NCBI GenBank assembly: GCA_030651575.1
Contig: JAUSFB010000032.1
Coordinates: 520,001 to 584,000 of the forward strand
Length of the DNA: 64,000 bases
Source: Phaeospirillum sp.
GTDB lineage: Bacteria; Pseudomonadota; Alphaproteobacteria; Rhodospirillales; Magnetospirillaceae
Reading direction: 5' to 3'
Shown here one piece after another: positions 1 to 64,000 of the stretch (position 1 is its first letter; every line of letters begins with the position of its first letter). The notes beneath the pieces were generated by a model, which saw only the letters and a program-made list of their open reading frames with translations, was not told the origin of the DNA and did not search any database. The translations under genes and the position numbers were made by a program.

Positions 1-33
1 GATGTAGGAAACGGTAGCGAGACTAGCTGACAT
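1..33 (-). CDS. pntB: NAD(P) transhydrogenase beta subunit, first 11 codons only (partial)
   Basis: The minus strand starts ATG at 33 and reads MSASLATVSYI before leaving the window. A strong purine-rich ribosome binding site (AAGGGGGGC) lies just upstream, and the start sits 10 nt after the pntA stop codon. PntB is the membrane and NADP(H)-binding partner of PntA, so position and the hydrophobic start support the call. Only the N-terminus is visible, so family membership rests on synteny. Confidence 0.7.
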   Translation of the reverse strand, partial: MSASLATVSYI

Positions 34-43
34 GGTGCCCCCC

Positions 44-1633
44 TTACTTGCGGAACATCGCCAACATGCGACGGGTGACGGCAAAGCCACCGAACATATT
101 GATGGAGGTGAGAATGATGCCGATAAACGCCAGGAAGCCGATCCAGAACCCCGGACGCGACACACTGGCCTCAAGCGGCGGAGAGATCTGGACCAGCGCC
201 CCGATGGCGATGATGCTGGAGATGGCGTTGGTGACGCTCATCAGCGGCGTGTGCAGAGCGGGAGTGACGTTCCAGACCACCATGTAACCGACGAAGCAGG
301 CCAGCACGAACACGGTGAGATGTCCCAGGAAGGCCGCCGGAGCATTGGCGCCGACGAACCAGAAGGCCAACGCGCCGATGCCAAAGACGATGGCCAGGGT
401 TTTGACGGGCATCGGACCGCTGCTGCCGTGGCCATGGCCGGACTTCTTCGCCGCGATGGGAGCGGCGGCGGCCGGCTTGGCCTGGGGCGGGGCGGCGGAG
501 AGCTTGGGCGGCGGCGGCGGCCAGGTGACGACGCCGTCCTTGATGACGGTGGCGCCGCGGATGACCTCGTCTTCCATGTTGACGTCGATGGTGCCATCCT
601 TGGCCTTGGCCAGTTCCTCGGTCATGCGCAGCAGATTGGTCGCATACAAGGTGCTGGACTGCTTGGACAGGCGCGACGGCAGATCGGTGTAGCCGATGAT
701 GGTGACGCCGTGGCGCACCACCACCTCGCCCGGAACGGTCAGCTCGCAATTGCCGCCCTGCTCCGAGGCCAGATCGACGATGACGCTGCCGGGACGCATG
801 CTCTGCACCATTTCGGTGGTGATGAGCTTGGGGGCGGGCTTGCCGGGGATCAGGGCCGTGGTGATGATGATATCGACGTCCTTGGCCTGCTTGGCGAAGG
901 TCTCCAACTGGGCCTTTTGAAAACCCTCGCTCATCACCTTGGCATAACCGCCGACACCGGTGCCTTCCTCCTGATAATCGACAGGGATGAATTCGGCGCC
1001 CATGGACTTGATCTGATCGCCGACCTCGGGCCGCGTATCATTGGCCCGGACGATGGCGCCAAGGCTGACGGCGGTGCCCAGGGCGGCAAGGCCGGCGACA
1101 CCGGCACCGATAACGAAGACCTTGGCCGGCGGCACCTTGCCCGCGGCGGTGATCTGGCCGGTGAAAAAGCGGCCGAAATGGTGCGCGGCCTCGATTACCG
1201 CACGATAGCCGGCGATGTTGGCCATGGAGGACAGGGCGTCCATCTTCTGGGCGCGCGACATGCGCGGAACGGAGTCCATGGCCAGCACGGTGATCTTCCG
1301 ATCGGCCAGCGCCTGAAGAAGGTCGGGATTCTGGGCAGGCCAGACGAAACTCACCAGGGTGGCGCCTTCCTTGACGAAGGCGACCTCGTCCATGCTGGGG
1401 GCGCGGACCTTGAAGACGATATCCGCCGAACTCCAAAGCTCGGCGGCGCTGCCGACGATCCTGGCCCCGGCGGCGACATAGGCGTCGTCGCCAAAGTTGG
1501 CCAGCGCACCGGCGCCGCTCTCCACGACAACCTCGAATCCCAACTTGATCAGCTTTTCAACGACATCGGGCACGCTCGCGACCCGCTTCTCGTTGGCATA
1601 AATTTCTTTTGGGATTCCAATGATCGAAGACAT
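44..1633 (-). CDS. pntA: NAD(P)(+) transhydrogenase alpha subunit
   Basis: PntA with PntB couples hydride transfer from NADH to NADP+ to inward proton movement across the cytoplasmic membrane. The 529-aa product has the usual full-length, E. coli-like layout. An alanine-dehydrogenase/PNT-type NAD-binding region covers about residues 1-375, with the Rossmann glycine motif GAGVAG at 176-181. An Ala/Pro/Lys linker follows, then about four C-terminal membrane segments from residue ~410. Some alphaproteobacteria split this subunit in two; here it is one gene. The ATG at 1633 is preceded by AGGAG. pntB follows after 10 nt, so the two are co-transcribed. Confidence 0.95.
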
Positions 1634-2185
1634 GGCTTCTCCTGTGTTTCATTGGCGTTGCATCTCGCCCCGCACCATAGCGCCGACGCAGACACGTGAA
1701 TTGAGACTCGGCGCGTAATCAGGCATTGACTACGTATTGTGTGAAGCGAAACGCGACAGAACCCGTCTATGTCAGCGCATCCCACCATCGCTGCAAAAAT
1801 CAACACTATTCCAGCGATCAATGCAATGTCCTAAAGGTCAAAGCCGCTGGATTCTTCATACGAGATCTATGGATAGCGATTATGGCCATTCTGTAAAAAC
1901 GACTTTGCCGTGTCATGATCGCTTCCGTGACCATGCCCCCTCACCGAATCCCGCGCCCGATTTGATGGCCGCCGCAATGATGCGTCGCGGCATAAACCAC
2001 GTTTTCGGGTCACGGGCGAGCGGTCAATCGCCGGTTACACCTTCTGAGTAGGAACAATGGTGGAGTGCCCACCACCCGTCAAGGTAGGCTTGTCAGGACA
2101 TGCCGCCTCCCGGCATGATGACCGCCGGAAACGCCGCTTTGAATCGGGCCGGATAACATCCGCCAGGCATCGGGAGAACAGCCGG
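1634..2185. other. Intergenic region between divergent pntA and DUF3108 gene, no gene seen
   Basis: This 552-nt stretch must hold the promoters of both divergent genes. The ORFs that cross it (1549..1821 minus, 1737..2051 plus) have no recognisable protein features and no good ribosome binding site. A perfect 7-bp inverted repeat CATGCCG/CGGCATG (2099-2117, 5-nt loop) sits about 70 nt before the DUF3108 start. I cannot assign a promoter with confidence. Confidence 0.5.
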
Positions 2186-3010
2186 ATGAAGGCAAGTTTG
2201 CTCGGCATCGTCACGATAACCCTGGCCGCGGCTCCGGCGATGGCCGAGCCGGTGGGCTTCCGTTACGAGATCATGTGGGGCGGCTTTCACGCCGGCGACC
2301 TGGCCATCACCCGCGACGACCGGGAATCCTCCAGCCGGACCGGCATGTCCATCCGAACCGTCGGCCTGTTCGACAAGCTGCTGCGCCTGCGCTTTTCAGC
2401 CGAGGGAAGCAGCCGGCTGACCCATGGCGCCGACCCCGCCTCCGAGTCCTATCAGACCCGCTACCGCAACCGATACCAAGAGCACCTTTTACGGATCGTC
2501 TTTGGATTGGATGGCGAGCCCATGACCATGATCGACGAAGTGGTGGAACGCTTTGCCCCGCCCCCCGACGATGACGAGCCCAACCCGCCGGTCACACCGG
2601 AAAGCCGCCGGGGCGCCATGGACCCGCTGACCAACGTGACGATCCTGGGCCGCAAGGCCAGAGCGGCGCTGGAGGGCGGCCCCACCCATTTCCGCACCGC
2701 CTCATTCGATGGACGCCGAGCCTACGATTTCGAGGTGACGGTGCTAGGCCGCGGCCCCATCAGCATCCGTGACCGTGAATTCGACGCCATCGCCCTTCGG
2801 ATGGTTCTGGCCCCCGTCGCCGGCTTCAAGGCTAAATTCCGCCGGCTGTGGGAAGACGCCGAATACACGGTTCATCTCGACCCGGACTCCTTGCTGCCGC
2901 TCCGGGTCATGACGGACAGCTTCACCGCCGCCACCGTCATCAACGCCCTGGAGCCCTGCCGGGTCGCGGCAGAGCAGTGTGCCCCCCGTTTGACCGGAAA
3001 TTCTCGCTAA
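2186..3010 (+). CDS. Exported DUF3108 domain protein
   Basis: The ORF track start (2057) is too early. The ATG at 2186 follows CGGGAGAAC and begins a clean signal peptide ending at AMA, so the 274-aa product is secreted to the periplasm. The mature part starts VGFRYEIMWGGFHAGDLAI, which fits DUF3108: a beta-rich envelope protein that binds no known cofactor and reads like a lipocalin/LolA-type barrel. There is an acidic-proline patch (PPPDDDEPNPP) near the middle. Function is unknown. It is monocistronic, with a chemoreceptor gene 141 nt downstream. Confidence 0.8.
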   Translation: MKASLLGIVTITLAAAPAMAEPVGFRYEIMWGGFHAGDLAITRDDRESSSRTGMSIRTVGLFDKLLRLRFSAEGSSRLTHGADPASESYQTRYRNRYQEHLLRIVFGLDGEPMTMIDEVVERFAPPPDDDEPNPPVTPESRRGAMDPLTNVTILGRKARAALEGGPTHFRTASFDGRRAYDFEVTVLGRGPISIRDREFDAIALRMVLAPVAGFKAKFRRLWEDAEYTVHLDPDSLLPLRVMTDSFTAATVINALEPCRVAAEQCAPRLTGNSR

Positions 3011-3151
3011 TCCGAGGGCATTCGCCAACATCTTACGCTGTAACGACTTGTAACGTTCGGGTCGCATATATTAGACTTTATGGATTAATAATTTTCGGCC
3101 TCCCCGGACAATCCGGACTCGAATGGCCGGAAACTCGGGGAGGAAAACCGG

Positions 3152-5308
3152 ATGAACCTTTCAGGTGCATTTTCGGGATTACGGATCTCGGCCCGCCTCT
3201 GGTTGCTGGGCGGGGTGCCGCTGGTTGGTCTGGCCGTGGTTTTCGTGGCGGATTCGCTTCAGCTCAGGGCGGAGATGGTCGCCGCGCGCGAAGTCAAGTT
3301 GCGCCATGTGGTCGAAGCCGCCTCCGGTGTGCTGGACCACTTTGCCGAAGAGGCCAAGCAAGGCCGCCTGACCGAAGCCCAGGCGAAGACCGCCGCCATG
3401 GCTTCCATCAGGAAGATGCGCTACGACAAGGCCGAGTATCTGTGGATCAACGATCTGGGGAAGCCGGTTCCCGTCGTCATCATGCACCCGATCTCACCGG
3501 CGCTTGACGGCAAGATCCTCGACGACGCCAAATTCAACAAAGCCACCGCCATGAGCGAAGGCAGCGCCGGCAAAGTTGAGCCGCTCGACCATATCAACCT
3601 GTTCAAGGCCATGGTCATGGTGGTCGAAAAGGCCGGCCACGGCTATGTCAGCTACGACTGGCCAAAGCCCAAGGAGGGCGGCGGCACCAGCACTGAAACC
3701 TTCCCCAAATTATCCTACGTCAAGGGATTCGCGCCCTGGGGCTGGCTGATCGGCTCGGGCGTCTATATCGACGACATCGATATGGCCTTCGAGGCGGAAC
3801 TGGTCCGGCGCGGCGTGATATTGGGGCTGATCTTGCTGGTGGTCGGCGGCATCGGGCTGGTGATCAGCCGCAGCATCTCATCAGGCTTCAAGGCCCTGGG
3901 CGCGGATATCGACACCGTCCGCCATGGCGATCTCGGCGCCCCCCTGTCCCTCAGCGTCAACCGACGGGACGAGTTCGGCGAAGTCGCCGGAGTTCTGGTG
4001 GAAATGGCTGAAAACCGCCGCCTGCTCGACACCGCCGATCAACAGCGCCAAAGCACCCAGCGCAAGGCCGATCACGACCGTTATCTCATGCAGCGCAACA
4101 TGCTGCGTTCACTGGTTCAGGCGGCCATGCTCGGCAACGAGGCCATGATCACCCTGTCCAAGATGAAGTACGAAATCGACCAGTCCACCACCGAAGTCAA
4201 CCGCATGGCCATCGCCATCGATGAAATGAGCGATTCGATCCAGGCCATTTCCACCGACAGCAACAGCGCCGCCGGAGGAGCCGGCATAGCCGGCGATGCC
4301 GCCAATAGCGGCCTCAACGCCAGCCGGGACGCCTTGTCGGCGTTCGAACGCATCGTCACTGCGGTCAGCAGCGCCGGGGCCAAGGTCGAGGGACTGGCCG
4401 AGGCGTCGGCCCAGATCGGCGAGATCGTCACCGCCATCGAGGCGGTGGCCGGACAAACCAACCTGCTGGCGCTCAACGCCACCATCGAGGCGGCGCGGGC
4501 CGGCGAGGCGGGCAAGGGCTTTGCCGTGGTCGCCAACGAGGTCAAAACCCTGGCCAACCAGACCGCCAAGGCCACCGTCGATATCCGCTCGCGCATCGAA
4601 TCCCTGCAAGGCGAGATGGGGGCCATCGTCGGCGCCATCGATCAAAGCACCTCCGCCGTCTCGGATGGCCGCGCCCTGGTGGGCGCCCTGGGCGAGCGGT
4701 TGCACGGCATCGCCGATCAGGTCAGCTCGGTTCAGCAAAGCATGACCACGATCTCCGGCGTGCTGGAAGGCCAGTCGGGAACCGCCGGACGACTGGCCTC
4801 CGGCACGACCCAGATGGTCCATCTGGCCCGTCAGAACAACGAATTGCTGAGTGAAGTCCTGGAATCCATGGGCCGCATGAGCCAACACCTGGACTCCCAG
4901 GTCGGCAATTACGCCAATCTGGGCTCGGGCGCCCTGTTGGTGGAAATCGCCAAGAACGATCACATCGCCTTCAAGCGCCGCGTGCTGGACGGTGTCCTGG
5001 GCCGCACCGATCTCAAGGCCGACGCCATTCCCGACCACCATGGCTGCCGCCTGGGCAAGTGGTACGACGCCATCACCGACCAGACCGTGCTCGGCAATTC
5101 CGCCTATACCTGTCTGGTCAATCCCCACCAGCAGGTCCATGCCGCTGCCAAGGTCGCCTTGACTCTGTCGCGAGAGGGCAACCTGAAGGAAGCCTTCAAC
5201 GCGCTGGAGGAGATGAACACCGCCTCGGTCAGCGTGGTGACCATGCTGGAGAATCTGGCGACCGAACTGAACAAGATGGAAGAGACCCGCCTGCTGGTGA
5301 CGGGATAG
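3152..5308 (+). CDS. Methyl-accepting chemotaxis protein with single Cache, HAMP and C-terminal CZB domain
   Basis: This 718-aa chemoreceptor relays a periplasmic ligand signal to the CheA/CheW array. The order is TM1 (about 10-30), a periplasmic single-Cache domain with the signature [11 protein letters not shown] followed by MHP, TM2 (about 220-240), HAMP, then the signalling hairpin with tip [19 protein letters not shown]. The last ~90 residues contain [11 protein letters not shown], the hallmark of a chemoreceptor zinc-binding (CZB) domain. In characterised CZB proteins the zinc-Cys site responds to oxidants or free zinc. The ATG at 3152 has GGGGAGGAAAACC upstream. The 141-nt leader before it is AT-rich (GCATATATTAGAC) and likely carries the promoter. 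Confidence 0.93.
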
Positions 5309-5326
5309 GGGCGCGCCGCGCGCCCC
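5308..5326. terminator. GC-rich hairpin between convergent genes
   Basis: GGGGCGCG-CCG-CGCGCCCC is a perfect 8-bp inverted repeat that begins at the stop codon of the chemoreceptor gene and lies before the convergent pepF stop. There is no T-run on either side, so it is either a weak terminator or a transcript-end stabiliser. Confidence 0.4.
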
Positions 5327-5343
5327 TGCCTCCCCCCCCCTGG

Positions 5344-7128
5344 CTACATCGTCTCCAGCTCGTCGATGAAGCCGACCACCACATCCAGTCCCTGACGCCA
5401 GAAATCGGGATCGCCGGCGTCGAGGCCGAACGGCTCCAGCAACTCGCGATGCCGGAGCGTGCCGCCGGAACGCAGCATCTGGAGATACTTGGCGGGAAAG
5501 TCGGGCACCCCTCCCTTGGCATGAACCGAATACAGCGAATTCACCAGACAATCGCCAAAGGCATAGGCGTAGACGTAGAACGGCGAGTGGATGAAGTGCG
5601 GGATATAGGTCCAGAAATGACGATACTCGTCATCGAAGCGCACGGCTGGGCCGAGGCTCTCCGACTGCACCTTCATCCACAACGCGCCGATGGCTTCGGG
5701 CGACAGCTCGCCGTGGTGACGTTCCTCGTGCAGCAGTGACTCGAAGTCGTAAAAGGCGATCTGGCGGACCACGGTGTTAAGCATGTCCTCGACCTTGGAG
5801 GCCAGCATGATGCGGCGGCTCTTGGCCGAGGTCTCGCGCTCCAGCATGGAGCGGAAGGTCAGCATTTCACCGAACACCGAGGCGGTCTCGGCCAGGGTCA
5901 GCGGCGTATCGGCCATCAACAGCCCCTGCCCGCCCGCCAGCACCTGGTGCACCCCATGCCCCAACTCGTGGGCCAGGGTCATGACATCGCGGGTCTTGCC
6001 CTGGAAATTGACCAGCAGATAGGGGTGGACCGCCGGCACCGTCGGATGGGCGAAAGCGCCGGGCGATTTGCCCGGCCGGACCGACGCGTCGATCCAGTTG
6101 TTGTCGAAGAAACGCCGCCCCACCGCCGCCATCTCGGGCGAGAAGGCCCCATAGGCCCCCAGCACGGTGTCGCGCGCCTGCTCCCAGGTGTATTTGCGGT
6201 CGTCATCGTCGGGTAGGGGGGCGTTGCGGTCCCAGTAGTCCAGCTTGTCGACGCCGAACCACTTGGCCTTCAGGGCGTAATAACGGTGGGACAGGGGCTT
6301 GAAAGCCCCCTTGACCGCCGCCGCCAGGGCATCGACCACATGGTCCTCGACCTGATTGGACAGGTTGCGATAGGACTGTGGCCGGGGATAGTTGCGCCAC
6401 TTGTCGTCGATCTCCTTTTCCTTGGCCAAGGTGTTGGTGATCAGGGCGAACAGCGGGGCGTTCTCGCCCAGGACGCCGCCCAGGGACTTGGCCGCCGCCT
6501 TGCGCTTGGCGCCGTCGGTGTCCGACAGCAGGTTAAGCACCTCGGCCGAGGTCAGGGTCTCGCCGTCCAGGGGAAAACGCAGCCGCGCCATGGTTTCGTC
6601 GAACAGCCGGTTCCAGGCCGCGCTGCCCACCACATGCCGCTCGTGCAGCATCTTTTCCAATTCATCCGACAATTGATGCGGCCGGAACATGCGGACATCA
6701 CGCAGCCACGACGCGTAATGCCCCGCCTCCGGCGCTGTCAACAGCTCGGCCAGCCGATCATCGGCCAGCCGGTTGATTTCCAGGGTGAAAAATAAGGTGT
6801 GGGTCGAGATTTCGGTGCCCCGCTCCTGCATGCCCTGATAGAACCGGCCGCGCTCGGGATCGGAGACATTGGCGGAATAAAGCAGCTGGGCATAGGACAT
6901 CGCCCGGTAGATGCTTTCGTTGATGCCTTCATACTCGGCGATGGCGCGACCGAAATCCCTGCCCGATAGCGTCGCCAGCTTGCCGGCGTAGGCCAACTCG
7001 AACGCCTTGGCGAGATCCGTGGCGGCGACAAGATCCGATTCCAGATTCGGCGCTTCCGGCGATGAATAGAGATCGGAAAGATTCCACTCGGGAACGGCAC
7101 CGAGATCGGTCTTGGCTTGATGATTCAT
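5344..7128 (-). CDS. pepF: M3 family oligoendopeptidase F
   Basis: This cytoplasmic zinc metallopeptidase cleaves short peptides. The 594-aa product has the HEXXH zinc site as HELGH at 387-391 (AHELGHGVHQ) and a downstream glutamate in ASVFGEMLTF as the expected third zinc ligand. Length and motif context match the PepF/M3 clade. The ATG at 7128 is preceded by AAGGAG. It is divergent from the acyl-CoA synthetase gene at 7198 with only 69 nt between them, so their promoters overlap or sit close together. Confidence 0.93.
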   Translation of the reverse strand: MNHQAKTDLGAVPEWNLSDLYSSPEAPNLESDLVAATDLAKAFELAYAGKLATLSGRDFGRAIAEYEGINESIYRAMSYAQLLYSANVSDPERGRFYQGMQERGTEISTHTLFFTLEINRLADDRLAELLTAPEAGHYASWLRDVRMFRPHQLSDELEKMLHERHVVGSAAWNRLFDETMARLRFPLDGETLTSAEVLNLLSDTDGAKRKAAAKSLGGVLGENAPLFALITNTLAKEKEIDDKWRNYPRPQSYRNLSNQVEDHVVDALAAAVKGAFKPLSHRYYALKAKWFGVDKLDYWDRNAPLPDDDDRKYTWEQARDTVLGAYGAFSPEMAAVGRRFFDNNWIDASVRPGKSPGAFAHPTVPAVHPYLLVNFQGKTRDVMTLAHELGHGVHQVLAGGQGLLMADTPLTLAETASVFGEMLTFRSMLERETSAKSRRIMLASKVEDMLNTVVRQIAFYDFESLLHEERHHGELSPEAIGALWMKVQSESLGPAVRFDDEYRHFWTYIPHFIHSPFYVYAYAFGDCLVNSLYSVHAKGGVPDFPAKYLQMLRSGGTLRHRELLEPFGLDAGDPDFWRQGLDVVVGFIDELETM

Positions 7129-7197
7129 ATGTACTGACTCCTTGCCCGAGGACCAAATATAGATATGACTGGCGGCAACGAACAGGGAGATTGACGT

Positions 7198-9033
7198 ATG
7201 GTGGATATTCGCACCTGCCCCAGCCTGCCGGCCATGTTCCTGGAACAGGCCAAGGATATGGGGCAGCGCCCGTTCCTGTGGGCCAAGCGGGGGGGAGTCT
7301 GGCGCGTCCTGTCATGGCGGGACGTCGCCCTCGACGTCGTGGCCCTGGCCGGCGGTTTGCGGGCTCTGGGCCTGGAGCCCGGCGACCGGGTGGCCCTGGT
7401 TTCGGAGAACCGGCCGGAATGGGTGATCGCCGATCTGGCGATCATGGCCGCCGGCGGAATCACCGTTCCCGCCTACACCACCAACACCGTCGCCGACCAC
7501 CTTCATATCCTGGATAATTCCGGCGCCCGGCTTGTCATCGTCTCCAGCCGCCAGTTGGCGGAACGAGTGCTTGCCGCCGCCACCCGCGCCGACCGCCAGC
7601 CGGGGGTGATCGCCATCGAGCCGCCGCCGCTGTCGCAATCGGCCGGAGTGGACATGCAGTCCTGGGGCGCGGTGCTGACCATGGGGCGTGAACCCGCCCT
7701 TGGCGACAAGGTCCGGCAAGGAATCAGCGAAGTGAAGCGCGACGATACCGCCTGCCTGATCTACACCTCCGGCACCGGCGGCGTTCCCAAGGGCGTCATG
7801 CTGTCGCACGGCGCCATCTTGCACAATTGCATGGGAGCGACCGGTGTCCTGAGGGGGCTCGGCCTGGACGACAACGTCTTCTTGTCGTTCCTGCCACTGT
7901 CGCACGCCTACGAGCACACCGCCGGCCTCCACTTTCCCATCTCCATCGGCGCCCAGATCTACTACGCCGAAAGCATCGAGCATCTGGCCGCCAATATGAC
8001 CGAGGTCCGGCCGACCATCATGACGGCGGTGCCCCGCCTTTATGAAAGCATGCGCACCCGTATCCTCAAGGGGCTGCCCAAGATAAGCCCCCTGCGCCGC
8101 AAGCTGTTCCTGGCCGCCCTGGCGCTGGGCGCGCGCCGGGTCCGGTCCGGCCGGCTGGGACCGCTGGAATCCATCGCCGATCTGATCTTGGAGCGACTGG
8201 TGCGCGACAAGGTCCGGGCGCGCTTTGGCGGCCGCCTCAAGGCCTTCGTCTCGGGCGGGGCGCCCCTGCCGGTGGAAATCGGAACCTTCTTCACCGCCCT
8301 TGGCATCCGCATCCTCCAGGGCTATGGCCAGACCGAAGCGGCCCCGGTGGTCAGTTGCAACCGCCCGGACAATGTCCGCATGGAGGCGGTCGGGCCGCCG
8401 CTGGACGGGGTCGAGGTCCACACCGCCCCGGACGGCGAAATCCTGATCCGGGGCGAGTTGGTCATGCAGGGCTATTGGCGCGACCCCGAAGCCACCGCCG
8501 CCGCTATCGACGCCGAAGGCTGGCTGCACAGCGGCGATATCGGCGTCATCGACCCCGATGGCGCCATCCGCATCACCGACCGCAAGAAGGATATCATCGT
8601 CAATTCCGGCGGCGACAACATCGCGCCGCAGAGGATCGAAAGCTTTCTCACCCTTCAGCCCGAGATCGCGCAGGCCATGGTCCATGGCGACCGCCGCCCA
8701 CATCTGGTGGCCCTGATCGTGCCCGACCAGGAATGGGCTGAAGGCTGGGCCAAGGCCAATGGCCGCGCCGGCCTCGGCGGCCTCGGCCACGATTCCGAGT
8801 TCCGCCGCGCCGTCGCCCAGGCGGTGGACCGGGTCAACGCTCAACTGTCCGCCATTGAAAGAATCCGCCGCTTTATCATAAGCGATGACCCACTTTCGGT
8901 GGAAAACGGCATGCTGACCCCTACCCTCAAAATCAGACGCCACAAGATCCGCGAAACCTTCGGTGATATCCTTGAAGGCTTGTATGAAGACAAGAAGCAA
9001 TCCATCGGCCACTCTGACCCCACATTTCTATGA
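7198..9033 (+). CDS. Long-chain fatty acid-CoA ligase (AMP-forming)
   Basis: This enzyme activates fatty acids to acyl-CoA through an acyl-adenylate. The 611-aa product carries the ATP/AMP motif YTSGTGGVPKG (about 189-199), the GYGQTEAAP motif, and the adenylation loop HSGDIG followed by ITDRKKDIIVNSGGDNI. These place it in the FadD15/FACS group of the ANL superfamily. The ATG at 7198 is preceded by CAGGGAG. It appears to be transcribed alone. Fatty acid specificity cannot be read from sequence. Confidence 0.92.
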   Translation: MVDIRTCPSLPAMFLEQAKDMGQRPFLWAKRGGVWRVLSWRDVALDVVALAGGLRALGLEPGDRVALVSENRPEWVIADLAIMAAGGITVPAYTTNTVADHLHILDNSGARLVIVSSRQLAERVLAAATRADRQPGVIAIEPPPLSQSAGVDMQSWGAVLTMGREPALGDKVRQGISEVKRDDTACLIYTSGTGGVPKGVMLSHGAILHNCMGATGVLRGLGLDDNVFLSFLPLSHAYEHTAGLHFPISIGAQIYYAESIEHLAANMTEVRPTIMTAVPRLYESMRTRILKGLPKISPLRRKLFLAALALGARRVRSGRLGPLESIADLILERLVRDKVRARFGGRLKAFVSGGAPLPVEIGTFFTALGIRILQGYGQTEAAPVVSCNRPDNVRMEAVGPPLDGVEVHTAPDGEILIRGELVMQGYWRDPEATAAAIDAEGWLHSGDIGVIDPDGAIRITDRKKDIIVNSGGDNIAPQRIESFLTLQPEIAQAMVHGDRRPHLVALIVPDQEWAEGWAKANGRAGLGGLGHDSEFRRAVAQAVDRVNAQLSAIERIRRFIISDDPLSVENGMLTPTLKIRRHKIRETFGDILEGLYEDKKQSIGHSDPTFL

Positions 9034-9183
9034 ACACCTTGTTAACACACTGTGAATACAGGCTGAAAATGGTCCTTTTATCCGTTTCAAACACGGTTTA
9101 CCTTGCCTTTTATCAGGCAAACACCATAAATTCCTCCAACCTGAGCAGGCCAAAGCCTATACAGAACTCATATTTCAGTCTGG

Positions 9184-10101
9184 ATGCATATGGCCAGTCC
9201 CGCCTTCAAACTTCCCACCGCTGCGTCCCAAGCCCCACTGGACCTGTCGAAGGTCAAGGCCTTGGTCTGCGAACCGAGCGGCCTGCTTCGGCAAGGCATT
9301 CGGCTGGCGCTGAACAATGTGGGGATCCGCGCGATTACCGAGGCCAACACCTTCCTTGCCGCCCACAAGGCCTGCGAAGAGGGTGAACACGACTTCCTGG
9401 TCCTGAACCAGGAGATCGAGGCCAATGACGCAACCTATCTCCTGCGGGAAATGCGGGCGGGCAAGCTGGGCAAGGATCCGTTCGTCGTCTCCGTGATGCT
9501 GCTGGCGTCGCGGGAGGAGCCCATGGTCCGCGCCGCCATGAATTGCGGCCCTGACGACCTTCTGCTGATTCCCTTCGCCCCCGATCAATTGATGAATCGC
9601 CTGAAAGTGCTGGTGGAGCGCCGCAAGCCCTTCGTCGTCACCCATGACTATATCGGCCCCGACCGCCGCGGCGTTCCCCGGCCGGGAGTGACCTCCGCCA
9701 CCCAGTTCCACGTCCCCAACCCGGTCAGATCGCGCAGCCAGGGCATCCCCCAGGATCGCTACAACAAGCACCTGCAAGAGGTCGTCGCCGCCATGGCGGT
9801 CGAGCGGATCAAGCGTCTGGCGGCGACCATCGAATGGGAGTGCAACGCCCTTACGGTCAGCTTCCGCGACAGCGCCGCGACGCCCGAAACAACGTTCCGC
9901 AGCCTGATAAAGCTGGATTCAGTCTGTGAAGAGCTTTCCGACCGCGTCAGCAAGACACTGGGGCACGCCACGGATATTATCACAGGATATCTTACTGATA
10001 TTCGCAAACTCAAAAATACGCCAAGCAAAGTCACATTCTCGGATGTCGAACATTTAACTGTCAGCGGACGTAAAATTTACGGGACGTATACGTCGCGATA
10101 G
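9184..10101 (+). CDS. Degenerate receiver-domain protein (pseudo-response regulator)
   Basis: The first ~130 residues of this 305-aa protein follow a CheY-like fold pattern (VKALVCEPSGLLRQGIR; CGPDDLLLIPFAPDQL). The phosphorylation machinery is missing: the acidic pair is reduced to CE, the phosphoacceptor Asp is Asn in FLVLNQEIE, and the conserved Lys before Pro is Ile in LLLIPF. A basic linker (YIGPDRRGVPRPG) leads to a C-terminal all-helical region of about 120 residues with no known domain. It probably acts as a phosphorylation-independent adaptor. The start may be residue 1 or the Met at position 3; the ribosome binding site is weak for both. Confidence 0.75.
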   Translation: MHMASPAFKLPTAASQAPLDLSKVKALVCEPSGLLRQGIRLALNNVGIRAITEANTFLAAHKACEEGEHDFLVLNQEIEANDATYLLREMRAGKLGKDPFVVSVMLLASREEPMVRAAMNCGPDDLLLIPFAPDQLMNRLKVLVERRKPFVVTHDYIGPDRRGVPRPGVTSATQFHVPNPVRSRSQGIPQDRYNKHLQEVVAAMAVERIKRLAATIEWECNALTVSFRDSAATPETTFRSLIKLDSVCEELSDRVSKTLGHATDIITGYLTDIRKLKNTPSKVTFSDVEHLTVSGRKIYGTYTSR

Positions 10102-10214
10102 CTTACAACCCTCCCATCAGTATGCCCCGCTTCATCTGCTGACGCCGTGGCGATATTCCCACACAAATGCTAGATTGAAAGTGATCCGGCGCATCGCCTG
10201 GGGGGATCGCCATC

Positions 10215-11168
10215 ATGTTGATCAACCGAACCGATTCCGCGACCTTTCAGGACCCGGAAGAAGTCTGCTCCAAGTCGCCATTCCGGGTTCTGGTGGTCGA
10301 AGACGATCTCGTTCACTTCACCTATTGCGAATACATCTTGCGCTCCATCTATGGCGACAAGCTGCTGCTGGAACGCGCGGTTGACTGCCTCGGCGCCATC
10401 GAGAAGCTGAACACCCAGGAATTCGAGATCTGCCTGCTGGACTATCTGGTCAAGGACGGCAACGCCAAGGACGTGCTGGCCCGCGTCGATTTCGGCCACG
10501 TCACCACCCCGGTCATCGTGGTCAGCGCCTTCGACGACCGCGACTTCGTGCTGGAAGCCTTGCGCCACGGCGCCGACGACTACGTCATCAAGGGCAAGTT
10601 CAGCGAAAACGACCTGCATCAGGCCATCCAGTATGCCATCTATCGCAAATACAAGGAGTTGCGGCTGCGCCAACGCGCCCTGTACGACCCGCTGACCGGT
10701 CTGGCCAACCGCCACCTGCTGTTTGACCGCCTGGACGAAGTCCACCGCTTCTCCACCCGGCATGACGAGAAGTTCGCGGTCCTGGTCATCGACCTGGACA
10801 AGCTGAAACAGGTCAACGACACCATGGGTCACGAAGCCGGCGACCGCCTGATCCAGTGCTCCGCCAATGCCCTGATCGGCAGCATGCGGTCCAGCGACAC
10901 GATCGCCCGCGTCGGCGGCGACGAATTCGTCGCCATCTTGAAAAATATTCGGGACAAGGAGGGGGTGGCGCGCCTCTGCGACAGCATGCGACAGGCGATC
11001 GAGGCCAGGGCCGCGGCGGAGATCGGACTGACGAAGGATATCAGTTGCAGCATCGGCATTGCCGTCTTTCCCGATGACAGCTCCTCGCCGACCGAAATGC
11101 TGCGCATGGCCGACACCGCCATGTACACCGTCAAACGCGCTGGCGGCGGCAGCTTCAAGTTCGCCTGA
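10215..11168 (+). CDS. Response regulator with GGDEF diguanylate cyclase output
   Basis: This 317-aa protein has an N-terminal receiver (about 15-130), with the acidic pair in VVEDD and phosphoacceptor Asp in CLLDYLVKDG. The GGDEF domain (about 155-317) carries an intact active site, RVGGDEFVAIL. The inhibitory I-site RxxD is present as RSSD five residues before GGDEF, so product feedback is expected. It should make cyclic di-GMP from two GTP when phosphorylated. The ATG at 10215 follows GGGGGGATCGCC. The convergent gene next door also encodes a receiver-GGDEF protein. Confidence 0.92.
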   Translation: MLINRTDSATFQDPEEVCSKSPFRVLVVEDDLVHFTYCEYILRSIYGDKLLLERAVDCLGAIEKLNTQEFEICLLDYLVKDGNAKDVLARVDFGHVTTPVIVVSAFDDRDFVLEALRHGADDYVIKGKFSENDLHQAIQYAIYRKYKELRLRQRALYDPLTGLANRHLLFDRLDEVHRFSTRHDEKFAVLVIDLDKLKQVNDTMGHEAGDRLIQCSANALIGSMRSSDTIARVGGDEFVAILKNIRDKEGVARLCDSMRQAIEARAAAEIGLTKDISCSIGIAVFPDDSSSPTEMLRMADTAMYTVKRAGGGSFKFA

Positions 11169-11187
11169 CACCGCCGAGCCCGTGAAA

Positions 11188-12522
11188 CTACTCTGCCAGT
11201 TCGACCCGATTGCGGCCCAGGGCCTTGGCCCGGTATAGGGCGGCGTCGGCCCGGCTCAGGCATGCCTCCAACCCTTCGCCGTCCTTGATCTTGCATTCGG
11301 CAACGCCGATGCTGACGGTCAGGCGGAGCGGAGCGCCGCCACCGACCGGAATATCCAGTTGCGACAACCGAACCCGCAGGCGTTCGGCCACGACCATGCC
11401 GGCCTCCAGGATCGCTTCCGGCAGGGCGACGGCGAATTCCTCGCCCCCCATGCGACCGATGATATCCTGATCGCGCAACACGTCGCGGGCAAGAACGACG
11501 AACGCCTTCAACGCCTCGTCGCCGGCGGCGTGGCCTCGTTCGTCATTGACGCGCTTGAAAAAATCGATGTCGAGCATCAACAGCGTCATCGGTCGGCCAT
11601 AACGGCCGGCCCTTTGGATTTCCGCGCCGACGGCTTGCAGGAAATAGCGGCGGTTATGGGCTTCGGTCAGGAAATCGGTGGTGGCCAGTTGAACCAGTTC
11701 CTTCTGGACGCAGGCCCGCTCCAACGCCTGACCGACCCGACGGGCCAGTTCGCGCACCAGTTCGCGCTCCGAACTCGCGAAGGCCTCGCTGCCTTCGGCC
11801 GGGCGGCTTTCGGGCCAGCAGATCTCGATCCGTCCGGCGGGGTGCGAGCCGGCGAAGACCTGCGCCTCCAGCCGCCAGGGCGTCTCCTCGAAACCCTTGG
11901 TCTGAACATAACCGCCGGGCAGCAAGCCGTTGAGGCAGGTCAGCCGGACCCCGATGGTCTCCGGCCGCAGCCAAGCGGAGGGGATCAGGGTGACCGCCTC
12001 TTCCATGGCGACCTGCAAGGGCAGTTCGGGTGACTCCAGCGTGCGCGAGACTCCGTACAGGCAGTTGATCTGACGCATGCGCCGTTCCAACTGCCGATTG
12101 GCCTCCAGCGCCTCGTCCCGGGCCTCGCGCACCAGAATCTCGGCGCGCTTGCGGTGAATGGAGTAACGCAACGACCGCGACAGCGAGGCCGCGTCGATGC
12201 GGGCCTTCAGCATGTAGTCCTGCGCGCCCTGCTCCAACGCCTGGATCGCCTGCGCATCGTCGTCGTGGTTGGTCAGCACCACCACCGCCAACTCTGGCGC
12301 GGCGCCGCAGAACCGCTGCACCGTTTCGCCCCCCACCGAATCGGGAAGGGTCAGGTCGAGGAACACCACGTCGAAGCGGATCTTGGAGATCGCCTCCAAC
12401 GCGGCGGCCAGACTGACCGCGTGCTCGACCTTGACGCCGGACAACTTCTCCAGCTCGGCAAGAATCAAGAGGGCCTGGGTCGGACTATCTTCGACCAGAA
12501 GAGCATGCTGAAGTGTGGCCAC
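11188..12522 (-). CDS. Response regulator with GAF-like middle region and GGDEF domain
   Basis: I place the start at the GTG at 12522, giving VATLQHALLVEDSPTQ, because GGGGAAAG lies 7 nt upstream. The longer ORF (to 12651) adds residues without receiver character. Domains of the ~444-aa product are a receiver (VEDS, phosphoacceptor in FLDLTLPDS), a coiled linker, a GAF-like region (about 160-270), and a GGDEF domain with active site RMGGEEFAVAL. An RDQD I-site precedes it by five residues. It is predicted to synthesise cyclic di-GMP under product inhibition. Its stop lies 19 nt from the convergent cyclase gene. Confidence 0.9.
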   Translation of the reverse strand: MATLQHALLVEDSPTQALLILAELEKLSGVKVEHAVSLAAALEAISKIRFDVVFLDLTLPDSVGGETVQRFCGAAPELAVVVLTNHDDDAQAIQALEQGAQDYMLKARIDAASLSRSLRYSIHRKRAEILVREARDEALEANRQLERRMRQINCLYGVSRTLESPELPLQVAMEEAVTLIPSAWLRPETIGVRLTCLNGLLPGGYVQTKGFEETPWRLEAQVFAGSHPAGRIEICWPESRPAEGSEAFASSERELVRELARRVGQALERACVQKELVQLATTDFLTEAHNRRYFLQAVGAEIQRAGRYGRPMTLLMLDIDFFKRVNDERGHAAGDEALKAFVVLARDVLRDQDIIGRMGGEEFAVALPEAILEAGMVVAERLRVRLSQLDIPVGGGAPLRLTVSIGVAECKIKDGEGLEACLSRADAALYRAKALGRNRVELAE

Positions 12523-12686
12523 GAAACAACTTTCCCCGAAATAACCAACAGGATTCATCGACTGTAGCGCATAACGGCAAGTGCAAGCACCCATGGAATG
12601 CCATATCATCGCCCTAATTCTGGGGGACACTCCCATCATCCCCCGCGACAAAACCCATGCTCGCGTTCCTACCGGAGGAAAATTCC

Positions 12687-13316
12687 ATGCGCCGCCTGCC
12701 CTCAGTCCTCGCCGTCCTTGCCAGCGGCCTTGCCCTGGCGGCGTGCCAGAAGGTTGACAACACCGCCGGAGCGCCGACCGTCTATATCGATCCAGGCAGT
12801 TCCGGCCCGGTCAAGGGCGTCGGTATCGAAAGCCAGGACATCGTCGGCATGACCGACCAGATGCTACGCGACATGCTGAGTCAGCCCCGGCTGGCCAATG
12901 CGGCCACACCTCCCAACGTGATCATCGACGCCGAGTATTTTTACAATGAAAGCTCGTCGCGGCTGAACAAGAACTCCATCACCGACCGTCTGCGCGTCGG
13001 CCTGAACCGGGCGGCGGGGGGCCGCATGCAGTTCGTCGGCCGCCACTACGCCGACATGGTGGCCAAGGAGCGCGATCTGAAACGCCAAGGCACGGTCGAC
13101 AGGGCCACCTTGCCGGCCGCCAAGGCGCAGAAGGGCGGCGACTTCCGCCTGGGGGGGCGCATCACCTCGCTCGATTCGCGCGATCCCAAGACCGGGATGA
13201 TGCAGCGTTACAACCAGATCATTTTCGAAATGGTCGACCTCGAATCCTCGGAAATCGTCTGGAGCGGCATCTACGAGTTCGCCAAGGCGGCCCAGGACGA
13301 CATCATCTATCGCTGA
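12687..13316 (+). CDS. LpoB-like outer membrane lipoprotein (penicillin-binding protein activator type)
   Basis: The start at 12687 is fixed by GGAGGAAAATTCC. The 209-aa product has a lipoprotein signal ending LALAAC, so the Cys becomes lipidated. The body (GIESQDIVGMTDQMLRDML to SSEIVWSGIYEFAKAA) matches the LpoB/YcfM fold. In E. coli LpoB reaches from the outer membrane to activate the peptidoglycan synthase PBP1B. The YcfL-like gene two places downstream echoes the E. coli ycfL-lpoB arrangement. Whether a PBP1B partner exists here cannot be seen from this window. Confidence 0.8.
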   Translation: MRRLPSVLAVLASGLALAACQKVDNTAGAPTVYIDPGSSGPVKGVGIESQDIVGMTDQMLRDMLSQPRLANAATPPNVIIDAEYFYNESSSRLNKNSITDRLRVGLNRAAGGRMQFVGRHYADMVAKERDLKRQGTVDRATLPAAKAQKGGDFRLGGRITSLDSRDPKTGMMQRYNQIIFEMVDLESSEIVWSGIYEFAKAAQDDIIYR

Positions 13317-13341
13317 CACCGTCAAACAAGGAATCGCGGCC

Positions 13342-14733
13342 ATGGCCGTCGCGGGCAGATCACGGTGGAGCGCGCGTCTCCTGGCGTCGGGCATGGCGGC
13401 GGCCCTGCTCGGCGGCTGCGTCACCGCCCGCGAGCAGGAGGCCCGCTTTGACGCCGGCACCGTGCACGCCTATATCGACGACAAGCCGCCGGAGCTTCGC
13501 CGCCACTTCTACATCGCCCAGGCCCAGGGGCAGCGCAATCGCATCCTCAACGATATGCGCCTTGGCCTCGCGACCTTCGCCATGGGGCGAAACCAACTGG
13601 CCGAACAGCTGTTCGACGACGCCCTTCAGGGGATCGAGGCGGTCTATGCCGATAACGAGGAGGCCAAGAAGGCCCGCCAATTGCTGGTCAAGGAGCAGAG
13701 CAAGGACTTCAAGGGCGAGCCCTACGAACGGGTCATGGCCTATTACTACCGGGGCCTGCTCTATCTGCGGACCGGCGACTACCAGAACGCCAGGGCCAGC
13801 TTCAAGGGCGGCATGTTGCAAGACGCCTTCGCCGAGGAAGAGCAGTTCCGCGCCGACTTCGCCCTGATGCCTTTCCTCCAGGGCTGGGCCGCCCATTGCG
13901 GCGGCCAAAGCTCGCTGGCGGCCGAGGATTTCAAGGAATTCCGCGACATCAACAAGGACGCGCCGCTGCCGCGCGACCAGGATACCGTGCTGGTCCTGGT
14001 GGAAACCGGCGGCGCCCCGGTCAAGGTCTCGGAAGGCCCCCGTCTCAAGATCCGCCGCAACGGCGCCGCCGAGACCGCCCGCATCCTGTGGACCGATCCG
14101 GAGCACCCAAAGGATCGCCCCAAGGACGCAACCCACGTGCTGGAAGACATCTACCGGCAGGCCTCGACTCGGGGCGGGCGTCAGTTCGACGCCATCCTGG
14201 AGGGTAAGGCGGAATACAAGTCGGCCGCCGACACGGTCGGCAACGTCGCCTTGGTCGGGGCGGTCATCGCCGGACAGGTCGCCGTCAGCAACAGCCCGCG
14301 CCGGGGCGCCAGCAAGCAGGACCGCGAACGCCAGCAGGAAATCCAACGCGACGCCGCCATGGTCGGAGGCGCCCTAGCCGTCATCGGGCTGCTGTCCAAG
14401 GCGGCCGCCCACGCCATCGAGTCCGAGGCCGATATCCGCTACTGGGACAACCTGTCCGACCGCGTCCTTGGCGTCACCCTGGCCCTACCCGACCGTATCC
14501 AGAAGATCCGGGTCGAGTTCGGCGAGAACCACCGCCCCGTCGAAGTTCCCATCGTCCGGTCCGGGCGCTGCGGCATCGCCTGGGTCCGCAACGGCAACAC
14601 CCTGCCCAGCAACCCCCGCGCCCCCAACAGCGCGCCCTCCGACGTAATGACCAGTCCGGTGATCATCCCGGCGGCTCCCGCCCCGCCGGGTCCGGTGACC
14701 ACACCGCAAAAAGCCGAAGTCCAAAAGGAGTAA
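13342..14733 (+). CDS. Lipoprotein of the LpoB/YcfL-associated cluster, helical repeat type
   Basis: This 463-aa protein has a lipobox (LLGGC, residues 24-28). TPR-like helical repeats follow in the first half (YYYRGLLYLRTGDYQNARASFKGG). A middle region has a glycine- and basic-rich segment (QVAVSNSPRRGASKQ), and a short membrane-like helix (MVGGALAVIGLLSKAAAHAI) sits near residue 340. The Pro-rich tail is probably unstructured. I recognise it as the conserved uncharacterised family that travels with LpoB- and YcfL-like lipoproteins; the molecular role is unknown. It is 25 nt after the LpoB-like gene and 5 nt before the YcfL-like gene, so it is co-transcribed with both. Confidence 0.75.
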   Translation: MAVAGRSRWSARLLASGMAAALLGGCVTAREQEARFDAGTVHAYIDDKPPELRRHFYIAQAQGQRNRILNDMRLGLATFAMGRNQLAEQLFDDALQGIEAVYADNEEAKKARQLLVKEQSKDFKGEPYERVMAYYYRGLLYLRTGDYQNARASFKGGMLQDAFAEEEQFRADFALMPFLQGWAAHCGGQSSLAAEDFKEFRDINKDAPLPRDQDTVLVLVETGGAPVKVSEGPRLKIRRNGAAETARILWTDPEHPKDRPKDATHVLEDIYRQASTRGGRQFDAILEGKAEYKSAADTVGNVALVGAVIAGQVAVSNSPRRGASKQDRERQQEIQRDAAMVGGALAVIGLLSKAAAHAIESEADIRYWDNLSDRVLGVTLALPDRIQKIRVEFGENHRPVEVPIVRSGRCGIAWVRNGNTLPSNPRAPNSAPSDVMTSPVIIPAAPAPPGPVTTPQKAEVQKE

Positions 14734-14738
14734 GACCC

Positions 14739-15206
14739 ATGAGACGCTTGCTTGCCACCACCTTCGGCCTTGTTTTGCTCGGCGGCTGCACCACCATGGA
14801 CCCGGCGCCCCGCTGCGACATGGGCCGGATATCGAGCCAGCGCGATCTGGTTCCGGGGCCGGCCATGGTGCCGGGCGAAAGCTCACCGCTAAAGGAAATG
14901 CCGCTGAATTCGGTCAACATCACCGATGAAGGCATCCTCAACAAACTCTATGTCCGCACCATCACCGCCCGCCGGACCGCCACCGGCACGGTCGAAGTGA
15001 TAGCCCAGGTGGTCAACTGCACCGACTTTCCGCTGAACGCCGAAGCGCGCACCCAGTTCTACGACGCGAATCCGGCCCCGTCCGAGCCGGTCAGCGCCTG
15101 GAAGCGGATTCACCTGTCGCCCCGAACCTCCAACGTCTACAGCGAGTTCTCCATGGGAGCCCAGACGGTGGACGGCTACATGATCGAGATGAGGGAAACA
15201 AAATGA
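14739..15206 (+). CDS. YcfL/DUF1425 family lipoprotein
   Basis: This 155-aa protein has a lipobox LLGGC at the N-terminus. A single beta-rich domain follows (VEVIAQVVNCTDFPLNAEARTQFYD to YMIEMRETK), matching the DUF1425/YcfL pattern. The family is found beside LpoB-like genes but has no established activity. AAAGGAG lies 10 nt before the ATG. The stop overlaps the start of the next gene by 4 nt (ATGA), which couples their translation. Confidence 0.8.
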   Translation: MRRLLATTFGLVLLGGCTTMDPAPRCDMGRISSQRDLVPGPAMVPGESSPLKEMPLNSVNITDEGILNKLYVRTITARRTATGTVEVIAQVVNCTDFPLNAEARTQFYDANPAPSEPVSAWKRIHLSPRTSNVYSEFSMGAQTVDGYMIEMRETK

Positions 15207-16381
15207 CCCGCACTCCGCTTTCCCTGCTGCTGGCGGCTGCGCTTTTGCTGCCGTTCGGCGCCGTCGGGCAGACCGTCGGCGGCAAGGTGCCGCCCTATCA
15301 GGCCCCGGCCAAGGTCGCCCCGCCGGCGCGCGATGGTCAGGACGCCGATGTCAACTTCGACAAGACGGCCCGTCCGGACCCGTTCAAGCCGCGCGAGGAC
15401 CTTGTCCAGCAATTCTCCGCCGCCTATGCCAAGGGCGGACGGCCGCGTCTGGCCTTCTACTGGAACCGCCAACTGACCGATACCCTGGCCCAGTGGTACA
15501 GCGACAGCCGCACCATCACCTCCAGCAAGACCGCCAACGCGACCGAGGGCGACCTGACCCTCAAGCAATCCGGTTCCAGCCAGAATACGGTCGAGACCCA
15601 GCGCCGCGCCACGACGGAATCCACCCGCGGCCAGCCGGCCGAAACCTGGGAGTGGGAGTTTCAGGACGGGTTCCTGGCCCCCTTCCTGCAAGCCGACGCC
15701 ATCGTGGTCGACCGCACGGCCATCATGCGCATCATGGGGGCCGGGGCAGAGGAGATCGAGCCCCGCACCGTCGAGGTCATGGCCTTGCAGAACATGGCCG
15801 ATCTGTTGGTCGAGGTGCTGGTAAGCGATTCCGCCAAGGCGACCACCGGCTACGAACTGCGCGCCCGCATCCTGGACGTCCGCACCGGGCGCATCCTCGC
15901 CATGGTCAACAGCCGTGGGCTGAGGGAATGGCAGCAACAGGAAAAGGTGACGGCGACCTCACGCGGGTTCGACCTGCCCGACGAGGACGACGAGACCTTC
16001 GGCCCCGAGCGGGCCGACCAACGCTACAAGGCGACCGCCAGCGGCTTCGAGCGCAAGCGCAAGCCACCCAAGCTGAACGCCATCGCCGGCAACCTGGCCC
16101 ACAACGTCATGACCGGCATGATTCCCCGGCTGGAAAGCGGCCCCGCCGCCGCGCCGCCGGCGACTCCGGTCACCAGGGCCGCACCCGCCCCAACGACCTC
16201 GGCCCCCATGCCGCTGCCCCCGCCAAAACCGACCGTCGAGGCCAAGGCCGCCCCCAGTCAAAGCGCAGTGCCGCTACCCGATGTGGACGCCACGCCGCTG
16301 CCCGCTCCCACCAAGACAACCCCGGTTCCCGAAGCGCCGGCCGGGGAAGAGCCGCCCATGCCGCGTCCGACCAAGCAATAA
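15203..16381 (+). CDS. Exported Pro-rich protein of the lipoprotein cluster, family not recognised
   Basis: The first ~25 residues form a Sec signal peptide ending near AVGQ, so this 392-aa product enters the periplasm. The central part (about 60-250) is a folded domain with FYWNRQLTDTLAQWY and MRIMGAGAEEIEPRTVEVMALQNMADLLVEVLV. It is reminiscent of the nucleotide-free alpha/beta domains in LpoB-like proteins, but I cannot assign a family. The last ~100 residues are Pro/Ala-rich, like a tail that spans peptidoglycan. Translationally coupled to the YcfL-like gene, it probably works with the other three cluster proteins in the cell envelope. Confidence 0.7.
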   Translation: MTRTPLSLLLAAALLLPFGAVGQTVGGKVPPYQAPAKVAPPARDGQDADVNFDKTARPDPFKPREDLVQQFSAAYAKGGRPRLAFYWNRQLTDTLAQWYSDSRTITSSKTANATEGDLTLKQSGSSQNTVETQRRATTESTRGQPAETWEWEFQDGFLAPFLQADAIVVDRTAIMRIMGAGAEEIEPRTVEVMALQNMADLLVEVLVSDSAKATTGYELRARILDVRTGRILAMVNSRGLREWQQQEKVTATSRGFDLPDEDDETFGPERADQRYKATASGFERKRKPPKLNAIAGNLAHNVMTGMIPRLESGPAAAPPATPVTRAAPAPTTSAPMPLPPPKPTVEAKAAPSQSAVPLPDVDATPLPAPTKTTPVPEAPAGEEPPMPRPTKQ

Positions 16382-16424
16382 AAAAGCCCATCCCCGCCAA
16401 GAACACCGTCCTTGGCGGGGATGG
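16381..16424 (-). terminator. Rho-independent terminator of the cbpAB transcript
   Basis: CCATCCCCGCCAAG (16388-16401) pairs perfectly with CTTGGCGGGGATGG (16411-16424): 14 bp with a 9-nt loop. Read on the minus strand, the hairpin is followed by GGGCTTTTT, so it ends the radical SAM operon. It may also slow plus-strand transcription coming from the lipoprotein cluster, but there is no T-run on that side. Confidence 0.85.
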
Positions 16425-16433
16425 ATCGCCTCG

Positions 16434-17804
16434 TCAGCAGCCAAAGGAAAAGGCAGTCTCGGTGCCTTCGTCCCAGCCGTCCCACAGGTAATCGTCGGCG
16501 ACGCCATCGGCGATCAGACGGAAGGCATAGCGCGCCTGTTCCAGATAAAAGCCGCAATAGGCCCCGATCTGATCCATGCCGCCATTGGCCTCGTGCGCCT
16601 CGGCCGGACAGGGTGAGCCGCAGAAGTGGCGAACCGGACAGGGCGCACAGGCGGCGATATCCTCGACCTTGCGCCCGGTCACCTGCTTGAAGGCCGGACT
16701 GTTCAGCACATCCTCGACCCGGTCGGTGAACAGATTGCCGCCGGCGAAATCCGGCAGGCCGATAAACTCGCTGCACGGGAACAGCGAGCCGTCGGGCGCC
16801 AGGGCAAAGAAACTGCGCCCGCCGCCGCAGGGCGAGATATCGCACATCAGCCGCCGCGCCGTCGGCGCCAGGATCGAAATCAGGATATTGGCGAAATTGG
16901 CCACCACCATCTTGCGACCGGTCTGGCGGAACAGCTCGTGCGAACGGTCCAGCGCCGCCAGATAGGCTTTCGACACCGCCTGATCCTCGACCCAGGCATC
17001 GCGGCCGCCCGGCTGGGTGCAACGCACCACGTTGAGCATGCAGGCCGGCACCTCATGGGCGTGGAGGAACTCCACCATGGGGGTCAGCTGCTCCAGATTT
17101 TCACGGTTCATGGTGCAGATGACGCTATAGCCGGCATAGCCCTTGAGACGCTTGATGGCGTCCACCGTCGAAGCGAACACGCCGTCGCCGTTCCAACGCT
17201 TGCGCGAGCGATCGGCCACCTCGGACAGCGGCGCGTCCAGGGACAGGCCGATGCTGACCCCACGGGCCACCAGAAAGTCCATCGTACCCATGTCCAGCAT
17301 GGTGGCGTTGGTCTGGACCCCAAAGCGAAAGCGGTCGCCATAGGCGTCGATGGCGGCGAACATGGCGTTGCGGTTCAGCAGCGGCTCGGCGCCGTGGAAG
17401 ATGATCTGAGGGGTGCGGCCCTCCGGCATGGTGCGGGCGAAATACTCGTCCAGCCGCGCCATGGCGTCCATCAACCTTTCCTGGCTCATATGCTCGCCGT
17501 TGCGGCGCATATCACGCGGGATATAGCAATAAGAACAGTCGAGATTGCATCGCTCGGTCGGATTGAAATAGACCGCCGATGGGGTAAGGTGAAAGCGCAG
17601 CATCTCCATCTCGCGCAGGAACTCGGCCCGCCGGGCCTGCCATTCCGCCACCACGGCATCGCGTTCGCCGGTTTGATCCTTGCGTTCCAGCGCCCAGAAA
17701 GCGGCGTCGGGATCGATCAGGGCGGTGTAGTCGGCATGGCCGATATCGAACCGCAGGAGGCCGTCGGGAAGACGGCCCCCAAGAATGGGGGCCGCCACGG
17801 TCAC
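16434..17804 (-). CDS. cbpB: Peptide-modifying radical SAM/SPASM enzyme, CbpB type
   Basis: This 456-aa protein has the radical SAM [4Fe-4S] motif CNLDCSYC (Cys 86, 90, 93). A C-terminal SPASM-type set of cysteines binds auxiliary clusters: Cys 321, 326, 344, 386, 389, 395, 399 and 417. SPASM proteins next to tiny genes usually modify the encoded peptide. The gene overlaps the 45-aa cbpA by 4 nt (ATGA), and both lie under a cobalamin riboswitch. That combination is what I know as the CbpA/CbpB peptide-modification pair. The chemistry performed is not known. A strong terminator follows 10 nt after the stop. Confidence 0.85.
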   Translation of the reverse strand: MTVAAPILGGRLPDGLLRFDIGHADYTALIDPDAAFWALERKDQTGERDAVVAEWQARRAEFLREMEMLRFHLTPSAVYFNPTERCNLDCSYCYIPRDMRRNGEHMSQERLMDAMARLDEYFARTMPEGRTPQIIFHGAEPLLNRNAMFAAIDAYGDRFRFGVQTNATMLDMGTMDFLVARGVSIGLSLDAPLSEVADRSRKRWNGDGVFASTVDAIKRLKGYAGYSVICTMNRENLEQLTPMVEFLHAHEVPACMLNVVRCTQPGGRDAWVEDQAVSKAYLAALDRSHELFRQTGRKMVVANFANILISILAPTARRLMCDISPCGGGRSFFALAPDGSLFPCSEFIGLPDFAGGNLFTDRVEDVLNSPAFKQVTGRKVEDIAACAPCPVRHFCGSPCPAEAHEANGGMDQIGAYCGFYLEQARYAFRLIADGVADDYLWDGWDEGTETAFSFGC

Positions 17805-17938
17805 CGCTTCACCTGCTTGTCCATCAAGACATAATGCGACAGGCCGGTACCCTCGGCATCGCAGGTCTTGCGGGTGGCGATGATCGCCGGACGGGTCTTG
17901 GAAGGCTGCTTGGCGGTGACATCCTCGGTCTTGGTCAT
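17801..17938 (-). CDS. cbpA: Modified-peptide precursor, CbpA type (45 aa)
   Basis: This ATG start is hidden inside a longer ORF in the track. GGGAG lies about 9 nt before the ATG at 17938. The peptide has a Lys/Thr-rich leader-like first half and a distinctive second half, IIATRKTCDAEGTGLSHYV followed by LMDKQVKR, with a single Cys at position 26. It has no signal peptide or membrane segment. The stop overlaps the start of the radical SAM gene by 4 nt, so the two are translated together. It is the predicted substrate of CbpB, with the Cys-containing segment as the likely core. Confidence 0.8.
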   Translation of the reverse strand: MTKTEDVTAKQPSKTRPAIIATRKTCDAEGTGLSHYVLMDKQVKR

Positions 17939-17963
17939 GGGTCTAACTCCCGTTGATCGGGGC

Positions 17964-17995
17964 TTCGGCAAGGGCGTGCGGACGCCTTCGCCGAA
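17964..17995 (-). promoter_or_regulatory. Leader hairpin between cobalamin aptamer and cbpA (candidate expression platform)
   Basis: On the minus strand TTCGGCGAAGGCGT pairs with ACGCCCTTGCCGAA: 14 pairs with one mismatch, one G-U and a CCGC loop. It sits between the riboswitch aptamer and the cbpA ribosome binding site. No T-run follows it, so control at translation initiation is more likely than transcription termination. Confidence 0.5.
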
Positions 17996-18036
17996 ACCCT
18001 TTTCCATCGGATTTCGCCCCGAGATGAACCATGTCC

Positions 18037-18210
18037 GGCAGGTCTTCTGGCTTTCGGATCGACCACGAAACCACACCTTCCCGACGGGATTCCGCCAGTG
18101 GTCGGGCTCGTGAAAGCCCATGTGGTCCGTGTCCCCGATTACAGCGGCGGGACCGCCACGGAATTTCACCGTGTTCCGGGATGCAGGACAACAGGGGCTT
18201 TACGCCGGCA
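18037..18210 (-). ncRNA. Cobalamin (adenosylcobalamin) riboswitch
   Basis: The minus strand shows the conserved parts of the B12 aptamer in order. GGAACACGGTGAAATTCCG is followed by a GCGGTCCCGCCGCTGTAA segment, then ACCACTGGCGG, CGGGAAGGTGTGG, and finally GCCAGAAGACCTGCC, the B12-box end. The aptamer begins just after the histidine kinase stop codon and ends about 100 nt before cbpA. It should lower expression of cbpAB when cobalamin is plentiful. I estimated the 5' boundary by eye. Confidence 0.93.
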
Positions 18211-18221
18211 AAGCGCCGCCG

Positions 18222-19631
18222 TCAAGTCTCCGTCATGCGCGTGAACCCCAACCGCACCTTAAGGCCGGGCTGATTGTCGCCCAGCATCAGGGCGGCCCCA
18301 TGCAGCCGCGCCACCGCCTGGACAAGCGACAGGCCCAGGCCGTTGCCGGGGGTGGTACGGGTGGAATCCAGGCGCACGAAGCGTTCCAGCACGGCTTCGC
18401 GTGAGGCCTCGGGGATACCCGGCCCGGAATCGTCCACCATCAGTTCCACCGCCCCGCCCTCGGCGGCACCCACCGACACGGTGACGCGGCCGCCGGCGGG
18501 GGTGTATTTAACGGCGTTGTCCACCAGATTGGCGACCGCCTGGAACAGCAGGTGACGATCACCCTTGACCATCAGCCCGGACTCGGCGTGGCAGAGCAGG
18601 CTGACATCCTTCTCCTCGGCCAGGGGCTCGTACAACTCGACCGCATCGGCGGCCAGGACGGCCAGATCGACCGGCTCGAACCGCTCCAGCCTTGCCGCCG
18701 ACTCGGCATGGGAGATGGTCAGGATGGCGTTGAAGGTGGCCAAGAGGTTATCGGCCTCGGCCATGGTCTCTTCCAGGGTGCGGCGATAGCCCTCGCAATC
18801 GGGCGCCCCCAGCAGGACCAGATCGATCCGCGACCGCAGGCGATTGAGCGGGGTGCGCAGATCATGGGCGATATTGTCGGAGACGGTGCGGATTCCCTCC
18901 AGCAGCCGCTCCAACTCGTCCATCATCTCGTTGAAGCTTTCGGCCAGGGAGTCGAACTCGTCATTGCTGCCCGACAGGGTCATGCGCTGGCTCATATCGC
19001 CGCCAAAGATGCGCCGGGCGGTGCGGCTCATCTCCTCGACCCGCTGGAGCATGTGGCGGCTGGTGAAGTAGCCGCCCACCACGCCGAGCAGGATGGTCAG
19101 CGCCAGGCCCCAGCCCAGCGCCCGGTTGATCGCCGACTTGACCCGCTTGGCGTCGGCCAGCGACCGGCCCACCAGCAGGCGGTAACCGTCGGCCAGTTCG
19201 TAGGCATGGGCCAGTATCTCGGTCCCCGGACCGATCCCGCCCACGGGCAGGACGCGGAAACGGACCCAGCCCAGCAGGTCGGAAACCTCCGACGGCCAGG
19301 CGCGCAGATTGCCGGCCAGGGGATGCCCGTCCAGCCCCATCACCAGATAGCTGGCGCGGCCGTCGATATCCTGGCGGGCGCGTTGAGTGATGATTTCGGC
19401 CAGACCGGCAAGATCGCGGTCGTGATAGACCTCGGACAGGCCGGTGGCCTCGGCCTCCACCGTCTCTTGCACCTGCCACTCGATGAACATGGTGGTGCTC
19501 CACGACACCAGCACCAGCAAGGCGATGGCCGAGACCGTGAAGATGCCAAGATAACTGAGCGCCAGCCGGAAGGTGGTGGTGCCGAGCAGGCTGGCGTCAG
19601 CGGGCCGCACGAAGCGTATACCCCGCGCCAC
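18222..19631 (-). CDS. Sensor histidine kinase (HAMP, HisKA, HATPase)
   Basis: This membrane kinase of about 469 aa has TM1 near residues 22-45, a periplasmic sensor region of about 120 residues and TM2 near 170. HAMP follows, then the phosphoacceptor motif NIAHDLRTPLNRLRSR and the ATP-binding N and G boxes (NLVDNAVKYTP, DSGPGIP, GNGLGLSLV). It pairs with the response regulator just upstream, overlapping its 3' end by up to 35 nt. The start is uncertain: 19631 is GTG, and a second GTG at 19610 cuts the overlap to 14 nt. The signal sensed is unknown. The cobalamin riboswitch follows its stop codon. Confidence 0.9.
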   Translation of the reverse strand: MARGIRFVRPADASLLGTTTFRLALSYLGIFTVSAIALLVLVSWSTTMFIEWQVQETVEAEATGLSEVYHDRDLAGLAEIITQRARQDIDGRASYLVMGLDGHPLAGNLRAWPSEVSDLLGWVRFRVLPVGGIGPGTEILAHAYELADGYRLLVGRSLADAKRVKSAINRALGWGLALTILLGVVGGYFTSRHMLQRVEEMSRTARRIFGGDMSQRMTLSGSNDEFDSLAESFNEMMDELERLLEGIRTVSDNIAHDLRTPLNRLRSRIDLVLLGAPDCEGYRRTLEETMAEADNLLATFNAILTISHAESAARLERFEPVDLAVLAADAVELYEPLAEEKDVSLLCHAESGLMVKGDRHLLFQAVANLVDNAVKYTPAGGRVTVSVGAAEGGAVELMVDDSGPGIPEASREAVLERFVRLDSTRTTPGNGLGLSLVQAVARLHGAALMLGDNQPGLKVRLGFTRMTET

Positions 19632-20274
19632 GAACCGTATGAATCAGCGGCAGTTCGAAATCCTTGTCCACCTTCTGACGCAACCGGCTGATATGGACGT
19701 CGATCAGGTTGGTCTGGGGATCGAAATGATATTCCCAGACATTCTCCAGCAGCATGGTCCGCGTCACCACCTGACCGGCATAGCGCATGAGGTATTCCAG
19801 CAGGCGGAATTCACGCGGCTGGAGATCGATGCTTTGTCCGCCCCGGCTGACGCTGCGGGCCAGCAGATCCATCTCCAGATCCTCGACCTTCAGCTTGGTC
19901 TCGGGCTGGGCCGCCGAGACCCGGCGCGACAACGCCTCGATCCGGGCCAGCAGCTCGGCGAAGGCATAGGGCTTGACCAGATAGTCGTCGCCCCCCGCCT
20001 TCAGGCCGCGAACCCGGTCATCGACCTTGCCCAGCGCCGACAGCACCAGAACCGGCGTGGTGTTGCCGGCGGCGCGGATGGCCTGGATGATGGCCAGACC
20101 GTCCAGGCCCGGCAGCATTCGGTCGATGATCATGGCGTCCCAGCGTTCCGACGTGGCCAGGAACAGGCCATCGGTGCCGGTGGCGGCATGATCGATCACA
20201 TGACCCGCCTCCCTCAGTCCCTTCGCCATATAGGCGGCGGCTTCGCTATCATCCTCGATCAACAGGATTCGCAT
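19597..20274 (-). CDS. OmpR/PhoB family response regulator
   Basis: This 225-aa protein is a receiver plus winged-helix DNA-binding domain. The acidic pair is IEDD, the phosphoacceptor Asp is in MIIDRMLPGLDG, and the conserved Lys is in DDYLVKPYAF. The C-terminal half carries the OmpR-type signature LQPREFRLLEYLMRYAGQVVTR and TVRGAGYTLR. It is the first gene of a two-component operon with the kinase that follows. The layout resembles QseB/CusR-type regulators, but target genes cannot be inferred. The riboswitch and cbpAB lie co-directionally downstream. Confidence 0.92.
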   Translation of the reverse strand: MRILLIEDDSEAAAYMAKGLREAGHVIDHAATGTDGLFLATSERWDAMIIDRMLPGLDGLAIIQAIRAAGNTTPVLVLSALGKVDDRVRGLKAGGDDYLVKPYAFAELLARIEALSRRVSAAQPETKLKVEDLEMDLLARSVSRGGQSIDLQPREFRLLEYLMRYAGQVVTRTMLLENVWEYHFDPQTNLIDVHISRLRQKVDKDFELPLIHTVRGAGYTLRAAR

Positions 20275-20330
20275 CTGGGTATCCGGTCCATTTGGGTGGA
20301 GACCTTACAGTCTTCGGGCATAACGGAAAA

Positions 20331-20368
20331 GCCCTCGCGCCAGGGGGGGGGAGCGCGAGGGCCTTTTT
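20331..20368. terminator. Hairpin with flanking T-run, no obvious upstream gene
   Basis: GCCCTCGCGC (20331-20340) pairs with GCGCGAGGGC (20353-20362) around a 12-nt G-rich loop, followed on the plus strand by CTTTTT. On the minus strand it is followed by TTTTCC, within the leader of the response regulator gene. It could end an unseen plus-strand transcript or act as an attenuator of the two-component operon. Confidence 0.5.
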
Positions 20369-20665
20369 CCGGTCGCCGAATGCGGGGGGACGCATCCGGA
20401 GAAGTCAGGCGCATCGCTCGGGGGGGCAAGCGGTGCGTCGGTCGGTCGGCGGGGAGTTCAAATCCGCCGGGTGCGAGACGGGTGTTGGCAGGGAGCGCAA
20501 ACTTACCGCCGGAACGCCGTCTCTAACCTTACAAGCCAGAGCATGCCAGGAGCGAGGTTACCGCAGTATTTCGGTGCGGTTAAACTTTAGTAATGATCCC
20601 TCCCCGTCTCCACGAAACCGACGGTAATCATCTGAAATAACTTGCTGTTTCCACCTCCCGCAGTC

Positions 20666-20694
20666 TTGACAGCGTGGTAATCCCACTTAAATCA
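20666..20694 (+). promoter_or_regulatory. Candidate promoter for hsp20
   Basis: TTGACA at 20666-20671 is followed after 17 nt by AAATCA. The -35 match is perfect and the -10 is poor. The longer CTTGACA...CCCACTTAAAT context could also suit a heat-shock sigma factor, which would fit an Hsp20 gene. This is a tentative call. Confidence 0.3.
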
Positions 20695-20884
20695 GCAGTA
20701 CCGGGGACGCCGTCCGGGTCCCTGGGCGCGTGCTGCGTCTGGCGGGCGCGGGTGTGTGCCGGTCGCCGTGGAGGCATGGTTTTCCCGGCACTGCGCCGTT
20801 CATCGGCTGCATCCCGCCCCTTCCGCCACCAGGCCCGACCGCCTTGCAGTTCGCGAGGTGAAAACCTGTCGATGGAGGAATGCC

Positions 20885-21355
20885 ATGAATCGCATGATGG
20901 TTCCAAAGGGTCGTGGCCCGTTGGCCAGTCGCGACGCCCCCTTCTTCGCGCTGCAACGGGGCATCAACCGTATGTTCGACGATCTCTGGCATGGCGTTGA
21001 CATGCCGGCCGTGTTCACCGGCCATCGCTTCCCCAGTCTGGAGGTCCATGACCAGGACAAGGAGGTCAAGGTGAGCGCCGAACTGCCCGGCCTGACCGAA
21101 AAGGATGTGGATCTCACCTTGGAGAACGGAATCCTGACCCTGAAGGGTGAAAAGAAGTCCGAAACCACCGAAACCACCGAACACGGCGTGATGTCCGAAC
21201 GGTGGTATGGCCGCTTCGAACGCTCTGTCGCGGTGGACGGGATCGACGAAGACGCCGTCACCGCCAGCTTCGAGAACGGCATCCTCACCGTCACCCTGCC
21301 CAAGAGCGAGCGGCAGAAGGAAGCCGTTCACAAGATTCCCATCGCCGCCAAGTGA
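20885..21355 (+). CDS. Hsp20/alpha-crystallin family small heat shock protein
   Basis: The real start is the ATG at 20885, preceded by GGAGGAATGCC; the track ORF adds 43 spurious residues. The 156-aa protein has an alpha-crystallin domain from about residue 45, with the family signature VKVSAELPGLTEKDVDLTLENGILTLKGEK and the closing FENGILTVTLPK. It binds unfolding proteins without ATP and holds them for refolding. The short N-terminal arm (RGPLASRDAPFFALQRGINRMFDDLW) is typical of the class. It appears monocistronic, with a hairpin right after the stop. Confidence 0.95.
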   Translation: MNRMMVPKGRGPLASRDAPFFALQRGINRMFDDLWHGVDMPAVFTGHRFPSLEVHDQDKEVKVSAELPGLTEKDVDLTLENGILTLKGEKKSETTETTEHGVMSERWYGRFERSVAVDGIDEDAVTASFENGILTVTLPKSERQKEAVHKIPIAAK

Positions 21356-21366
21356 GCCCCCTTTAG

Positions 21367-21400
21367 GAGGGCGGATACGCCTCTGGGTGCATCCGCCCTC
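21367..21400 (+). terminator. Hairpin terminator after hsp20
   Basis: GAGGGCGGAT (21367-21376) pairs perfectly with ATCCGCCCTC (21391-21400) across a 14-nt loop, 12 nt after the hsp20 stop. The downstream GCTCTTGT is only weakly T-rich. Confidence 0.6.
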
Positions 21401-21465
21401 GCTCTTGTGCTACACTGGCCCCCCGATGACGCCGGAACAGGACGTCACTACGAGGGAGGTCGGCC

Positions 21466-21732
21466 ATGTTGAGTCTGGAAGACTGCATCGCCTTCAGCGG
21501 GTTGACGCGCGAGCAAGTGGACGCCGTCGCTTGCCACGAACATCTGCCCCTGATTATTATCGCCGAATGGGCCGAAAGCATGCTGGAGACCGAGGACGGT
21601 TGCACCATGGTCGAAGCGATCCTGGCCGAGGAAGTCGCCGCCGCCGGCATCCATCACCGGGACCGGGCCGATGAATGGAGCCATGCCCTGGAGGATTTCC
21701 GCCGGGAACACAGCCACGACATTCATCACTGA
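21466..21732 (+). CDS. Small conserved acidic protein, function unknown
   Basis: This 88-aa protein starts at an ATG with GAGGGAGGT upstream. It is mostly helical and acidic with a His-rich end (EHSHDIHH). The first half, CIAFSGLTREQVDAVACHEHLPLIIIAEWAESMLE, looks like a small helical domain of a type common in Rhodospirillales genomes. There is no signal peptide or membrane segment. It stands alone between hsp20 and the convergent GGDEF/EAL gene. The strong ribosome binding site and clean start support a real gene. I do not know its role. Confidence 0.7.
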   Translation: MLSLEDCIAFSGLTREQVDAVACHEHLPLIIIAEWAESMLETEDGCTMVEAILAEEVAAAGIHHRDRADEWSHALEDFRREHSHDIHH

Positions 21733-21779
21733 CGGGCCGTGCGCCCCTTCAAGACCGCCGCCTCGAAACAACCCCGGCG

Positions 21780-24524
21780 TCAGTCCCGCGCCCCGACCCG
21801 ATCGACCATCTTCAGGTGGATGACCGCCTGTTCGGTCGGTTGCGGACGGCCGAACAGGTAGCCCTGGACGAAGTCGCAGCCATGGGTCCGCAGGAAGTCG
21901 GCCTGCTCCTCGGTCTCGACCCCCTCGGCCACCACCTCAAGCGACAGCGCCTTGGCCATGTTGATGATGGCGAGGCAAATGGCGGCCCCTTCCCGCTCGT
22001 GCGGCAAGTCGATCACGAAGGACCGGTCGATCTTCAGCACGTTGAGCGGGAAGCTCTTGAGATAGCTGAGGCTGGAATAACCGGTTCCAAAATCGTCGAT
22101 ACTCAATTTGATGCCGATGGCCCGCAGCCGGCCGAGGGCGCCACGGACATCGGCCACATCGCCCATCAACATGCTTTCGGTCAACTCCAGCTCCAGCAGA
22201 TCGGCCGGAATGCCGAACTCGACCAGCAGAGCCTCGATCTCGGCCACCAGCCCCGGATTGCGCAACTGCACCGCCGACAGGTTAACCGCCACCGGCACCA
22301 ATTGCCGGCCTTCCGACCGCCATTGCCTCAAAACCCCCAACACTTGGCGCATGACCGTCAGCCCGATGGCGCTGATCAGCCCGGCATCCTCGGCCACCGG
22401 AATGAACTGAGCCGGCGGCACCATGCCAAGCTCCCTGCTATTCCAACGCGCCAGCGCCTCGAAACCGATGACGGCGCCGCCGACAAAAGCGAATTTCGGC
22501 TGGAGATGGATGATGATCTCATCGTCCTTGATGGCCCGGCGCAGTTTAGCCTCCAGCCGCCGCCGCTCGACCAGTTGCTGATCCATGGCGGCGGTAAAAA
22601 GCTGATAGCCCAACCGGCCGCGTTCCTTGGCCTGATACATGGCGATATCGGCCTTGCGGATCAGCGTCTCGGCATCGATGCCGTCATCGGGCGCCATGGT
22701 GATGCCGATGGAGCAACCAACCTCGACCACCTGATCGTGGATCGCGAACGGCTCGGACATCATGGACAGAATCTGCTTGGCCATATCCTCGACCTCATCG
22801 CGGGCGACGATGCCGGGAGCCAGCAGGATGAACTCGTCGCCGCCGTGGCGGCAAACCGTGTTGCGGCCACCTTCGATGGTCCGCAGCCGATCCGCCACCA
22901 GCCTTAGCAACTGGTCGCCGAAACTGTGTCCCAGCAGATCATTGACGAATTTGAAGTTATCGAGATCGATGAACAGCAGGCAGACGCGACTGCCCTCGGC
23001 GGCCTCCGCCAGCGCCTCCTGCAACTTTTCATGCAGCACCGGCCGGTTGGCCAGCCCGGTCAGCGGGTCATGCCGGGCCAGAAAGCGGATATTGGACTCG
23101 GCCTCCTTGCGCGCCGTGATGTCGCGCAGAAAGCCGGAATAGAACCGACGGCCGTGGAACATGAAGGTGGCCAGCGACACCTCGACCGGGAACAGGCTGT
23201 CATCCTTGCGCTGGGCCATCTGTTCGAGGGGCTGGGTGCGCAGGCTGATATTGCCGCCCGCGCCAAGATGGGACAGGATGGCCAGATGCCGGTCTCGCAT
23301 ATGCTCGGGCATCAACAGGCCGAGATTGCCGCCCAGCGCCTCCTCCACCGAATAGCCGAACATGCGGAAAGCGCCACGGTTCCAGTAGACGATCCGGCCG
23401 CCATCGTCGATTACCACCATGGCGTCCACGGTACTTTCGGCCACCAGACGGAATTTCTCCTCGGATTCGCCAAGGTCGGTCAACAAGCCCTCGACCCGCG
23501 CGGTCATGGAATTGAAGGATCGCGCCAGCGCCCCGATTTCGTCGTCGGAGTCGATCTTGGCCCGACGGCCAAGGTCGCCGGCCTCGACCGCGCGGACCGC
23601 GTCCCCCAGATGAATCAGCGGCTCCACGATGACGCGGCGGGAATAAATGATCATCACCCCGGCGCCCAGGCCGGCGAACAGCAAGACCAGGGCAACGATG
23701 GCCGCGGTCTCGATCGGCAGCCTCAGGGCCGAGGCCAGGGGCTGTTCCACCACCACCACAAAGCGGCGGCTGCCGACCACCATCGGCTCGGTCGTGATCA
23801 GGGACCAGCCTCCGGACAACCCCCTGGAGAATCCTTCGGCCGGCGCCGGGATCACCGTGGTGTTGGACAGCACGACCGAGGGATTACCATGGGCGATCAC
23901 ATGGCCGCGACTGTCGAGAACATAGGCGTTGAGATCCGGCAAGCCGGGCTGCGGCGCCGTCATCTCCCAGACCCGGCGAAAGCGGGCCTCGACCACCAAC
24001 AACCCCTCGACCTCACCGCTGAGGGGAACCAGGGCGGGAACCGCGAGCCCGATCACCGGCTCGTTGGTGGCCTCGTCATACCGCACATTGCCCAGGGCCG
24101 TCGTACGCGACACCATCGCGGTGGTCACTTCCGGCAGGTGCGCCAGGGAGGTCGAGCCGCCCGAGGCCCTGGCCTTATACCGGCTGGCATGGGCCAGAAC
24201 CTTGCCGCCGCCATCCAGGATGGAGACCTGGACGAACATCGGCTCGAAGGCCAAAAGCCCACTCGCCAGGTCCCGGCGCTCGCCCTCGTCAAGCCTCACC
24301 AACCCCCGTTGACGGGCCGGTCCATCCAGTTCCAGCACCATCGCGCCCAGGTAGTTGCGGAACTCGGCGATGATGCCCCGTCCCACCTGCTTCTGAATGG
24401 CCAGACTCTGGCTCTCCTGAAGCCGGAACGTGGTCAGCGCCAAGGCCGCCCCGGCCAGCAGCAGGGGCAGCAACGCCATGCCTGTAAAGGCCAGAAACAG
24501 CTTGCGGCGAAGGCTATCGCGCAC
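21780..24524 (-). CDS. Membrane Cache/HAMP/PAS/GGDEF/EAL cyclic-di-GMP enzyme
   Basis: I take the start as GTG at 24524 (VRDSLRRKLFLAFTG) because GGGGAGAG precedes it and the longer ORF runs back through the upstream gene in another frame. The 914-aa product has TM1 (~10-30), a periplasmic double-Cache-like sensor of ~250 residues, TM2, HAMP, PAS (VVIDDGGRIVYWN), GGDEF (RHGGDEFILLA) and EAL (GFEALARW). Both catalytic motifs are intact, so it could make or degrade cyclic di-GMP. It overlaps the upstream binding-protein gene by 11 nt, implying a joint sensor. Confidence 0.92.
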   Translation of the reverse strand: MRDSLRRKLFLAFTGMALLPLLLAGAALALTTFRLQESQSLAIQKQVGRGIIAEFRNYLGAMVLELDGPARQRGLVRLDEGERRDLASGLLAFEPMFVQVSILDGGGKVLAHASRYKARASGGSTSLAHLPEVTTAMVSRTTALGNVRYDEATNEPVIGLAVPALVPLSGEVEGLLVVEARFRRVWEMTAPQPGLPDLNAYVLDSRGHVIAHGNPSVVLSNTTVIPAPAEGFSRGLSGGWSLITTEPMVVGSRRFVVVVEQPLASALRLPIETAAIVALVLLFAGLGAGVMIIYSRRVIVEPLIHLGDAVRAVEAGDLGRRAKIDSDDEIGALARSFNSMTARVEGLLTDLGESEEKFRLVAESTVDAMVVIDDGGRIVYWNRGAFRMFGYSVEEALGGNLGLLMPEHMRDRHLAILSHLGAGGNISLRTQPLEQMAQRKDDSLFPVEVSLATFMFHGRRFYSGFLRDITARKEAESNIRFLARHDPLTGLANRPVLHEKLQEALAEAAEGSRVCLLFIDLDNFKFVNDLLGHSFGDQLLRLVADRLRTIEGGRNTVCRHGGDEFILLAPGIVARDEVEDMAKQILSMMSEPFAIHDQVVEVGCSIGITMAPDDGIDAETLIRKADIAMYQAKERGRLGYQLFTAAMDQQLVERRRLEAKLRRAIKDDEIIIHLQPKFAFVGGAVIGFEALARWNSRELGMVPPAQFIPVAEDAGLISAIGLTVMRQVLGVLRQWRSEGRQLVPVAVNLSAVQLRNPGLVAEIEALLVEFGIPADLLELELTESMLMGDVADVRGALGRLRAIGIKLSIDDFGTGYSSLSYLKSFPLNVLKIDRSFVIDLPHEREGAAICLAIINMAKALSLEVVAEGVETEEQADFLRTHGCDFVQGYLFGRPQPTEQAVIHLKMVDRVGARD

Positions 24525-25512
24525 TGTTGCTCTCCCCACCGCGAAACAGCTCGGCTTGGCGCAGATAGCTTTCCGCGATATCGACCCCCAACCGCTGGGC
24601 CGTTTCCAGGTTGATGGACAGCCGGAACTCGGCGGTCTCAATGGGAAGATCCCCGGCCGGAGTCCCCGCCAGAACCTGCACGGCGATCCGCGCCCCCTGA
24701 CGGCCAAGCGCCACCAGATCAAGCCCGTAGGACATCAAGGCCCCGTTGATGACGCCCCGGCGGTCAACCGTGGTGACAGGAATGCCAAGCCCCATGCTGG
24801 CCTTGAGAATTTGCGGCAAATACGACGCCACCAGGGCATCGGTGGGGACAAAAAAGGCGTCGACCTCACGCGGCAGGGACGCCAGAACCTCTTCCAACTC
24901 GGCTACATTGCGGACATGGCGCAGGTCAAGGGTAATTCCCAACTCGTGGGCCACCGGCTTGATACGCTCCACCGACAGGCGTGGGCTGATGTCATCGGGA
25001 TTATAGGGGACAACCACCGTGCGGATCTTCGGCACGATGGTCTTCAACCACTGCAACCGCAGCGGCTCCTGAATCCCAAAGGTGACGCCGGTGGCGTTAC
25101 GGCCGGGGCGCCCCAGGCTGTCGGCCAGCCCAGCTCCGACCGGATCGCTGGCGGGCGCGAAAACCAGGGGAATGCCCGCTGCCTGAGCGGCGCGATGCCC
25201 AGCCTTGGCCGCCGGAGTCGATAAGGCCAGCAGCAGATCAGGCTTCAGCCCCACCAGCCGCCGCGCCTCTTCCTCCAGCGCGTCTCCCAGCAGGGGGCCT
25301 CGATAGAAATAGGTGACCCGCCTGCCTTCCTCGTAACCGTACTGGGACAGACCAGCCTTGAAGCCATCCAGGGACAGTTCCGCGATCCGACCATGGTTAA
25401 GGACCCCGATCACGACATCCTTCTGACGGAGGACGCCCATCGCCTGGAGCAACAGCGCCAACGCCAGCACCGCCACCACGCCCAACATGGCCAATACCCA
25501 CCGCAATCGCAT
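24514..25512 (-). CDS. Membrane-anchored ABC-type substrate-binding protein
   Basis: This 332-aa protein has one N-terminal hydrophobic segment (VLAMLGVVAVLALALLLQAMGV) and a periplasmic binding fold. Its motifs (KPDLLLALSTPAAKAGHRAA, IPLVFAPASDPVGAGLADS, NATGVTF) fit the TrpX-like/COG2984 substrate-binding family. No permease or ATPase gene is next to it. The gene is translationally coupled to the GGDEF/EAL gene, overlapping it by 11 nt. It therefore more likely delivers a ligand signal to that sensor than feeds a transporter. Ligand unknown; known relatives bind amino acids or other small organic molecules. Confidence 0.85.
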   Translation of the reverse strand: MRLRWVLAMLGVVAVLALALLLQAMGVLRQKDVVIGVLNHGRIAELSLDGFKAGLSQYGYEEGRRVTYFYRGPLLGDALEEEARRLVGLKPDLLLALSTPAAKAGHRAAQAAGIPLVFAPASDPVGAGLADSLGRPGRNATGVTFGIQEPLRLQWLKTIVPKIRTVVVPYNPDDISPRLSVERIKPVAHELGITLDLRHVRNVAELEEVLASLPREVDAFFVPTDALVASYLPQILKASMGLGIPVTTVDRRGVINGALMSYGLDLVALGRQGARIAVQVLAGTPAGDLPIETAEFRLSINLETAQRLGVDIAESYLRQAELFRGGESNSAR

Positions 25513-25731
25513 TCGGGAACCCTTCTCACCTCTGACGCATAGGGCGTACGGGCGGGAAAACTAGACGATAGTCATGGTATGATTAGGTGATCATCAGCCA
25601 CTATATCAAGTCTGGAACCTGGTTTCCGCGCATCATTCGCGCCCCGTCGCCACGATGTCAGGCGGCGGCGAGAAATGTGTTGCTACTTTGTACTCATCCG
25701 TCCTATGTTTGTTCCGACACGGGAGGTGCAG

Positions 25732-25932
25732 ATGGACAATTCACTGGAATATGCCGCACGCGAAATGGTTGCTTATTTCGGCAGTCAGGCCGTGGATATC
25801 GCGACGCGACGAGCCGAGGATCTGGCGCGGCGCGGCGAATGGCGAGCCCAGGACCGCGCCATGCTGATGCTGAACCAGATTGAAAACATGACCACGCGCT
25901 GCACCCGGGACGGACAGGGCGGCTGCCTGTAA
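25732..25932 (+). CDS. Small helical conserved protein encoded before DUF3572 gene
   Basis: The start is the ATG at 25732, preceded by CGGGAGGTGCAG; the track ORF begins earlier in non-coding sequence. The 66-aa product is a soluble helical protein (MVAYFGSQAVDIATRRAEDLARRGEW) with two Cys in its tail. No family is recognised beyond a resemblance to small alphaproteobacterial helical proteins. Its stop codon overlaps the start of the DUF3572 gene by one base (TAATG), so the two are translated together. Confidence 0.75.
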   Translation: MDNSLEYAAREMVAYFGSQAVDIATRRAEDLARRGEWRAQDRAMLMLNQIENMTTRCTRDGQGGCL

Positions 25933-26231
25933 TGGGACACAAAGCAGGAGTGAGCCACGAGCAGGCGGAGGTCATCGCGCTCCGGGCGCTGGCTTGGCTG
26001 ATCACCGACGAAAATCTTGCCGGGCGTTTTCTTTCCCTGACCGGCTGCGATGGCGAATCCCTGCGCCAACGGGCCGGGCAGCCAGAGGTTCTCGGCTCGG
26101 TCCTCGACTTCTTGATGTCGGACGAACAGGCCCTGCTGGACTTCGCCCAATCGGCCGAGATCGCCCCCGAAGTCATCGGGCGGGCCAGGCATCGATTGCC
26201 CGGCGCCATGTTCCAAGCCGATCATCATTGA
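25932..26231 (+). CDS. DUF3572 family protein
   Basis: This 99-aa protein shows the DUF3572 pattern: QAEVIALRALAWLITDENLAGRFLSLTG, then LGSVLDFLMSDEQALLDFA and PEVIGRARHRLPG. The family is restricted to alphaproteobacteria, is all-helical and has no known activity. In several genomes it lies close to cell-cycle receiver genes, but no such gene is adjacent here. It is the second gene of a two-gene operon closed by the terminator at 26309. Confidence 0.88.
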   Translation: MGHKAGVSHEQAEVIALRALAWLITDENLAGRFLSLTGCDGESLRQRAGQPEVLGSVLDFLMSDEQALLDFAQSAEIAPEVIGRARHRLPGAMFQADHH

Positions 26232-26274
26232 AACATCGGGCCAAGCCCGGCCACAATGCCCCCCGACACCGGGT

Positions 26275-26300
26275 CCCGGTGATCGAATCCGGTCACCGGG
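26275..26300. repeat. Nested hairpin in the DUF3572 3' region
   Basis: CCCGGTGA pairs with TCACCGGG (8 bp, 10-nt loop), with an outer CCGAC/GTCGG pair enclosing it. It lies between the DUF3572 stop and the terminator and could be a processed RNA end. Confidence 0.45.
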
Positions 26301-26308
26301 CGTCGGTC

Positions 26309-26345
26309 CGCCTTGGCTTTTCGACTCGCCAAGGCGCGGGTTTTT
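26309..26345 (+). terminator. Rho-independent terminator of the DUF3572 operon
   Basis: CGCCTTGGC (26309-26317) pairs with GCCAAGGCG (26328-26336), followed by CGGGTTTTT. The T-run overlaps the track start of the next ORF (26344), which argues for the later start at 26362. Confidence 0.8.
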
Positions 26346-26361
26346 GTTTCAGGAGATGGGC

Positions 26362-27216
26362 ATGTCGCGTTGGATCAGGGTCGGAGTGATTGCCGTTGGC
26401 GTGATTGCCGCCCCCGCCATGGGGTGGTGCGCCTCGTCCCAGGCGAAGTCACCGCCGGCGGATGCTCCGATCCAGGCCGCCATCGCGGTGGATAACTTTG
26501 TCCTGGTGGAAAGGGCTCCGGTCCGGAACGGCTTTTCCCCATTCAATATCGAAGCCACCGGGCTGCTGCCGGCGCCACGCAAGCGGGAAAGCTTCACACC
26601 CTCCGAGGATGAGCACTTCTACACCTTGCGCCGCACTGTAGAGCGTTTTCTTCACCGCAAGGAAATCCCCCAGGGCTGGTTCAAATCCAACGAAGCCAAA
26701 ATCGCATTCGAATCGGAACTGAGCCGCTTCCGCGCCCCCGATGGCGTCGCCTATGCGGTGGAGGGAGAATTGGTGGTGCACGGCGGCTCAGTCATCCCGC
26801 TGGGGCTGAACCTGACCGTACCGCCCAACGGCGCCGTTTTTCGCTACTCCGCCGGATTGATCGTCGCCGATCAGATCGTGATGATGAAGGAAGGTCTGCT
26901 GGATCAGACCAACCACAAGGCCGGCTGGATGGTCGCACTGCGCCCCAGCGGCGCCGACGCCGCCATTCCGGTTCGGGCCGTGTTCGCCGTGCGGGCCGAA
27001 GGCGGCGACCCCGAGGCCAACCGCAAGGCCCTGGCCACGGTCGCCGCGACGCTCACCAGTTCCAGCGATGGCCGCCCCGCAGTCGCGGAGCGAGCCAACG
27101 ACGCCAGTGAATGGCTGAAGCCCGTGCCGTCATTTATCCGGCCAGGGCAATCCGCCGCCGGGGGCAAGGCGGAAAAGCCCGCCAAGGCGGACAAGGAGAA
27201 GAAGGGCGGTCATTAA
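26362..27216 (+). CDS. Exported protein of unknown function
   Basis: The ATG at 26362 follows AGGAGATGGGC and begins a signal peptide ending at GWCAS, so the 284-aa product is periplasmic. The middle contains YTLRRTVERFLHRKEIPQGWF and DGVAYAVEGELVVHGGSVIPLGLNLTVPPNGAVFRYSAG, suggesting a beta-rich domain. The tail is Lys-rich (KAEKPAKADKEKKGGH). No family is recognised. It sits between a terminator and a convergent chemoreceptor gene, so it is transcribed alone. Confidence 0.7.
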   Translation: MSRWIRVGVIAVGVIAAPAMGWCASSQAKSPPADAPIQAAIAVDNFVLVERAPVRNGFSPFNIEATGLLPAPRKRESFTPSEDEHFYTLRRTVERFLHRKEIPQGWFKSNEAKIAFESELSRFRAPDGVAYAVEGELVVHGGSVIPLGLNLTVPPNGAVFRYSAGLIVADQIVMMKEGLLDQTNHKAGWMVALRPSGADAAIPVRAVFAVRAEGGDPEANRKALATVAATLTSSSDGRPAVAERANDASEWLKPVPSFIRPGQSAAGGKAEKPAKADKEKKGGH

Positions 27217-27222
27217 TCTCGG

Positions 27223-28953
27223 TCACACATACCCCAGTCGAAGCGCCCCCCAATGGTGGCCATTAACGGTGATCGGGGCCGAGACATCAAGCATCAGCGC
27301 CTGTCTGCCGCCCCCCATGTCGCGGCGATAGCTTTGCACCGTGAACGGATTGGTCGAGCGCGCCGCCTTGATTCCGACCTCGTCGTCGAAGATGCGGCGA
27401 TTGCGGCAATTGGCAGCGTTCCAGGCGCTGTCACGGCCCTGGGGCTGCGAGAATTTGGCGTTGTGGGTCGGCAGGTAGCCGTTGCGGTCGACGGCGGCGC
27501 AAAACACAACCCGCTCGTTGCCAGCCAGGATAGCGTCCTGGATGGCCGGCAGCACCCGATCGGTGAACTCGGAGAACCGTGTGGTCCGCTGAAGCGGATC
27601 GGTACCGTCGACCGGACGATACTGCTCGTCGAACAGGTTTTCCATGGAGATGGTCCCCTGGGCGATCTCGCGCTCGAACAGGCCGGAAATCTCTCGGACG
27701 GCATCGCGGACCATGGCCACGAACGGCGTCTCGGCAGTTTCGATGCCGGCCTCGGCGGTCAGCACCACCAACCGCTCCCCGGCGCCCAACAGATCTTGAA
27801 GCCGGACCCGCGCGCCATCGAGACGCCCGCGAAACGCCTCCAGTCCCGCCGCCGCCGTATCGATTTCGGCGATCATCTCGGATGAGCGGTCATGGATGGC
27901 GGAAGCGTCGTTCGCCACCAGCCCGACCCGGCTGGTGATATCGGAGAGCGACATGCGGATCTGGTCGATGGCGTCGGCGATGGCGGAGGTCTCGGCGGTC
28001 AGGCCGCCGGCGCGGTCGGCGCTCTGATCGCCCTGCTCCACCAGCCGGCCGGCGGTGGCGGTCAATCCCTCCAGGGTTTTACGGATTTCGGCGCTGGCGG
28101 AGCCCGCCTTGCGCGACAGTTCCTTGACCTCTCCCGCCACGACGGCAAAGCCCCTGCCGTGTTCGCCGGCCCGCGCCGATTCGATGGTGGCGTTCAGCGC
28201 CAACAGATTGGTCTGTCGGGCGATAGTGCCGATGCCATGGGCGACTCCGACCACATTGCCCATGGCGTCTTGCAGCTCCAACAGCAGGCCGCGACCGTCG
28301 GTGACCATGCGGACCACCTCGTCGATATCGCCCAGGGAGCCACGCACCCGGCTTTGCGAGTGCTCCGCCTCGGACGAGGCCGCCCGCGCTCCGCTCAGGG
28401 TGTCGTCCACCGCGTTGACGATCCGCTCGTTGCTGGCTGACAGATCGCGGATGCCCCGTTGCAAACCGGCCAGCAGGACATGCTGCCCGGCGATATTGGT
28501 GGCGACTTCGTCGATATCCTCGGCAATCTCGATCATCTGCTTGCCGATGCCACCGGTTTCGCGCGCGAAGGCCGTGACGATCTCGGCCTCTTCCTGGCGG
28601 ATCCGCAGCAGCGATGTGACGCAAAAACAAACAATGCGCGCCAGCGGCCGCACCGTCGCCAATGACCCGGCAATTCCGAAATTGATCAGCCGCTGGCCCT
28701 CGAAATCGACGCCCATATTGACGCCTTCGCGCATAGCCGAGGACCGGGCAGCCTCTTCCTTGGTGACGCCGTATTCATCCATCTCACCGCGCATGATGCG
28801 GGCCGCGATGTCGTGGGTGGAGCCGATCCGCTCGCGCAGGCTGGAGGCGACGATCCGCCCCTCCTCGCCCATGAAGCTGCAAACCAGCCCCAATTCGCTG
28901 GAGAACACATCGCACAGCTCTTGTCCGAACCGGACATCGAATTCAACGCTCAT
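27223..28953 (-). CDS. Cytosolic methyl-accepting chemotaxis protein with extra N- and C-terminal domains
   Basis: This soluble chemoreceptor has no membrane segment. The N-terminal ~150 residues ([48 protein letters not shown]) look like a sugar-diacid-recognition-type sensor. The MCP hairpin follows with tip [24 protein letters not shown]. The last ~160 residues form a separate domain ([43 protein letters not shown]) seen at the C-terminus of other alphaproteobacterial MCPs. The track start at 28998 is TTG. I prefer the ATG at 28953 or 28959, where GAGGTGGAG precedes. Confidence 0.88.
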
Positions 28954-29144
28954 GGCCATCTCCACCTCGGCGGGCGCCTGCCTTGCGGCGATCGTCAAAG
29001 CGTATAATCCACGACATTATTTATGGTCAAGTAATTTTACCACAATACTTTAATGCGATCAAAAACATTGCCGGACGCCATCCCCCCGCCCGACGACGGA
29101 GACGATCAAGCGAGTCGTATATGGCTCGCCAGCATGATGATAGA

Positions 29145-29330
29145 ATGAGCGTCATGAAGAATGAAAAGCAGCCCCGCCCGACGCGCGAGCAGCCACCGGA
29201 GGAATGTCCGGTGAAGGATCGCTGTCGGCGCGCCCGCGCGGCGGTGTGCCTGGACTGCGGCGCCAAACGGCCGCGACGGAAGGCGAAGGCCGAGCCTACT
29301 CCACCGAAACCTTGTCCAGTTGCCCCATGA
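29145..29330 (+). CDS. Small Cys/Lys-rich protein, possibly zinc-binding
   Basis: From the ATG at 29145 (or 29154) a ~61-aa basic peptide reads MSVMKNEKQPRP and includes CPVKDRC and CLDCG, five Cys spaced like a small zinc ribbon. The ribosome binding site is weak and the 3' end overlaps the convergent membrane-protein gene by 35 nt. It may be a real short gene or chance; the Cys pairing is the only support. Confidence 0.35.
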   Translation: MSVMKNEKQPRPTREQPPEECPVKDRCRRARAAVCLDCGAKRPRRKAKAEPTPPKPCPVAP

Positions 29331-29670
29331 TGAAGCCGATGATGACCAGCACGAACGGCACCACGAACAACATCCAGACGACGGTATGAATCACGCGATC
29401 GCGTAGCGTGGTGTCCTCGTCGGCATAGGCTCCCGCGACCAGCGGCCGGGCCGCCTCGATCCGGGGGCGCAGGAACACCCAGTAAGCGCCCGCCAGCGCC
29501 ACGCAAGCCAGCACGGTAACGCCCACGATATCGGCCCCGATCCCGGCGGCGCGGTCCAGCTTCACCCCCATGACCATCAACCAGACCGGCGCGGTCAGCC
29601 CCGCCGCCGCCGGGATGATCACGGCGCACAGAGTGGCAAAGACGGCAAGCGGAGACCTGGGAAGACGCAT
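29296..29670 (-). CDS. Small inner-membrane protein, function unknown
   Basis: This 124-aa protein has three predicted membrane segments: about 8-34 (LAVFATLCAVIIPAAAGLTAPVW), 46-66 (DIVGVTVLACVALAGAYWVFL) and 95-116 (VVWMLFVVPFVLVIIGFIMG). A loop of about 30 residues between the second and third contains EAARPLVAGAYADED. The ATG at 29670 starts cleanly. I recognise no family. It lies downstream in the same direction as no other gene, with the ferredoxin-like gene starting separately. Confidence 0.65.
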   Translation of the reverse strand: MRLPRSPLAVFATLCAVIIPAAAGLTAPVWLMVMGVKLDRAAGIGADIVGVTVLACVALAGAYWVFLRPRIEAARPLVAGAYADEDTTLRDRVIHTVVWMLFVVPFVLVIIGFIMGQLDKVSVE

Positions 29671-29726
29671 GAGACCCTCAGAGAATGAAACGTAAAGGAC
29701 ACTAACAGCCTATACTGACGTCGGCA

Positions 29727-31742
29727 TCACTCTTTCCCGCCATCGCGCTCGCGCAGGTAATCATCGGTGGTGCGGGTTACCCGGGGGGCCGCACCGGCCA
29801 TGGGCCGCTTGCCGTCCTCCATATCGTACTGCGCCACCACCCGGCAGTCCTCGCACATCTTGATCAGATCAAGCTTGCCGGGCGCGGCGAACATGGAATG
29901 GCCGCTCATGCGCTCGACCATGCGCTCGATCACCGATTTCGAGGCAAAGGGCTTGCCGCAACGGATGCAAGGATAGGGCTCCTCCTCCTTCAGGGTCCGC
30001 CGCACCCTGGCATCGGCGGAAAAGGAGAGTCGCGGCGCCAGGGTCACCGCCTTTTCCGGGCAGGTGACGCGGCACAGGCCGCATTGAACGCAATTGACCT
30101 CCAGCAGCCCCAGGGACGGCTTGTCGGGATGGCCCGACAGCGCCTTGGCCGGGCAAGCCGAGACGCAGGCCATGCACAAGGTGCACTTGGCCGCATCGAC
30201 CTCGATGGCCCCAAAGGGATCGCCCACCGCCAGTTCCAGCGCATCCACCGGCTTGGGAGCATGACGATGAAGATGGGCCAGCGCCAGGGTCAGGGTCTGG
30301 CGCTTGCTTCCCAGCACCAGGAATTCGGCCGCCGGCTCCACCGGTTTCGGCGCGACCTCGGCCAGGACGACGGCCAGGGCGGCGGGATCGGCCTCCACCA
30401 GCACCGAAACCGTCGCCGACCAGCCCAGGCCGCCGGCCACCCGATTGGCCAGGGCGGCGGCGGCCCGCAGCGGCTCCAGATCCCCCCGCCGCTCCGGCTT
30501 GGCCAACAGCAGCACCCGCGCGGCTCCCTTGGCCAGGGCGGTCAGTAGGAAGTCCGGCCCCAGCGCCGCCACCACCGGCACCGCCAGCGGCAGCACCGCC
30601 GCCGGCAGGCCATCGCCAAAACGGGCCAGGGCGGAGATCATCCCGTCACCATGCTCGCCGTCATGGACCAGCAGGATCGGCCGCTCGCCACCGCCGGCGC
30701 CATAGGTCTCCACCAGCGCCGACAGCCGTTTAAACAACCCGTTGCCGCCCGGCACGTCGAACCGGATGGCTCCGGTGGGGCAAGTGCTGGCGCAAGGACC
30801 ATGGCCGCCGCAGACATGGGGGTCCACCGTCGCCGCATCGCCCAGCGGCTTCAGCGCCCCCGACGGACAAACGTCGAGGCAGCGGGTACAGGCGACCTGA
30901 CCATTTCGGGAATGGGCGCAAAGCGCGGCGTCGATCTTGATCCAGCGCGGTTTTTCGAATTCGCCGACCAGCCCGAGGATATCCGACAGCGCCCGCTCCA
31001 GCGCCAGCTTGTCCCGAGGATCGACCACTACCCAGCCGTCGCGCGGCGCCAGCAATGGCGGCGAGCCGGTCAGGTCGAGCACGATGTCTCCGGCCAGCGG
31101 GCGGTCACCCACCGCCGCCTCGAAGGCCAGGACGCCGCGCGCCGATGGTGAAGCCCCAGCCAGATCGGCGACAGTCAGGGTAAAGGCCCCGAGATGGCCC
31201 GAGGCCGAGACCGGCCGCCCCCGAAACAGGCCGAGGGAGCGGACCGCCGGAGGAATCAGGTCCCCGTCATGACCGGGCAACAGCACGCAGGTCACCGCCC
31301 GCTCCGCCCCCAGCCGTCGGGCGGCGTCCAGCACCGCCTGACCACGACCCAGAATCAGAACGCTGCCATGCGACATCAAGGTGACGGACGGAGTGGCTTC
31401 GGGCTCCAGCACCGCCTCGGCCAGCAGCGCCGCCATCTTTGGGGCGGTGCGCCCGGCCTGGGACGACCAGCCGGCGCGGTCGCGGATATCGACGCAGAGC
31501 GGCGGCTCGGCCTGGACCAATCCGGCCAGTTCGCCGAACAGCGGAGCCTCTTGACCGCAGCAGACCAGCAAAGGCTCGCCGCTCGACACCGCCGAACGAT
31601 AGGAATCCAACTGGGCGCGGCAAAGCTGGGAATAAATCTGCTCTGGTGAATCCGTCCCCAGCACCGCCGCCACGGCCTTGGGATCGAGCGGCATGGAGCC
31701 CTCGCACGAACACATCATCACCCGCCGGCCATTCAGCTTCAT
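29727..31742 (-). CDS. Multi-cluster 4Fe-4S ferredoxin-like protein of the formate dehydrogenase locus
   Basis: GGGAGAG precedes the ATG at 31742; the track ORF starts 25 codons too early. The 671-aa protein contains several ferredoxin motifs: CTRCLDVCPSGALKP with CGGHGPCASTCPTGAI in the middle, and CTLCMACVSACPAKA with CVQCGLCRVTCPEKA near residue 530. A late CIRCGKPF and MCEDCR pair may bind another metal. N-terminal and central regions resemble heterodisulfide reductase A-like folds without a flavin motif. It is found with FDH3-type clusters and may carry electrons or help assemble clusters. It is divergent from fdhD by 63 nt. Confidence 0.82.
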   Translation of the reverse strand: MKLNGRRVMMCSCEGSMPLDPKAVAAVLGTDSPEQIYSQLCRAQLDSYRSAVSSGEPLLVCCGQEAPLFGELAGLVQAEPPLCVDIRDRAGWSSQAGRTAPKMAALLAEAVLEPEATPSVTLMSHGSVLILGRGQAVLDAARRLGAERAVTCVLLPGHDGDLIPPAVRSLGLFRGRPVSASGHLGAFTLTVADLAGASPSARGVLAFEAAVGDRPLAGDIVLDLTGSPPLLAPRDGWVVVDPRDKLALERALSDILGLVGEFEKPRWIKIDAALCAHSRNGQVACTRCLDVCPSGALKPLGDAATVDPHVCGGHGPCASTCPTGAIRFDVPGGNGLFKRLSALVETYGAGGGERPILLVHDGEHGDGMISALARFGDGLPAAVLPLAVPVVAALGPDFLLTALAKGAARVLLLAKPERRGDLEPLRAAAALANRVAGGLGWSATVSVLVEADPAALAVVLAEVAPKPVEPAAEFLVLGSKRQTLTLALAHLHRHAPKPVDALELAVGDPFGAIEVDAAKCTLCMACVSACPAKALSGHPDKPSLGLLEVNCVQCGLCRVTCPEKAVTLAPRLSFSADARVRRTLKEEEPYPCIRCGKPFASKSVIERMVERMSGHSMFAAPGKLDLIKMCEDCRVVAQYDMEDGKRPMAGAAPRVTRTTDDYLRERDGGKE

Positions 31743-31805
31743 TTTGCCGCTCTCCCATTGCTCCCCGCCAGGGGGACGCCTACTGTAAAGGCCAGAAGGC
31801 CAACA

Positions 31806-32687
31806 ATGGAAGACCAAGACATGCTAGTGCGCCCAGATCCCGAGGATGCGCGGCTTTATCAGATCGTCACCGGCATCGACCAGAACGGCAAAGCGACGGA
31901 TGCCGCCGTGATCAACGAACGCCCGCTGACCATCTTCCTGAACGGTCGCGAGATCGTCACCGCCATGACCATCGGCGACCATCCCGACTATCTGGCGCTG
32001 GGCTATCTGCTGAATCAGAATATGCTGCGCCCCGACGACGAAGTGCGCGCCGTCGATTATGACGCCGAAATCGAAACGGTGGTGGTGCGAACCGCCCGCC
32101 AGACCGACTACGAGGAGAAGCTGAAGAAGAAAATTCAGACCTCCGGCTGCGCCATGGGCACGGTGTTCGGCGACGTCATGGAAAAGTTCGAGACGGTCAG
32201 TCTGGACACCACCGCCAGATTCCACACCTCATGGCTCTACGCCTTGCAGAAATCCATCAACACCATGCCTTCGCTCTACCTGAAGACCGGCGCCATCCAT
32301 GGCTGCGTCTTGTGCGAAGAAGACCGGCCGCTGATCTATATGGAAGACGTCGGCCGCCACAACGCCATGGACAAGATCGCCGGCTATATGTTCCGCCACG
32401 GCCTGTCTTGCGCCGGGAAAAGCCTCTACACCACCGGACGGCTGACCAGCGAAATGGTGATCAAGACGGTGCAGATGGGCATTCCGGTCCTGCTGTCGCG
32501 CTCGGGCTTCACCGCCTGGGGGGTCGAACTGGCGCGCAAGGCGGGGCTCACTCTGATCGGCCGCGCCAAGGGCAAACGCTTCATCGCCCTGGCCGGGGCC
32601 GAGCGCATCGTGTTCGACGCCGACCCGGCCCAGGCCCATGACGAGCCCGGCCACCTGTCGCGCAAGGGAAGCCGGGACGATGAATAA
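31806..32687 (+). CDS. fdhD: Formate dehydrogenase accessory sulfurtransferase FdhD
   Basis: FdhD passes sulfur from a cysteine desulfurase to the Mo-bis-MGD cofactor of formate dehydrogenase. The ~293-aa product carries family motifs: ERPLTIFLNGREIVTAMTIGDHPDYLALGYLL, EDVGRHNAMDKIAGYM and GRLTSEMVIK. The sulfur-transfer site is unusual: E. coli has CxxC, but here only one Cys remains in SGCAMGTVFGD. A second Cys pair occurs later in HGCVLCEE. Either ATG at 31806 or 31821 is possible. The stop overlaps mobA by 8 nt. Confidence 0.92.
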   Translation: MEDQDMLVRPDPEDARLYQIVTGIDQNGKATDAAVINERPLTIFLNGREIVTAMTIGDHPDYLALGYLLNQNMLRPDDEVRAVDYDAEIETVVVRTARQTDYEEKLKKKIQTSGCAMGTVFGDVMEKFETVSLDTTARFHTSWLYALQKSINTMPSLYLKTGAIHGCVLCEEDRPLIYMEDVGRHNAMDKIAGYMFRHGLSCAGKSLYTTGRLTSEMVIKTVQMGIPVLLSRSGFTAWGVELARKAGLTLIGRAKGKRFIALAGAERIVFDADPAQAHDEPGHLSRKGSRDDE

Positions 32688-33816
32688 GACAACGCCCCCC
32701 CCCATCGCCGGGGTGATCCTGGCCGGCGGCCTATCGCGGCGCATGGGCGGCGGCGACAAGTCGCTGATCGCGGTCGAGGGCCAAAGCCTGCTCGACCGCA
32801 CCATCGAGCGGCTGTCGCCCCAGGTCGGCCCCATGATCCTCAACGCCAACGGCGACCCCGCCCGTCTGGCCGGGTTCACCCTGCCGGTAGTGCCCGACGT
32901 GATCGAGGGCTATGCCGGCCCGCTGGTGGGAGTCCTGACCGGCCTGGAATGGCTGCAAGACCACTCCATGGGGGTGGAATGGATGGTCAGCGTCGCCGCC
33001 GACACGCCTTTGTTTCCCCAAGATCTGGTGGAACGGCTGCACCAGGCGGTCGTGGACGAAGGGGCCGATATCGGCATCGCCTGCACCGGTTCGCGCACCC
33101 ATCCGGTCTTTGCCCTGTGGCCGACCCGCTTGGCCTCCCAACTGCGCGCCGCCGTGGCCGAGGAAGGCATCCGCAAGATCGAGGCCTGGACCGACCGCTA
33201 CAAGGTGGCCCGCGTCGATTGGCCGGCAAAGCCGGTCGACCCGTTTTTCAACGTCAACACCCCCGAGGACGTGGTGCGGCTGCGCCTGATCCTGTCCGAC
33301 GCCCTGCCAGCCGAACCGCCACTCTCCGCCCGGACCGAGGTGGCGCTGATCCTCGAACGCCGCGACAGCGCCACCACCTGGGTCAAGGAGTCCTGGCGGC
33401 CGCTGGAAGTGATCGCCGAACCGCCGCCCAGCCCCGAGCCCTGGGTGATGCTGCGCCAGGGCGAAGGCTTCGAACACTACCTGGTCTCGGGCGTGCCGGT
33501 GGAATTGCACCGCTCGGACCTCGCCAGCTATCGCTATAATCTGGGTGGGGTCGATCCCCGCCTCTATGTGGTGCTGCGCCGTCAGGACGATCCCACCCGC
33601 CCCGTCGGCGTGGTGTTGGCCACCGCCGCCCCCGATCAGGCCCAAGCCATGAGCGAAAGCGGCGAGGATGTGGTCGACGGCCTTGCCATGCCGGAAGCCC
33701 TCCGGGCCTGGGTCGAGATGTTCTGCGCCTGTCACCCCGCCGACGAGCCCATGCGCAAGCGCAAACGCGACACCATGGATGCGGAAGGCGCCTTCGCGGC
33801 CAAAACCCGGTCATGA
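32680..33816 (+). CDS. mobA: MobA molybdenum cofactor guanylyltransferase fused to DUF3305
   Basis: Residues 1-205 are MobA, which links GMP to molybdopterin: the nucleotide motif is VILAGGLSRRMGGGDKSL, with VAADTPLFP and NVNTPED downstream. Residues from about 218 to 370 match DUF3305 (EVALILERRDSATTWVKESWRPLEVI). DUF3305 is usually a stand-alone gene in formate dehydrogenase clusters. The fusion ties this orphan domain to cofactor handling. The ATG at 32680 overlaps the fdhD end by 8 nt. The following gene is DUF3306, its usual partner. Confidence 0.9.
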   Translation: MNKTTPPPIAGVILAGGLSRRMGGGDKSLIAVEGQSLLDRTIERLSPQVGPMILNANGDPARLAGFTLPVVPDVIEGYAGPLVGVLTGLEWLQDHSMGVEWMVSVAADTPLFPQDLVERLHQAVVDEGADIGIACTGSRTHPVFALWPTRLASQLRAAVAEEGIRKIEAWTDRYKVARVDWPAKPVDPFFNVNTPEDVVRLRLILSDALPAEPPLSARTEVALILERRDSATTWVKESWRPLEVIAEPPPSPEPWVMLRQGEGFEHYLVSGVPVELHRSDLASYRYNLGGVDPRLYVVLRRQDDPTRPVGVVLATAAPDQAQAMSESGEDVVDGLAMPEALRAWVEMFCACHPADEPMRKRKRDTMDAEGAFAAKTRS

Positions 33817-33834
33817 GCGGGCATGGCCCGCGCC

Positions 33835-33982
33835 GCGAAAGCCAAGGGCGCTGATGCGCCCACCCGGCGACCGAGGAACAAGAACCCGACGGGCCGCAGG
33901 CCCGGAGTTGCGGCCAAGGGCCGGCGCGCCTCATGGCGCGAAAGCCAAGGGCGCGGATGCGCCCGCCCGGCGATTGAGGAAC
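33835..33982. repeat. Pair of 45-bp direct repeats with internal hairpins
   Basis: Copy 1 (33835-33879) and copy 2 (33938-33982) start GCGAAAGCCAAGGGCGC and end GAGGAAC, differing at four positions. Each contains the hairpin GGGCGC-NNAT-GCGCCC. The end of copy 2 supplies the GAGGAAC ribosome binding site of the DUF3306 gene. The pattern resembles a REP-like intergenic repeat or a local duplication. Confidence 0.75.
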
Positions 33983-33990
33983 ATTAAACC

Positions 33991-34413
33991 ATGAACAACT
34001 CATTCATCTCGCGCTGGTCCAAACGCAAGCAGGAGGCCAAGACCGCGCCGGAATCGGTCGTCATCGTCGAGATGCCGGCAGAATCGCCAGCCATTGCCCC
34101 GGAGGAACCGCCGCCGGAGCTTCCCCCGATTGAATCGCTGGGCGCCGACTCGGACTATTCCGCCTTCCTCGGGCCGGGCGTTTCGCCCAGCCTGCGGCAG
34201 GAGGCGCTGACCCGGCTGTGGGCGACCGATCCCACCCTGATGGCCCCAGAGACCATGGACCTCCATATGGGGGACTATTCCAACCCGCCGACGGAACTGA
34301 TCAAAACCGCCTGGCGACTGGGCAAGGGCGTGCTCGACGCCGCCGAACTGGCCGCCGAGGAGGAGGAAGCCAAGGCCGCGGCCCTGGTCAAGCCCCCGGA
34401 TTCCGATTGTTAA
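33991..34413 (+). CDS. DUF3306 domain protein of the formate dehydrogenase locus
   Basis: This 140-aa soluble protein starts MNNSFISRWSKRKQE and matches DUF3306: a basic N-terminus, a Pro/Glu-rich linker (EEPPPELPPIESLGADSDYSAFL), then LRQEALTRLWATDPTLM. The last 40 residues are acidic-helical. DUF3306 accompanies DUF3305 in alpha- and betaproteobacterial formate dehydrogenase operons, presumably as a maturation factor; no activity is established. The ribosome binding site comes from the repeat immediately upstream. Confidence 0.88.
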   Translation: MNNSFISRWSKRKQEAKTAPESVVIVEMPAESPAIAPEEPPPELPPIESLGADSDYSAFLGPGVSPSLRQEALTRLWATDPTLMAPETMDLHMGDYSNPPTELIKTAWRLGKGVLDAAELAAEEEEAKAAALVKPPDSDC

Positions 34414-34642
34414 AGTGTTTATTTTACAGAAATTTTTAAATTTCACACAATTAAGAACATAAACAAAATTGCAGCAATCCTGATATTGCAGAGCACAAAT
34501 TCTTATCCGGCCACAACACGTAGACAACAAACCTATTCTTTCGTTGTTCTTGACGGATAACACCGATGCGAGGATGATCGACCTGTCACTTGCCAAGGGT
34601 GACCAAGGTTTCGGCGACAGATCCGAACCATCGGGAGAGACT
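34414..34642 (+). promoter_or_regulatory. AT-rich regulatory region before the formate dehydrogenase structural genes
   Basis: This 229-nt gap is strikingly AT-rich against its neighbours (TTTTACAGAAATTTTTAAATTTC). It contains an imperfect palindrome CAACAAACC..TTTCGTTG near 34525-34547 and a TTGACG at 34550. It most likely holds the main promoter of the torD-fdhABC unit. I cannot assign a regulator. Confidence 0.5.
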
Positions 34643-35248
34643 ATGCAGGCGAACCCCGCCACCAATGCCGGTACGGACGAAAGTTTCCTGCGGGCTCGCT
34701 TCTATGGCCTGATCGCCGCCCTGTTGGCTTCGCCTCCACCGGAAGAATTACTGCGCCGGGTCGCCGCGCTGAAGCCCGACCCAACGCCGCTGGGCAGCGC
34801 GCTGGGCGAGCTTGCCCTGGCTGCCATGGCCGGCGACCCCGATGACATCGCCGAGGAGTTCCAGACCCTGTTCATCGGCGTGACCGGTGGCGAACTGGTG
34901 CCTTACGCCTCGTGGTATCTCACCGGCTTCCTACAGGAAAAACCGCTAGCGGCGTTGCGCGACGACATGGCCCGCCTGGGCGTCGAACGCTCGCCCGGCG
35001 TGTCCGAGCCCGAGGATCACGCCGCCTCGCTGTTCGAGATCATGCAAGGACTGATCACCGGCCTGTTCGACGCCCCCCTGACCCTGCGGGAGCAGAAGGC
35101 CTTTTACGCCGCCCATATGGAAAGCTGGATGCCCCGTTTTCTGGCCGACCTGGAACAGGCCGGGTCCGCCCGCTTTTACCGCGCCGTGGGCAAGGTTGGC
35201 CGCGTCTTCCTCGATATCGAAACCCAAGCCTTCGCCATGGTGGACTGA
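34643..35248 (+). CDS. TorD-family molybdoenzyme chaperone
   Basis: TorD/DmsD-type chaperones bind the Tat signal of a molybdoenzyme and keep it from export until the cofactor is in place. The 201-aa all-helical product begins at the ATG at 34643, after GGGAGAG. It has the family signature regions FYGLIAALLASPPP, EEFQTLFIGVTGGELVPYASWYLTG and ASLFEIMQGLI. The likely client is FdhA, encoded two genes later. Its stop codon touches the first possible start of the next small gene. Confidence 0.9.
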   Translation: MQANPATNAGTDESFLRARFYGLIAALLASPPPEELLRRVAALKPDPTPLGSALGELALAAMAGDPDDIAEEFQTLFIGVTGGELVPYASWYLTGFLQEKPLAALRDDMARLGVERSPGVSEPEDHAASLFEIMQGLITGLFDAPLTLREQKAFYAAHMESWMPRFLADLEQAGSARFYRAVGKVGRVFLDIETQAFAMVD

Positions 35249-35265
35249 TGCCACAGGAGCACAAG

Positions 35266-35475
35266 ATGATCGACCGCCCTGAGAAATCCCCCAATGCCCT
35301 CGACCGGCGCGCCTTCCTGCGCGGAATCGGCCTTTCGGCCGGAGCCGCCGGAGCGGCGGCGGTCGGTGTCACCGCCACCAAGGCGGACGCCAAGGCCCAG
35401 ACCGGTGCCGCCCAAGGGACTGGCTACCAGGAAACCGAACACGTCCGTCGCGCCTACGAAGCCGCTGGCTTCTGA
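35266..35475 (+). CDS. Small twin-arginine-signal protein of the formate dehydrogenase locus
   Basis: This 69-aa protein is not a separate entry in the ORF track. AGGAG sits 7 nt before the ATG at 35266. It is almost entirely a Tat signal: DRRAFLRGIGLSAGAAGAAAVGVTATKADAKA, followed by a short tail ending HVRRAYEAAGF. Such tiny Tat proteins precede fdhA in many FDH3-type operons. Their role is unproven; a small exported companion or assembly helper of FdhA is likely. Confidence 0.85.
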   Translation: MIDRPEKSPNALDRRAFLRGIGLSAGAAGAAAVGVTATKADAKAQTGAAQGTGYQETEHVRRAYEAAGF

Positions 35476-35493
35476 TATCGGAAGGGATCCGCC

Positions 35494-38373
35494 ATGCTGA
35501 TCAAGAAGCGTGAAGGCTCGGTTTCGCAGAGCCGCCTGTCCGAAACCCTCGCTTCCGTCGCCGGGGCCTCCGTCGACCGGCGCGGCTTCCTCAGGCGTTC
35601 GGGGCTGGCCGCCGGTGGCGCCGCCCTGGCCGGAGGATTGGTGGCCGGAACGGTCCAGCGGGCCGAAGCGGTTCCCCAGGCTCCCGACGCCAAGGGAGAG
35701 ATCAAGCGGGCCATCTGTACCCATTGCTCGGTGGGCTGCACCGTCAACGCCGAGGTCTCCAACGGCGTCTGGGTCGGCCAGGAACCCGCCTTCGACAGCC
35801 CGATCAATCTGGGTAGCCACTGCGCCAAGGGCGCGGCGGTGCGCGAGCATGCCCATGGCGACCGCCGCCTGAAATACCCCATGAAGCTGGAGGGCGGAAA
35901 ATACAAGCGCATCTCGTGGGAGCAGGCCATCACCGAGATCGGCGACCGCCTGCTGAAGATCCGCGAGACCGCCGGTCCCGATTCGGTCTACTGGCTGGGC
36001 TCGGCCAAGTTCTCCAACGAACAGGCCTACCTCATGCGCAAATTCGCCGCGCTGTGGGGCACCAACAACGTCGATCATCAGGCCCGCATCTGCCACTCGA
36101 CCACCGTCGCCGGCGTCGCCCAGACCTGGGGCTATGGGGCGATGACCAACTCCTACAACGACATTCATAATTCCAAGGCGATGTTCTTCATCGGCTCCAA
36201 CGCGGCCGAGGCCCATCCGGTGGCCATGATGCACATCTTGAAGGCCAAGGAGCAGAACAAGGCGCCGCTGATCGTCTGTGATCCGCGCTTTACCCGCACC
36301 GCCGCCCATGCCGACGAGTTCGTCCGCCTGCGCCCCGGCACAGATGTGCCGCTGATCTGGGGCATCCTTTACCACATCTTCGAGAACGGCTGGGAAGACA
36401 AGGAATACATCCGCAAGCGCGTTTGGGGCATGGATCAGGTCCGCGCCGAGGTTGCCAAATGGACTCCGGAGGAGACCGAGCGCGTCACCGGCGTTCCCGG
36501 CGCCCAGGTCCGGCGCGTCGCTGAATTGCTGGCCAAAAACCACCCCGCCACCGTGGTGTGGTGCATGGGCGGCACCCAGCACACCGTCGGCAACAACAAT
36601 GTCCGCGCCTATTGCATCTTGCAGCTGGCCCTGGGCAATACCGGCGTCGCGGGCGGCGGCACCAACATCTTCCGCGGCCATGACAACGTCCAGGGCGCCA
36701 CCGACATGGGCCTGGACGTCACCACCCTGCCGGCCTATTACGGCCTCGCCGCCGGAGCCTGGAAGCATTGGGCGCGGGTATGGGGCCTCGACTACGAGTG
36801 GATCAAGGCCCGTTTCAAGACCCCCGAGCTGATGGAGGCTCCCGGCATCCCGGTATCGCGCTGGTATGACGGCGTCAACGAGGCCAAGGAAAACATCGCC
36901 CAGCCCGAACCGATCAAGGCGATGATCTATTGGGGCCACGCCCCCAACTCCCAGACCCGCCAGCCCGAACTGAAGAAGGCGATGGAAAAGCTCGACACCC
37001 TGGTGGTGATCGACCCCTATCCCACCGTCACGGCGGTGCTGCACGACCGCACCGACGGCGTCTATCTGCTGCCCGCCGCCACCCAATTCGAGGTGGACGG
37101 CTCGCGCACCGCGTCCAACCGCTCGATCCAGTGGAGCGAGCGGGTGATCAAGCCGATGTTCGAGTGCAAGGCCGATCACGAGATCATGTATCTATTCGCC
37201 AAGAAGTTCGGCTACGACGCCGAATTGTTCAAGAACATCAAGCTCAACGGCGCCGAGCCGCTGGTCGAGGACATCCTGCGCGAGATCAATCGCGGCGCCT
37301 GGACCATCGCCTATACCGGCCAGTCGCCAGAGCGGCTGAAACTGCACATGGCCAACCAGCAGACCTTCGACAAGACCACCTTGAAGGCGGTGGGCGGCCC
37401 GTGCGACGGCGACTATTACGGCCTGCCCTGGCCGTGCTGGGGCAATGCCGCCATGAAGCATCCCGGTACCCCCAACCTCTACGACACCTCCAAGCCGGTG
37501 AAGGATGGCGGCCTCAACTTCCGCGCCCTGTTCCCGGAATACAAAGGTGAAAGCCTGCTGGCGGTGGATTCTTGGCCCGAAGGCTCCGAGCTTCCCGCCG
37601 GCCATCCCGGCGTCACCTTCGGCATGCTGAAAAAGCTGGGCTGGGAGGCCGATTTCACCCCCGAGGAACTGGCGGTGATCAAAAAGATCGGTGGCGAGAA
37701 GGTGGACGAGGTCGCCTGGACGGTGGATATGTCCGGCGGCATCCAGCGCGTCGCGGTCAAACACGGCATCGCGCCATTCGGCAACGGCAAGGCCCGCGCC
37801 GTGGTGTGGAACTTCCCCGATCCAGTGCCCATCCACCGAGAACCGCTGTATACGCCGCGCCGCGATCTGGTGGAGAAGTACCCCACCTATGCCGACAAGA
37901 AGATGATGCGGCTGCCCTTCCTTTATAAGACCATCCAGGACAAGGACGTCTCGAAGGACTTCCCCATCATCCTGACCTCCGGGCGGCTGGTGGAGTACGA
38001 GGGCGGCGGCGACGAGACCCGCTCGAACCCCTGGCTGGCCGAGTTGCAGCCCGATATGTTCGTCGAGGTCAACACCTTCGACGCCAACAATGTGGGCGTG
38101 CGCAACGGCGAGTTCGTCTGGGTCCACGGCCCCGAAGGCGGCAAGGTCAAGGTCAAGGCCAAGATCACCGAGCGGGTAGGACGCGGCGTTGCCTTCATGC
38201 CGTTCCACTTCGGCGGCTGGTTCCAGGGCAAGGATCTCCGGTCCAAATATCCGGAGGGCGCGTCTCCCATTGTCCTGGGCGAAAGCACCAACACCGCCCA
38301 GACCTACGGTTATGACGCGGTGACGGCCATGCAGGAGACGAAAGTCACCCTGTGCCGCATCGAAAAGGCGTGA
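35494..38373 (+). CDS. fdhA: Formate dehydrogenase catalytic (Mo/W-bis-MGD) alpha subunit
   Basis: This periplasmic enzyme oxidises formate to CO2. The 959-aa product has a Tat signal (DRRGFLRRSGLAAGG, about 28-42). The [4Fe-4S] site Cys75-x2-Cys78-x3-Cys82...Cys110 lies in CTHCSVGC. The metal ligand is a normal Cys200 (RICHSTTVAG), not selenocysteine; no in-frame TGA occurs. Further motifs (MFFIGSNAAEAHPVAMMHIL, GNTGVAGGGTNIFRGHDNVQG) fit the membrane-bound FDH alpha family. It is followed by the beta subunit, lipoprotein and cytochrome subunits. Confidence 0.95.
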   Translation: MLIKKREGSVSQSRLSETLASVAGASVDRRGFLRRSGLAAGGAALAGGLVAGTVQRAEAVPQAPDAKGEIKRAICTHCSVGCTVNAEVSNGVWVGQEPAFDSPINLGSHCAKGAAVREHAHGDRRLKYPMKLEGGKYKRISWEQAITEIGDRLLKIRETAGPDSVYWLGSAKFSNEQAYLMRKFAALWGTNNVDHQARICHSTTVAGVAQTWGYGAMTNSYNDIHNSKAMFFIGSNAAEAHPVAMMHILKAKEQNKAPLIVCDPRFTRTAAHADEFVRLRPGTDVPLIWGILYHIFENGWEDKEYIRKRVWGMDQVRAEVAKWTPEETERVTGVPGAQVRRVAELLAKNHPATVVWCMGGTQHTVGNNNVRAYCILQLALGNTGVAGGGTNIFRGHDNVQGATDMGLDVTTLPAYYGLAAGAWKHWARVWGLDYEWIKARFKTPELMEAPGIPVSRWYDGVNEAKENIAQPEPIKAMIYWGHAPNSQTRQPELKKAMEKLDTLVVIDPYPTVTAVLHDRTDGVYLLPAATQFEVDGSRTASNRSIQWSERVIKPMFECKADHEIMYLFAKKFGYDAELFKNIKLNGAEPLVEDILREINRGAWTIAYTGQSPERLKLHMANQQTFDKTTLKAVGGPCDGDYYGLPWPCWGNAAMKHPGTPNLYDTSKPVKDGGLNFRALFPEYKGESLLAVDSWPEGSELPAGHPGVTFGMLKKLGWEADFTPEELAVIKKIGGEKVDEVAWTVDMSGGIQRVAVKHGIAPFGNGKARAVVWNFPDPVPIHREPLYTPRRDLVEKYPTYADKKMMRLPFLYKTIQDKDVSKDFPIILTSGRLVEYEGGGDETRSNPWLAELQPDMFVEVNTFDANNVGVRNGEFVWVHGPEGGKVKVKAKITERVGRGVAFMPFHFGGWFQGKDLRSKYPEGASPIVLGESTNTAQTYGYDAVTAMQETKVTLCRIEKA

Positions 38374-38387
38374 GGAGGACATAGATC

Positions 38388-39014
38388 ATGGCCCGCATGA
38401 AATTCCTCTGCGACGCCGAGCGTTGCATCCATTGCAGCGGCTGCGTCACCGCCTGCAAGAACGAACACGAAGTGCCGTGGGGCATCAACCGCCGAAGGGT
38501 GGTGACGCTCAACGACGGCAAGCCGGGGCAGCGCTCCCTGTCGGTGGCCTGCATGCACTGCTCGGACGCGCCCTGCATGGCGGTCTGTCCGGTGGATTGC
38601 TTCTACCAGACCGGCGACGGCATCGTGCTGCACAACAAGGATCTGTGCATCGGCTGCGGCTATTGCTTCTACGCCTGTCCGTTCGGTGCGCCGCAATACC
38701 CCTCCACCGGCAATTTCGGTGGACGCGGCAAGATGGATAAGTGCACCTTCTGCGCCGGCGGTCCCGAGGCCGACCATTCCAAGGCGGAATTGGAAAAATA
38801 CGGCCGCAACCGCATCGCCGAGGGCAAGCTGCCGCTCTGCGCCGAAATGTGCGCCACCAAGGCCCTGCTGGCCGGCGATGGCGACATGGTGTCCACCATC
38901 TACCGCGAACGGGTGATGGCGCGCGGCTTCGGGTCCGGCGCCGCCGGCTGGGGCCACGCCTATCGCGAGCAGGAGCGCACCCGCGAACGCAAGGGGCCTG
39001 GGGCGAAGGAGTAG
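38388..39014 (+). CDS. fdhB: Formate dehydrogenase iron-sulfur (beta) subunit
   Basis: This 208-aa electron-transfer subunit binds four [4Fe-4S] clusters. The visible motifs are CIHCSGCVTACKNE, CMHCSDAPCMAVCPVDC, CIGCGYCFYACPFGA and a Cys-rich set (CTFCAGG, LCAEMCATKA). The length matches the short FDH3 beta type rather than E. coli FdnH, which carries a C-terminal membrane helix. It relays electrons from FdhA to the cytochrome b subunit. The ATG at 38388 follows GAGGAGG, 14 nt after fdhA. Confidence 0.94.
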   Translation: MARMKFLCDAERCIHCSGCVTACKNEHEVPWGINRRRVVTLNDGKPGQRSLSVACMHCSDAPCMAVCPVDCFYQTGDGIVLHNKDLCIGCGYCFYACPFGAPQYPSTGNFGGRGKMDKCTFCAGGPEADHSKAELEKYGRNRIAEGKLPLCAEMCATKALLAGDGDMVSTIYRERVMARGFGSGAAGWGHAYREQERTRERKGPGAKE

Positions 39015-39018
39015 CGCC

Positions 39019-39294
39019 ATGAGCAGCCGACGCACCACCATCACCGTCACGTTGGGGCTGGTCCTGTTGGCCGGCTGCAACGCCGAGGAACGCGGCCATG
39101 CGATCAAACTGGACAAGGGCGTCTATGCCGGGGCGTCGGACAGCGTGCTATCCGACGCCACCCGTCTTGCCCTGAACCAGCGCATGATCTGGCAGACCGA
39201 CGGCCCCGCCAGGGTAGCGACGGCGACCGGCCCCGCCGCTATGCCGTCGGGCACGGCCGCCGTCACCGGCCGCATGGCCGGCCAGAACTATTGA
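39019..39294 (+). CDS. Small lipoprotein inside the formate dehydrogenase operon
   Basis: This 91-aa protein has a lipobox (VLLAGC, Cys at about 19), so it is anchored to a membrane facing the periplasm. The mature part is short: KLDKGVYAGASDSVLSDATRLALNQRMIWQ, then a Gly/Ala-rich tail. It starts 4 nt after fdhB and ends just before the gamma subunit start, so it belongs to the operon. I recognise no domain. It may help hold the periplasmic enzyme at the membrane. Confidence 0.75.
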   Translation: MSSRRTTITVTLGLVLLAGCNAEERGHAIKLDKGVYAGASDSVLSDATRLALNQRMIWQTDGPARVATATGPAAMPSGTAAVTGRMAGQNY

Positions 39295-39308
39295 GGAGGA
39301 GGAACGCG

Positions 39309-40289
39309 ATGCGCTGGACCACCTTCCTCGCGAGTCTGCTGATCATCGCCGGGTGCTGGGTGCCCCCGGCAATGGCGGCCTCGTCCGATGGCGACATTCC
39401 CACCGCCGCCCAGTCCGACCGGATCTCTCAGCCGGACACTTGGCGCGCCATTCGTCAGGGCGAAGGCGGCTTCATCGCCGGCCAGCCCGCCCAGCGCGGT
39501 GTGCTGATTCAGTCCGAGGGCGAATCCTGGCGGGCGGCGCGCAACGGCAAGCTGGCCTGGTATGCCGGATTGGCCCTGGTGGGGGTCAGCCTCGCCATCG
39601 GCGCGTTCTACTTGTTCCGCGGCAAGATCATGATGGAGGGCGGACCGTCGGGAAAAACCATCCTGCGCTTCACCAGGATCGAACGCATCGGCCATTGGAT
39701 GACCGCCGGCTCGTTCCTGGTGCTGGGGATCAGCGGGTTGAACATGCTGTTCGGGCGCTGGCTGCTGGAACCGCTGATCGGGAAAACCCTGTTCTCGTGG
39801 CTCACCTGGGCCGGCAAATGGCTGCACAACCTGTCGGGCTTCGTCTTCATCGCTGGAATGGTGGTGATCTTCGTGCTGTGGGCCAGGGACAATCTGTGGG
39901 ACCGCTATGACGCCGGCTGGATCGCCCATGGCGGCGGCCTGCTGAAGAAAGGCGATCATCCCCCCGCCGCCAAATTCAATTTCGGCCAGAAGACTCAGTT
40001 CTGGATGGTGATCGTGGTCGGCGCCCTGGTGTCGTCCACCGGCATCAGCCTGCTCTTCCCCTTCAGCTTCGCCGATCTGGCCGGTATGCAGGTAATGCAG
40101 TTGGTCCATGCCGCCCTGGCGGTGGTCATGGTGCTGTTCATCCTGGGCCATATCTATATCGGCACGGTGGGCATGGAAGGCGCCAGCACCGCCGTCACCA
40201 CCGGCTATGTGGACCTGGAATGGGCGCGCACGCACCACGCCGTCTGGGTCGCCGAGGAGGAGACCAAGACGGCCAAACCGGCGGAGTAG
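39309..40289 (+). CDS. fdhC: Formate dehydrogenase cytochrome b (gamma) subunit
   Basis: GAGGAGGAGG lies upstream of the ATG at 39309; the track start at 39291 is a TTG. The 326-aa protein has an N-terminal signal peptide ending AMA and a periplasmic stretch. Four membrane helices follow, with heme-ligand-like His in RIERIGHWM, WLHNLSGFVFI, and HIYIGTVGMEG. It matches the FdnI/FdoI-type subunit that takes electrons from FdhB and reduces quinone in the membrane. Confidence 0.93.
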   Translation: MRWTTFLASLLIIAGCWVPPAMAASSDGDIPTAAQSDRISQPDTWRAIRQGEGGFIAGQPAQRGVLIQSEGESWRAARNGKLAWYAGLALVGVSLAIGAFYLFRGKIMMEGGPSGKTILRFTRIERIGHWMTAGSFLVLGISGLNMLFGRWLLEPLIGKTLFSWLTWAGKWLHNLSGFVFIAGMVVIFVLWARDNLWDRYDAGWIAHGGGLLKKGDHPPAAKFNFGQKTQFWMVIVVGALVSSTGISLLFPFSFADLAGMQVMQLVHAALAVVMVLFILGHIYIGTVGMEGASTAVTTGYVDLEWARTHHAVWVAEEETKTAKPAE

Positions 40290-40310
40290 CGCGACGGGGC
40301 CGGCTGGCCC

Positions 40311-40934
40311 CTATCCCTTCGCCGCCGGGCGATGCCGAGTCAGATCCTGCGGCCAGATGGAACTGGGGTCCATGGTCTCGCGGCCCGGTTCCGCCTCGGT
40401 CAGCGGTTGACACAGCCGCAGGCTTTCCAGGCATTTGGCCGCCAATTGCTGATAGGCCTGAGTTCCCCGGGTCTTGCGGGCGATCTCGCCATCGCTGAGT
40501 TCACGAACCACCTTGGCCGGAATGCCGGCGACCAGGACGCGCGGCGGGATGATGGCCCCGGCCGGCACGAAGGCCATGGCCGCCATGATGGAGTTCTCCC
40601 CCAACTCGGCGCCGTCATAGATGGCGCTGTTCATGCCCACCAGCCCGTTGCGCCGGATGATGCAGCCATGCACCACCGAGCCGTGCCCGATATGGCCGTC
40701 ATCCTCGACGATGGTGTGAAAGCCGGGGGTTCCGTGCAGCATGCAATAATCCTGGATATTGCAGCCGGCGCCGACGATGACGCTGGAGAAGTCGGCCCGC
40801 AGGCTGGCGCCGGGGCCGATATAGCAATTGGGGCCGATGCGCACATCACCGATCAGGACTGCGGTGGGATGCACGAAGGCAGTGGGGTGGACGATGGGAA
40901 TCATCCCCTCGAACGAATAGCACAAGCCGCTCAT
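40311..40934 (-). CDS. paaY: PaaY-type hexapeptide-repeat protein (gamma-carbonic anhydrase fold)
   Basis: The start is the ATG at 40934, which overlaps the thioesterase stop by 4 nt. The 207-aa product is a left-handed beta helix: VHPTAFVHPTAVLIGDVRIGPNCYIGPGASLRAD with hexapeptide repeats to residue ~140, followed by a helical tail. Putative zinc-ligand His occur in IGHGSVVHG. Length and motif order match PaaY, a thioesterase-linked protein of the phenylacetate pathway, rather than a true carbonic anhydrase. No other paa genes are present here. Confidence 0.82.
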   Translation of the reverse strand: MSGLCYSFEGMIPIVHPTAFVHPTAVLIGDVRIGPNCYIGPGASLRADFSSVIVGAGCNIQDYCMLHGTPGFHTIVEDDGHIGHGSVVHGCIIRRNGLVGMNSAIYDGAELGENSIMAAMAFVPAGAIIPPRVLVAGIPAKVVRELSDGEIARKTRGTQAYQQLAAKCLESLRLCQPLTEAEPGRETMDPSSIWPQDLTRHRPAAKG

Positions 40935-41380
40935 GTGGTCCTCCGATGGCGCTCGAACACGGCGCGGATATGGTCCGGAATGGGAACCGGCCGCTGGGTC
41001 CGCCGATCGACGAAAACGTGGATCCAATGTCCTTCGGCGGCGGCCTCGTCGCAGCCCTCCTCGAACAGGGCCAGTCCATAACGGGCGCTGGTGCGGCCCA
41101 TATGGTCGATGCGGATGCCGGCCACCACGCCGGCCGGATAGGACAAGGGGCGCAGGAATTTGCAGTGGGTCTCGGCAGCGAAGGTGATCACCGGCGAATT
41201 CATCAGATCGATGGCGCAAGGTCCGCGCAGGAACGCCACCACCACATGCTCGAAAAAGCGCTGGTACAGCACATTGTTGAGATGCCCGAACATATCATTG
41301 TCGGACCAGCGGGTCTGGATATCGACCCGATAGGGATAATCGGCCTGCCGGCCTGCTTCTTTCTTGTGCCCGCCGCTCAT
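40931..41380 (-). CDS. Acyl-CoA thioesterase, 4-hydroxybenzoyl-CoA/YbgC type
   Basis: This gene is buried inside a longer ORF in the track. From the ATG at 41380 it encodes a 149-aa hot-dog-fold protein. The motif RWSDNDMFGHLNNVLYQRFFE matches the catalytic Asp/His region of 4HBT thioesterases. It hydrolyses a CoA thioester; the acyl group is unknown. It overlaps bdhA by 4 nt at its start and paaY by 4 nt at its end, so all three genes are one operon. Confidence 0.88.
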   Translation of the reverse strand: MSGGHKKEAGRQADYPYRVDIQTRWSDNDMFGHLNNVLYQRFFEHVVVAFLRGPCAIDLMNSPVITFAAETHCKFLRPLSYPAGVVAGIRIDHMGRTSARYGLALFEEGCDEAAAEGHWIHVFVDRRTQRPVPIPDHIRAVFERHRRTT

Positions 41381-42159
41381 TGCGCCGTCCATCCGCCTTC
41401 CACCGGCAGGCTGGCGCCGGTGATGTTGACGGCAGGGGGCGAACACAAAAACACCGCCAGACCGCCCAGTTGCTCGGTGGTGGTAAAGATCCTGGTCGGC
41501 TGCTTCTCGCTCAGCATCTCGGCGCCGGCCTGCTCGACCGACACCCCATCGCGGGCGGCGCGGGTGTCGATCTGGGCCTGAACCAACGGCGTCAGCACCC
41601 AGCCGGGACAGATAGCGTTGCAGGTGATTCCGGTCTCGGCGGTCTCCAGCGCCACCGTCTTGGTCAGACCGACCACGCCGTGCTTCGCGGCGACATAGGC
41701 CGCCTTGTTGGCCGAGGCCACCAGACCGTGAACCGAGGCGATGTTGATGATTCGACCCCAACCGCGCGCCTTCATGCCAGGCACGGCGGCGCGGGTGGCG
41801 TGGAATACCGCCGTCAGGTTGATGGCGATCACCGCGTCCCAGCGGTCCAGCGGGAACTCATCCACCGGCGACACATACTGGATGCCGGCATTGTTGACCA
41901 GGATATCGACCGCGCCCATACGGGTCAGCGCGTCGCGCACCACCGCGCCGCCGCCATCGGGCTTGGACAGATCGGCATCGTTGTACAAAACCCGCACGCC
42001 GAATTCCCGCTCCAGACCTGCGCGCAGGGCCTCGACCTCGCCGGCGTCGCCAAAGCCGTTGAGCATGAGCCGAGCGCCCTGCCCCGCCAGCGCGCGGGCG
42101 ATGCCCAGGCCGATCCCGCTGGTCGAGCCGGTGACTACCGCCGTTTTACCCTTCAACAT
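41377..42159 (-). CDS. bdhA: 3-hydroxybutyrate dehydrogenase
   Basis: The ATG at 42159 follows CGGGAGAG; the track ORF extends further upstream. The 260-aa short-chain dehydrogenase has the NAD-binding motif TGSTSGIGLGIA, NNAGIQ and the active-site SVHGLVASANKAAYVAAKHG with Tyr-x3-Lys. The QYVSPVDEFP and CPGWVLTPLVQAQI stretches are typical of BdhA. It oxidises (R)-3-hydroxybutyrate to acetoacetate, a step in using stored polyhydroxybutyrate. It is the first gene of an operon with the thioesterase and paaY. Confidence 0.92.
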   Translation of the reverse strand: MLKGKTAVVTGSTSGIGLGIARALAGQGARLMLNGFGDAGEVEALRAGLEREFGVRVLYNDADLSKPDGGGAVVRDALTRMGAVDILVNNAGIQYVSPVDEFPLDRWDAVIAINLTAVFHATRAAVPGMKARGWGRIINIASVHGLVASANKAAYVAAKHGVVGLTKTVALETAETGITCNAICPGWVLTPLVQAQIDTRAARDGVSVEQAGAEMLSEKQPTRIFTTTEQLGGLAVFLCSPPAVNITGASLPVEGGWTAQ

Positions 42160-42224
42160 GATGGCTCTCCCGATGACGCAGTCCAAAGTGATAACGCGAG
42201 AAAAATAGGCATACAAGTACCGAT

Positions 42225-42419
42225 TTAACGCTTGAAGAACGCCTCGGCCCCGGCCCGCACCGATTCCTTGCGTTTGATCGCCTCGTTGGCCCTGACGATT
42301 TCGGCTTCCAGCCCGGTGATATAGTCCCGCAATTCCTCGATCGACATGGGATCGAGGACTTTGAGTGCGGGAGCCTTTTTGCGGGGCTCCAGATCGTCGC
42401 TGTCCATGACAATTGCCAT
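42225..42419 (-). CDS. DUF1192 family small protein
   Basis: This 64-aa protein matches DUF1192: an acidic start, then DPMSIEELRDYITGLEAEIVRANEAIKRKES, a coiled-coil helix, and a short basic end. The family is alphaproteobacterial and of unknown role. It is divergent from the quinone oxidoreductase gene, with about 65 nt between starts. The start could be 42419 or the ATG at 42407; AGAGG lies immediately upstream of the first. Confidence 0.88.
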   Translation of the reverse strand: MAIVMDSDDLEPRKKAPALKVLDPMSIEELRDYITGLEAEIVRANEAIKRKESVRAGAEAFFKR

Positions 42420-42484
42420 CCTCTCTTGCCTTCACCGGTCGAACGTACCAGATTGACCGCTCCATGGACAAACAGGGGTTGAGA

Positions 42485-43477
42485 ATGCTGCCCGACAGCA
42501 TGACATGCGTCGAAATCACCAAACCCGGCCCGCCCGAGGTTCTGTGTCCCGCCACCCGGCCGTTGCCGTCGCCGCGCCCCGGCGAGGTTCTGATCAGGGT
42601 TGCCGCCGCCGGCATCAACCGCCCCGACGTGTTGCAGCGCCAGGGAGTCTATCCGGCCCCGCCCGGCGCCTCGGACCTGCCCGGCCTGGAAGTTTCGGGA
42701 CATGTCGCCGCCCTGGGCGACGGCGTCGCCGCTCTGGCCGTGGGCGAAGCGGTCTGCGCCCTGGTCCCCGGCGGCGGCTATGCCGCGTACTGCGCCGTCG
42801 ACGCCAGACTGTGCCTGCCGCTTCCCGCCGGTTACGACATGATCCGGGCGGCGGCCCTGCCCGAGACCTTCTTCACCGTCTGGCACAACGTGGTCGAACG
42901 CGGCCAGTTGAAAGCCGGCGAACGCTTTTTGGTTCATGGCGGGGCCGGCGGCATCGGCACCACCGCCATCCAGTTGGCCAAGGCCCTGGGCGCCACTGTG
43001 TTCGCCACCGCCTCCGGCCCCGCCAAGTGTAAGGCCTGCGCCGATCTGGGGGCCGACCACGCCATCGACTACACCGCCCAGGATTTCGTCGAGGTCGTCA
43101 AGGCCGCGACTGGCGGCGAGGGCGTCGACGTCATCCTCGACATGGTGGGAGGCGACTACATCGCCCGCAATATCAAGTCGCTGGCCGCCGATGGCCGTCT
43201 GGTGTCCATCGCCTTCCTGCGCGGCTCCACCGCCGAGGTGAACCTGATGCCGGTGATGCTGAAGCGCCTGACCCTGACCGGCTCGACGCTGCGGCCCCAG
43301 TCCAACGACGCCAAGGCGCGCATGGCCGAGGGCCTGCGCGCCACCGTCTGGCCACTGCTGTCGGCCGGAACCATCGCTCCGGTGATTCACGCAACCCTCC
43401 CACTGGCCGAGGCCGCCGAGGCCCACCGGCTGATGGAGAGCAACACTCATATCGGCAAGATCATCTTGACGATTTGA
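42485..43477 (+). CDS. NAD(P)H quinone oxidoreductase, PIG3-type zinc-independent MDR family
   Basis: I start at 42485 because GGGGTTGAGA precedes it; the track ORF begins 24 codons earlier across the divergent gene. The 330-aa protein is a medium-chain reductase without structural zinc. It has GINRPDVLQRQG, the NADPH motif VHGGAGGIGTTAIQLAKALGA, and a C-terminal EAAEAHRLMESNTHIGKIIL. It should reduce quinones or related enones with NADPH. It is monocistronic. Confidence 0.9.
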   Translation: MLPDSMTCVEITKPGPPEVLCPATRPLPSPRPGEVLIRVAAAGINRPDVLQRQGVYPAPPGASDLPGLEVSGHVAALGDGVAALAVGEAVCALVPGGGYAAYCAVDARLCLPLPAGYDMIRAAALPETFFTVWHNVVERGQLKAGERFLVHGGAGGIGTTAIQLAKALGATVFATASGPAKCKACADLGADHAIDYTAQDFVEVVKAATGGEGVDVILDMVGGDYIARNIKSLAADGRLVSIAFLRGSTAEVNLMPVMLKRLTLTGSTLRPQSNDAKARMAEGLRATVWPLLSAGTIAPVIHATLPLAEAAEAHRLMESNTHIGKIILTI

Positions 43478-43685
43478 CCAATGCCACATTCACCCATATA
43501 ACTGTCGGCGCATTCCAAAGATGATCGCCGCCCGCATCGCGGACCTTCGGGGCCGGGCGGGCAATTCGTAAAGCTTTGCGGGGGAGTTCCCGCCCCGTCC
43601 CATCCGGGTCGGAGGGGCGCATCCCCGCTGGAGCCGCCGGCCTTGTGCCGACTGGCCCGCGTTTTAAGATATTACAGGAGGTTTC

Positions 43686-44261
43686 ATGGCCCTGCCGCTC
43701 ATGCCCAAGGCGACCGCCGTCTGGTTGGTCGAGAACACCGCCCTCACCTTCGAGCAGGTCGCCGATTTCTGCGGCCTGCACCCGCTGGAAGTCCAGGCCA
43801 TCGCCGACGGTGAAGTGGCCGTGGGCATCGTCGGCCTCGACCCCGTCGCCAACAGCCAGGTGACCCGCGCCGACATCGTGCGCTGCGAAGCCAACCCCGA
43901 TGCACGCCTGCGGCTGATCGTGACCGACCTTCCCCAATCCAACGCCAAGTCCAAGGGCGCGCGTTATACCCCGGTGTCAAAGCGCCAGGATCGCCCCGAC
44001 GCCATCGCCTGGATCATCAAGCACCACCCGGAACTGTCGGACGCCGGCATTTCCAAGCTGATCGGCACCACCAAGCCGACCATCCAGTCGGTACGCGACA
44101 AGACCCACTGGAACGCCTCCAACATCAAGCCGCGCAATCCGGTGACCCTGGGCATGTGCTCGGAAGCCGACCTGGAAAAAGCCATCGCCCTGTGCGGCCG
44201 TTCGCGCAGCCATCACGACATCGCCGCCGAGCAGCAGCAGCAGCAGCAAAACGACGAATAG
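43686..44261 (+). CDS. trcR: TrcR-type cell cycle regulator (DUF1013)
   Basis: This 191-aa protein is the conserved alphaproteobacterial DUF1013 family, named TrcR in Caulobacter, where it is linked to cell-cycle transcription. The conserved core is PKATAVWLVENTALTFEQVADFCGLHPLEVQAIADGE and RPDAIAWIIKHHPELSDAGISKLIGTTKPTI. It looks like a helix-turn-helix pair with no membrane part. CAGGAGG precedes the ATG. The end encodes six consecutive glutamines (CAG-rich). A strong terminator follows. Confidence 0.9.
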   Translation: MALPLMPKATAVWLVENTALTFEQVADFCGLHPLEVQAIADGEVAVGIVGLDPVANSQVTRADIVRCEANPDARLRLIVTDLPQSNAKSKGARYTPVSKRQDRPDAIAWIIKHHPELSDAGISKLIGTTKPTIQSVRDKTHWNASNIKPRNPVTLGMCSEADLEKAIALCGRSRSHHDIAAEQQQQQQNDE

Positions 44262-44283
44262 ATCCAGCCGTATGGCTTGAACG

Positions 44284-44321
44284 AACACCCGCCGGGGCAT
44301 CCCCTCGGCGGGTGTTTTTTT
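44284..44321 (+). terminator. Rho-independent terminator of trcR
   Basis: ACACCCGCCG (44285-44294) pairs with CGGCGGGTGT (44306-44315), extended by inner GGG/CCC pairing, followed by seven T (TTTTTTT). It is a textbook terminator and overlaps the stop end of the convergent scaffold gene. Confidence 0.92.
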
Positions 44322-44742
44322 AGCGGCCCAGGGCCTTGGCCAGGGCCTTGAACGGCAGCAGGACGCAGCCATGACGGCTTTTATGCGGCCGAACCGTCAG
44401 GAAGGGCGCCAGGGCCGGAATCGGCGGTTCTCCACCCTGTTTCAGCATAACGCTTACCCGGTCGGCCAGTGTCGCCGCCACATCCGCCTCCAGCCCGACC
44501 GCCGAGCGCGCCGCCACGGTGGCGGCCGCCTTGCACAGCAGGCAGCCCTTGACGCCATGGCCCAAAGCCTCGATCCGGCCATCGGTCAGACGCAGGTCAA
44601 GCACAACCGTGTCGCCGCACAGCGGGTTGTCCAGGGTCGCGCTGGCATCGGGCACGTCCAGCCGCCGGGCCGCCACCGCCGCCAGATCCTTGATTTCCTG
44701 CTGGTAGATAGCCTCGGTCATATTTTCACCGGGGTTGCTCAT
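44320..44742 (-). CDS. Iron-sulfur scaffold protein, NifU/IscU-like (SufU type)
   Basis: The start is ATG at 44742, overlapping the desulfurase stop by 4 nt. The 140-aa protein has three Cys in IscU/SufU-like positions: NPLCGDTV, GCLLCKAAATV and HGCVLLPF. These hold a nascent Fe-S cluster or accept sulfur. Its direct pairing with a cysteine desulfurase supports sulfur transfer. Here the surrounding operon is for a molybdenum enzyme, so it may serve that enzyme's Fe-S subunit or its sulfurated cofactor. Confidence 0.85.
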   Translation of the reverse strand: MSNPGENMTEAIYQQEIKDLAAVAARRLDVPDASATLDNPLCGDTVVLDLRLTDGRIEALGHGVKGCLLCKAAATVAARSAVGLEADVAATLADRVSVMLKQGGEPPIPALAPFLTVRPHKSRHGCVLLPFKALAKALGR

Positions 44743-45938
44743 CGCAGCACCTTGAACGCCAAGTCCAGCCCGTCCAGCAGGGCCTCCACATCGGCCCGGT
44801 TGGTATAAGGCGCCAGACTGGCCCTGACGCAGCCTTCCTCCAGCCCCAGCGCCGTCATCAGCGGCCGGGCGCAATGAGCGCCCCCCCGCACCGCCACTCC
44901 CCGCTCCGCCAGCAGATGCGCCAGATCATGCGGGTGACAGCCTTCGGCCACGAATGACACCACCGGCAGGCGCGCCTCCAGCTTCAGCGGCCCCACCACC
45001 CGGACACCGTCCAAGGCGGCGAGCCCGTCGAGCAGATGCCGGGTCAGGCTCATCTCGACCGCCGTGACCGCCGGCCAGTCCAGGCCGCTCATCCAGTCCA
45101 GCGCCACCCCCAGCCCCACCGCCTGGGCCACCGGCGGCGTACCGGCCTCGAAGCGCTGTGGCGGGTCCAGCGGCAGAGCGCCGTCCAGCCCGACCATGCC
45201 GACCATGCCGCCACCCCACAGCACCGGCGGCAGCTGGGCCAACAGCTCGCGCCGTCCCCACAGCACCCCGATTCCGGTGGGGCCGTAGGCCTTGTGTCCG
45301 GCGAAGGCGTAGAAATCCGCCCCCAGAGCGCGCGGATTCACCGGCCCGTGCGGAACCATCTGAGCGCCGTCCACCACCAGTCTGGCCCCAACCGCATGGG
45401 CGGCCTCGGCCAGCCGGGGAATATCGGTCACCGCTCCGGTCACATTGGACGCGTGAGTCACCGCCACCACCCGGCAATGCTCGTTTATCAGCGACAGGTC
45501 GTCCAGCCGGAGACGGCCATCGTCGTCCACCGCCAGGGTCACGACCTCGAACCCCTTGCGCTGGGCCAGCATCAGCCAGGGCAGCAGGTTGGAGTGATGC
45601 TCGGCCACCGACGCCACGACCCGGTCGCCCGGCCCCAAGGCCTCCCCCAAGGCCAGCGCCAGCATATTGAGCGCCATGGTGCAGCCGCCGGTGAACACCA
45701 CTTCGTCCATCTCGGCCGATAGAAAGCGGGCGACGCTCTGGCGGGCCGCGTCATAGGCGTCGTCGGCGCGGCGGGCCAATTCGTGCAGGCCGCGGTGGAC
45801 ATTGGCCCGCGCGGTCAGGTCGTGATGGGCCACCGCCTCCATCACCGCACCGGGCAATTGCGCCATGGCGGCGCTGTCCAGGTAATGAAATCCGGCGCGG
45901 TCCAGCACCGGGAAAACAGTCCGAATCGCGACGGTCAT
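44739..45938 (-). CDS. Cysteine desulfurase, SufS/CsdA type
   Basis: This 399-aa PLP enzyme takes sulfur from cysteine, leaving alanine. The PLP-lysine is in FAGHKAYGPTG and the catalytic Cys is in RGGAHCARPL, typical of the class II SufS/CsdA group. It overlaps mocA at its start and the scaffold gene at its end by 4 nt each. In this operon it is a good candidate to sulfurate the Mo cofactor of the xanthine dehydrogenase/CO dehydrogenase family. Confidence 0.9.
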   Translation of the reverse strand: MTVAIRTVFPVLDRAGFHYLDSAAMAQLPGAVMEAVAHHDLTARANVHRGLHELARRADDAYDAARQSVARFLSAEMDEVVFTGGCTMALNMLALALGEALGPGDRVVASVAEHHSNLLPWLMLAQRKGFEVVTLAVDDDGRLRLDDLSLINEHCRVVAVTHASNVTGAVTDIPRLAEAAHAVGARLVVDGAQMVPHGPVNPRALGADFYAFAGHKAYGPTGIGVLWGRRELLAQLPPVLWGGGMVGMVGLDGALPLDPPQRFEAGTPPVAQAVGLGVALDWMSGLDWPAVTAVEMSLTRHLLDGLAALDGVRVVGPLKLEARLPVVSFVAEGCHPHDLAHLLAERGVAVRGGAHCARPLMTALGLEEGCVRASLAPYTNRADVEALLDGLDLAFKVLR

Positions 45939-46513
45939 GGCTGGCCTCCCTGAGCCTTGAGGTCTTCGGGCGTGTCCACATCGATCAGGACGCCCTGATC
46001 CATCTCGACCTCCACCACCGAGCCGCCATGCTGGATCAACAGCCCCCTGGCGCCCTTGTCGCCGGTCAAGCCCCGCATCTCGGCGAAAAAGCGCCGCCCC
46101 AACAGCACCGGATTGCCCCGTCGCCCGCCCGATACCGGAACCGCGATCTCATGGCCGGACTCGGGGGCGTAGGCCGCCGCCAGCGCCGCCACATGCAAGG
46201 CCGTGACGCGCGGCATATCACCCAGCAGCACCACCGCCGCCGCCGCTTGGGACGGCAGGGCGGCGATTCCCAACGCCAGGGACGACGCCATACCGCGCTC
46301 GGGGGCGGGGTTGGACACCACGATCAAGCCGGGGGGAAGCACGGAGAGCGGCTCCGGCCCGGTCACCACCACCACCGGATCAAGGCCGGCTTCGACCGCC
46401 GCCCGCACCGCCAGCACCACCATGGGCACTCCGCCGATTTCGGCCAGCCGCTTATCGCGCCCCATACGGCTGGCGCGACCCGCCGCCAGCACGATCCCCG
46501 CGATGGCGCTCAT
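45935..46513 (-). CDS. mocA: Molybdenum cofactor cytidylyltransferase, MocA type
   Basis: From the ATG at 46513 this 192-aa nucleotidyltransferase has the motif VLAAGRASRMGRDKRL and VVLLGDMPRVT. It belongs to the MobA/MocA superfamily; the setting next to CoxM and CoxS fits MocA, which attaches CMP to the cofactor of xanthine-dehydrogenase-family enzymes. It overlaps coxM by 4 nt and the desulfurase by 4 nt. The track places it inside a longer spurious ORF. Confidence 0.88.
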   Translation of the reverse strand: MSAIAGIVLAAGRASRMGRDKRLAEIGGVPMVVLAVRAAVEAGLDPVVVVTGPEPLSVLPPGLIVVSNPAPERGMASSLALGIAALPSQAAAAVVLLGDMPRVTALHVAALAAAYAPESGHEIAVPVSGGRRGNPVLLGRRFFAEMRGLTGDKGARGLLIQHGGSVVEVEMDQGVLIDVDTPEDLKAQGGQP

Positions 46514-47295
46514 GACGCCGCGACCGCGCGGCCGGCCAGAACCCCGATCAAGTGGGCGCGGTACTCGGCGGTGGCGTGCAGGTCGCGGTTCAGGTCGCCG
46601 GCAGGAACCGACAGCCCGGCCAGCGCCGCCGGGCTGAACTCCCGCTCCAACGCCGCTTCGAACTCGGGCAGGCGAAAGACGCAAGCCCCGGCTCCGGTCA
46701 CCGCCACCCGAACCCCGGCCTCCCCCCCGGTCTGGGCGACGAAAACCCCGACCACGGGATAGCCGGAGGCCGGGTTGCGAAGCTTGGCGTAACCGGCGCG
46801 GCACGGCAGCGGATAGGAAACCTCGACGATGACCTCGTCCGGTTCCAGCGCGGTCTCGAACATGCCGAGAAAAAAGTTGTCGGCCGGAATGACGCGGCGG
46901 TCGGTGCGGATCTCCGCGCCCAATCCCAACGCCCCGGCGGCGTGATCGCCGGCCGGATCGTTATTGGCCAGCGCGCCGCCCAGCGTGCCCATATTGCGAA
47001 CCTGAAGGTCGCCGATGGAGCCGGCCAGAGCGGCCAGGGCGGGAATCTCCACTCCCACAGCCATCTCGGCATGGGTGATTCCGGCCCCGACCACCCAACA
47101 TGCGCCATCGCGGCGAATGCCGCGCAATTCGGCCAGACGGGCAAGGTCGATCAGGGTCGATGGCGCCGCCAGCCGCAGCTTCAGCGCCCCCAGCAGACTC
47201 TGACCGCCGGCAAGGTAGCGCGGCTCCTCCCCTTGCCCATGGGCGGCGATGGCCTCGGTCACGCTGGCGGGACGGATATAGTCGAAGGGGAACAT
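46510..47295 (-). CDS. coxM: FAD-binding medium subunit of a xanthine dehydrogenase/CO dehydrogenase family enzyme
   Basis: The 261-aa product starts at ATG 47295, whose A is the last base of the coxS stop. FAD motifs are clear: YLAGGQSLLGALKLR and NMGTLGGALANNDPAGD. It is the medium subunit that passes electrons from the Fe-S subunit to FAD. The catalytic large subunit (about 750 aa) is not in the operon or anywhere else in this window. Confidence 0.92.
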   Translation of the reverse strand: MFPFDYIRPASVTEAIAAHGQGEEPRYLAGGQSLLGALKLRLAAPSTLIDLARLAELRGIRRDGACWVVGAGITHAEMAVGVEIPALAALAGSIGDLQVRNMGTLGGALANNDPAGDHAAGALGLGAEIRTDRRVIPADNFFLGMFETALEPDEVIVEVSYPLPCRAGYAKLRNPASGYPVVGVFVAQTGGEAGVRVAVTGAGACVFRLPEFEAALEREFSPAALAGLSVPAGDLNRDLHATAEYRAHLIGVLAGRAVAAS

Positions 47296-47765
47296 CACCC
47301 ACCTGCCTGTCGGGCGCGGATAGCGTCGACCACCGCGTCGATGATGGGACGATAGCCGGTGCAGCGACACAGATTGCCGGACAGGCCCTGACGGATGGCG
47401 TCGTCGTCGGGCTGTTCGAGATGCTCGACCAGATCCAGCGCCGTCATCACCATGCCCGGCGTGCAAAAGCCGCATTGCAGCGCGTGACGGTCGCGGAAGG
47501 CCTGCTGCACCGGGTGCAGGGTCTCGCCGCTTGCAACGCCCTCGATGGTGAGGATGGACCGACCATCGGCCTGAGCCGCCAGCACCAGACAGGATTTAAC
47601 GGCGCGCCCGTCCAGATGGACGGTGCAGGCGCCGCACTGGCCGGTATCGCAGCCCAGATGGCTGCCGGTGAGGCCGAGACGCTCACGCAGGAATGTCACC
47701 AGCAACAGCCTCGGCTCGACCTCGGCCTGGACCGGCTGGCCGTTGACCTGGAGCGAAATACGCAT
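47295..47765 (-). CDS. coxS: [2Fe-2S] small subunit of a xanthine dehydrogenase/CO dehydrogenase family enzyme
   Basis: The 156-aa product starts at ATG 47765 and carries two [2Fe-2S] sites. The plant-type ferredoxin motif is GCDTGQCGACTVHLDG, and the C-terminal helical site is CGFCTPGMVM with CRCTGYRPI. It is the electron-relay small subunit. It is the first gene of the five-gene minus-strand operon and overlaps coxM by one base. The ATG is preceded by AAGGGGGATAT. Confidence 0.94.
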   Translation of the reverse strand: MRISLQVNGQPVQAEVEPRLLLVTFLRERLGLTGSHLGCDTGQCGACTVHLDGRAVKSCLVLAAQADGRSILTIEGVASGETLHPVQQAFRDRHALQCGFCTPGMVMTALDLVEHLEQPDDDAIRQGLSGNLCRCTGYRPIIDAVVDAIRARQAGG

Positions 47766-47828
47766 ATATCCCCCTTCTTGCGGGCTCGTCTTCTTAAGGT
47801 GATGGGCATCCCGGCAATGGTCAATGGG

Positions 47829-47870
47829 CTTGCCGGGCGCTATTATCGGCCCTTGGCCTTGCCGGGCGCT
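47829..47870. repeat. 13-bp direct repeat in the coxS/Panacea divergent region
   Basis: CTTGCCGGGCGCT occurs at 47829-47841 and again at 47858-47870 (29 nt apart). It lies between the two divergent genes and could be a regulator-binding pair or chance in GC-rich sequence. Confidence 0.35.
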
Positions 47871-47890
47871 TGAGGGATTGAGGGACAAAC

Positions 47891-48463
47891 ATGGCCATCG
47901 CGGTGAAATCCTGTCTCGACGTGGTGTTCTGGCTGTCGGATCAGGCGCTCAACGACCGGGAATATATCCAGCCTCAGAAGCTGCACCGCCTGCTCTATCT
48001 GTCACAGGCCTATTTCGCCGTGGCCTATCACGGGCGCAAGCTGATGCCCGCCACCTTCGTCACCGACGCTTTCGGACCGGTGGAACCCACCGTGTTCCAC
48101 GCCTTTGCCTATGGCCGCCCCCTGATGATCGAAGGCAATCCACTGAGCGATCAGGTCAGCCATTTCCTCGAAGGCATCTGGCGGCGCTTTGGCCAGTACA
48201 GCGCCGACCAACTGACCAAGAAGGTCGCTGAACACGCCCCCGTCGCCTTGGCCATGGCCAAGGGCGTCAACGAGGAAATCGCCTTCAACGAGATCGTGAA
48301 GTACTACACCCTGGAAGCCGACGCCCGAAACGCCAAGACCCCCGGCGGCATCGATCATGTGGATCAGGTGGTCAAGCCGCGCGTGCTCCGCTCGCAATCG
48401 GGCAAAGCGGTCAGCGTCGCCGCCTGGAAGCCCAAGGCCGTCACGGTCAAAAAGGACGAATGA
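47891..48463 (+). CDS. Panacea/SocA-like (DUF4065) protein, stand-alone
   Basis: This 190-aa protein contains KLHRLLYLSQAYFAVAYHGRKLMPATFVTDAFGPVEPTVFHAF, the core of the SocA-like antitoxin (Panacea) domain. In Caulobacter SocA hands the toxin SocB to ClpXP, and Panacea domains serve as antitoxins in many other systems. No small toxin-like gene lies beside it. The C-terminal ~45 residues are basic and unlike the core. GAGGGAC precedes the ATG. Confidence 0.8.
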   Translation: MAIAVKSCLDVVFWLSDQALNDREYIQPQKLHRLLYLSQAYFAVAYHGRKLMPATFVTDAFGPVEPTVFHAFAYGRPLMIEGNPLSDQVSHFLEGIWRRFGQYSADQLTKKVAEHAPVALAMAKGVNEEIAFNEIVKYYTLEADARNAKTPGGIDHVDQVVKPRVLRSQSGKAVSVAAWKPKAVTVKKDE

Positions 48464-48479
48464 TCAGCCGGAGCGCCGC

Positions 48480-49772
48480 TCAGGCCGCCCCGCCCTCGGC
48501 CACGGGCGCCGCGACGGGGACTGCTCCCCCCTTGCGGCCGATCATCAGCGACATGACCGCCGCCGCCAGACAGGCCAGACCGGCGGTGACGAAGGCCAAC
48601 CAGTAATCGCCAAGATCGGTCCGGACCCAGCCGGCCAGGAAGGCGGCGGAGGCGGCTCCCACCTGATGGGCGGCGAAAATCCAGCCGAACATCACGCCGG
48701 CCCGCTCGCGCCCGAAGGCCTGGGTGGTCAGCTTGACGGTCGGCGGCACCGTGGCGATCCAGTCCAGCCCGTAGAACACCGCGAACAGCCACAGCCCGAA
48801 CACATCCGGCCCAAAGGCCCAGTCGAGGAAGATCAGCGAGACGCCGCGCAACCCATAATACCAAAACAGCAACTTGCGCGAATCCCAGCGATCCGACAGC
48901 CAGCCCGACAAGGTGGTTCCCACCAGATCGAACAGCCCCATGACGGCCAGCAGACCGGCGGCCTTGACCTCGGGGATACCGTGATCGAAGCAGGCCGGAA
49001 TAAGGTGAGTGCCGATCAGGCCGTTGGTGGAAAACCCGCAGACGAAAAAGGTTCCGGCCAGCAGCCGGAAATCCCGCGACCCCAGGCCGTCCTTCAGGGC
49101 CATGATCGCGGCGACTGCCGGATTTCCGGCCCGCACTGCCGCCGGGGGGGCCTCGGTCGCTCCCACCGGCCACAGGCCCAGATCGGCGGGACGGTCGCGC
49201 ATGAAAATCCAGATGATCGGCGCCAGAATGGCGGCGGCTCCGGCGATCAGCAACACCGCCGCCCGCCAGCCCCAGCTTTCCACCGCCATGGCCATCTGCG
49301 GCAGGAAGACCAGTTGCCCCGTCGCGGTCGCAGCCGACAGCACGCCCATCACCGTGCCGCGATAGGCGTCGAACCAGCGGCTGACCACGGTCGCGCCCAG
49401 CACCAGGGCGATGGTTCCCGAACCGCCGCCGACCACGACTCCCCACAGCAGCACCATGTGCCAGGGCGCGCTCATGGCGGTGGTCGCCACCACCCCCACC
49501 GCCAGCACCGCCAGGGCCAGCGCCATGGTCCGGCGCAGGCCGATCCGGTCCATCACGGCGGCGGCGAACGGAGCCATCAGGCCGTAAAGGATCAGATTGA
49601 CCGACACCGCCACCGAAATGGTGACCCGGCTCCAGCCGAACTCGGTCTCCAGCGGCACCATCATCACCCCCGGCGCGGACCGGATGCCCGCCGCCACCAG
49701 CAAGGTGACGAAGGTCAGCCCGGCTGCGATCCAGCCGTAGTGCAGTTTGCGTGTGGCAATGGGTGCGGGCAT
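48480..49772 (-). CDS. Major facilitator superfamily transporter
   Basis: The start at 49772 follows GGAGGGCGCC; the track ORF adds 12 residues. The 430-aa protein has 12 predicted membrane helices. The loop motif DRIGLRRTM lies between helices 2 and 3, and a mid-protein cytosolic loop (MRDRPADLGLWPVGATEAPP) separates the halves. Its layout resembles oxalate/formate- or monocarboxylate-type MFS carriers. It is divergent from the TetR regulator gene across a clear operator, so its expression is likely repressed by it. Confidence 0.9.
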   Translation of the reverse strand: MPAPIATRKLHYGWIAAGLTFVTLLVAAGIRSAPGVMMVPLETEFGWSRVTISVAVSVNLILYGLMAPFAAAVMDRIGLRRTMALALAVLAVGVVATTAMSAPWHMVLLWGVVVGGGSGTIALVLGATVVSRWFDAYRGTVMGVLSAATATGQLVFLPQMAMAVESWGWRAAVLLIAGAAAILAPIIWIFMRDRPADLGLWPVGATEAPPAAVRAGNPAVAAIMALKDGLGSRDFRLLAGTFFVCGFSTNGLIGTHLIPACFDHGIPEVKAAGLLAVMGLFDLVGTTLSGWLSDRWDSRKLLFWYYGLRGVSLIFLDWAFGPDVFGLWLFAVFYGLDWIATVPPTVKLTTQAFGRERAGVMFGWIFAAHQVGAASAAFLAGWVRTDLGDYWLAFVTAGLACLAAAVMSLMIGRKGGAVPVAAPVAEGGAA

Positions 49773-49786
49773 GGCGCCCTCCGTGG

Positions 49787-49838
49787 CAATGATACAAATC
49801 TGTCTCATTGAATTTGTACAGACAGGTCTGTATCATTG
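49787..49838. promoter_or_regulatory. TetR-type operator in the divergent promoter
   Basis: TACAGAC-AG-GTCTGTA (49817-49832) is a perfect 7-bp-arm palindrome, typical of TetR operators. A larger frame CAATGATACA (49787-49796) to TGTATCATTG (49829-49838) encloses it with an inner CTGTCT/AGACAG. Both the MFS and regulator promoters would be covered. Confidence 0.85.
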
Positions 49839-49844
49839 TCAACC

Positions 49845-50441
49845 ATGAGCAAGCCCGAGCCTATCGACAAACCCTCTGCCCGCGACCGCATCCTGGCTGC
49901 CGCCAACGAGTTGTTCTACCAGGAGGGCATCCGCGCCATCGGCATCGACACGGTGATCGAGAAGGCCGGCGTCGCCAAAATGAGCCTGTACCGCGCCTTT
50001 CCGTCCAAGGACGACCTGATCGCCGCCTTTCTGGGAATGCGCGACGGGCTGTACTGGGAATGGTGGGACGGCGTTGTCGCCCGTCACCCTGACGATCCGC
50101 GCCAACAGTTGACCGACCTGTTCCTGGCCCTGGCCAAACGAACCTCCAGCCCCAGCTACCGGGGCTGCCCTTTCGTCAACATGGCGGTGGAGTTCCCCGA
50201 TCACGGCCACCCCGGCCGCGCCGTCGCCGAGGCCAATAAGTGTGAGCTGCGCCGCCGGATGCGGGGCTTGGTCGACGGCCTGGGAGTGACGTCGCCGGCC
50301 CTGCTGACCGACCAGTTGCTGCTGCTGATGGAAGGAGCCTATTCCGCCGGTAACTCCCTCAGCTCCAACGGTTCATCCACCGCTGTGGCCTCCGCCGCCG
50401 AAGCCCTCATTTCCTCCCACCTGCGAGAGAACTGCCCATGA
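49845..50441 (+). CDS. TetR family transcriptional regulator
   Basis: The likely start is the ATG at 49845; the track start at 49836 is a TTG. The 198-aa protein has the TetR helix-turn-helix: RDRILAAANELFYQEGIRAIGIDTVIEKAGVAKMSLYRAFPSKDDLI. The C-terminal ligand-binding half is helical. It should bind the palindrome in the shared promoter and repress itself and the MFS gene. It is translationally coupled to the downstream OYE gene (4-nt overlap), suggesting a response to an electrophilic or toxic compound. Confidence 0.93.
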   Translation: MSKPEPIDKPSARDRILAAANELFYQEGIRAIGIDTVIEKAGVAKMSLYRAFPSKDDLIAAFLGMRDGLYWEWWDGVVARHPDDPRQQLTDLFLALAKRTSSPSYRGCPFVNMAVEFPDHGHPGRAVAEANKCELRRRMRGLVDGLGVTSPALLTDQLLLLMEGAYSAGNSLSSNGSSTAVASAAEALISSHLRENCP

Positions 50442-51541
50442 CCCGACCGCACCTGTTCCAGCCCTTGACCCTGCGCGGACTGACGCTCGACAACCGCGCC
50501 GTGGTCGCCCCCATGTGCCAATACAGCGCCGTCGACGGAATCGCCCAGGACTGGCATCTCCAGCATTACGGCTCGTTAGCGGCCTCGGGGCCGGGCATGA
50601 TCGTCATCGAAGCCACGGGCGTGTCGCCCGAAGGCCGTATCTCGCCCCATTGCCTCGGCCTTCACGACGACGCCACCGAGGCGGCTTTTGCCCGCCTTGT
50701 GCCCGCCCTGCAAAGCTTTGGCGACAGCGCCATCGCCGTCCAGCTGGGCCATGCCGGCCGCAAGGGCGGAGCCGCGCCGCCCTGGCTGGGCGGCAAGCCC
50801 GCCAAGGACGGTTGGCAGACCCTGTCGGCCTCGGATATTCCCTTCGACAGCGACTGGCCAGCGCCCAGGGCCGCCACCGCCGACGATATCACCCGGTTGA
50901 AGCAGTGCTTCGTCGACGCCGCCAAGCGGGCGTTGCGCATCGGCTTCGACGCCATCGAGCTGCACTCCGCCCATGGCTATCTGCTGCACCAGTTCCTGTC
51001 GCCGCTGTCCAACCGGCGCACCGACGGCTATGGCGGCCCGCTGGACAATCGCATGCGTTTTCCGCTGGAGGTGGTCGAGGCCATGCGCGCGGTCTGGCCG
51101 GCCGACAAGCCGCTGGGCATCCGAATCAGCGCCACCGACTGGGTCGAGGGCGGCTGGAATCCGGACGAGGCGGTCATCTACGCCAAGGCCTTCAAGGCCG
51201 CCGGCATCGACTATGTCTGCGTGTCCTCCGGTGGGCTGGTCCCCTATGCCAAGGTTCCCATCGCCCCCGGCTATCAGATCGATTTGGCCCGGCGTATCCG
51301 TGACGAGGCCCAAATCCCCACCCGCGCCGTCGGCCTGATCGTCGCGGCCGCTCAGGCGGAAGCCGCCCTGGCCGATGGCGCCGCCGATATGATCGCCATC
51401 GGCCGGGGCTTTCTGGACAACCCGCGCTGGGTCTGGCACGCCGCCGAGGAACTGGGAGCCGAGATCAGCTATCCGCCCCAGTTCATGGCCGCGCGCGGCA
51501 AAATCTGGCCGGGAGCCGCCCTGGCCCGGCCACGGAATTAG
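50438..51541 (+). CDS. NADH:flavin oxidoreductase, Old Yellow Enzyme family (YqjM-like)
   Basis: This 367-aa FMN barrel enzyme reduces activated C=C bonds such as enones and nitro compounds. It shows the YqjM-class N-terminal APMCQYSA with its Cys, the substrate pair in LGHAGRKGG, ELHSAHGYLLHQFLSPLSNRRTDGYGG and the FMN phosphate motif DMIAIGRGFLDNPRW. It is co-translated with the TetR regulator, so the locus looks like an electrophile-responsive detoxification unit. Confidence 0.93.
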   Translation: MTRPHLFQPLTLRGLTLDNRAVVAPMCQYSAVDGIAQDWHLQHYGSLAASGPGMIVIEATGVSPEGRISPHCLGLHDDATEAAFARLVPALQSFGDSAIAVQLGHAGRKGGAAPPWLGGKPAKDGWQTLSASDIPFDSDWPAPRAATADDITRLKQCFVDAAKRALRIGFDAIELHSAHGYLLHQFLSPLSNRRTDGYGGPLDNRMRFPLEVVEAMRAVWPADKPLGIRISATDWVEGGWNPDEAVIYAKAFKAAGIDYVCVSSGGLVPYAKVPIAPGYQIDLARRIRDEAQIPTRAVGLIVAAAQAEAALADGAADMIAIGRGFLDNPRWVWHAAEELGAEISYPPQFMAARGKIWPGAALARPRN

Positions 51542-51644
51542 ATCAAATTGAGTATACCTTTGGGCTTGCTTCATTAAGTTCCGTCAAGACATGCAATCGT
51601 TGATCAGGCTATCATCCATCCGCCTCATGGATTGGTGCGGATGG

Positions 51645-52034
51645 ATGACGACCCACTGGCTTTGTGAATACGAATTGGGGCACCCCGAGATCGACCGGGA
51701 CCACCGCGCCTTGATCGAAGTTCTGGCGATTTTGTCGATGGGGTATTGCGACCGCGATCTGGTCGACACCCAGGTCAAGATTCTGGAACGCTACGTCATC
51801 GACCATTTCGAACACGAAGAAAGCCTCATGCGTCAAGGCGGCTTTCCCGAACTTGCCCATCACCTCGATCTGCACGCGCAATTCCGCGCCGACGTCAAAC
51901 GGATGCGGGCCGAATGGGTCGCCGGAGAGAATCCCGACCTCCAGGCGGAAATCGCAGCGGAACTGTCCCACTGGCTGATCAACCACATTCAGGGCGCCGA
52001 CCGCGCCTATATTCCCTGGATCCTCAAGACATGA
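51645..52034 (+). CDS. Bacteriohemerythrin
   Basis: I choose the third Met (51645), because MTTHWLCEYELGHPEIDRDH lines up with the usual hemerythrin start; the track start is 51591 and no strong ribosome binding site marks any candidate. The ~129-aa protein has the di-iron ligands: H in GHPEID, H and E in IDHFEHEE, H-x3-H in HHLDLH, and H...D in INHIQGAD. It binds oxygen reversibly and may store it or sense it. It is monocistronic. Confidence 0.9.
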   Translation: MTTHWLCEYELGHPEIDRDHRALIEVLAILSMGYCDRDLVDTQVKILERYVIDHFEHEESLMRQGGFPELAHHLDLHAQFRADVKRMRAEWVAGENPDLQAEIAAELSHWLINHIQGADRAYIPWILKT

Positions 52035-52065
52035 AAAAGCCCGCCCCACTGTCGTGAGGCGGACT
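52034..52065 (-). terminator. Terminator after dctA
   Basis: On the minus strand AGTCCGCCTC pairs with GGGGCGGGCT (two G-U pairs), then TTTTTC. It lies 26 nt after the dctA stop and just abuts the hemerythrin stop on the other strand. Confidence 0.75.
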
Positions 52066-52091
52066 TCTGACGGAAGGTCACGCGGGCGGGA

Positions 52092-53339
52092 TCAGCCCAG
52101 CATTTCCTTCATCTTGTCCTGATCCAGTTCCTTCTCCCACTTGGAGATGACCACGGCGGCGACGCCATTACCGACGAAGTTGGTCAACGCGCGGGCTTCC
52201 GACATGAAGCGGTCGATACCCAGGATCAGCGCCAGCCCCGCCACCGGAACCGAGGGAACCACGGCCAGCGTCGCGGCCAAGGTGATGAAGCCGGCGCCGG
52301 TCACGCCGGATGCTCCCTTGGAGGTCAGCATAGCGACGCCCAGCAAGGTCAGCTCCTGCGTCAGGGTCAACTCGATGTCCAGCGCCTGGGCGACAAACAA
52401 GGCCGCCATGGTCAAGTAAATATTGGTGCCGTCGAGATTGAACGAATAACCGGCCGGAACCACCAGACCCACCACCGCCTTGGGACAGCCCATCTTCTCC
52501 AGCTTGGTCATCAGCGGCACCAGGGCCGATTCCGAGGACGAGGTGCCCAGGACGGTCAGCAGCTCTTCCTTGATATAGGCGATGAACTTAAAGATGTTGA
52601 AGCCCGTCATCCACGCGATGGCGCCCAGGACAATCGCCACGAACAGGAAGCAGGTCAGGTAGAAGCTGCCCATCAGGAAAGCCAGCGGCTTCAGCGCCGC
52701 GACGCCGTATTTACCGATGGTGAAGGCCATGGCGCCGCCGGCGCCCAGCGGGGCGACCTTCATGATGGTGTTCATCATGGCGAAGAAGATGTGCGAGCAC
52801 TCTTCGATGAACATGTGCACGCCCTGGCCGGCGCGGCCCATATGGGTCATGGCGTAACCGAACAGGATCGCCACCAGCAAGACCTGAAGCAGATCGCCCG
52901 AACCGGTGAAGGCATCCACCATGGTCCTGGGGATGATATGCAAGACGAAATCGACCGTACTCTGCTCGGTGGCCAGCTTGGCGTATTTCGCCACCGCCTT
53001 GGCGTCCAGCGTCGCCGGGTCGGCATGAAAGCCGTCACCGGGCTTCAACACATTCATCACCACCAGACCGATGACCAGGGCGAAGGTGGAGACAACCTCG
53101 AAATACAGCAGCGCCTTGCCGCCGACCCGGCCGACCTTCTTCATGTCGCCGGCCCCCGCGATGCCAAGCACCACGGTGCAGAAGATCACCGGAGCGATCA
53201 GCATCTTGACCAGCGCGATGAAGCCGTCACCCAGCGGCTTCAGGCTGATGCCGATATCGGGCTTGAAGTAGCCCAACGTGCCGCCCGCGACAATGGCAAG
53301 CAGAACCCAGAAGTAGAGATGGCCCGTCAGGCGCTTCAT
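52092..53339 (-). CDS. dctA: C4-dicarboxylate/cation symporter
   Basis: This 415-aa DAACS family protein takes up succinate, fumarate and malate with protons or Na+. It shows the serine-rich loop [16 protein letters not shown], the substrate region [45 protein letters not shown] and [26 protein letters not shown] precedes the ATG at 53339. No DctBD pair or sigma-54 promoter is visible in the upstream gap. Confidence 0.93.
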
Positions 53340-53517
53340 GATTTCGGATCTCCCAGATTATGATGATTTCGCACATCTGGGCCTCCTCTATCGGATCGTC
53401 GTTCTTTCTGTCGATTGCGGTTTTCCGATGGTGATCCGTAACCCCCTAGAGATTACTTGATTTTTTATACCTAACTGGCAAATGGTGAGGGCTTGGTCAC
53501 CAGATTAAGAGGATCGC

Positions 53518-54756
53518 ATGTCCGGCAAAGACGACCCCAGCGCCGCGACATTGGTCTGGCGGGTGGTGCTGCCATTCGCAGCGGGCTATTTCCTGTCCTA
53601 CCTCTACCGCACCGTCAACGCGGTGCTGGCCCCGGAAATCGGGCGGACCATCCCCCTGGATGCCGCCGATATCGGGCTGATGACCGGCGTCTACTTCATC
53701 ACCTTCGCCGCCGCCCAATTGCCCCTGGGCATCCTGCTCGACCGCTTTGGCCCCAGGCGGGTCGAGGCCTTGATGCTGATCTTCGCCGCCGCCGGAGCCC
53801 TGGCTTTCTCCCTGGCCGAGGCCGTGCCGGCCCTGGTGATGGGGCGCGCCCTGGTGGGCTTTGGCGTCTCCGCCTGCCTGATGGCGGCGTTGAAGGCCAA
53901 TGTCTTGTTCTTCGCCCCCTCCCGACTGCCGCTGATGAACGGCGTCATCCTGGGGGCCGGCGGCCTGGGGGCGGTGGCCGCCACCGCTCCGGTCCAGATG
54001 GCGCTTCAGGTGATGGACTGGCGGACCGTCTACGCCGGAGTCGCCGGCCTGACCCTGCTGTCGGGCCTGGTCATCTGGCTGATGGTGCCGGAACGTCCTT
54101 CATCCGCCGCCCGCGCCAGCCTTGGCGACCAGTTGCGCGACGTGGTCGAAATCTTTCGCGACCCCACCTTCTGGCGCATCGCCCCCGCCACCATGGCCTC
54201 GCTGGGCAGCTTCATGGCGATTCAGGGCCTGTGGGCCGGCCCCTGGCTACGCGACGTCGCCGCCCTCCCGGTGGCCGAGACCGCCAACGGCCTGACCCTA
54301 ATGGCGGCCGGCATGGCCTTGGGCTATCTGTCGATCGGGGCCATGGCCGAGCGGTTCGAGCGGTTCGGCATCCCCCCCGCCACCCTGGGAGCCGTCGGCA
54401 TGACCATCCATGCCCTGGCCCTGGCCGCCATGACCCTGGGCTGGAGCGCCGCCCCGCTGACCCTTGCCACGATCTATGGGTTTACCGGCGCATCCAGTTC
54501 GATTAATTACGCGGTCCTGACGCGGCGGTTTCCGATCCGGCTGGCGGGGCGGGTCAACACCAGTCTCAATCTGCTGATCTTCGTCTCCGCCTTCTCGCTG
54601 CAATGGGGGCTGGGCTGGGTGATCGGACGGTGGGACAAGGTCGATGGCCACTGGCCTTCCATCGCCTGGGCGACGTCGCTGGGGATTCCGCTGGCGGCGA
54701 CGCTGGCCGGGCTGGTATGGCTGGCCCCCGCCTGCCGGACAGAAAAGACGACATGA
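53518..54756 (+). CDS. Major facilitator superfamily transporter
   Basis: This 412-aa protein has 12 predicted membrane helices. Its first half (RVVLPFAAGYFLSYLYRTVNAVLAPEIGRTIPL) and GILLDRFGPRRVEALML loop motif fit nitrate/nitrite-porter-like or cyanate-like MFS carriers of unknown substrate. AAGAGGATCGC precedes the ATG. Its stop overlaps the next gene by 4 nt (ATGA). Confidence 0.88.
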   Translation: MSGKDDPSAATLVWRVVLPFAAGYFLSYLYRTVNAVLAPEIGRTIPLDAADIGLMTGVYFITFAAAQLPLGILLDRFGPRRVEALMLIFAAAGALAFSLAEAVPALVMGRALVGFGVSACLMAALKANVLFFAPSRLPLMNGVILGAGGLGAVAATAPVQMALQVMDWRTVYAGVAGLTLLSGLVIWLMVPERPSSAARASLGDQLRDVVEIFRDPTFWRIAPATMASLGSFMAIQGLWAGPWLRDVAALPVAETANGLTLMAAGMALGYLSIGAMAERFERFGIPPATLGAVGMTIHALALAAMTLGWSAAPLTLATIYGFTGASSSINYAVLTRRFPIRLAGRVNTSLNLLIFVSAFSLQWGLGWVIGRWDKVDGHWPSIAWATSLGIPLAATLAGLVWLAPACRTEKTT

Positions 54757-55454
54757 CCACCGAGTCCAGAGATTCCAGAACCTCGCTATTCCGAGGACTG
54801 GCCTTATCGTTGCTGCTGCATCTGGCCTTTACGGCCTTGACGCAGGTCGACAGCCTGCCCTCGTTCCATCGCGGCCCACCCGAACAGGCCATGGAAGTCG
54901 AAGTGGTGCGGGAAGCACCGCCGCCGCCGCCGGTCATGGAGCCGCCGGCCCCGCCGCCGCCGCGGCCGGAGCCGACCCAACTGGCGTCGCCCAAGCCGGT
55001 GGCCCCGCCGCAATTGGTCCGGGCTCCCCCGGCCGAAAAGTCCGCGGCCCCCAAGCAGGCGCCCCTGGAATCGGGAATCTCGTTCAGCAACAAGGCCAAA
55101 CCGGCGCCGCCGCCGGGCGATCTCAGCCAAAGCGCCCAGGACCTGATCCTGGCCCAGGTGCTACGCATGTGGCACTTCGACAACACCGCCTTCAAGGGCG
55201 GCAACGACACCATCACGATGATCATCAACATCAATCGCGACGGCACCCTGGCCGAGACCATGCATAAAAACTCGCCCTGGAACCCAAATACGGTCATTCG
55301 CGGCTATGATCAGATGCCGGACGGCCCCGTAAGGCGAGCGTTGGAATCCATCTTGCTCGCCTTAAGAACCGCCCAGCCCCTGCAACTGCCGCCCGACGAC
55401 GGCAAGGGATGGCCACGCCGCATGGTCATCCGCTTCCGTCCCGGAGACCTTTGA
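54753..55454 (+). CDS. TonB/TolA-like periplasm-spanning protein
   Basis: The 233-aa protein has one N-terminal membrane helix (LFRGLALSLLLHLAFTALT) after a basic start. A long Pro/Ala-rich spacer (PPPPPVMEPPAPPPPRPEP) follows, then a C-terminal domain from about residue 130 (SQSAQDLILAQVLRMWHFDN to WPRRMVIRFRPGDL). This layout resembles TonB or TolA C-terminal domains. No exbB/exbD or tolQR gene is nearby. It is translationally coupled to the MFS gene. Confidence 0.8.
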   Translation: MTTESRDSRTSLFRGLALSLLLHLAFTALTQVDSLPSFHRGPPEQAMEVEVVREAPPPPPVMEPPAPPPPRPEPTQLASPKPVAPPQLVRAPPAEKSAAPKQAPLESGISFSNKAKPAPPPGDLSQSAQDLILAQVLRMWHFDNTAFKGGNDTITMIININRDGTLAETMHKNSPWNPNTVIRGYDQMPDGPVRRALESILLALRTAQPLQLPPDDGKGWPRRMVIRFRPGDL

Positions 55455-55527
55455 CCCGGTTGTCGCTGATGGCCGCGACTGCTATCGTCCGCTCCTCTTC
55501 CATCGGACGATCATGGAGAAGGGTGTC

Positions 55528-56568
55528 ATGAACGAAGTTAAGGTCGCGATTCTGGGAGCCAGCGGTTACACCGGGGCCGAGTTGGCGCGCCTGCTGGCGC
55601 TGCATCCCAACTTCCGCATCACGGTCATGACCGGCGACCGCAAGGCGGGGCAGCCCATGTCGGCGGTGTTCCCCCATCTCGCCACCCTGACCCTGCCCGA
55701 TCTGGTCGCCATCGATCAGGTGGACTTCGCGACGGTCGACGCGGTGTTCTGCTGCCTGCCGCACGGCACCACCCAAGAGGTGATCGCCGCCCTGCCCGCC
55801 CATGTGAAGATCGTCGATCTATCGGCCGATTTCCGGCTGTTCGACGTGGATACCTATGCCCAGTGGTACGGTCACGAGCACCGGGCGCCGGCCTTGCAGA
55901 AGGAAGCGGTCTACGGCCTGACCGAGATCGCCCGCGCCAAGATCGCCACGGCACGGCTGGTGGCCAATCCCGGCTGCTATCCCACCTCGGTGCAACTACC
56001 TCTGATCCCGCTGCTGGAGCAAGGCCTGGTCTCGGCCGAGGACATCGTCATCGACGCCAAGTCCGGCGTCTCGGGAGCCGGCCGCGCCGCCAAGGAAGCC
56101 AACCTGTTCACCGAGGTGGCCGAAGGCATCCACCCCTACGGCATCGCCAGCCATCGCCACACCCCCGAGATCGAACAGGGCCTGTCCGACGCGGTCGAAA
56201 GGCCGGTGATGGTGACCTTCACCCCCCATCTGATGCCCATGAGCCGGGGCATGCTGTCGACCATCTATGTCAAGCTGACCGGCGCCAATACCGCCGCCAC
56301 CCTACGCGCCGCCCTGGCCGAACGGTTCCGGGGCGAGGCCTTCGTGCATGTGCTGCCCGAGGGCGCGGTTCCGGCGACCCGGCATGTGCGCGGCTCGAAC
56401 CTCTGCCTGATCAACGTGTTCGATGACCGGATCAAGGGCCGGGCCATCATCACCTCGGTGATCGACAACCTGATCAAGGGCGCCTCGGGCCAGGCGCTCC
56501 AGAACATGAACCTGATGTTCGGCTTCCCCGAAACCCTGGGGCTGCAACAACAGCCCATATTCCCGTGA
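55528..56568 (+). CDS. argC: N-acetyl-gamma-glutamyl-phosphate reductase
   Basis: This enzyme catalyses the NADPH-dependent third step of arginine synthesis. GGAGAAGGG precedes the ATG at 55528, giving 346 aa; the track start is five codons earlier. The Rossmann motif is ILGASGYTGAEL and the catalytic Cys150 lies in VANPGCYPTS. It has SGVSGAGR and HRHTPEIEQ motifs typical of ArgC. A gamma-carbonic anhydrase gene follows 7 nt later. Confidence 0.95.
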   Translation: MNEVKVAILGASGYTGAELARLLALHPNFRITVMTGDRKAGQPMSAVFPHLATLTLPDLVAIDQVDFATVDAVFCCLPHGTTQEVIAALPAHVKIVDLSADFRLFDVDTYAQWYGHEHRAPALQKEAVYGLTEIARAKIATARLVANPGCYPTSVQLPLIPLLEQGLVSAEDIVIDAKSGVSGAGRAAKEANLFTEVAEGIHPYGIASHRHTPEIEQGLSDAVERPVMVTFTPHLMPMSRGMLSTIYVKLTGANTAATLRAALAERFRGEAFVHVLPEGAVPATRHVRGSNLCLINVFDDRIKGRAIITSVIDNLIKGASGQALQNMNLMFGFPETLGLQQQPIFP

Positions 56569-56575
56569 GGACCAG

Positions 56576-57097
56576 ATGAGCGGACATATCATGGCCTTTA
56601 AGGGCACTCTGCCCACCATCGCCGACGACTGCTTCATCGCCCCCACCGCCACGGTGATCGGCGACGTGGTGATCGGCGCCGGCACCAGCGTGTGGTTCAA
56701 CTGCGTCATCCGCGGCGATGTCCACGAGATCCGTATCGGCGAGCGCACCAACATCCAGGATGGAACCGTCGTCCACGTCACCGGCGGCAAGCTGGGTACC
56801 TATATCGGTTCGGACATCACCATCGGTCACGGCGCGATCCTTCACGCCTGCACCCTGGGAGATGGCTGCTTCATCGGCATGGGCGCCATCATCCTAGACG
56901 GCGCGGTGGTCGAACCCGGCGGCGTGGTGGCGGCCGGCTCGTTGGTGACGCCGGGCAAGCGGGTCGGAACCGGCGAACTGTGGGGCGGCAACCCGGCCAA
57001 GTTGATGCGGGTACTGTCGCAGGAGGAGCGCGTCGGCTTCACCGTCAACGCGCCCGGCTACGTCACCCTGGGACAGACCTATCGCGGCGCGCAATGA
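56576..57097 (+). CDS. Gamma-carbonic anhydrase family protein
   Basis: This 173-aa hexapeptide-repeat protein starts after GAGGACCAG. The beta-helix core is TATVIGDVVIGAGTSVWFNCVIRGDVHEIRIGERTNIQDGTVVHV. The Arg/Asp/Gln residues and zinc-ligand His (VVHV, ITIGHGAILHA) fit the YrdA/CaiE-like gamma-CA group. It may interconvert CO2 and bicarbonate or be a structural trimer. It is co-transcribed with argC. Confidence 0.9.
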   Translation: MSGHIMAFKGTLPTIADDCFIAPTATVIGDVVIGAGTSVWFNCVIRGDVHEIRIGERTNIQDGTVVHVTGGKLGTYIGSDITIGHGAILHACTLGDGCFIGMGAIILDGAVVEPGGVVAAGSLVTPGKRVGTGELWGGNPAKLMRVLSQEERVGFTVNAPGYVTLGQTYRGAQ

Positions 57098-57110
57098 GCC
57101 GAAACGCCCC

Positions 57111-58745
57111 ATGAGCAAGACACGGCCCAAAAACAGTCTGCTTTCCAGACTGGCGCGGCCGTTCACCGCCCTGGGTCGACTGGTGAGTCGGGAGGAGGAG
57201 CCTGCCGGGATCGCCGTCAATATGGCGGCGACCTCCGACGGGATGGTGGAGGACTCCTTCACCCTCGCCCTCGAAACCCTGCTGACCGAGGATGACGGCA
57301 AGTTCCAGACCAAGCTTCAGGTCATTTCGCTGGTCGAGTTCCGCGAAGCGGTCGGCGACAAGTGGTTCCGCCTGTCGGAAAAGGTGATGCTGATCGCCGA
57401 GGGCGTCATCAACCTGCACCTGGGCGCCGGCAACGCGTTCGGCCGACGCGGCCAGGATTTCTTCGTCCTGCTGTTTCGCAACGTCCCCCCGGCCGAAGGC
57501 CGCCGCCGCGCCGTCCAGATCGCTCAGGAGCTGGGAACCAGACTGGTGGGCGCCCAATTCATCGGCCACGAACGGCCGCTGGCGCTGGCCACCGAAATCT
57601 CGCTGGCCGACGCCATGGGCGCCGATGGCAAACTCGACCTTGGCGCCATTCACGACGCGGTCGGCGAGATGCGCTCCCTCATCGCCCCCACCGCCCCCAC
57701 CCGTGCCACCTATCGTCCTCATCTGACCAGACTTGCGGCCGACGATGATCTTCCGATCAGCCATTCCTCCCTGCCGCCCCCCCTGCCCGAACAGGGGGAT
57801 TTACGCGCCCATCTGCGTCCCAGCGCGCTGTCGGCCAAGGATTTCGTCCCCCGGCGCTCCATGCTGCCCAGCCAAACCTCAGCCAAGAGCCAAGACACCC
57901 CCCGGCAAGTATCGGCGCCAAGCTGGACGGCGGTCGAGATGGGAGGCCAGACCAGCGTCGCCACCGACGATCTTGACCGGACTCCGCCCATGCCGGGCGA
58001 CGCCATCCTGTCGCTGGCGTGGCGGCCAACCTGGATGGCGGCGGGCGAGGTCATCGGCGGCTACAAGGCTCGGGTCAACCGGGTGGATGCGCCGGGCGAA
58101 GCCCCCTACGAGGGTTACCGCGCCTATCCGGAGGAAGGCGGCGAGTCGGCCCTGGCACTCGACCGCTTCGTGATCGGCGCCGCCGTGCGCGAAATGCGCT
58201 CCACAGAGACCGCCGCCAGCCGCTCCATCATCATCATGCCGTTGCACTGGGCCTCGGCCAGTTCGCCACAGCGGCTATCCCTGCTGGCCCCGCTTGGCGA
58301 CCTGCCCGAGAAGGTTCGCGCCAACCGTCTGATCATCGATCTGTTCGGGGTTCCCGACGGAGCGTCCGACGGTCAGCTCGACGCGACCATCCAGGCGCTG
58401 CGGCCGCTATGCAAGGAAGTGATGCTTCGGGTGCGGCTGGCCCAGCCCCGCGCGCCGCGCGCCGCTGAATGCGGCATCACCACCATCGGCATCGATCTGG
58501 CCGAGCTGCCCGCCAACGAGCGCACCGACGACGACAGCCTGCTGGAAGCCTTGGCGCGGCTGCGCCAGAACGCCGACACCGTCCGGTTGGGGGTCTATGC
58601 CTGGGGCATTCGCCGCCGCGCCGTGGTGGTGGGCGCCGTGCAGGGCGGCTTCGCCATGATCAACGGCCCAGGCCTGATGAAGGATCTGGCCCGCCCCGCG
58701 AAAGTCTTACCGGCGCCTCGCTCGCGCCTGACCGGGAAGTCATGA
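57111..58745 (+). CDS. Degenerate GGDEF-EAL protein, catalytically inactive
   Basis: This 544-aa soluble protein shows remnants of both cyclic-di-GMP domains. The GGDEF signature is degraded to GRRGQDFFVLLF (about 122-133). The EAL signature is degraded to WRPTWMAAGEVIGGYKARVN, with Tyr in place of the catalytic Glu. Late segments (VRLGVYAWGIRRRAVVVGAVQGGFAMINGP) still follow the EAL fold pattern. It likely binds rather than makes or cuts a nucleotide, as an effector or scaffold. It is translationally coupled to the AsmA gene by 4 nt. Confidence 0.8.
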   Translation: MSKTRPKNSLLSRLARPFTALGRLVSREEEPAGIAVNMAATSDGMVEDSFTLALETLLTEDDGKFQTKLQVISLVEFREAVGDKWFRLSEKVMLIAEGVINLHLGAGNAFGRRGQDFFVLLFRNVPPAEGRRRAVQIAQELGTRLVGAQFIGHERPLALATEISLADAMGADGKLDLGAIHDAVGEMRSLIAPTAPTRATYRPHLTRLAADDDLPISHSSLPPPLPEQGDLRAHLRPSALSAKDFVPRRSMLPSQTSAKSQDTPRQVSAPSWTAVEMGGQTSVATDDLDRTPPMPGDAILSLAWRPTWMAAGEVIGGYKARVNRVDAPGEAPYEGYRAYPEEGGESALALDRFVIGAAVREMRSTETAASRSIIIMPLHWASASSPQRLSLLAPLGDLPEKVRANRLIIDLFGVPDGASDGQLDATIQALRPLCKEVMLRVRLAQPRAPRAAECGITTIGIDLAELPANERTDDDSLLEALARLRQNADTVRLGVYAWGIRRRAVVVGAVQGGFAMINGPGLMKDLARPAKVLPAPRSRLTGKS

Positions 58746-60949
58746 CCATGCCCCGTCCAACACCTCCCATCATCGCCGCCGCCGTGGGGGCGGCCCTGCT
58801 CGGCCTCGCCGTGCTGGCGCCGGCCGTAATGGACTGGAACCGGCTGCGGCCGGAGATCGAAGCGGCGGCCTCGGCTGCCCTGGGACGCGAGGTGACCGTC
58901 TCCGGCCCCATTTCCGTCCGGCTGCTGCCCAGCCCCACCGCCACCATGGGCGGCCTCACGGTCGGCGACGCCTCCGCCCAGAGCCTTCGGATAGGGCTGC
59001 GGCTGCTGCCGCTGCTGGCGGGCCGGCGCGAAATCGACGAGTTGATCCTGACCGGCGGCAAGGCCGGCCCGGTGGAGGGAATCGAAGCCCGCCTTTCCCC
59101 CGCCGGCACGATTTCGGCAACCGGGCGGGCGCCGTTGCCGGGCGGCGGAACCGCCCTCCTCGCCTTCGACGGCGTCACCGATTTCAAAACCGCCACCGGC
59201 AAGCTGCACCTGACCTCGGCGCTGCTGACGATGGACGGCACGATGACGCTGTCGCCGGATGAAGCCAGCCTGCCCGACATGACGATCACGCTCGGCCAAT
59301 CCCGCGCCACCGCCAACATTGTCGCCGCCCTGGGGACCTCGCCCATCCTGATCGACGCCACGATCAAGGCCGGGGCGCTTGATCTGGATACCGACGCGGC
59401 CCCCCAAGCCGCCACGCCCCGGACCACCGTGCCGGAAGCCCCGGCTGTAGCGCCACAGACCCAGGCAACGCCCCCGGCGCAACCCAACGCCTTTACCCTG
59501 CCGCGCGACATCGTCGCCAATCTGGTTTTCACCGCCGACAGCCTGCGCTGGCGAGGAATCCCCCTCAACCGCATCGAAATCAGCGCGTTGCTGGACAACG
59601 GCATCCTCAGCCTCAGCCACGCCTCACTGCAAGCCCCCGGCGACGCCCATATCGGACTGAGCGGCGCACTGACCGCCAAGGAGGGCCGCCCGGCCTTCGA
59701 TGGCAACCTGCGCGCCACCACCAGCCGCGCCGGCCTGAGCAGCCCCGTCAACCTGCGCGGCTCCCTGATCACCCTGCCCAGCCTCGCCCTGGCCGTTGAC
59801 GATATCCATGCCACCGGCGAGGTCGCGATCACTCTGGAGCCACCGCTGGGACTCAAGGCCCGCCTGTCGGCGCTGGGGCTGGAGGCCGGCTTTGACGGTC
59901 GGCTCGACGGTGCCCGCGTCAGTGGCCTCGCCTCCCTGCGCGGGGCCAGCTTTGCCCAGGCGGCGCGGCTGGTTTCCGGCTCCTACCGCCCCCGTGGCGC
60001 CGGCCCCCTGGCCATCACCGCCCATCTGGACGCCGAGGGCGATGGCCTCGCCTTCAACCAGCTTCAAGCCCGATTGGGGGAAACCATGCTGGGCGGACAA
60101 GGAACCCTGGCCTGGGGAGCCTCGCCCCGCCTCGCCGCCGATCTGACCAGCACCGCCATCGCCCTGGCCCCCTTCCTGCCGGCCGAGTCCAAACCCCTGG
60201 GCCTCCAGGCCTGGAGGTTGGACAAGGCCAGCGTCCACCTTACCCGCGCCGATGGGGTGACGACGGTGGACCGCCTGTCCGGGCGGCTGCTGGGGGGGGA
60301 TCTGACCGGTTCCGCCAAGCTCGCCGCCGCCGGAGTCACCGCGGCCATCGCCATCCAGGGAGCCGATCTGGGTGGTCTGGGATTGGGAACCGGGGGCGTC
60401 AGGGCCACCAAGGGTCGCCTGGACGGACAGGCCCGGCTGTCCATATCGGGCCAGCAGCTGGCCACCCTCGCCGGCGATGGCCGGTTCGAGGTCAAGGATG
60501 GCGTGGTCGAAGGCTTCGATCTGGCGGCCATGGATGCCCGCATGCGCCGGCTGGAGAATCTGGGCAGCCTGCTGGGACTGGTTCAAGCCGGCCTGTCGGG
60601 CGGCAGCTCGCGCTTTTCATCGCTGACGGCCAGCTTCCGCGCCGAACGGGGGGTGGTGACCAGCCGCGACATCAAGCTGGAGGCCGAGGGCGGCGGCGCC
60701 ACCGGAACCGCAATCGTCGATCTGCCCAAGGACACCATCGACGCCCGCTTCGCCTTCAAGCTGGCCACCCCCGATTCGCCACCGCTGGGGCTGCGCCTGG
60801 AAGGCAAGCTGGGCGCTCCCAACAAGGCCATCGACGTCAACGCATTGCAGCGCTATCTGGTCGAGCACGGCCTGGGCAAGGCGCTGAAGGATAAGGGCCG
60901 GGGCCTGATCGAATCGCTGCTGGGGGGCAAGCCGCGCGAGAAACGCTAA
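58742..60949 (+). CDS. AsmA family protein
   Basis: From the ATG at 58742 this 735-aa protein has an N-terminal membrane helix (IIAAAVGAALLGLAVLAPAVM) followed by DWNRLRPEIEAAASAALGREVTVSGPISVRLLPSP, the AsmA N-terminal signature. The C-terminal ~250 residues carry the AsmA repeat region ending DAPIL-like LGKALKDKGRGLIESLLGG. AsmA proteins form a lipid-transfer bridge in the periplasm. It overlaps the degenerate GGDEF-EAL gene by 4 nt. Confidence 0.9.
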   Translation: MTMPRPTPPIIAAAVGAALLGLAVLAPAVMDWNRLRPEIEAAASAALGREVTVSGPISVRLLPSPTATMGGLTVGDASAQSLRIGLRLLPLLAGRREIDELILTGGKAGPVEGIEARLSPAGTISATGRAPLPGGGTALLAFDGVTDFKTATGKLHLTSALLTMDGTMTLSPDEASLPDMTITLGQSRATANIVAALGTSPILIDATIKAGALDLDTDAAPQAATPRTTVPEAPAVAPQTQATPPAQPNAFTLPRDIVANLVFTADSLRWRGIPLNRIEISALLDNGILSLSHASLQAPGDAHIGLSGALTAKEGRPAFDGNLRATTSRAGLSSPVNLRGSLITLPSLALAVDDIHATGEVAITLEPPLGLKARLSALGLEAGFDGRLDGARVSGLASLRGASFAQAARLVSGSYRPRGAGPLAITAHLDAEGDGLAFNQLQARLGETMLGGQGTLAWGASPRLAADLTSTAIALAPFLPAESKPLGLQAWRLDKASVHLTRADGVTTVDRLSGRLLGGDLTGSAKLAAAGVTAAIAIQGADLGGLGLGTGGVRATKGRLDGQARLSISGQQLATLAGDGRFEVKDGVVEGFDLAAMDARMRRLENLGSLLGLVQAGLSGGSSRFSSLTASFRAERGVVTSRDIKLEAEGGGATGTAIVDLPKDTIDARFAFKLATPDSPPLGLRLEGKLGAPNKAIDVNALQRYLVEHGLGKALKDKGRGLIESLLGGKPREKR

Positions 60950-60959
60950 CAGGCTGCGC

Positions 60960-61739
60960 TCACACCACGCACATGGACAAATTAACCAGAAATCCGCCGA
61001 TCAGGTGATGGGGGTCGGCCCCGAACTCCTTGCGGAACGCCGCGTCCTCCCTGGGCGACAGTTCGATCAATGGATCGAACAGGGCGTGAAAGAAGATGCA
61101 GAACTCGCGCTCGCCGAACACCAGCGGCTCCTCGCTGGGGTCGTGCTCTCGCGTGACGAAGGCGTTGGAGGCGAGGCTGATGGTGGTGGGGCGGTACTGC
61201 ATCAGCTTGATGAACCAGTCCTTGCGCAGATCATAGCGTTTGAAGGACGCCGAGATATGCACCAGGGTATGCCACAACACGATCTTGGCCCCGGGATCGT
61301 CATAGAATGCATCCCAGGAAAAATTGTCTCCCGAGTCGTCCTTCAGGACACGAATGATTTCGCGGCATTTCTCGGAATAGACCTCGACCTCGTCACCCAG
61401 GACCAGATGAAGGAAGGACAAAATATTGGTCACCAGGGCGCGATCGAGGGATTCATCGTGGAACAGCGGACTGAGCGGATGCACCACCAGACGACCAAAG
61501 GCATTGGTCCGGCGCTGCTCGCGCTTTTCGCTTTCGACGATCTCCATCATTTCGCGGTAAGTGCGATGGTAGAAGTCATCGAAATTGGCGGAAGCTTTCA
61601 GTTCGGACACAATGCCTTCCAGTAGGGCCATGCTAAGGGGCTGACCGTGGCCGGCCCGCTCTACCGCCAGAACCAAGGCGTCAAGAACCACATTGGTGGT
61701 CTTGCGCAGATAAAGCGGACCTCTTGCCACCATGACCAT
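60960..61739 (-). CDS. Hypothetical soluble protein, family not recognised
   Basis: This 259-aa cytosolic protein has no signal peptide or membrane segment. It is helix-rich with many acidic and His residues, including FHDESLDRALVTNILSFLHLVLGDE and GADPHHLIGGFLVNLSMCVV. It stops 11 nt after the AsmA gene and is divergent from the RNase T2 gene. Possible starts are the ATG at 61739 or the one at 61733. I cannot assign a family or function. Confidence 0.7.
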   Translation of the reverse strand: MVMVARGPLYLRKTTNVVLDALVLAVERAGHGQPLSMALLEGIVSELKASANFDDFYHRTYREMMEIVESEKREQRRTNAFGRLVVHPLSPLFHDESLDRALVTNILSFLHLVLGDEVEVYSEKCREIIRVLKDDSGDNFSWDAFYDDPGAKIVLWHTLVHISASFKRYDLRKDWFIKLMQYRPTTISLASNAFVTREHDPSEEPLVFGEREFCIFFHALFDPLIELSPREDAAFRKEFGADPHHLIGGFLVNLSMCVV

Positions 61740-61756
61740 GGACCTTTCGTCATTTC

Positions 61757-61781
61757 AAGGGCCAAAGATTTAGCGGCCCTT
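61757..61781. promoter_or_regulatory. 7-bp inverted repeat in divergent promoter region
   Basis: AAGGGCC and GGCCCTT are separated by 11 nt in the gap between the hypothetical gene and the RNase T2 gene. It could be an operator; the evidence is only the symmetry and location. Confidence 0.35.
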
Positions 61782-61849
61782 CGCTTCAATATAGATCGGG
61801 GCACGGTTATTTTCCATACACGCCGATAAAGGCCCGAAAGGATGCATTG

Positions 61850-62506
61850 ATGCGGTGGACAGGACTCGTTTCCTTCGCCCTGGCGGCCGGGGTCATGCTG
61901 GCCGCGACCCAGGCCGGGGCAGAGCAATGCGGGCCGGCCAAGGGACGGGTGGGAGAGTTCGACCACTACCTTTTCAGCCTGTCCTGGTCGCCCGGCTTTT
62001 GCGCCACATCGGCCGGCAAATCCAACCGCCAGCAATGCGAGGCCCGGATCGCCCATGGTTTTGTCGTCCATGGCCTCTGGCCGCAATATGCCCGGGGCGG
62101 CTGGCCCCAGTGCTGCCAGACAGTGCCCGCCCTGGACGATTCCGCCGTCACGGAAAACACCTCGCGCGTCATGATCGGCAGGAATCTGCTCCGGCACGAA
62201 TGGGTCAAGCACGGTGCGTGCGTCACCAATCGCCCTCGGGACTATTTCGGCCTGATCGAAACGGCAGTGAGTTCCTACGGCCTCGCTCCCGGACTGACGC
62301 CGTCATCTCCGGCCCGGATCAAGGTCTCGGCGCTGAAGGCGCATTGGCCCAAGCTTCCCCCGGCCGCCATCACCGTCCGCTGCAAGGGACCGCGCCTCTC
62401 CGAAGTCCGCCTCTGCCTGGACAAGGCGCTCGCCCCCATGGACTGCCCCCCGGCCATCGTCGCGGACGACAACTGTCCGGGCACGGTGCTGCTGACCGGA
62501 CAGTAA
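61850..62506 (+). CDS. Secreted ribonuclease T2 family protein
   Basis: The ATG at 61850 follows GAAAGGA; the track start three nt earlier is a TTG. The ~218-aa product has a signal peptide ending AGAEQ. Both RNase T2 active-site blocks are present: HGLWPQY (catalytic His) and RHEWVKHGAC (His, Glu, Lys, His). Several Cys suggest disulfides. It cleaves RNA at purine-free positions in the periplasm or outside, releasing 3'-phosphates. Confidence 0.92.
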   Translation: MRWTGLVSFALAAGVMLAATQAGAEQCGPAKGRVGEFDHYLFSLSWSPGFCATSAGKSNRQQCEARIAHGFVVHGLWPQYARGGWPQCCQTVPALDDSAVTENTSRVMIGRNLLRHEWVKHGACVTNRPRDYFGLIETAVSSYGLAPGLTPSSPARIKVSALKAHWPKLPPAAITVRCKGPRLSEVRLCLDKALAPMDCPPAIVADDNCPGTVLLTGQ

Positions 62507-62510
62507 GACC

Positions 62511-62534
62511 GGCGAGCCAATGAATTGGCTCGCC
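62511..62534. terminator. Perfect hairpin after RNase T2 gene
   Basis: GGCGAGCCAA (62511-62520) pairs with TTGGCTCGCC (62525-62534) around a TGAA loop, just after the stop. It is followed by TTATGTTGT, a weak T-run, and precedes the convergent hydrolase gene. Confidence 0.7.
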
Positions 62535-62587
62535 TTATGTTGTCCCTCAGTCGCCGGGCGGGGCCATCCGGCCCTTGGCCGCAACTC

Positions 62588-62615
62588 CGAACCGATGAAC
62601 GATTTCATCGGTTCG
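62588..62615. terminator. 12-bp perfect inverted repeat before convergent hydrolase stop
   Basis: CGAACCGATGAA (62588-62599) and TTCATCGGTTCG (62604-62615) flank a CGAT loop, 11 nt past the stop codon of the alpha/beta hydrolase gene on the minus strand. No T-run follows. It may end or protect that transcript. Confidence 0.55.
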
Positions 62616-62626
62616 TCGCGGCATCG

Positions 62627-63319
62627 TCACCCCAACCACGTCGCCAAGGCGGCGGAGACCGCCTCGGGCTGCTCCAGGGCGGACAGGTGACCGCAAGCCT
62701 CCACCATCACCAGACGGGCGCCGTTGATCAGCCCGGCCATCTCCCGGTGCCGATCCGGCGGCGTCAAAGTGTCGCCGGCGCCGCACAGCACCAGGGTCGG
62801 GCAGCCGATGGACGGCAAAAAGGCCCGCGAATCCGGCCGCGCCATGATGGCGGTCTGCTGGCGGATAAAAGCGTCCTGGCCGACAATGCGGGCCATGTCC
62901 TTGGCCAGATCGGTGATGGCGGCATCGGCCAGCGAGGCGGGGCACAGCAGATTGGGCAGCATGGTCGGCATGATCTTGCCGAACCCGCCGGCTCGGGCGA
63001 CCTCCATGGCGGAGACCCGGCGCTGGCTCTGCTCTTCGGTATCGGGCCGGGCGGTGGTGTCGAGCAGGGCCAGACGCTCGACCCGCTCGGGCGCGCGCCG
63101 CATGATCTCCATGCAGACATAGCCGCCCATGGACAACCCCGCCAAAGCGAAGCGCGGCGGCGCCATAGCCAGAACCCGCTCGGCCATGCCATCCAGGCTG
63201 TCGTCTTGGGTGAGGTCGCCCACCAGCACCTCCCGGCCCGCCGCCAGGGTCCGGACCTGGTGGGTCCACAACCGGGCGTCATTGAGCAGACCAGGCAGCA
63301 GGATCAAAGTCGAGAGCAT
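62627..63319 (-). CDS. Alpha/beta hydrolase
   Basis: This 230-aa enzyme has the nucleophile elbow GLSMGG, a late acid (VLCGAGDTLTPP) and the catalytic His in CGHLSALEQPE. The fold and the lid region (PTMLPNLLCPASLADAAITDLA) resemble small esterases or MhpC-like hydrolases; the substrate is unknown. It starts 10 nt after the isochorismatase stop, with TAGGAAAAC as its ribosome binding site, so both are in one operon. Confidence 0.88.
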   Translation of the reverse strand: MLSTLILLPGLLNDARLWTHQVRTLAAGREVLVGDLTQDDSLDGMAERVLAMAPPRFALAGLSMGGYVCMEIMRRAPERVERLALLDTTARPDTEEQSQRRVSAMEVARAGGFGKIMPTMLPNLLCPASLADAAITDLAKDMARIVGQDAFIRQQTAIMARPDSRAFLPSIGCPTLVLCGAGDTLTPPDRHREMAGLINGARLVMVEACGHLSALEQPEAVSAALATWLG

Positions 63320-63329
63320 CGTTGTTTTC

Positions 63330-63872
63330 CTACTTGATCAGTGCGGACAGTTCCTTGAACTCCGGGGTTCCGGCGCGATGCAGCCACTCGAAGATCACCA
63401 TCTCCACCGTCACCACCTGGACGCCGCAGGCGGTCAGGCGAAGCATGGCGGTCTGGTAGCTGGAATCGGTGCGCGACGCGCAGGCGTCGGCCACCACCAC
63501 CGGCTCGAATCCCTCGGCCTTGAAACCCAGGGCGCTTTGCAACACGCAGACATGGGATTCAATGCCGGCGATCACCACCTGTTTCCGGTCGAACTGGCGG
63601 AACCGCTCCAATATGGCGGCGTCGGCGGCGCAGGAGAAGTGTATCTTCTCCATCACCGCACCCTCGGGGGCCAAGTCCAGCAACTCCCCGACGGTTCGTC
63701 CCAGTCCCTTGGGATATTGCTCGCTCACCACCAGCGGCACCCCCAGCCGGACGGCGGCCCGCATCAGCAGGGCACAGCCGCGATAAACCCGCCGGGGCTC
63801 GGCCATCACCGGGGCAAGCCCGTCTTGAACATCGACGATCAACAGGCTGGAACATTCGGCTCGGATCAACAT
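63330..63872 (-). CDS. Isochorismatase-family cysteine hydrolase
   Basis: The start at 63872 follows GGAG; longer track starts lack a better site. The 180-aa protein has the family catalytic triad: Asp14 in LIVDVQDG, Lys55 in SEQYPKGLG, Cys109 in GIESHVCVLQ. It belongs to the nicotinamidase/YcaC-like group that hydrolyses amides or vinyl ethers. It is the first gene of an operon with the alpha/beta hydrolase. Confidence 0.9.
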   Translation of the reverse strand: MLIRAECSSLLIVDVQDGLAPVMAEPRRVYRGCALLMRAAVRLGVPLVVSEQYPKGLGRTVGELLDLAPEGAVMEKIHFSCAADAAILERFRQFDRKQVVIAGIESHVCVLQSALGFKAEGFEPVVVADACASRTDSSYQTAMLRLTACGVQVVTVEMVIFEWLHRAGTPEFKELSALIK

Positions 63873-63985
63873 CGGGGGCTCCATTCTCCAGCATCGGACG
63901 GCAATGGGAAGCCTATCGGTCGCCGATCCAGGACGCAATCGTCAGTCTCGCGATCATGCTGCCTGATCCGAGTTGACTTAGGCGC

Positions 63986-64000
63986 ATGAATCCCTATTAT
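63986..64000 (+). CDS. Possible start of a gene leaving the window
   Basis: The last 15 nt read ATGAATCCCTATTAT, M-N-P-Y-Y. Several alphaproteobacterial membrane proteins begin like this, but five codons cannot support a call. There is no clear ribosome binding site. Confidence 0.2.

Follow-up and report, generated by a model that had tools for sequence, protein, structure and literature searches.

Cobalamin metabolism passes for well charted, yet cbpAB, a module with a conserved core and no described function, occurs in several lineages within B12 operons and under riboswitch control. What does a tiny peptide gene (cbpA), followed by the gene of a radical SAM/SPASM enzyme (cbpB), contribute to a cell that keeps both behind a cobalamin riboswitch? 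Since the two genes are strictly paired, the precursor is nearly leader-less with a minimal form of 29 aa, and hosts can be cultured, this question is directly testable. The copy analyzed here lies in a stretch of 64,000 nucleotides of Phaeospirillum sp. DNA (the window), belonging to a 4.2 Mb genome. Its minus strand carries, from 18224 down to 16380, the following elements in order:

18020..18224, minus strand: cobalamin riboswitch aptamer (RF00174, 78.7 bits, E 1e-17, model positions 1-189)
17960..17999, minus strand: expression-platform hairpin of 40 nt, without a U-run (RNA fold)
17947..17952, minus strand: Shine-Dalgarno of cbpA, CGGGAG (read from the sequence)
17801..17938, minus strand: cbpA, 45-aa precursor MTKTEDVTAKQPSKTRPAIIATRKTCDAEGTGLSHYVLMDKQVKR (TIGR04164, 56.1 bits)
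16434..17804, minus strand: cbpB, 456-aa radical SAM/SPASM enzyme (TIGR04163, 726.6 bits; PF04055, PF13186)
16380..16424, minus strand: intrinsic terminator of the cbpAB transcript (stem of ~17 bp and U-run)

The original prediction, made from the sequence of the window, had placed here a B12 aptamer, the gene of a 45-aa peptide with one Cys, a SPASM enzyme gene overlapping it by 4 nt, and a 14-bp terminator. The aptamer was recovered over the full model length as the sole Rfam match in the window, against a gathering threshold of 31.5 bits. The peptide contained the single Cys and the core TRKTCDAEGTGLSHYV exactly as quoted (TIGR04164, E 1.8e-15), and cbpB, coding for a SPASM domain, started with GTG in a 4-nt overlap with the cbpA stop codon (GTGA). 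The terminator also proved real (stem at 16388-16424, -37.5 kcal/mol, z -6.7 by RNA fold, followed by a U-run), its stem of ~17 bp being longer than stated, the one point in which that prediction had described the locus wrongly. Since it is located at the 3' end of a convergent plus-strand ORF (15203-16381), it may serve both strands. The hairpin at 17960-17999, between aptamer and Shine-Dalgarno, was absent from that prediction.

The locus belongs to the named CbpA/CbpB family: both proteins scored far above the equivalog cut-offs of TIGR04164 (modified peptide precursor CbpA; cut-off 35 bits) and TIGR04163 (peptide-modifying radical SAM enzyme CbpB; cut-off 375 bits), and no difference from the family was seen. 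Since, in addition, the arrangement recurs across phyla, the locus does not represent a chance association. The pair had been described as named and without an assigned function, and we agree: a plasmid homologue is annotated as CbpA/CbpB, and no paper on the pair or its function was found in literature searched mostly outside subscription journals. Within that same literature no description was found of the placement in B12 operons, the minimal and two-core precursors or the terminator platforms reported below; these, together with the cross-phylum core, are new here, the gene pair itself being already named.

CbpB was present in 24/55 genomes of the same GTDB family, in 26/297 genomes of the order sample and in 1/385 genomes of the class sample, the closest named protein being that of an uncultured Magnetospirillum (92% identical). 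CbpA accompanied it in each of the 24 positive genomes of the family, and none of the 55 contained cbpA without cbpB. A scan of public genomes yielded 176 CbpB relatives, 80 of which were kept as the basis of the locus counts, so remote forms may be missed. These 80 came from Alphaproteobacteria, Gammaproteobacteria, Nitrospirota, Nitrospinota and several former Deltaproteobacteria, and further from Chloroflexota, Planctomycetota, Verrucomicrobiota, Melainabacteria, bins named Bacillota, Actinomycetes and others, a spread in which some bin names may be contaminants. Identity to the CbpB of the window was mostly 57-66%, even between phyla; all 44 aligned relatives matched TIGR04163, and the alphaproteobacterial proteins formed one group on the CbpB tree.

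As had been proposed for checking the prediction, CbpA homologues were aligned in search of a conserved Cys core. At 79/79 assessable loci (leaving out L128, which is cut off) cbpA lay directly upstream of cbpB and encoded the core VIAxRKxCxxxGxGLSHY, in many phyla; the scan pattern fixes some of the residues counted as invariant, and no assessable locus failed it. The unit consensus was [VI]IAxR[KR]xCxxxGxGLSH[YF][IV]LMD, and R, C, G, G, L, S and H were identical in all 81 aligned units, the Cys included. Differences at codon positions 1, 2 and 3 (0.21, 0.12 and 0.50) fell mainly on the third, a synonymous-biased pattern indicating selection on the CbpA protein. The flanks of the unit were variable, both in how long they are and in their sequence. 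In the shortest precursor, MKDVIAYRKNCSADGTGLSHYIMIVAKPK (29 aa, L134-type), two residues stand ahead of the unit, and a classical leader is therefore not needed. At the other extreme, three gammaproteobacteria, relatives of Sedimenticola and Neptunomonas (L095, L104, L120), carry upstream of cbpB a CbpA with two core units in tandem, joined by variable linkers. These two-core forms, the basic conserved RK motif and the Lys-rich tails would suit a modified CbpA that binds RNA or protein as a regulator and tunes B12 metabolism or radical SAM/corrinoid enzymes; we regard this role as improbable.

CbpB contains a CX3CX2C radical SAM motif and a SPASM domain (PF04055, PF13186). The radical SAM cysteines (86, 90 and 93) and eight cysteines of the SPASM region (321, 326, 344, 386, 389, 395, 399 and 417) were invariant in 44 diverse sequences. 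An AF2 model (mean pLDDT 88.6) had CteB, anSMEcpe and ChlB as its nearest solved folds, followed by TigE and SuiB. No Pfam match to an RRE/PqqD-like domain was found in CbpB, and in the model the radical SAM domain is preceded by one long helix together with three short strands. An RRE is defined by three helices plus three strands (PMC7470986); judging from the model, a typical RRE is not evident in CbpB.

Among the known systems closest to CbpAB is SCIFF/ranthipeptide (CteA/CteB), which likewise pairs a small conserved precursor with an adjoining SPASM enzyme; CteB was the best match of CbpB in both PDB sequence and fold, anSME being the other best sequence match. However, the SCIFF precursor has six Cys and CbpA one, with almost no leader, and CbpB scored 86 bits against the SCIFF-maturase model (cut-off 425), which places it outside that family. 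The wide spread of SCIFF has been taken as an argument against an antimicrobial role (PMC8326336). The next closest NCBIfam models, those of the PapB ranthipeptide and DynA dynobactin maturases (115.7 and 127.4 bits), have cut-offs far above these scores (340 and 450) and belong to systems with different precursors, for which we know of no B12 control. The enzyme anSMEcpe, which acts on Cys/Ser of a leaderless peptide, shares with CbpB its fold (TM 0.84 by target length) and its SPASM clusters, but the substrate of anSME is a sulfatase and CbpB remained below the anSME cut-off (101 versus 349 bits). What is known of such enzyme families makes it likely that the CbpA Cys, or a position close to it, would undergo a radical-based modification.

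Regulation was analyzed next to the peptide genes of the 74 loci with enough upstream DNA for a riboswitch motif test. A cobalamin riboswitch occurred within 1 kb upstream at 59/74, versus 7/1606 control windows; cmscan added riboswitches at L097, L104 and L134, giving 62/74, and a further cmscan of seven loci agreed with the motif calls. In two more loci, L110 and L113, the riboswitch opens a longer operon. Between aptamer and cbpA, 32/60 loci had a strong hairpin followed by a U-run (AAAGGGTTCCGG...CCGGAACCCTTTTT), all of them except L067 outside the alphaproteobacterial group. Such a terminator platform in many relatives is consistent with a switch that turns OFF when B12 is high, with cobalamin repressing cbpAB through termination, a direction that we infer. 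Alphaproteobacterial platforms, that of the window included, were mostly hairpins without a U-run. In relatives outside the Alphaproteobacteria the element of the window hairpin (GATGGNAAAGGGTTyCGG...) is closed by a U-run, and the hairpin at 17960-17999 is apparently homologous to their terminator platform; in alphaproteobacteria, repression by cobalamin would probably act at translation. Only two cobalamin riboswitches were found in the genome of the window, one at cbpAB and one before cbiMNQO. The latter (118.5 bits; L138 16091-18832, G000:C70) precedes the cobalt transporter genes cbiM-cbiN-cbiQ-cbiO, beyond which the genes read as unrelated. A TPP riboswitch right downstream of cbpB at L117 (7697-7792) lies ahead of apparent thiamine genes and is independent of cbpAB.

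Alphaproteobacterial cbpAB stands alone. At least 17 of the 80 loci, all non-alphaproteobacterial, had cobalamin or cobalt genes in their flanks, often co-directional, where about one would be expected by chance (a rough estimate from three B12 clusters per 3.3 Mb). Neighbors were named with NCBIfam for representatives, and cbiN and methyltransferases by eye:

L113: cobT-cobS-cobC/Q-cbiB-cobO-cbiA-cbiC-[cbpAB]-cbiM-cbiN
L119: as L113 (cbiC-[cbpAB]-cbiMN), with cbiQ
L110: cbpAB-cbiX-cbiD
L135: cbiA-[cbpAB]-cbiM
L133: cbiA-[cbpAB]-cbiC
L105, L114 and L129: cbpAB-cobT, with cobT directly downstream
L095: cbpAB-cbiA
L104: cbpAB-cbiB

The B12-context label, given to 14 of these loci, calls for 10 changes on the CbpB tree, and therefore the association with B12 operons arose or was lost several times. 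Its occurrence in several lineages suggests that CbpAB helps to obtain or handle B12. The position beside cbiM or cbiX in L110, L113, L119 and L135 would agree with a role confined to de novo corrin synthesis, in taking up or inserting the cobalt that it needs. This is hard to reconcile with CbiC, which was found in 57/80 carrier genomes and not in 23/80, many of them incomplete MAGs, several CbpAB clades being consistently without detectable CbiC. Since CbiC was not found in those 23 carriers, a purely cobalt-insertion role is weakened, to a point where we hold it to be rather improbable, and CbpAB is not simply for corrin-ring synthesis. Where cobT follows directly (L105, L114, L129), the pair could be imagined to supply or activate the cobamide lower ligand as an anaerobic substitute for BluB, which would serve producers and salvagers alike. 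We consider this very improbable: a peptide is an unlikely source of benzimidazole, and replacement of BluB in alphaproteobacteria was rejected since BluB was present in 20/20 alphaproteobacterial carriers tested.

The explanation we favor, with a probability of about 0.42, is that cbpAB is a cobalamin-repressed two-gene module of RiPP type, whose modified peptide stays inside the cell and aids cobalamin supply. It starts from the module, its conservation, the anatomy of its regulation and its association with B12 operons, all read directly from the DNA; to these it would add that CbpA is modified and at which site, which way cobalamin acts on expression, that the peptide stays in the cell and what it does there. 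At low cobalamin the unliganded riboswitch would allow CbpA and CbpB to be made. CbpB, a radical SAM enzyme that also has auxiliary iron-sulphur clusters, would recognize the VIAxRK stretch of CbpA itself, since there is almost no leader, and would modify the core C-x3-GxGLSH(Y/F). The most likely site is the invariant Cys, where a thioether or another radical crosslink might, for example, be formed. The modified peptide would then remain intracellular and assist cobalamin supply; our specific bet, guessed from the residues, is that it may bind or deliver cobalt or corrinoid through the conserved Cys and His. That cobalamin metabolism might have in CbpA its first factor derived from a peptide, radical-SAM-modified and binding cobalt or corrinoid or aiding a late supply step at scarce B12, in producers and possibly salvagers, is a more doubtful proposition, if a realistic one.

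Riboswitch regulation and repeated operon membership tie the pair to cobalamin supply, and a role in that supply is further favored by cbiMNQO, the one other riboswitch target found in the genome of the window. The likeness of CbpB in sequence and fold to the thioether-forming CteB and to anSME also counts in favor, as do the strict pairing of CbpA and CbpB, the cross-phylum core and the 29-aa and two-core precursors. On the other side stand the lone alphaproteobacterial copies, the lack of a constant neighbor (no single B12 gene accompanied cbpAB throughout the 80 loci) and the weak link of CbiM presence to CbpAB (22/24 versus 22/31 in the family; also 14/23 versus 20/27), a comparison that says little, given that PF01891 could pick up nickel permeases as well and that many of the genomes are MAGs. 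Shared regulation alone might account for the co-transcription with B12 genes.

Apart from B12 genes, no conserved partner gene was found near cbpAB, and this bears on two other roles. Like PqqA/PqqE of PQQ biosynthesis, CbpAB combines a tiny precursor with a SPASM enzyme, and when B12 is scarce, isozymes such as MetE or NrdAB/D take over from B12-dependent reactions. CbpA could likewise be processed into a small redox cofactor resembling PQQ or mycofactocin, or into an enzyme activator, which would replace a B12-dependent reaction under scarcity. The conserved His and Tyr/Phe of the tiny precursor, the stand-alone riboswitch control of most loci and the presence of CbpAB in genomes with and without CbiC would be in keeping with this. 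However, PqqE was a far weaker structural match to CbpB, no PqqB/C/D-like partner, peptidase or other tailoring gene is conserved beside cbpAB, and the pair repeatedly lies inside B12 biosynthesis operons; the absence of accessory genes leans against a PQQ-like multi-step cofactor, and we judge this role unlikely. Export of modified CbpA, either as a methanobactin-like corrinoid or cobalt scavenger or to signal B12 starvation, would be compatible with its inferred production at low B12, its co-regulation with cobalt import in its own genome and its Cys/His core. Neither an exporter nor a protease/peptidase or receptor was found conserved beside cbpAB, and the core is nearly invariant across phyla, unlike that of typical signals or antimicrobials. 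This lack of such neighbors and of sequence diversification leans against a secreted signal, making export quite unlikely, and favors an intracellular modified peptide. The original prediction of a B12-controlled modified peptide was supported in part, in its RiPP-type pair and conserved Cys core, with the 24/24 co-occurrence and the terminator platforms adding to it; of the carrier, signal and replacement cofactor that it had offered, the latter two are less supported than a role in cobalamin supply.

Several other features were observed around cbpAB genes. In the window, the convergent plus-strand cluster at 12657-16381 comprises four genes, coding for an LpoB-like lipoprotein (PF13036), a weakly matched TPR protein and two proteins without a Pfam match. 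Immediately upstream of the riboswitch (18222-20274, minus strand) are genes for a HAMP histidine kinase and an OmpR-type regulator, the kinase start overlapping the end of the regulator gene. A response-regulator/GGDEF protein is encoded at 10215-11168 (plus strand), and a relative of it also occurs near cbpAB in L058. A 278-kb Methylovirgula plasmid (NZ_CP073765.1; L139 11822-13401) carries cbpAB near pqqADE, and in a divergent bin named Actinomycetes (L130, from 7354, plus strand) a second protein clustering with CbpB is encoded ~2 kb downstream of cbpB.

Follow-up and report, generated by a model that had tools for sequence, protein, structure and literature searches.

Why should MobA, which is expected to serve many molybdoenzymes of a cell, be joined in one chain to a domain that accompanies a single type of formate dehydrogenase (FDH)? 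How bis-MGD finds its way from MobA into one of several enzymes is a question for which E. coli shows transient contacts only (TorD-MobA and NarJ-MobA), and a covalent join between the sole MobA of a genome and an FDH-specific domain would provide a clean, testable case in the genetically workable Magnetospirillum. Such a join is encoded in the 64,000-nucleotide stretch of Phaeospirillum sp. DNA analyzed here (contig JAUSFB010000032.1; the whole stretch is referred to as the window). The genes and parts concerned are the following, in window positions.

29727..31817, minus strand: large 4Fe-4S ferredoxin-domain protein of 696 amino acids, divergently oriented, a constant neighbor of the cluster
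31758..32687, plus strand: fdhD, FDH accessory sulfurtransferase, overlapping mobA-DUF3305 by 8 nt; one-cysteine loop TSGCAMGT
32680..33816, plus strand: mobA-DUF3305 fusion gene, 378 amino acids, ATG start, both domains in the same stop-free frame
32701..33282, plus strand: MobA (molybdenum cofactor guanylyltransferase) domain, residues 8-201; TIGR02665, and PDB 1E5K by sequence and fold
33283..33336, plus strand: inter-domain linker, residues 202-219, the least conserved part
33337..33765, plus strand: DUF3305 domain (PF11749), residues 220-362, from Pfam and the AF2 model
33991..34413, plus strand: DUF3306 (PF11748), 140 amino acids, the constant neighbor of DUF3305
34544..35248, plus strand: TorD/NarJ-family chaperone (PF02613); an internal ATG may be the true start
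35251..35475, plus strand: small Tat-signal protein, just under the cut-off of TIGR02811, 'formate dehydrogenase region TAT target' (44.7 against 48.45 bits)
35494..38373, plus strand: fdhA, Mo/W catalytic subunit; Tat motif RRGFLRRSG, cysteine in the active-site stretch RICHS
38388..39014, plus strand: fdhB, scoring 342 bits (cut-off 240) with NF038355, 'formate dehydrogenase FDH3 subunit beta'
39291..40289, plus strand: fdhC, cytochrome b (gamma) subunit of formate dehydrogenase, passing the cut-off of TIGR01583

The fusion claimed by the first-pass annotation is real in the sense that one open frame carries both domains. Pfam places PF12804 on residues 11-169 (E 2.6e-37) and PF11749 on residues 220-362 (E 2.5e-37; 128.7 bits against a gathering threshold of 25, covering the full profile, 1-140), and both parts are present in an AF2 prediction for the full-length chain (pLDDT 88). 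A second in-frame ATG is present upstream at 32638; position 32680, which gives the usual MobA N-terminus and an 8-nt overlap with fdhD, is the likelier start. The architecture is not new. It is already catalogued as NCBIfam NF011058 (PRK14489.1-3), 'molybdenum cofactor guanylyltransferase MobA, DUF3305 domain-containing', which has the same two domains in the identical order and a name that assigns no function. Residues 8-377 of the fusion protein align to this model with 598.4 bits; the model cut-off is 820, and so, the protein would not be named by it automatically.

The MobA half is an ordinary, intact MobA domain, with a predicted GTP:Mo-molybdopterin guanylyltransferase activity. The fusion protein scores 205.2 bits with TIGR02665 (cut-off 151.85), and residues 8-201 align to E. 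coli MobA (1E5K) with the motifs LAGG..RRMGG.DK and DTP retained. The best PDB matches of the fusion model are the E. coli MobA structures 1H4D and 1E5K, with a TM score of 0.86 by target length. E. coli MobA is like the N-terminal half in fold and motifs, but it does not have the extra C-terminal domain.

A profile search of the window's genome finds one MobA above cut-off, and it is the fused one. NapA and a TIGR01591-type FDH are encoded there too, with scores of 1588 and 739 bits that exceed the respective cut-offs, and both kinds of enzyme depend on bis-MGD. The fused MobA must therefore supply these two enzymes as well, and any tethering to FdhABC cannot be exclusive. We also considered a separate, FDH-only MobA and rejected it; the one other, weak MobA hit, at 45935-46804, has a MocA-like family as its best match. 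This gene for a MocA-like nucleotidyltransferase lies in a minus-strand cluster (44739-47475) whose other genes encode a cysteine desulfurase of the SufS kind and a xanthine/aldehyde-dehydrogenase-type FAD subunit, a distinct Mo-enzyme line. FdhD genes number three in this genome, against one MobA. Two other loci in the genome (L230 at C71:482500-487500 and L232 at C2:12500-18000), as well as L231, encode molybdopterin-type enzymes of about 930 amino acids, and fdhD adjoins two of the three; these enzymes gave zero NCBIfam matches at E<=1e-60.

By its sequence features, FdhABC is a Tat-exported, membrane-bound respiratory FDH with an active-site cysteine; FDH3 is the NCBI model name. The order DUF3305-DUF3306-TorD-Tat protein-fdhA-fdhB-fdhC is conserved across loci, and a subset of the loci has fdhD-mobA ahead of it. 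DUF3306 and a TorD-family chaperone, which the annotation had named as the partners of DUF3305, are thus found beside it.

In the DUF3305 half, eight residues of the domain (W20, W25, Y70, N73, P79, T101, K146 and R147) are invariant in 40 of 40 alignment rows, the window included. Predicted alone, the domain has a pLDDT of 86 and a pTM of 0.76, and the model consists of four strands, a helix, two strands, a helix, a strand and a helix (seven strands and three helices), followed by a C-terminal tail that is predicted to be disordered and is basic, with a conserved K-R-K-R. Foldseek searches against the PDB and a viral set returned no fold relatives at E<=0.001, and sequence-profile searches with DUF3305 gave zero matches to another family. 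We regard this as a confident model with no match in the PDB and do not claim a new fold. In families f225 and f227 of the phylum sample, the DUF3305 matches are limited to profile positions 52-140, and the N-terminal four-strand part may have been lost there or have diverged too far. One genome that has the MobA-DUF3305 fusion (G547) also has a second DUF3305-DUF3306 pair (L088, C5:238000-249500), in which DUF3305 covers profile positions 57-140 only and FDH genes are absent nearby.

The distribution of DUF3305 displays a clear pattern, and this pattern is one of the new findings here: a near one-to-one link between DUF3305 and FDH3-type FdhA. Among 385 genomes across the class, DUF3305 is present in 59, FDH3-type FdhA in 58 and both in 57 (Fisher p about 1e-64, a value that ignores kinship among the genomes), which bears out the association with formate dehydrogenase assumed by the annotation. 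DUF3306 is present in 58 of the 385 and shared with DUF3305 in 57. In the phylum sample, DUF3305 was found in 41 of 299 genomes. The class mismatches come to three genomes. In the first (G313), DUF3306 lies at a contig edge, and so, a DUF3305 gene has probably been missed; the next (G312) is 79% complete. In the third, G125, which is 98% complete, the ferredoxin gene is present along with the block DUF3305-DUF3306-mobA-fdhD, and FDH3-type FdhA was not detected.

The same pattern is seen within one genus, which is Magnetospirillum/Paramagnetospirillum going by named records. The fused tail occurs in each of the 10 genus genomes that carry FDH3-type FdhA. The three sampled genus genomes that do not have DUF3305 (G498, G556 and G565) do not have FDH3-type FdhA either. 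G498 has a tail-less MobA that ends 13 residues past the domain and just a 32%-identical FDH relative, and the other two have neither FDH3-type FdhA, DUF3305 nor MobA. Comparison of the genus genomes with and without the tail therefore indicates that the DUF3305 tail follows FDH3-type FdhA and not MobA.

How widespread is the fusion itself? The annotation had suggested a search for other MobA-DUF3305 fusions, and these were found, with the domains in one frame, in each of the 10 sampled DUF3305-bearing genomes of the genus and in five genomes of two other families (f198, three genomes of one genus, and f3, two genomes). Eight named records from Magnetospirillum/Paramagnetospirillum and near relatives are fused as well, although six of these records are contigs already counted among the genus genomes. 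These occurrences rule out a frameshift artefact of a single genome, the outcome that the annotation had named as refuting its idea. Long DUF3305 frames in six other genomes (G348, G366, G131, G122, G785 and G707) were rejected as fusions; the adjacent MobA domain is absent from them. DUF3305 was not found on viral contigs, and plasmids gave MobA hits only, none spanning 80% of the fusion.

Most DUF3305 proteins are unfused, and many genomes have mobA elsewhere. The two genes are separate neighbors at 20 loci, and in 18 of these pairs the mobA stop and the DUF3305 start codon overlap by 4 nt (ATGA), in differing frames. A small change would therefore suffice to fuse them, which makes the fusion weaker evidence for a common step in maturation. 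At the fusion point, the conserved pair fdhD-mobA meets a second conserved pair, DUF3305-DUF3306.

The number of origins depends on which tree is consulted. Single-gene trees do not reject one origin for all of the fusions (p-AU 0.23 for MobA and 0.25 for DUF3305). However, a tree of FdhD, MobA, DUF3305 and FdhA, made by a quick search under a simple model and with a shared history of the four genes assumed, rejects a single clade of all fusions versus the adjacent-gene loci (p-AU 0.00026), and with it one origin for all of the sampled fusions. Therefore, given a shared history of the four genes, the fusion arose at least twice. A single origin of the f1 and f3 fusions is not rejected by the four-gene tree (p 0.74), and these two may have a common origin. 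The linkers of the three fused groups have no sequence relationship.

Both halves of the fusion protein are under purifying selection. Median dN/dS values in the genus are 0.30 for the MobA half, 0.34 for the DUF3305 half and 0.57 for the linker; the f198 values are 0.08, 0.05 and 0.19, respectively, the linker value coming from one pair. Since dN is lower than dS in the DUF3305 half, DUF3305 is no decaying tail.

Periplasmic FDHs of E. coli need FdhE, which is, like DUF3305, restricted to Tat-exported respiratory FDHs (PMC10609526). FdhE_N (PF04216) was detected in one of 76 genomes surveyed and missing from the other 75, with E. coli as a positive control; 73 of the 76 carry DUF3305, and the remaining three are the genus genomes that do not. 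DUF3305, DUF3306 and the TorD-family chaperone are thus a candidate replacement for FdhE, proposed from a survey set that is nearly all DUF3305-bearing. The sequence-profile and fold searches with DUF3305 gave no match to FdhE.

Several known systems resemble parts of this one. Other fusions put MobA and a late Mo-cofactor factor in one chain (MobA-MobB and MoaC-MobA; NF011056, NF011059 and NF011070), but the partners there are general cofactor factors, whereas DUF3305 goes with a single enzyme. TorD/NarJ/DmsD-type chaperones are enzyme-dedicated, as DUF3305 is, and TorD and NarJ contact MobA (PMC9103625, PMC10609526, PMC4464133); E. coli TorD is a platform that binds both MobA and apo-TorA (PMC9103625, PMC10609526), and the NarJ-MobA interaction has been described (PMC4464133). 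DUF3305 differs from these chaperones in its strand-rich fold and unrelated sequence, and a separate TorD-family protein is encoded in its cluster. In Methylorubrum, a MobA-FdhD contact was seen by two-hybrid (PMC13197769). Among the relevant papers that a literature search returned, DUF3305 and DUF3306 are named only in PMC4464133, which describes them as putative membrane proteins beside dmsD-fdhGHI.

The reading that we prefer, with a probability of about 0.45, is that DUF3305 serves the maturation of FDH3-type FdhA alone, at or near the handover of bis-MGD, and that the fusion holds MobA at this place, next to FdhD. The fusion product would then be a two-headed cytoplasmic protein. Its MobA half would convert Mo-molybdopterin to bis-MGD for every bis-MGD enzyme of the cell, and its DUF3305 half would dock on an apo-FdhA assembly that includes the TorD-like chaperone and DUF3306, the latter presumably taking part in FdhA assembly. 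New bis-MGD would be delivered by the fused MobA beside FdhD, a form of channelling, and FdhD, encoded just upstream, would sulfurate and insert the cofactor. This reading draws on the co-occurrence of DUF3305 with FdhA and DUF3306, the conserved gene order, the genus comparison, the repeated origins, the dN/dS values and the known MobA contacts. Against it count the prevalence of unfused DUF3305 proteins, the many genomes with a distant mobA, the other enzymes that the fused MobA must serve, the ease with which the overlapping genes can fuse, and G125. We consider it quite probable that DUF3305 has some FDH-specific role in maturation, a much safer statement than one about the exact step. The annotation proposed that DUF3305 itself acts in cofactor transfer, which is plausible, and its interpretation is supported in part. 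It is doubtful, at present, that the whole of a larger scheme holds, namely that DUF3305 is a new molybdoenzyme maturation factor with a fold that has no PDB representative, that it replaces FdhE for FDH3-type FDHs together with DUF3306 and the TorD-like chaperone, and that it forms a physical link between the making of bis-MGD by MobA and a single apoenzyme.

A real possibility, if short of an even chance, is that DUF3305 serves FDH3-type FdhA alone in maturation or quality control, at a step other than handover (e.g., Tat proofreading, Fe-S loading or subunit assembly), that it stands in for FdhE together with DUF3306 and TorD, and that the fusion to MobA is a tolerated by-product or a dosage fix. 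The missing FdhE agrees with this, as does the fact that most DUF3305 genes do not have a MobA neighbor, and the known last handler of the FDH cofactor is FdhD, not MobA (PMC10609526). The ATGA overlap makes the fusion mutationally cheap, and so, it may be near-neutral. However, a neutral fusion alone leaves unexplained both the repeated origins and the conservation in every sampled genus genome that bears DUF3305, even if adjacency makes repeats likelier, and the FdhE survey covered almost exclusively genomes with DUF3305.

We think it improbable that DUF3305 acts on MobA itself, tuning or sequestering it (for example, by directing bis-MGD towards FDH or by affecting the choice of Mo or W), with no docking on FdhA. 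Its covalent attachment to the genome's sole MobA would fit such a role, and metal-selective late branches exist in Methylorubrum (PMC13197769), but most genomes with MobA do not have DUF3305, and DUF3305 tracks FdhA rather than MobA. Very improbable is a joined frame that reflects a sequencing or assembly frameshift, or a separate DUF3305 made from an internal start. One indel would join the overlapping genes of the unfused neighbors, and an internal GTG (window) or ATG (L089 and L092) is present in or just past the linker. Yet all 10 of these genus genomes, each sequenced independently, show the fusion in the same frame, as do genomes of two other families; the linkers of the groups are unrelated and both halves are under selection, so that the frameshift variant is already refuted; by reading of the sequence, no strong ribosome-binding motif precedes the internal GTG.

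The locus also points to a possible FdhE-free maturation in a widespread class of respiratory FDHs. These enzymes are wanted for CO2 reduction, and their heterologous production is often limited by maturation. The tight DUF3305-FdhA coupling, the absence of FdhE and the natural tail-less MobA within the genus are the results most worth keeping.

A few other observations concern the cluster. FdhD of the window and of related loci has a single cysteine in its sulfur-transfer loop (TSGCAMGT or TSGCAQGT) and not C-x-x-C; the loop cysteines are generally known to vary (PMC10609526). The gap that separates the fusion gene from DUF3306 (positions 33808-33990) is filled by two imperfect 80-nt direct copies, 78% alike and 103 nt apart. 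In the nearest relative (L090), the DUF3305 and DUF3306 matches are almost contiguous, and therefore the duplication looks recent. At another locus (L091, G544:C89), about 78 kb of a single contig separates fdhA from the group formed by fdhD, the fusion and DUF3306, and so the FDH accessory genes need not adjoin the enzyme operon. Finally, in two MAGs labelled Gammaproteobacteria (L171 and L174), the DUF3305-DUF3306 pair is on the opposite side, facing the TorD-fdhABC operon, an arrangement which implies that the pair moves as a unit of its own.
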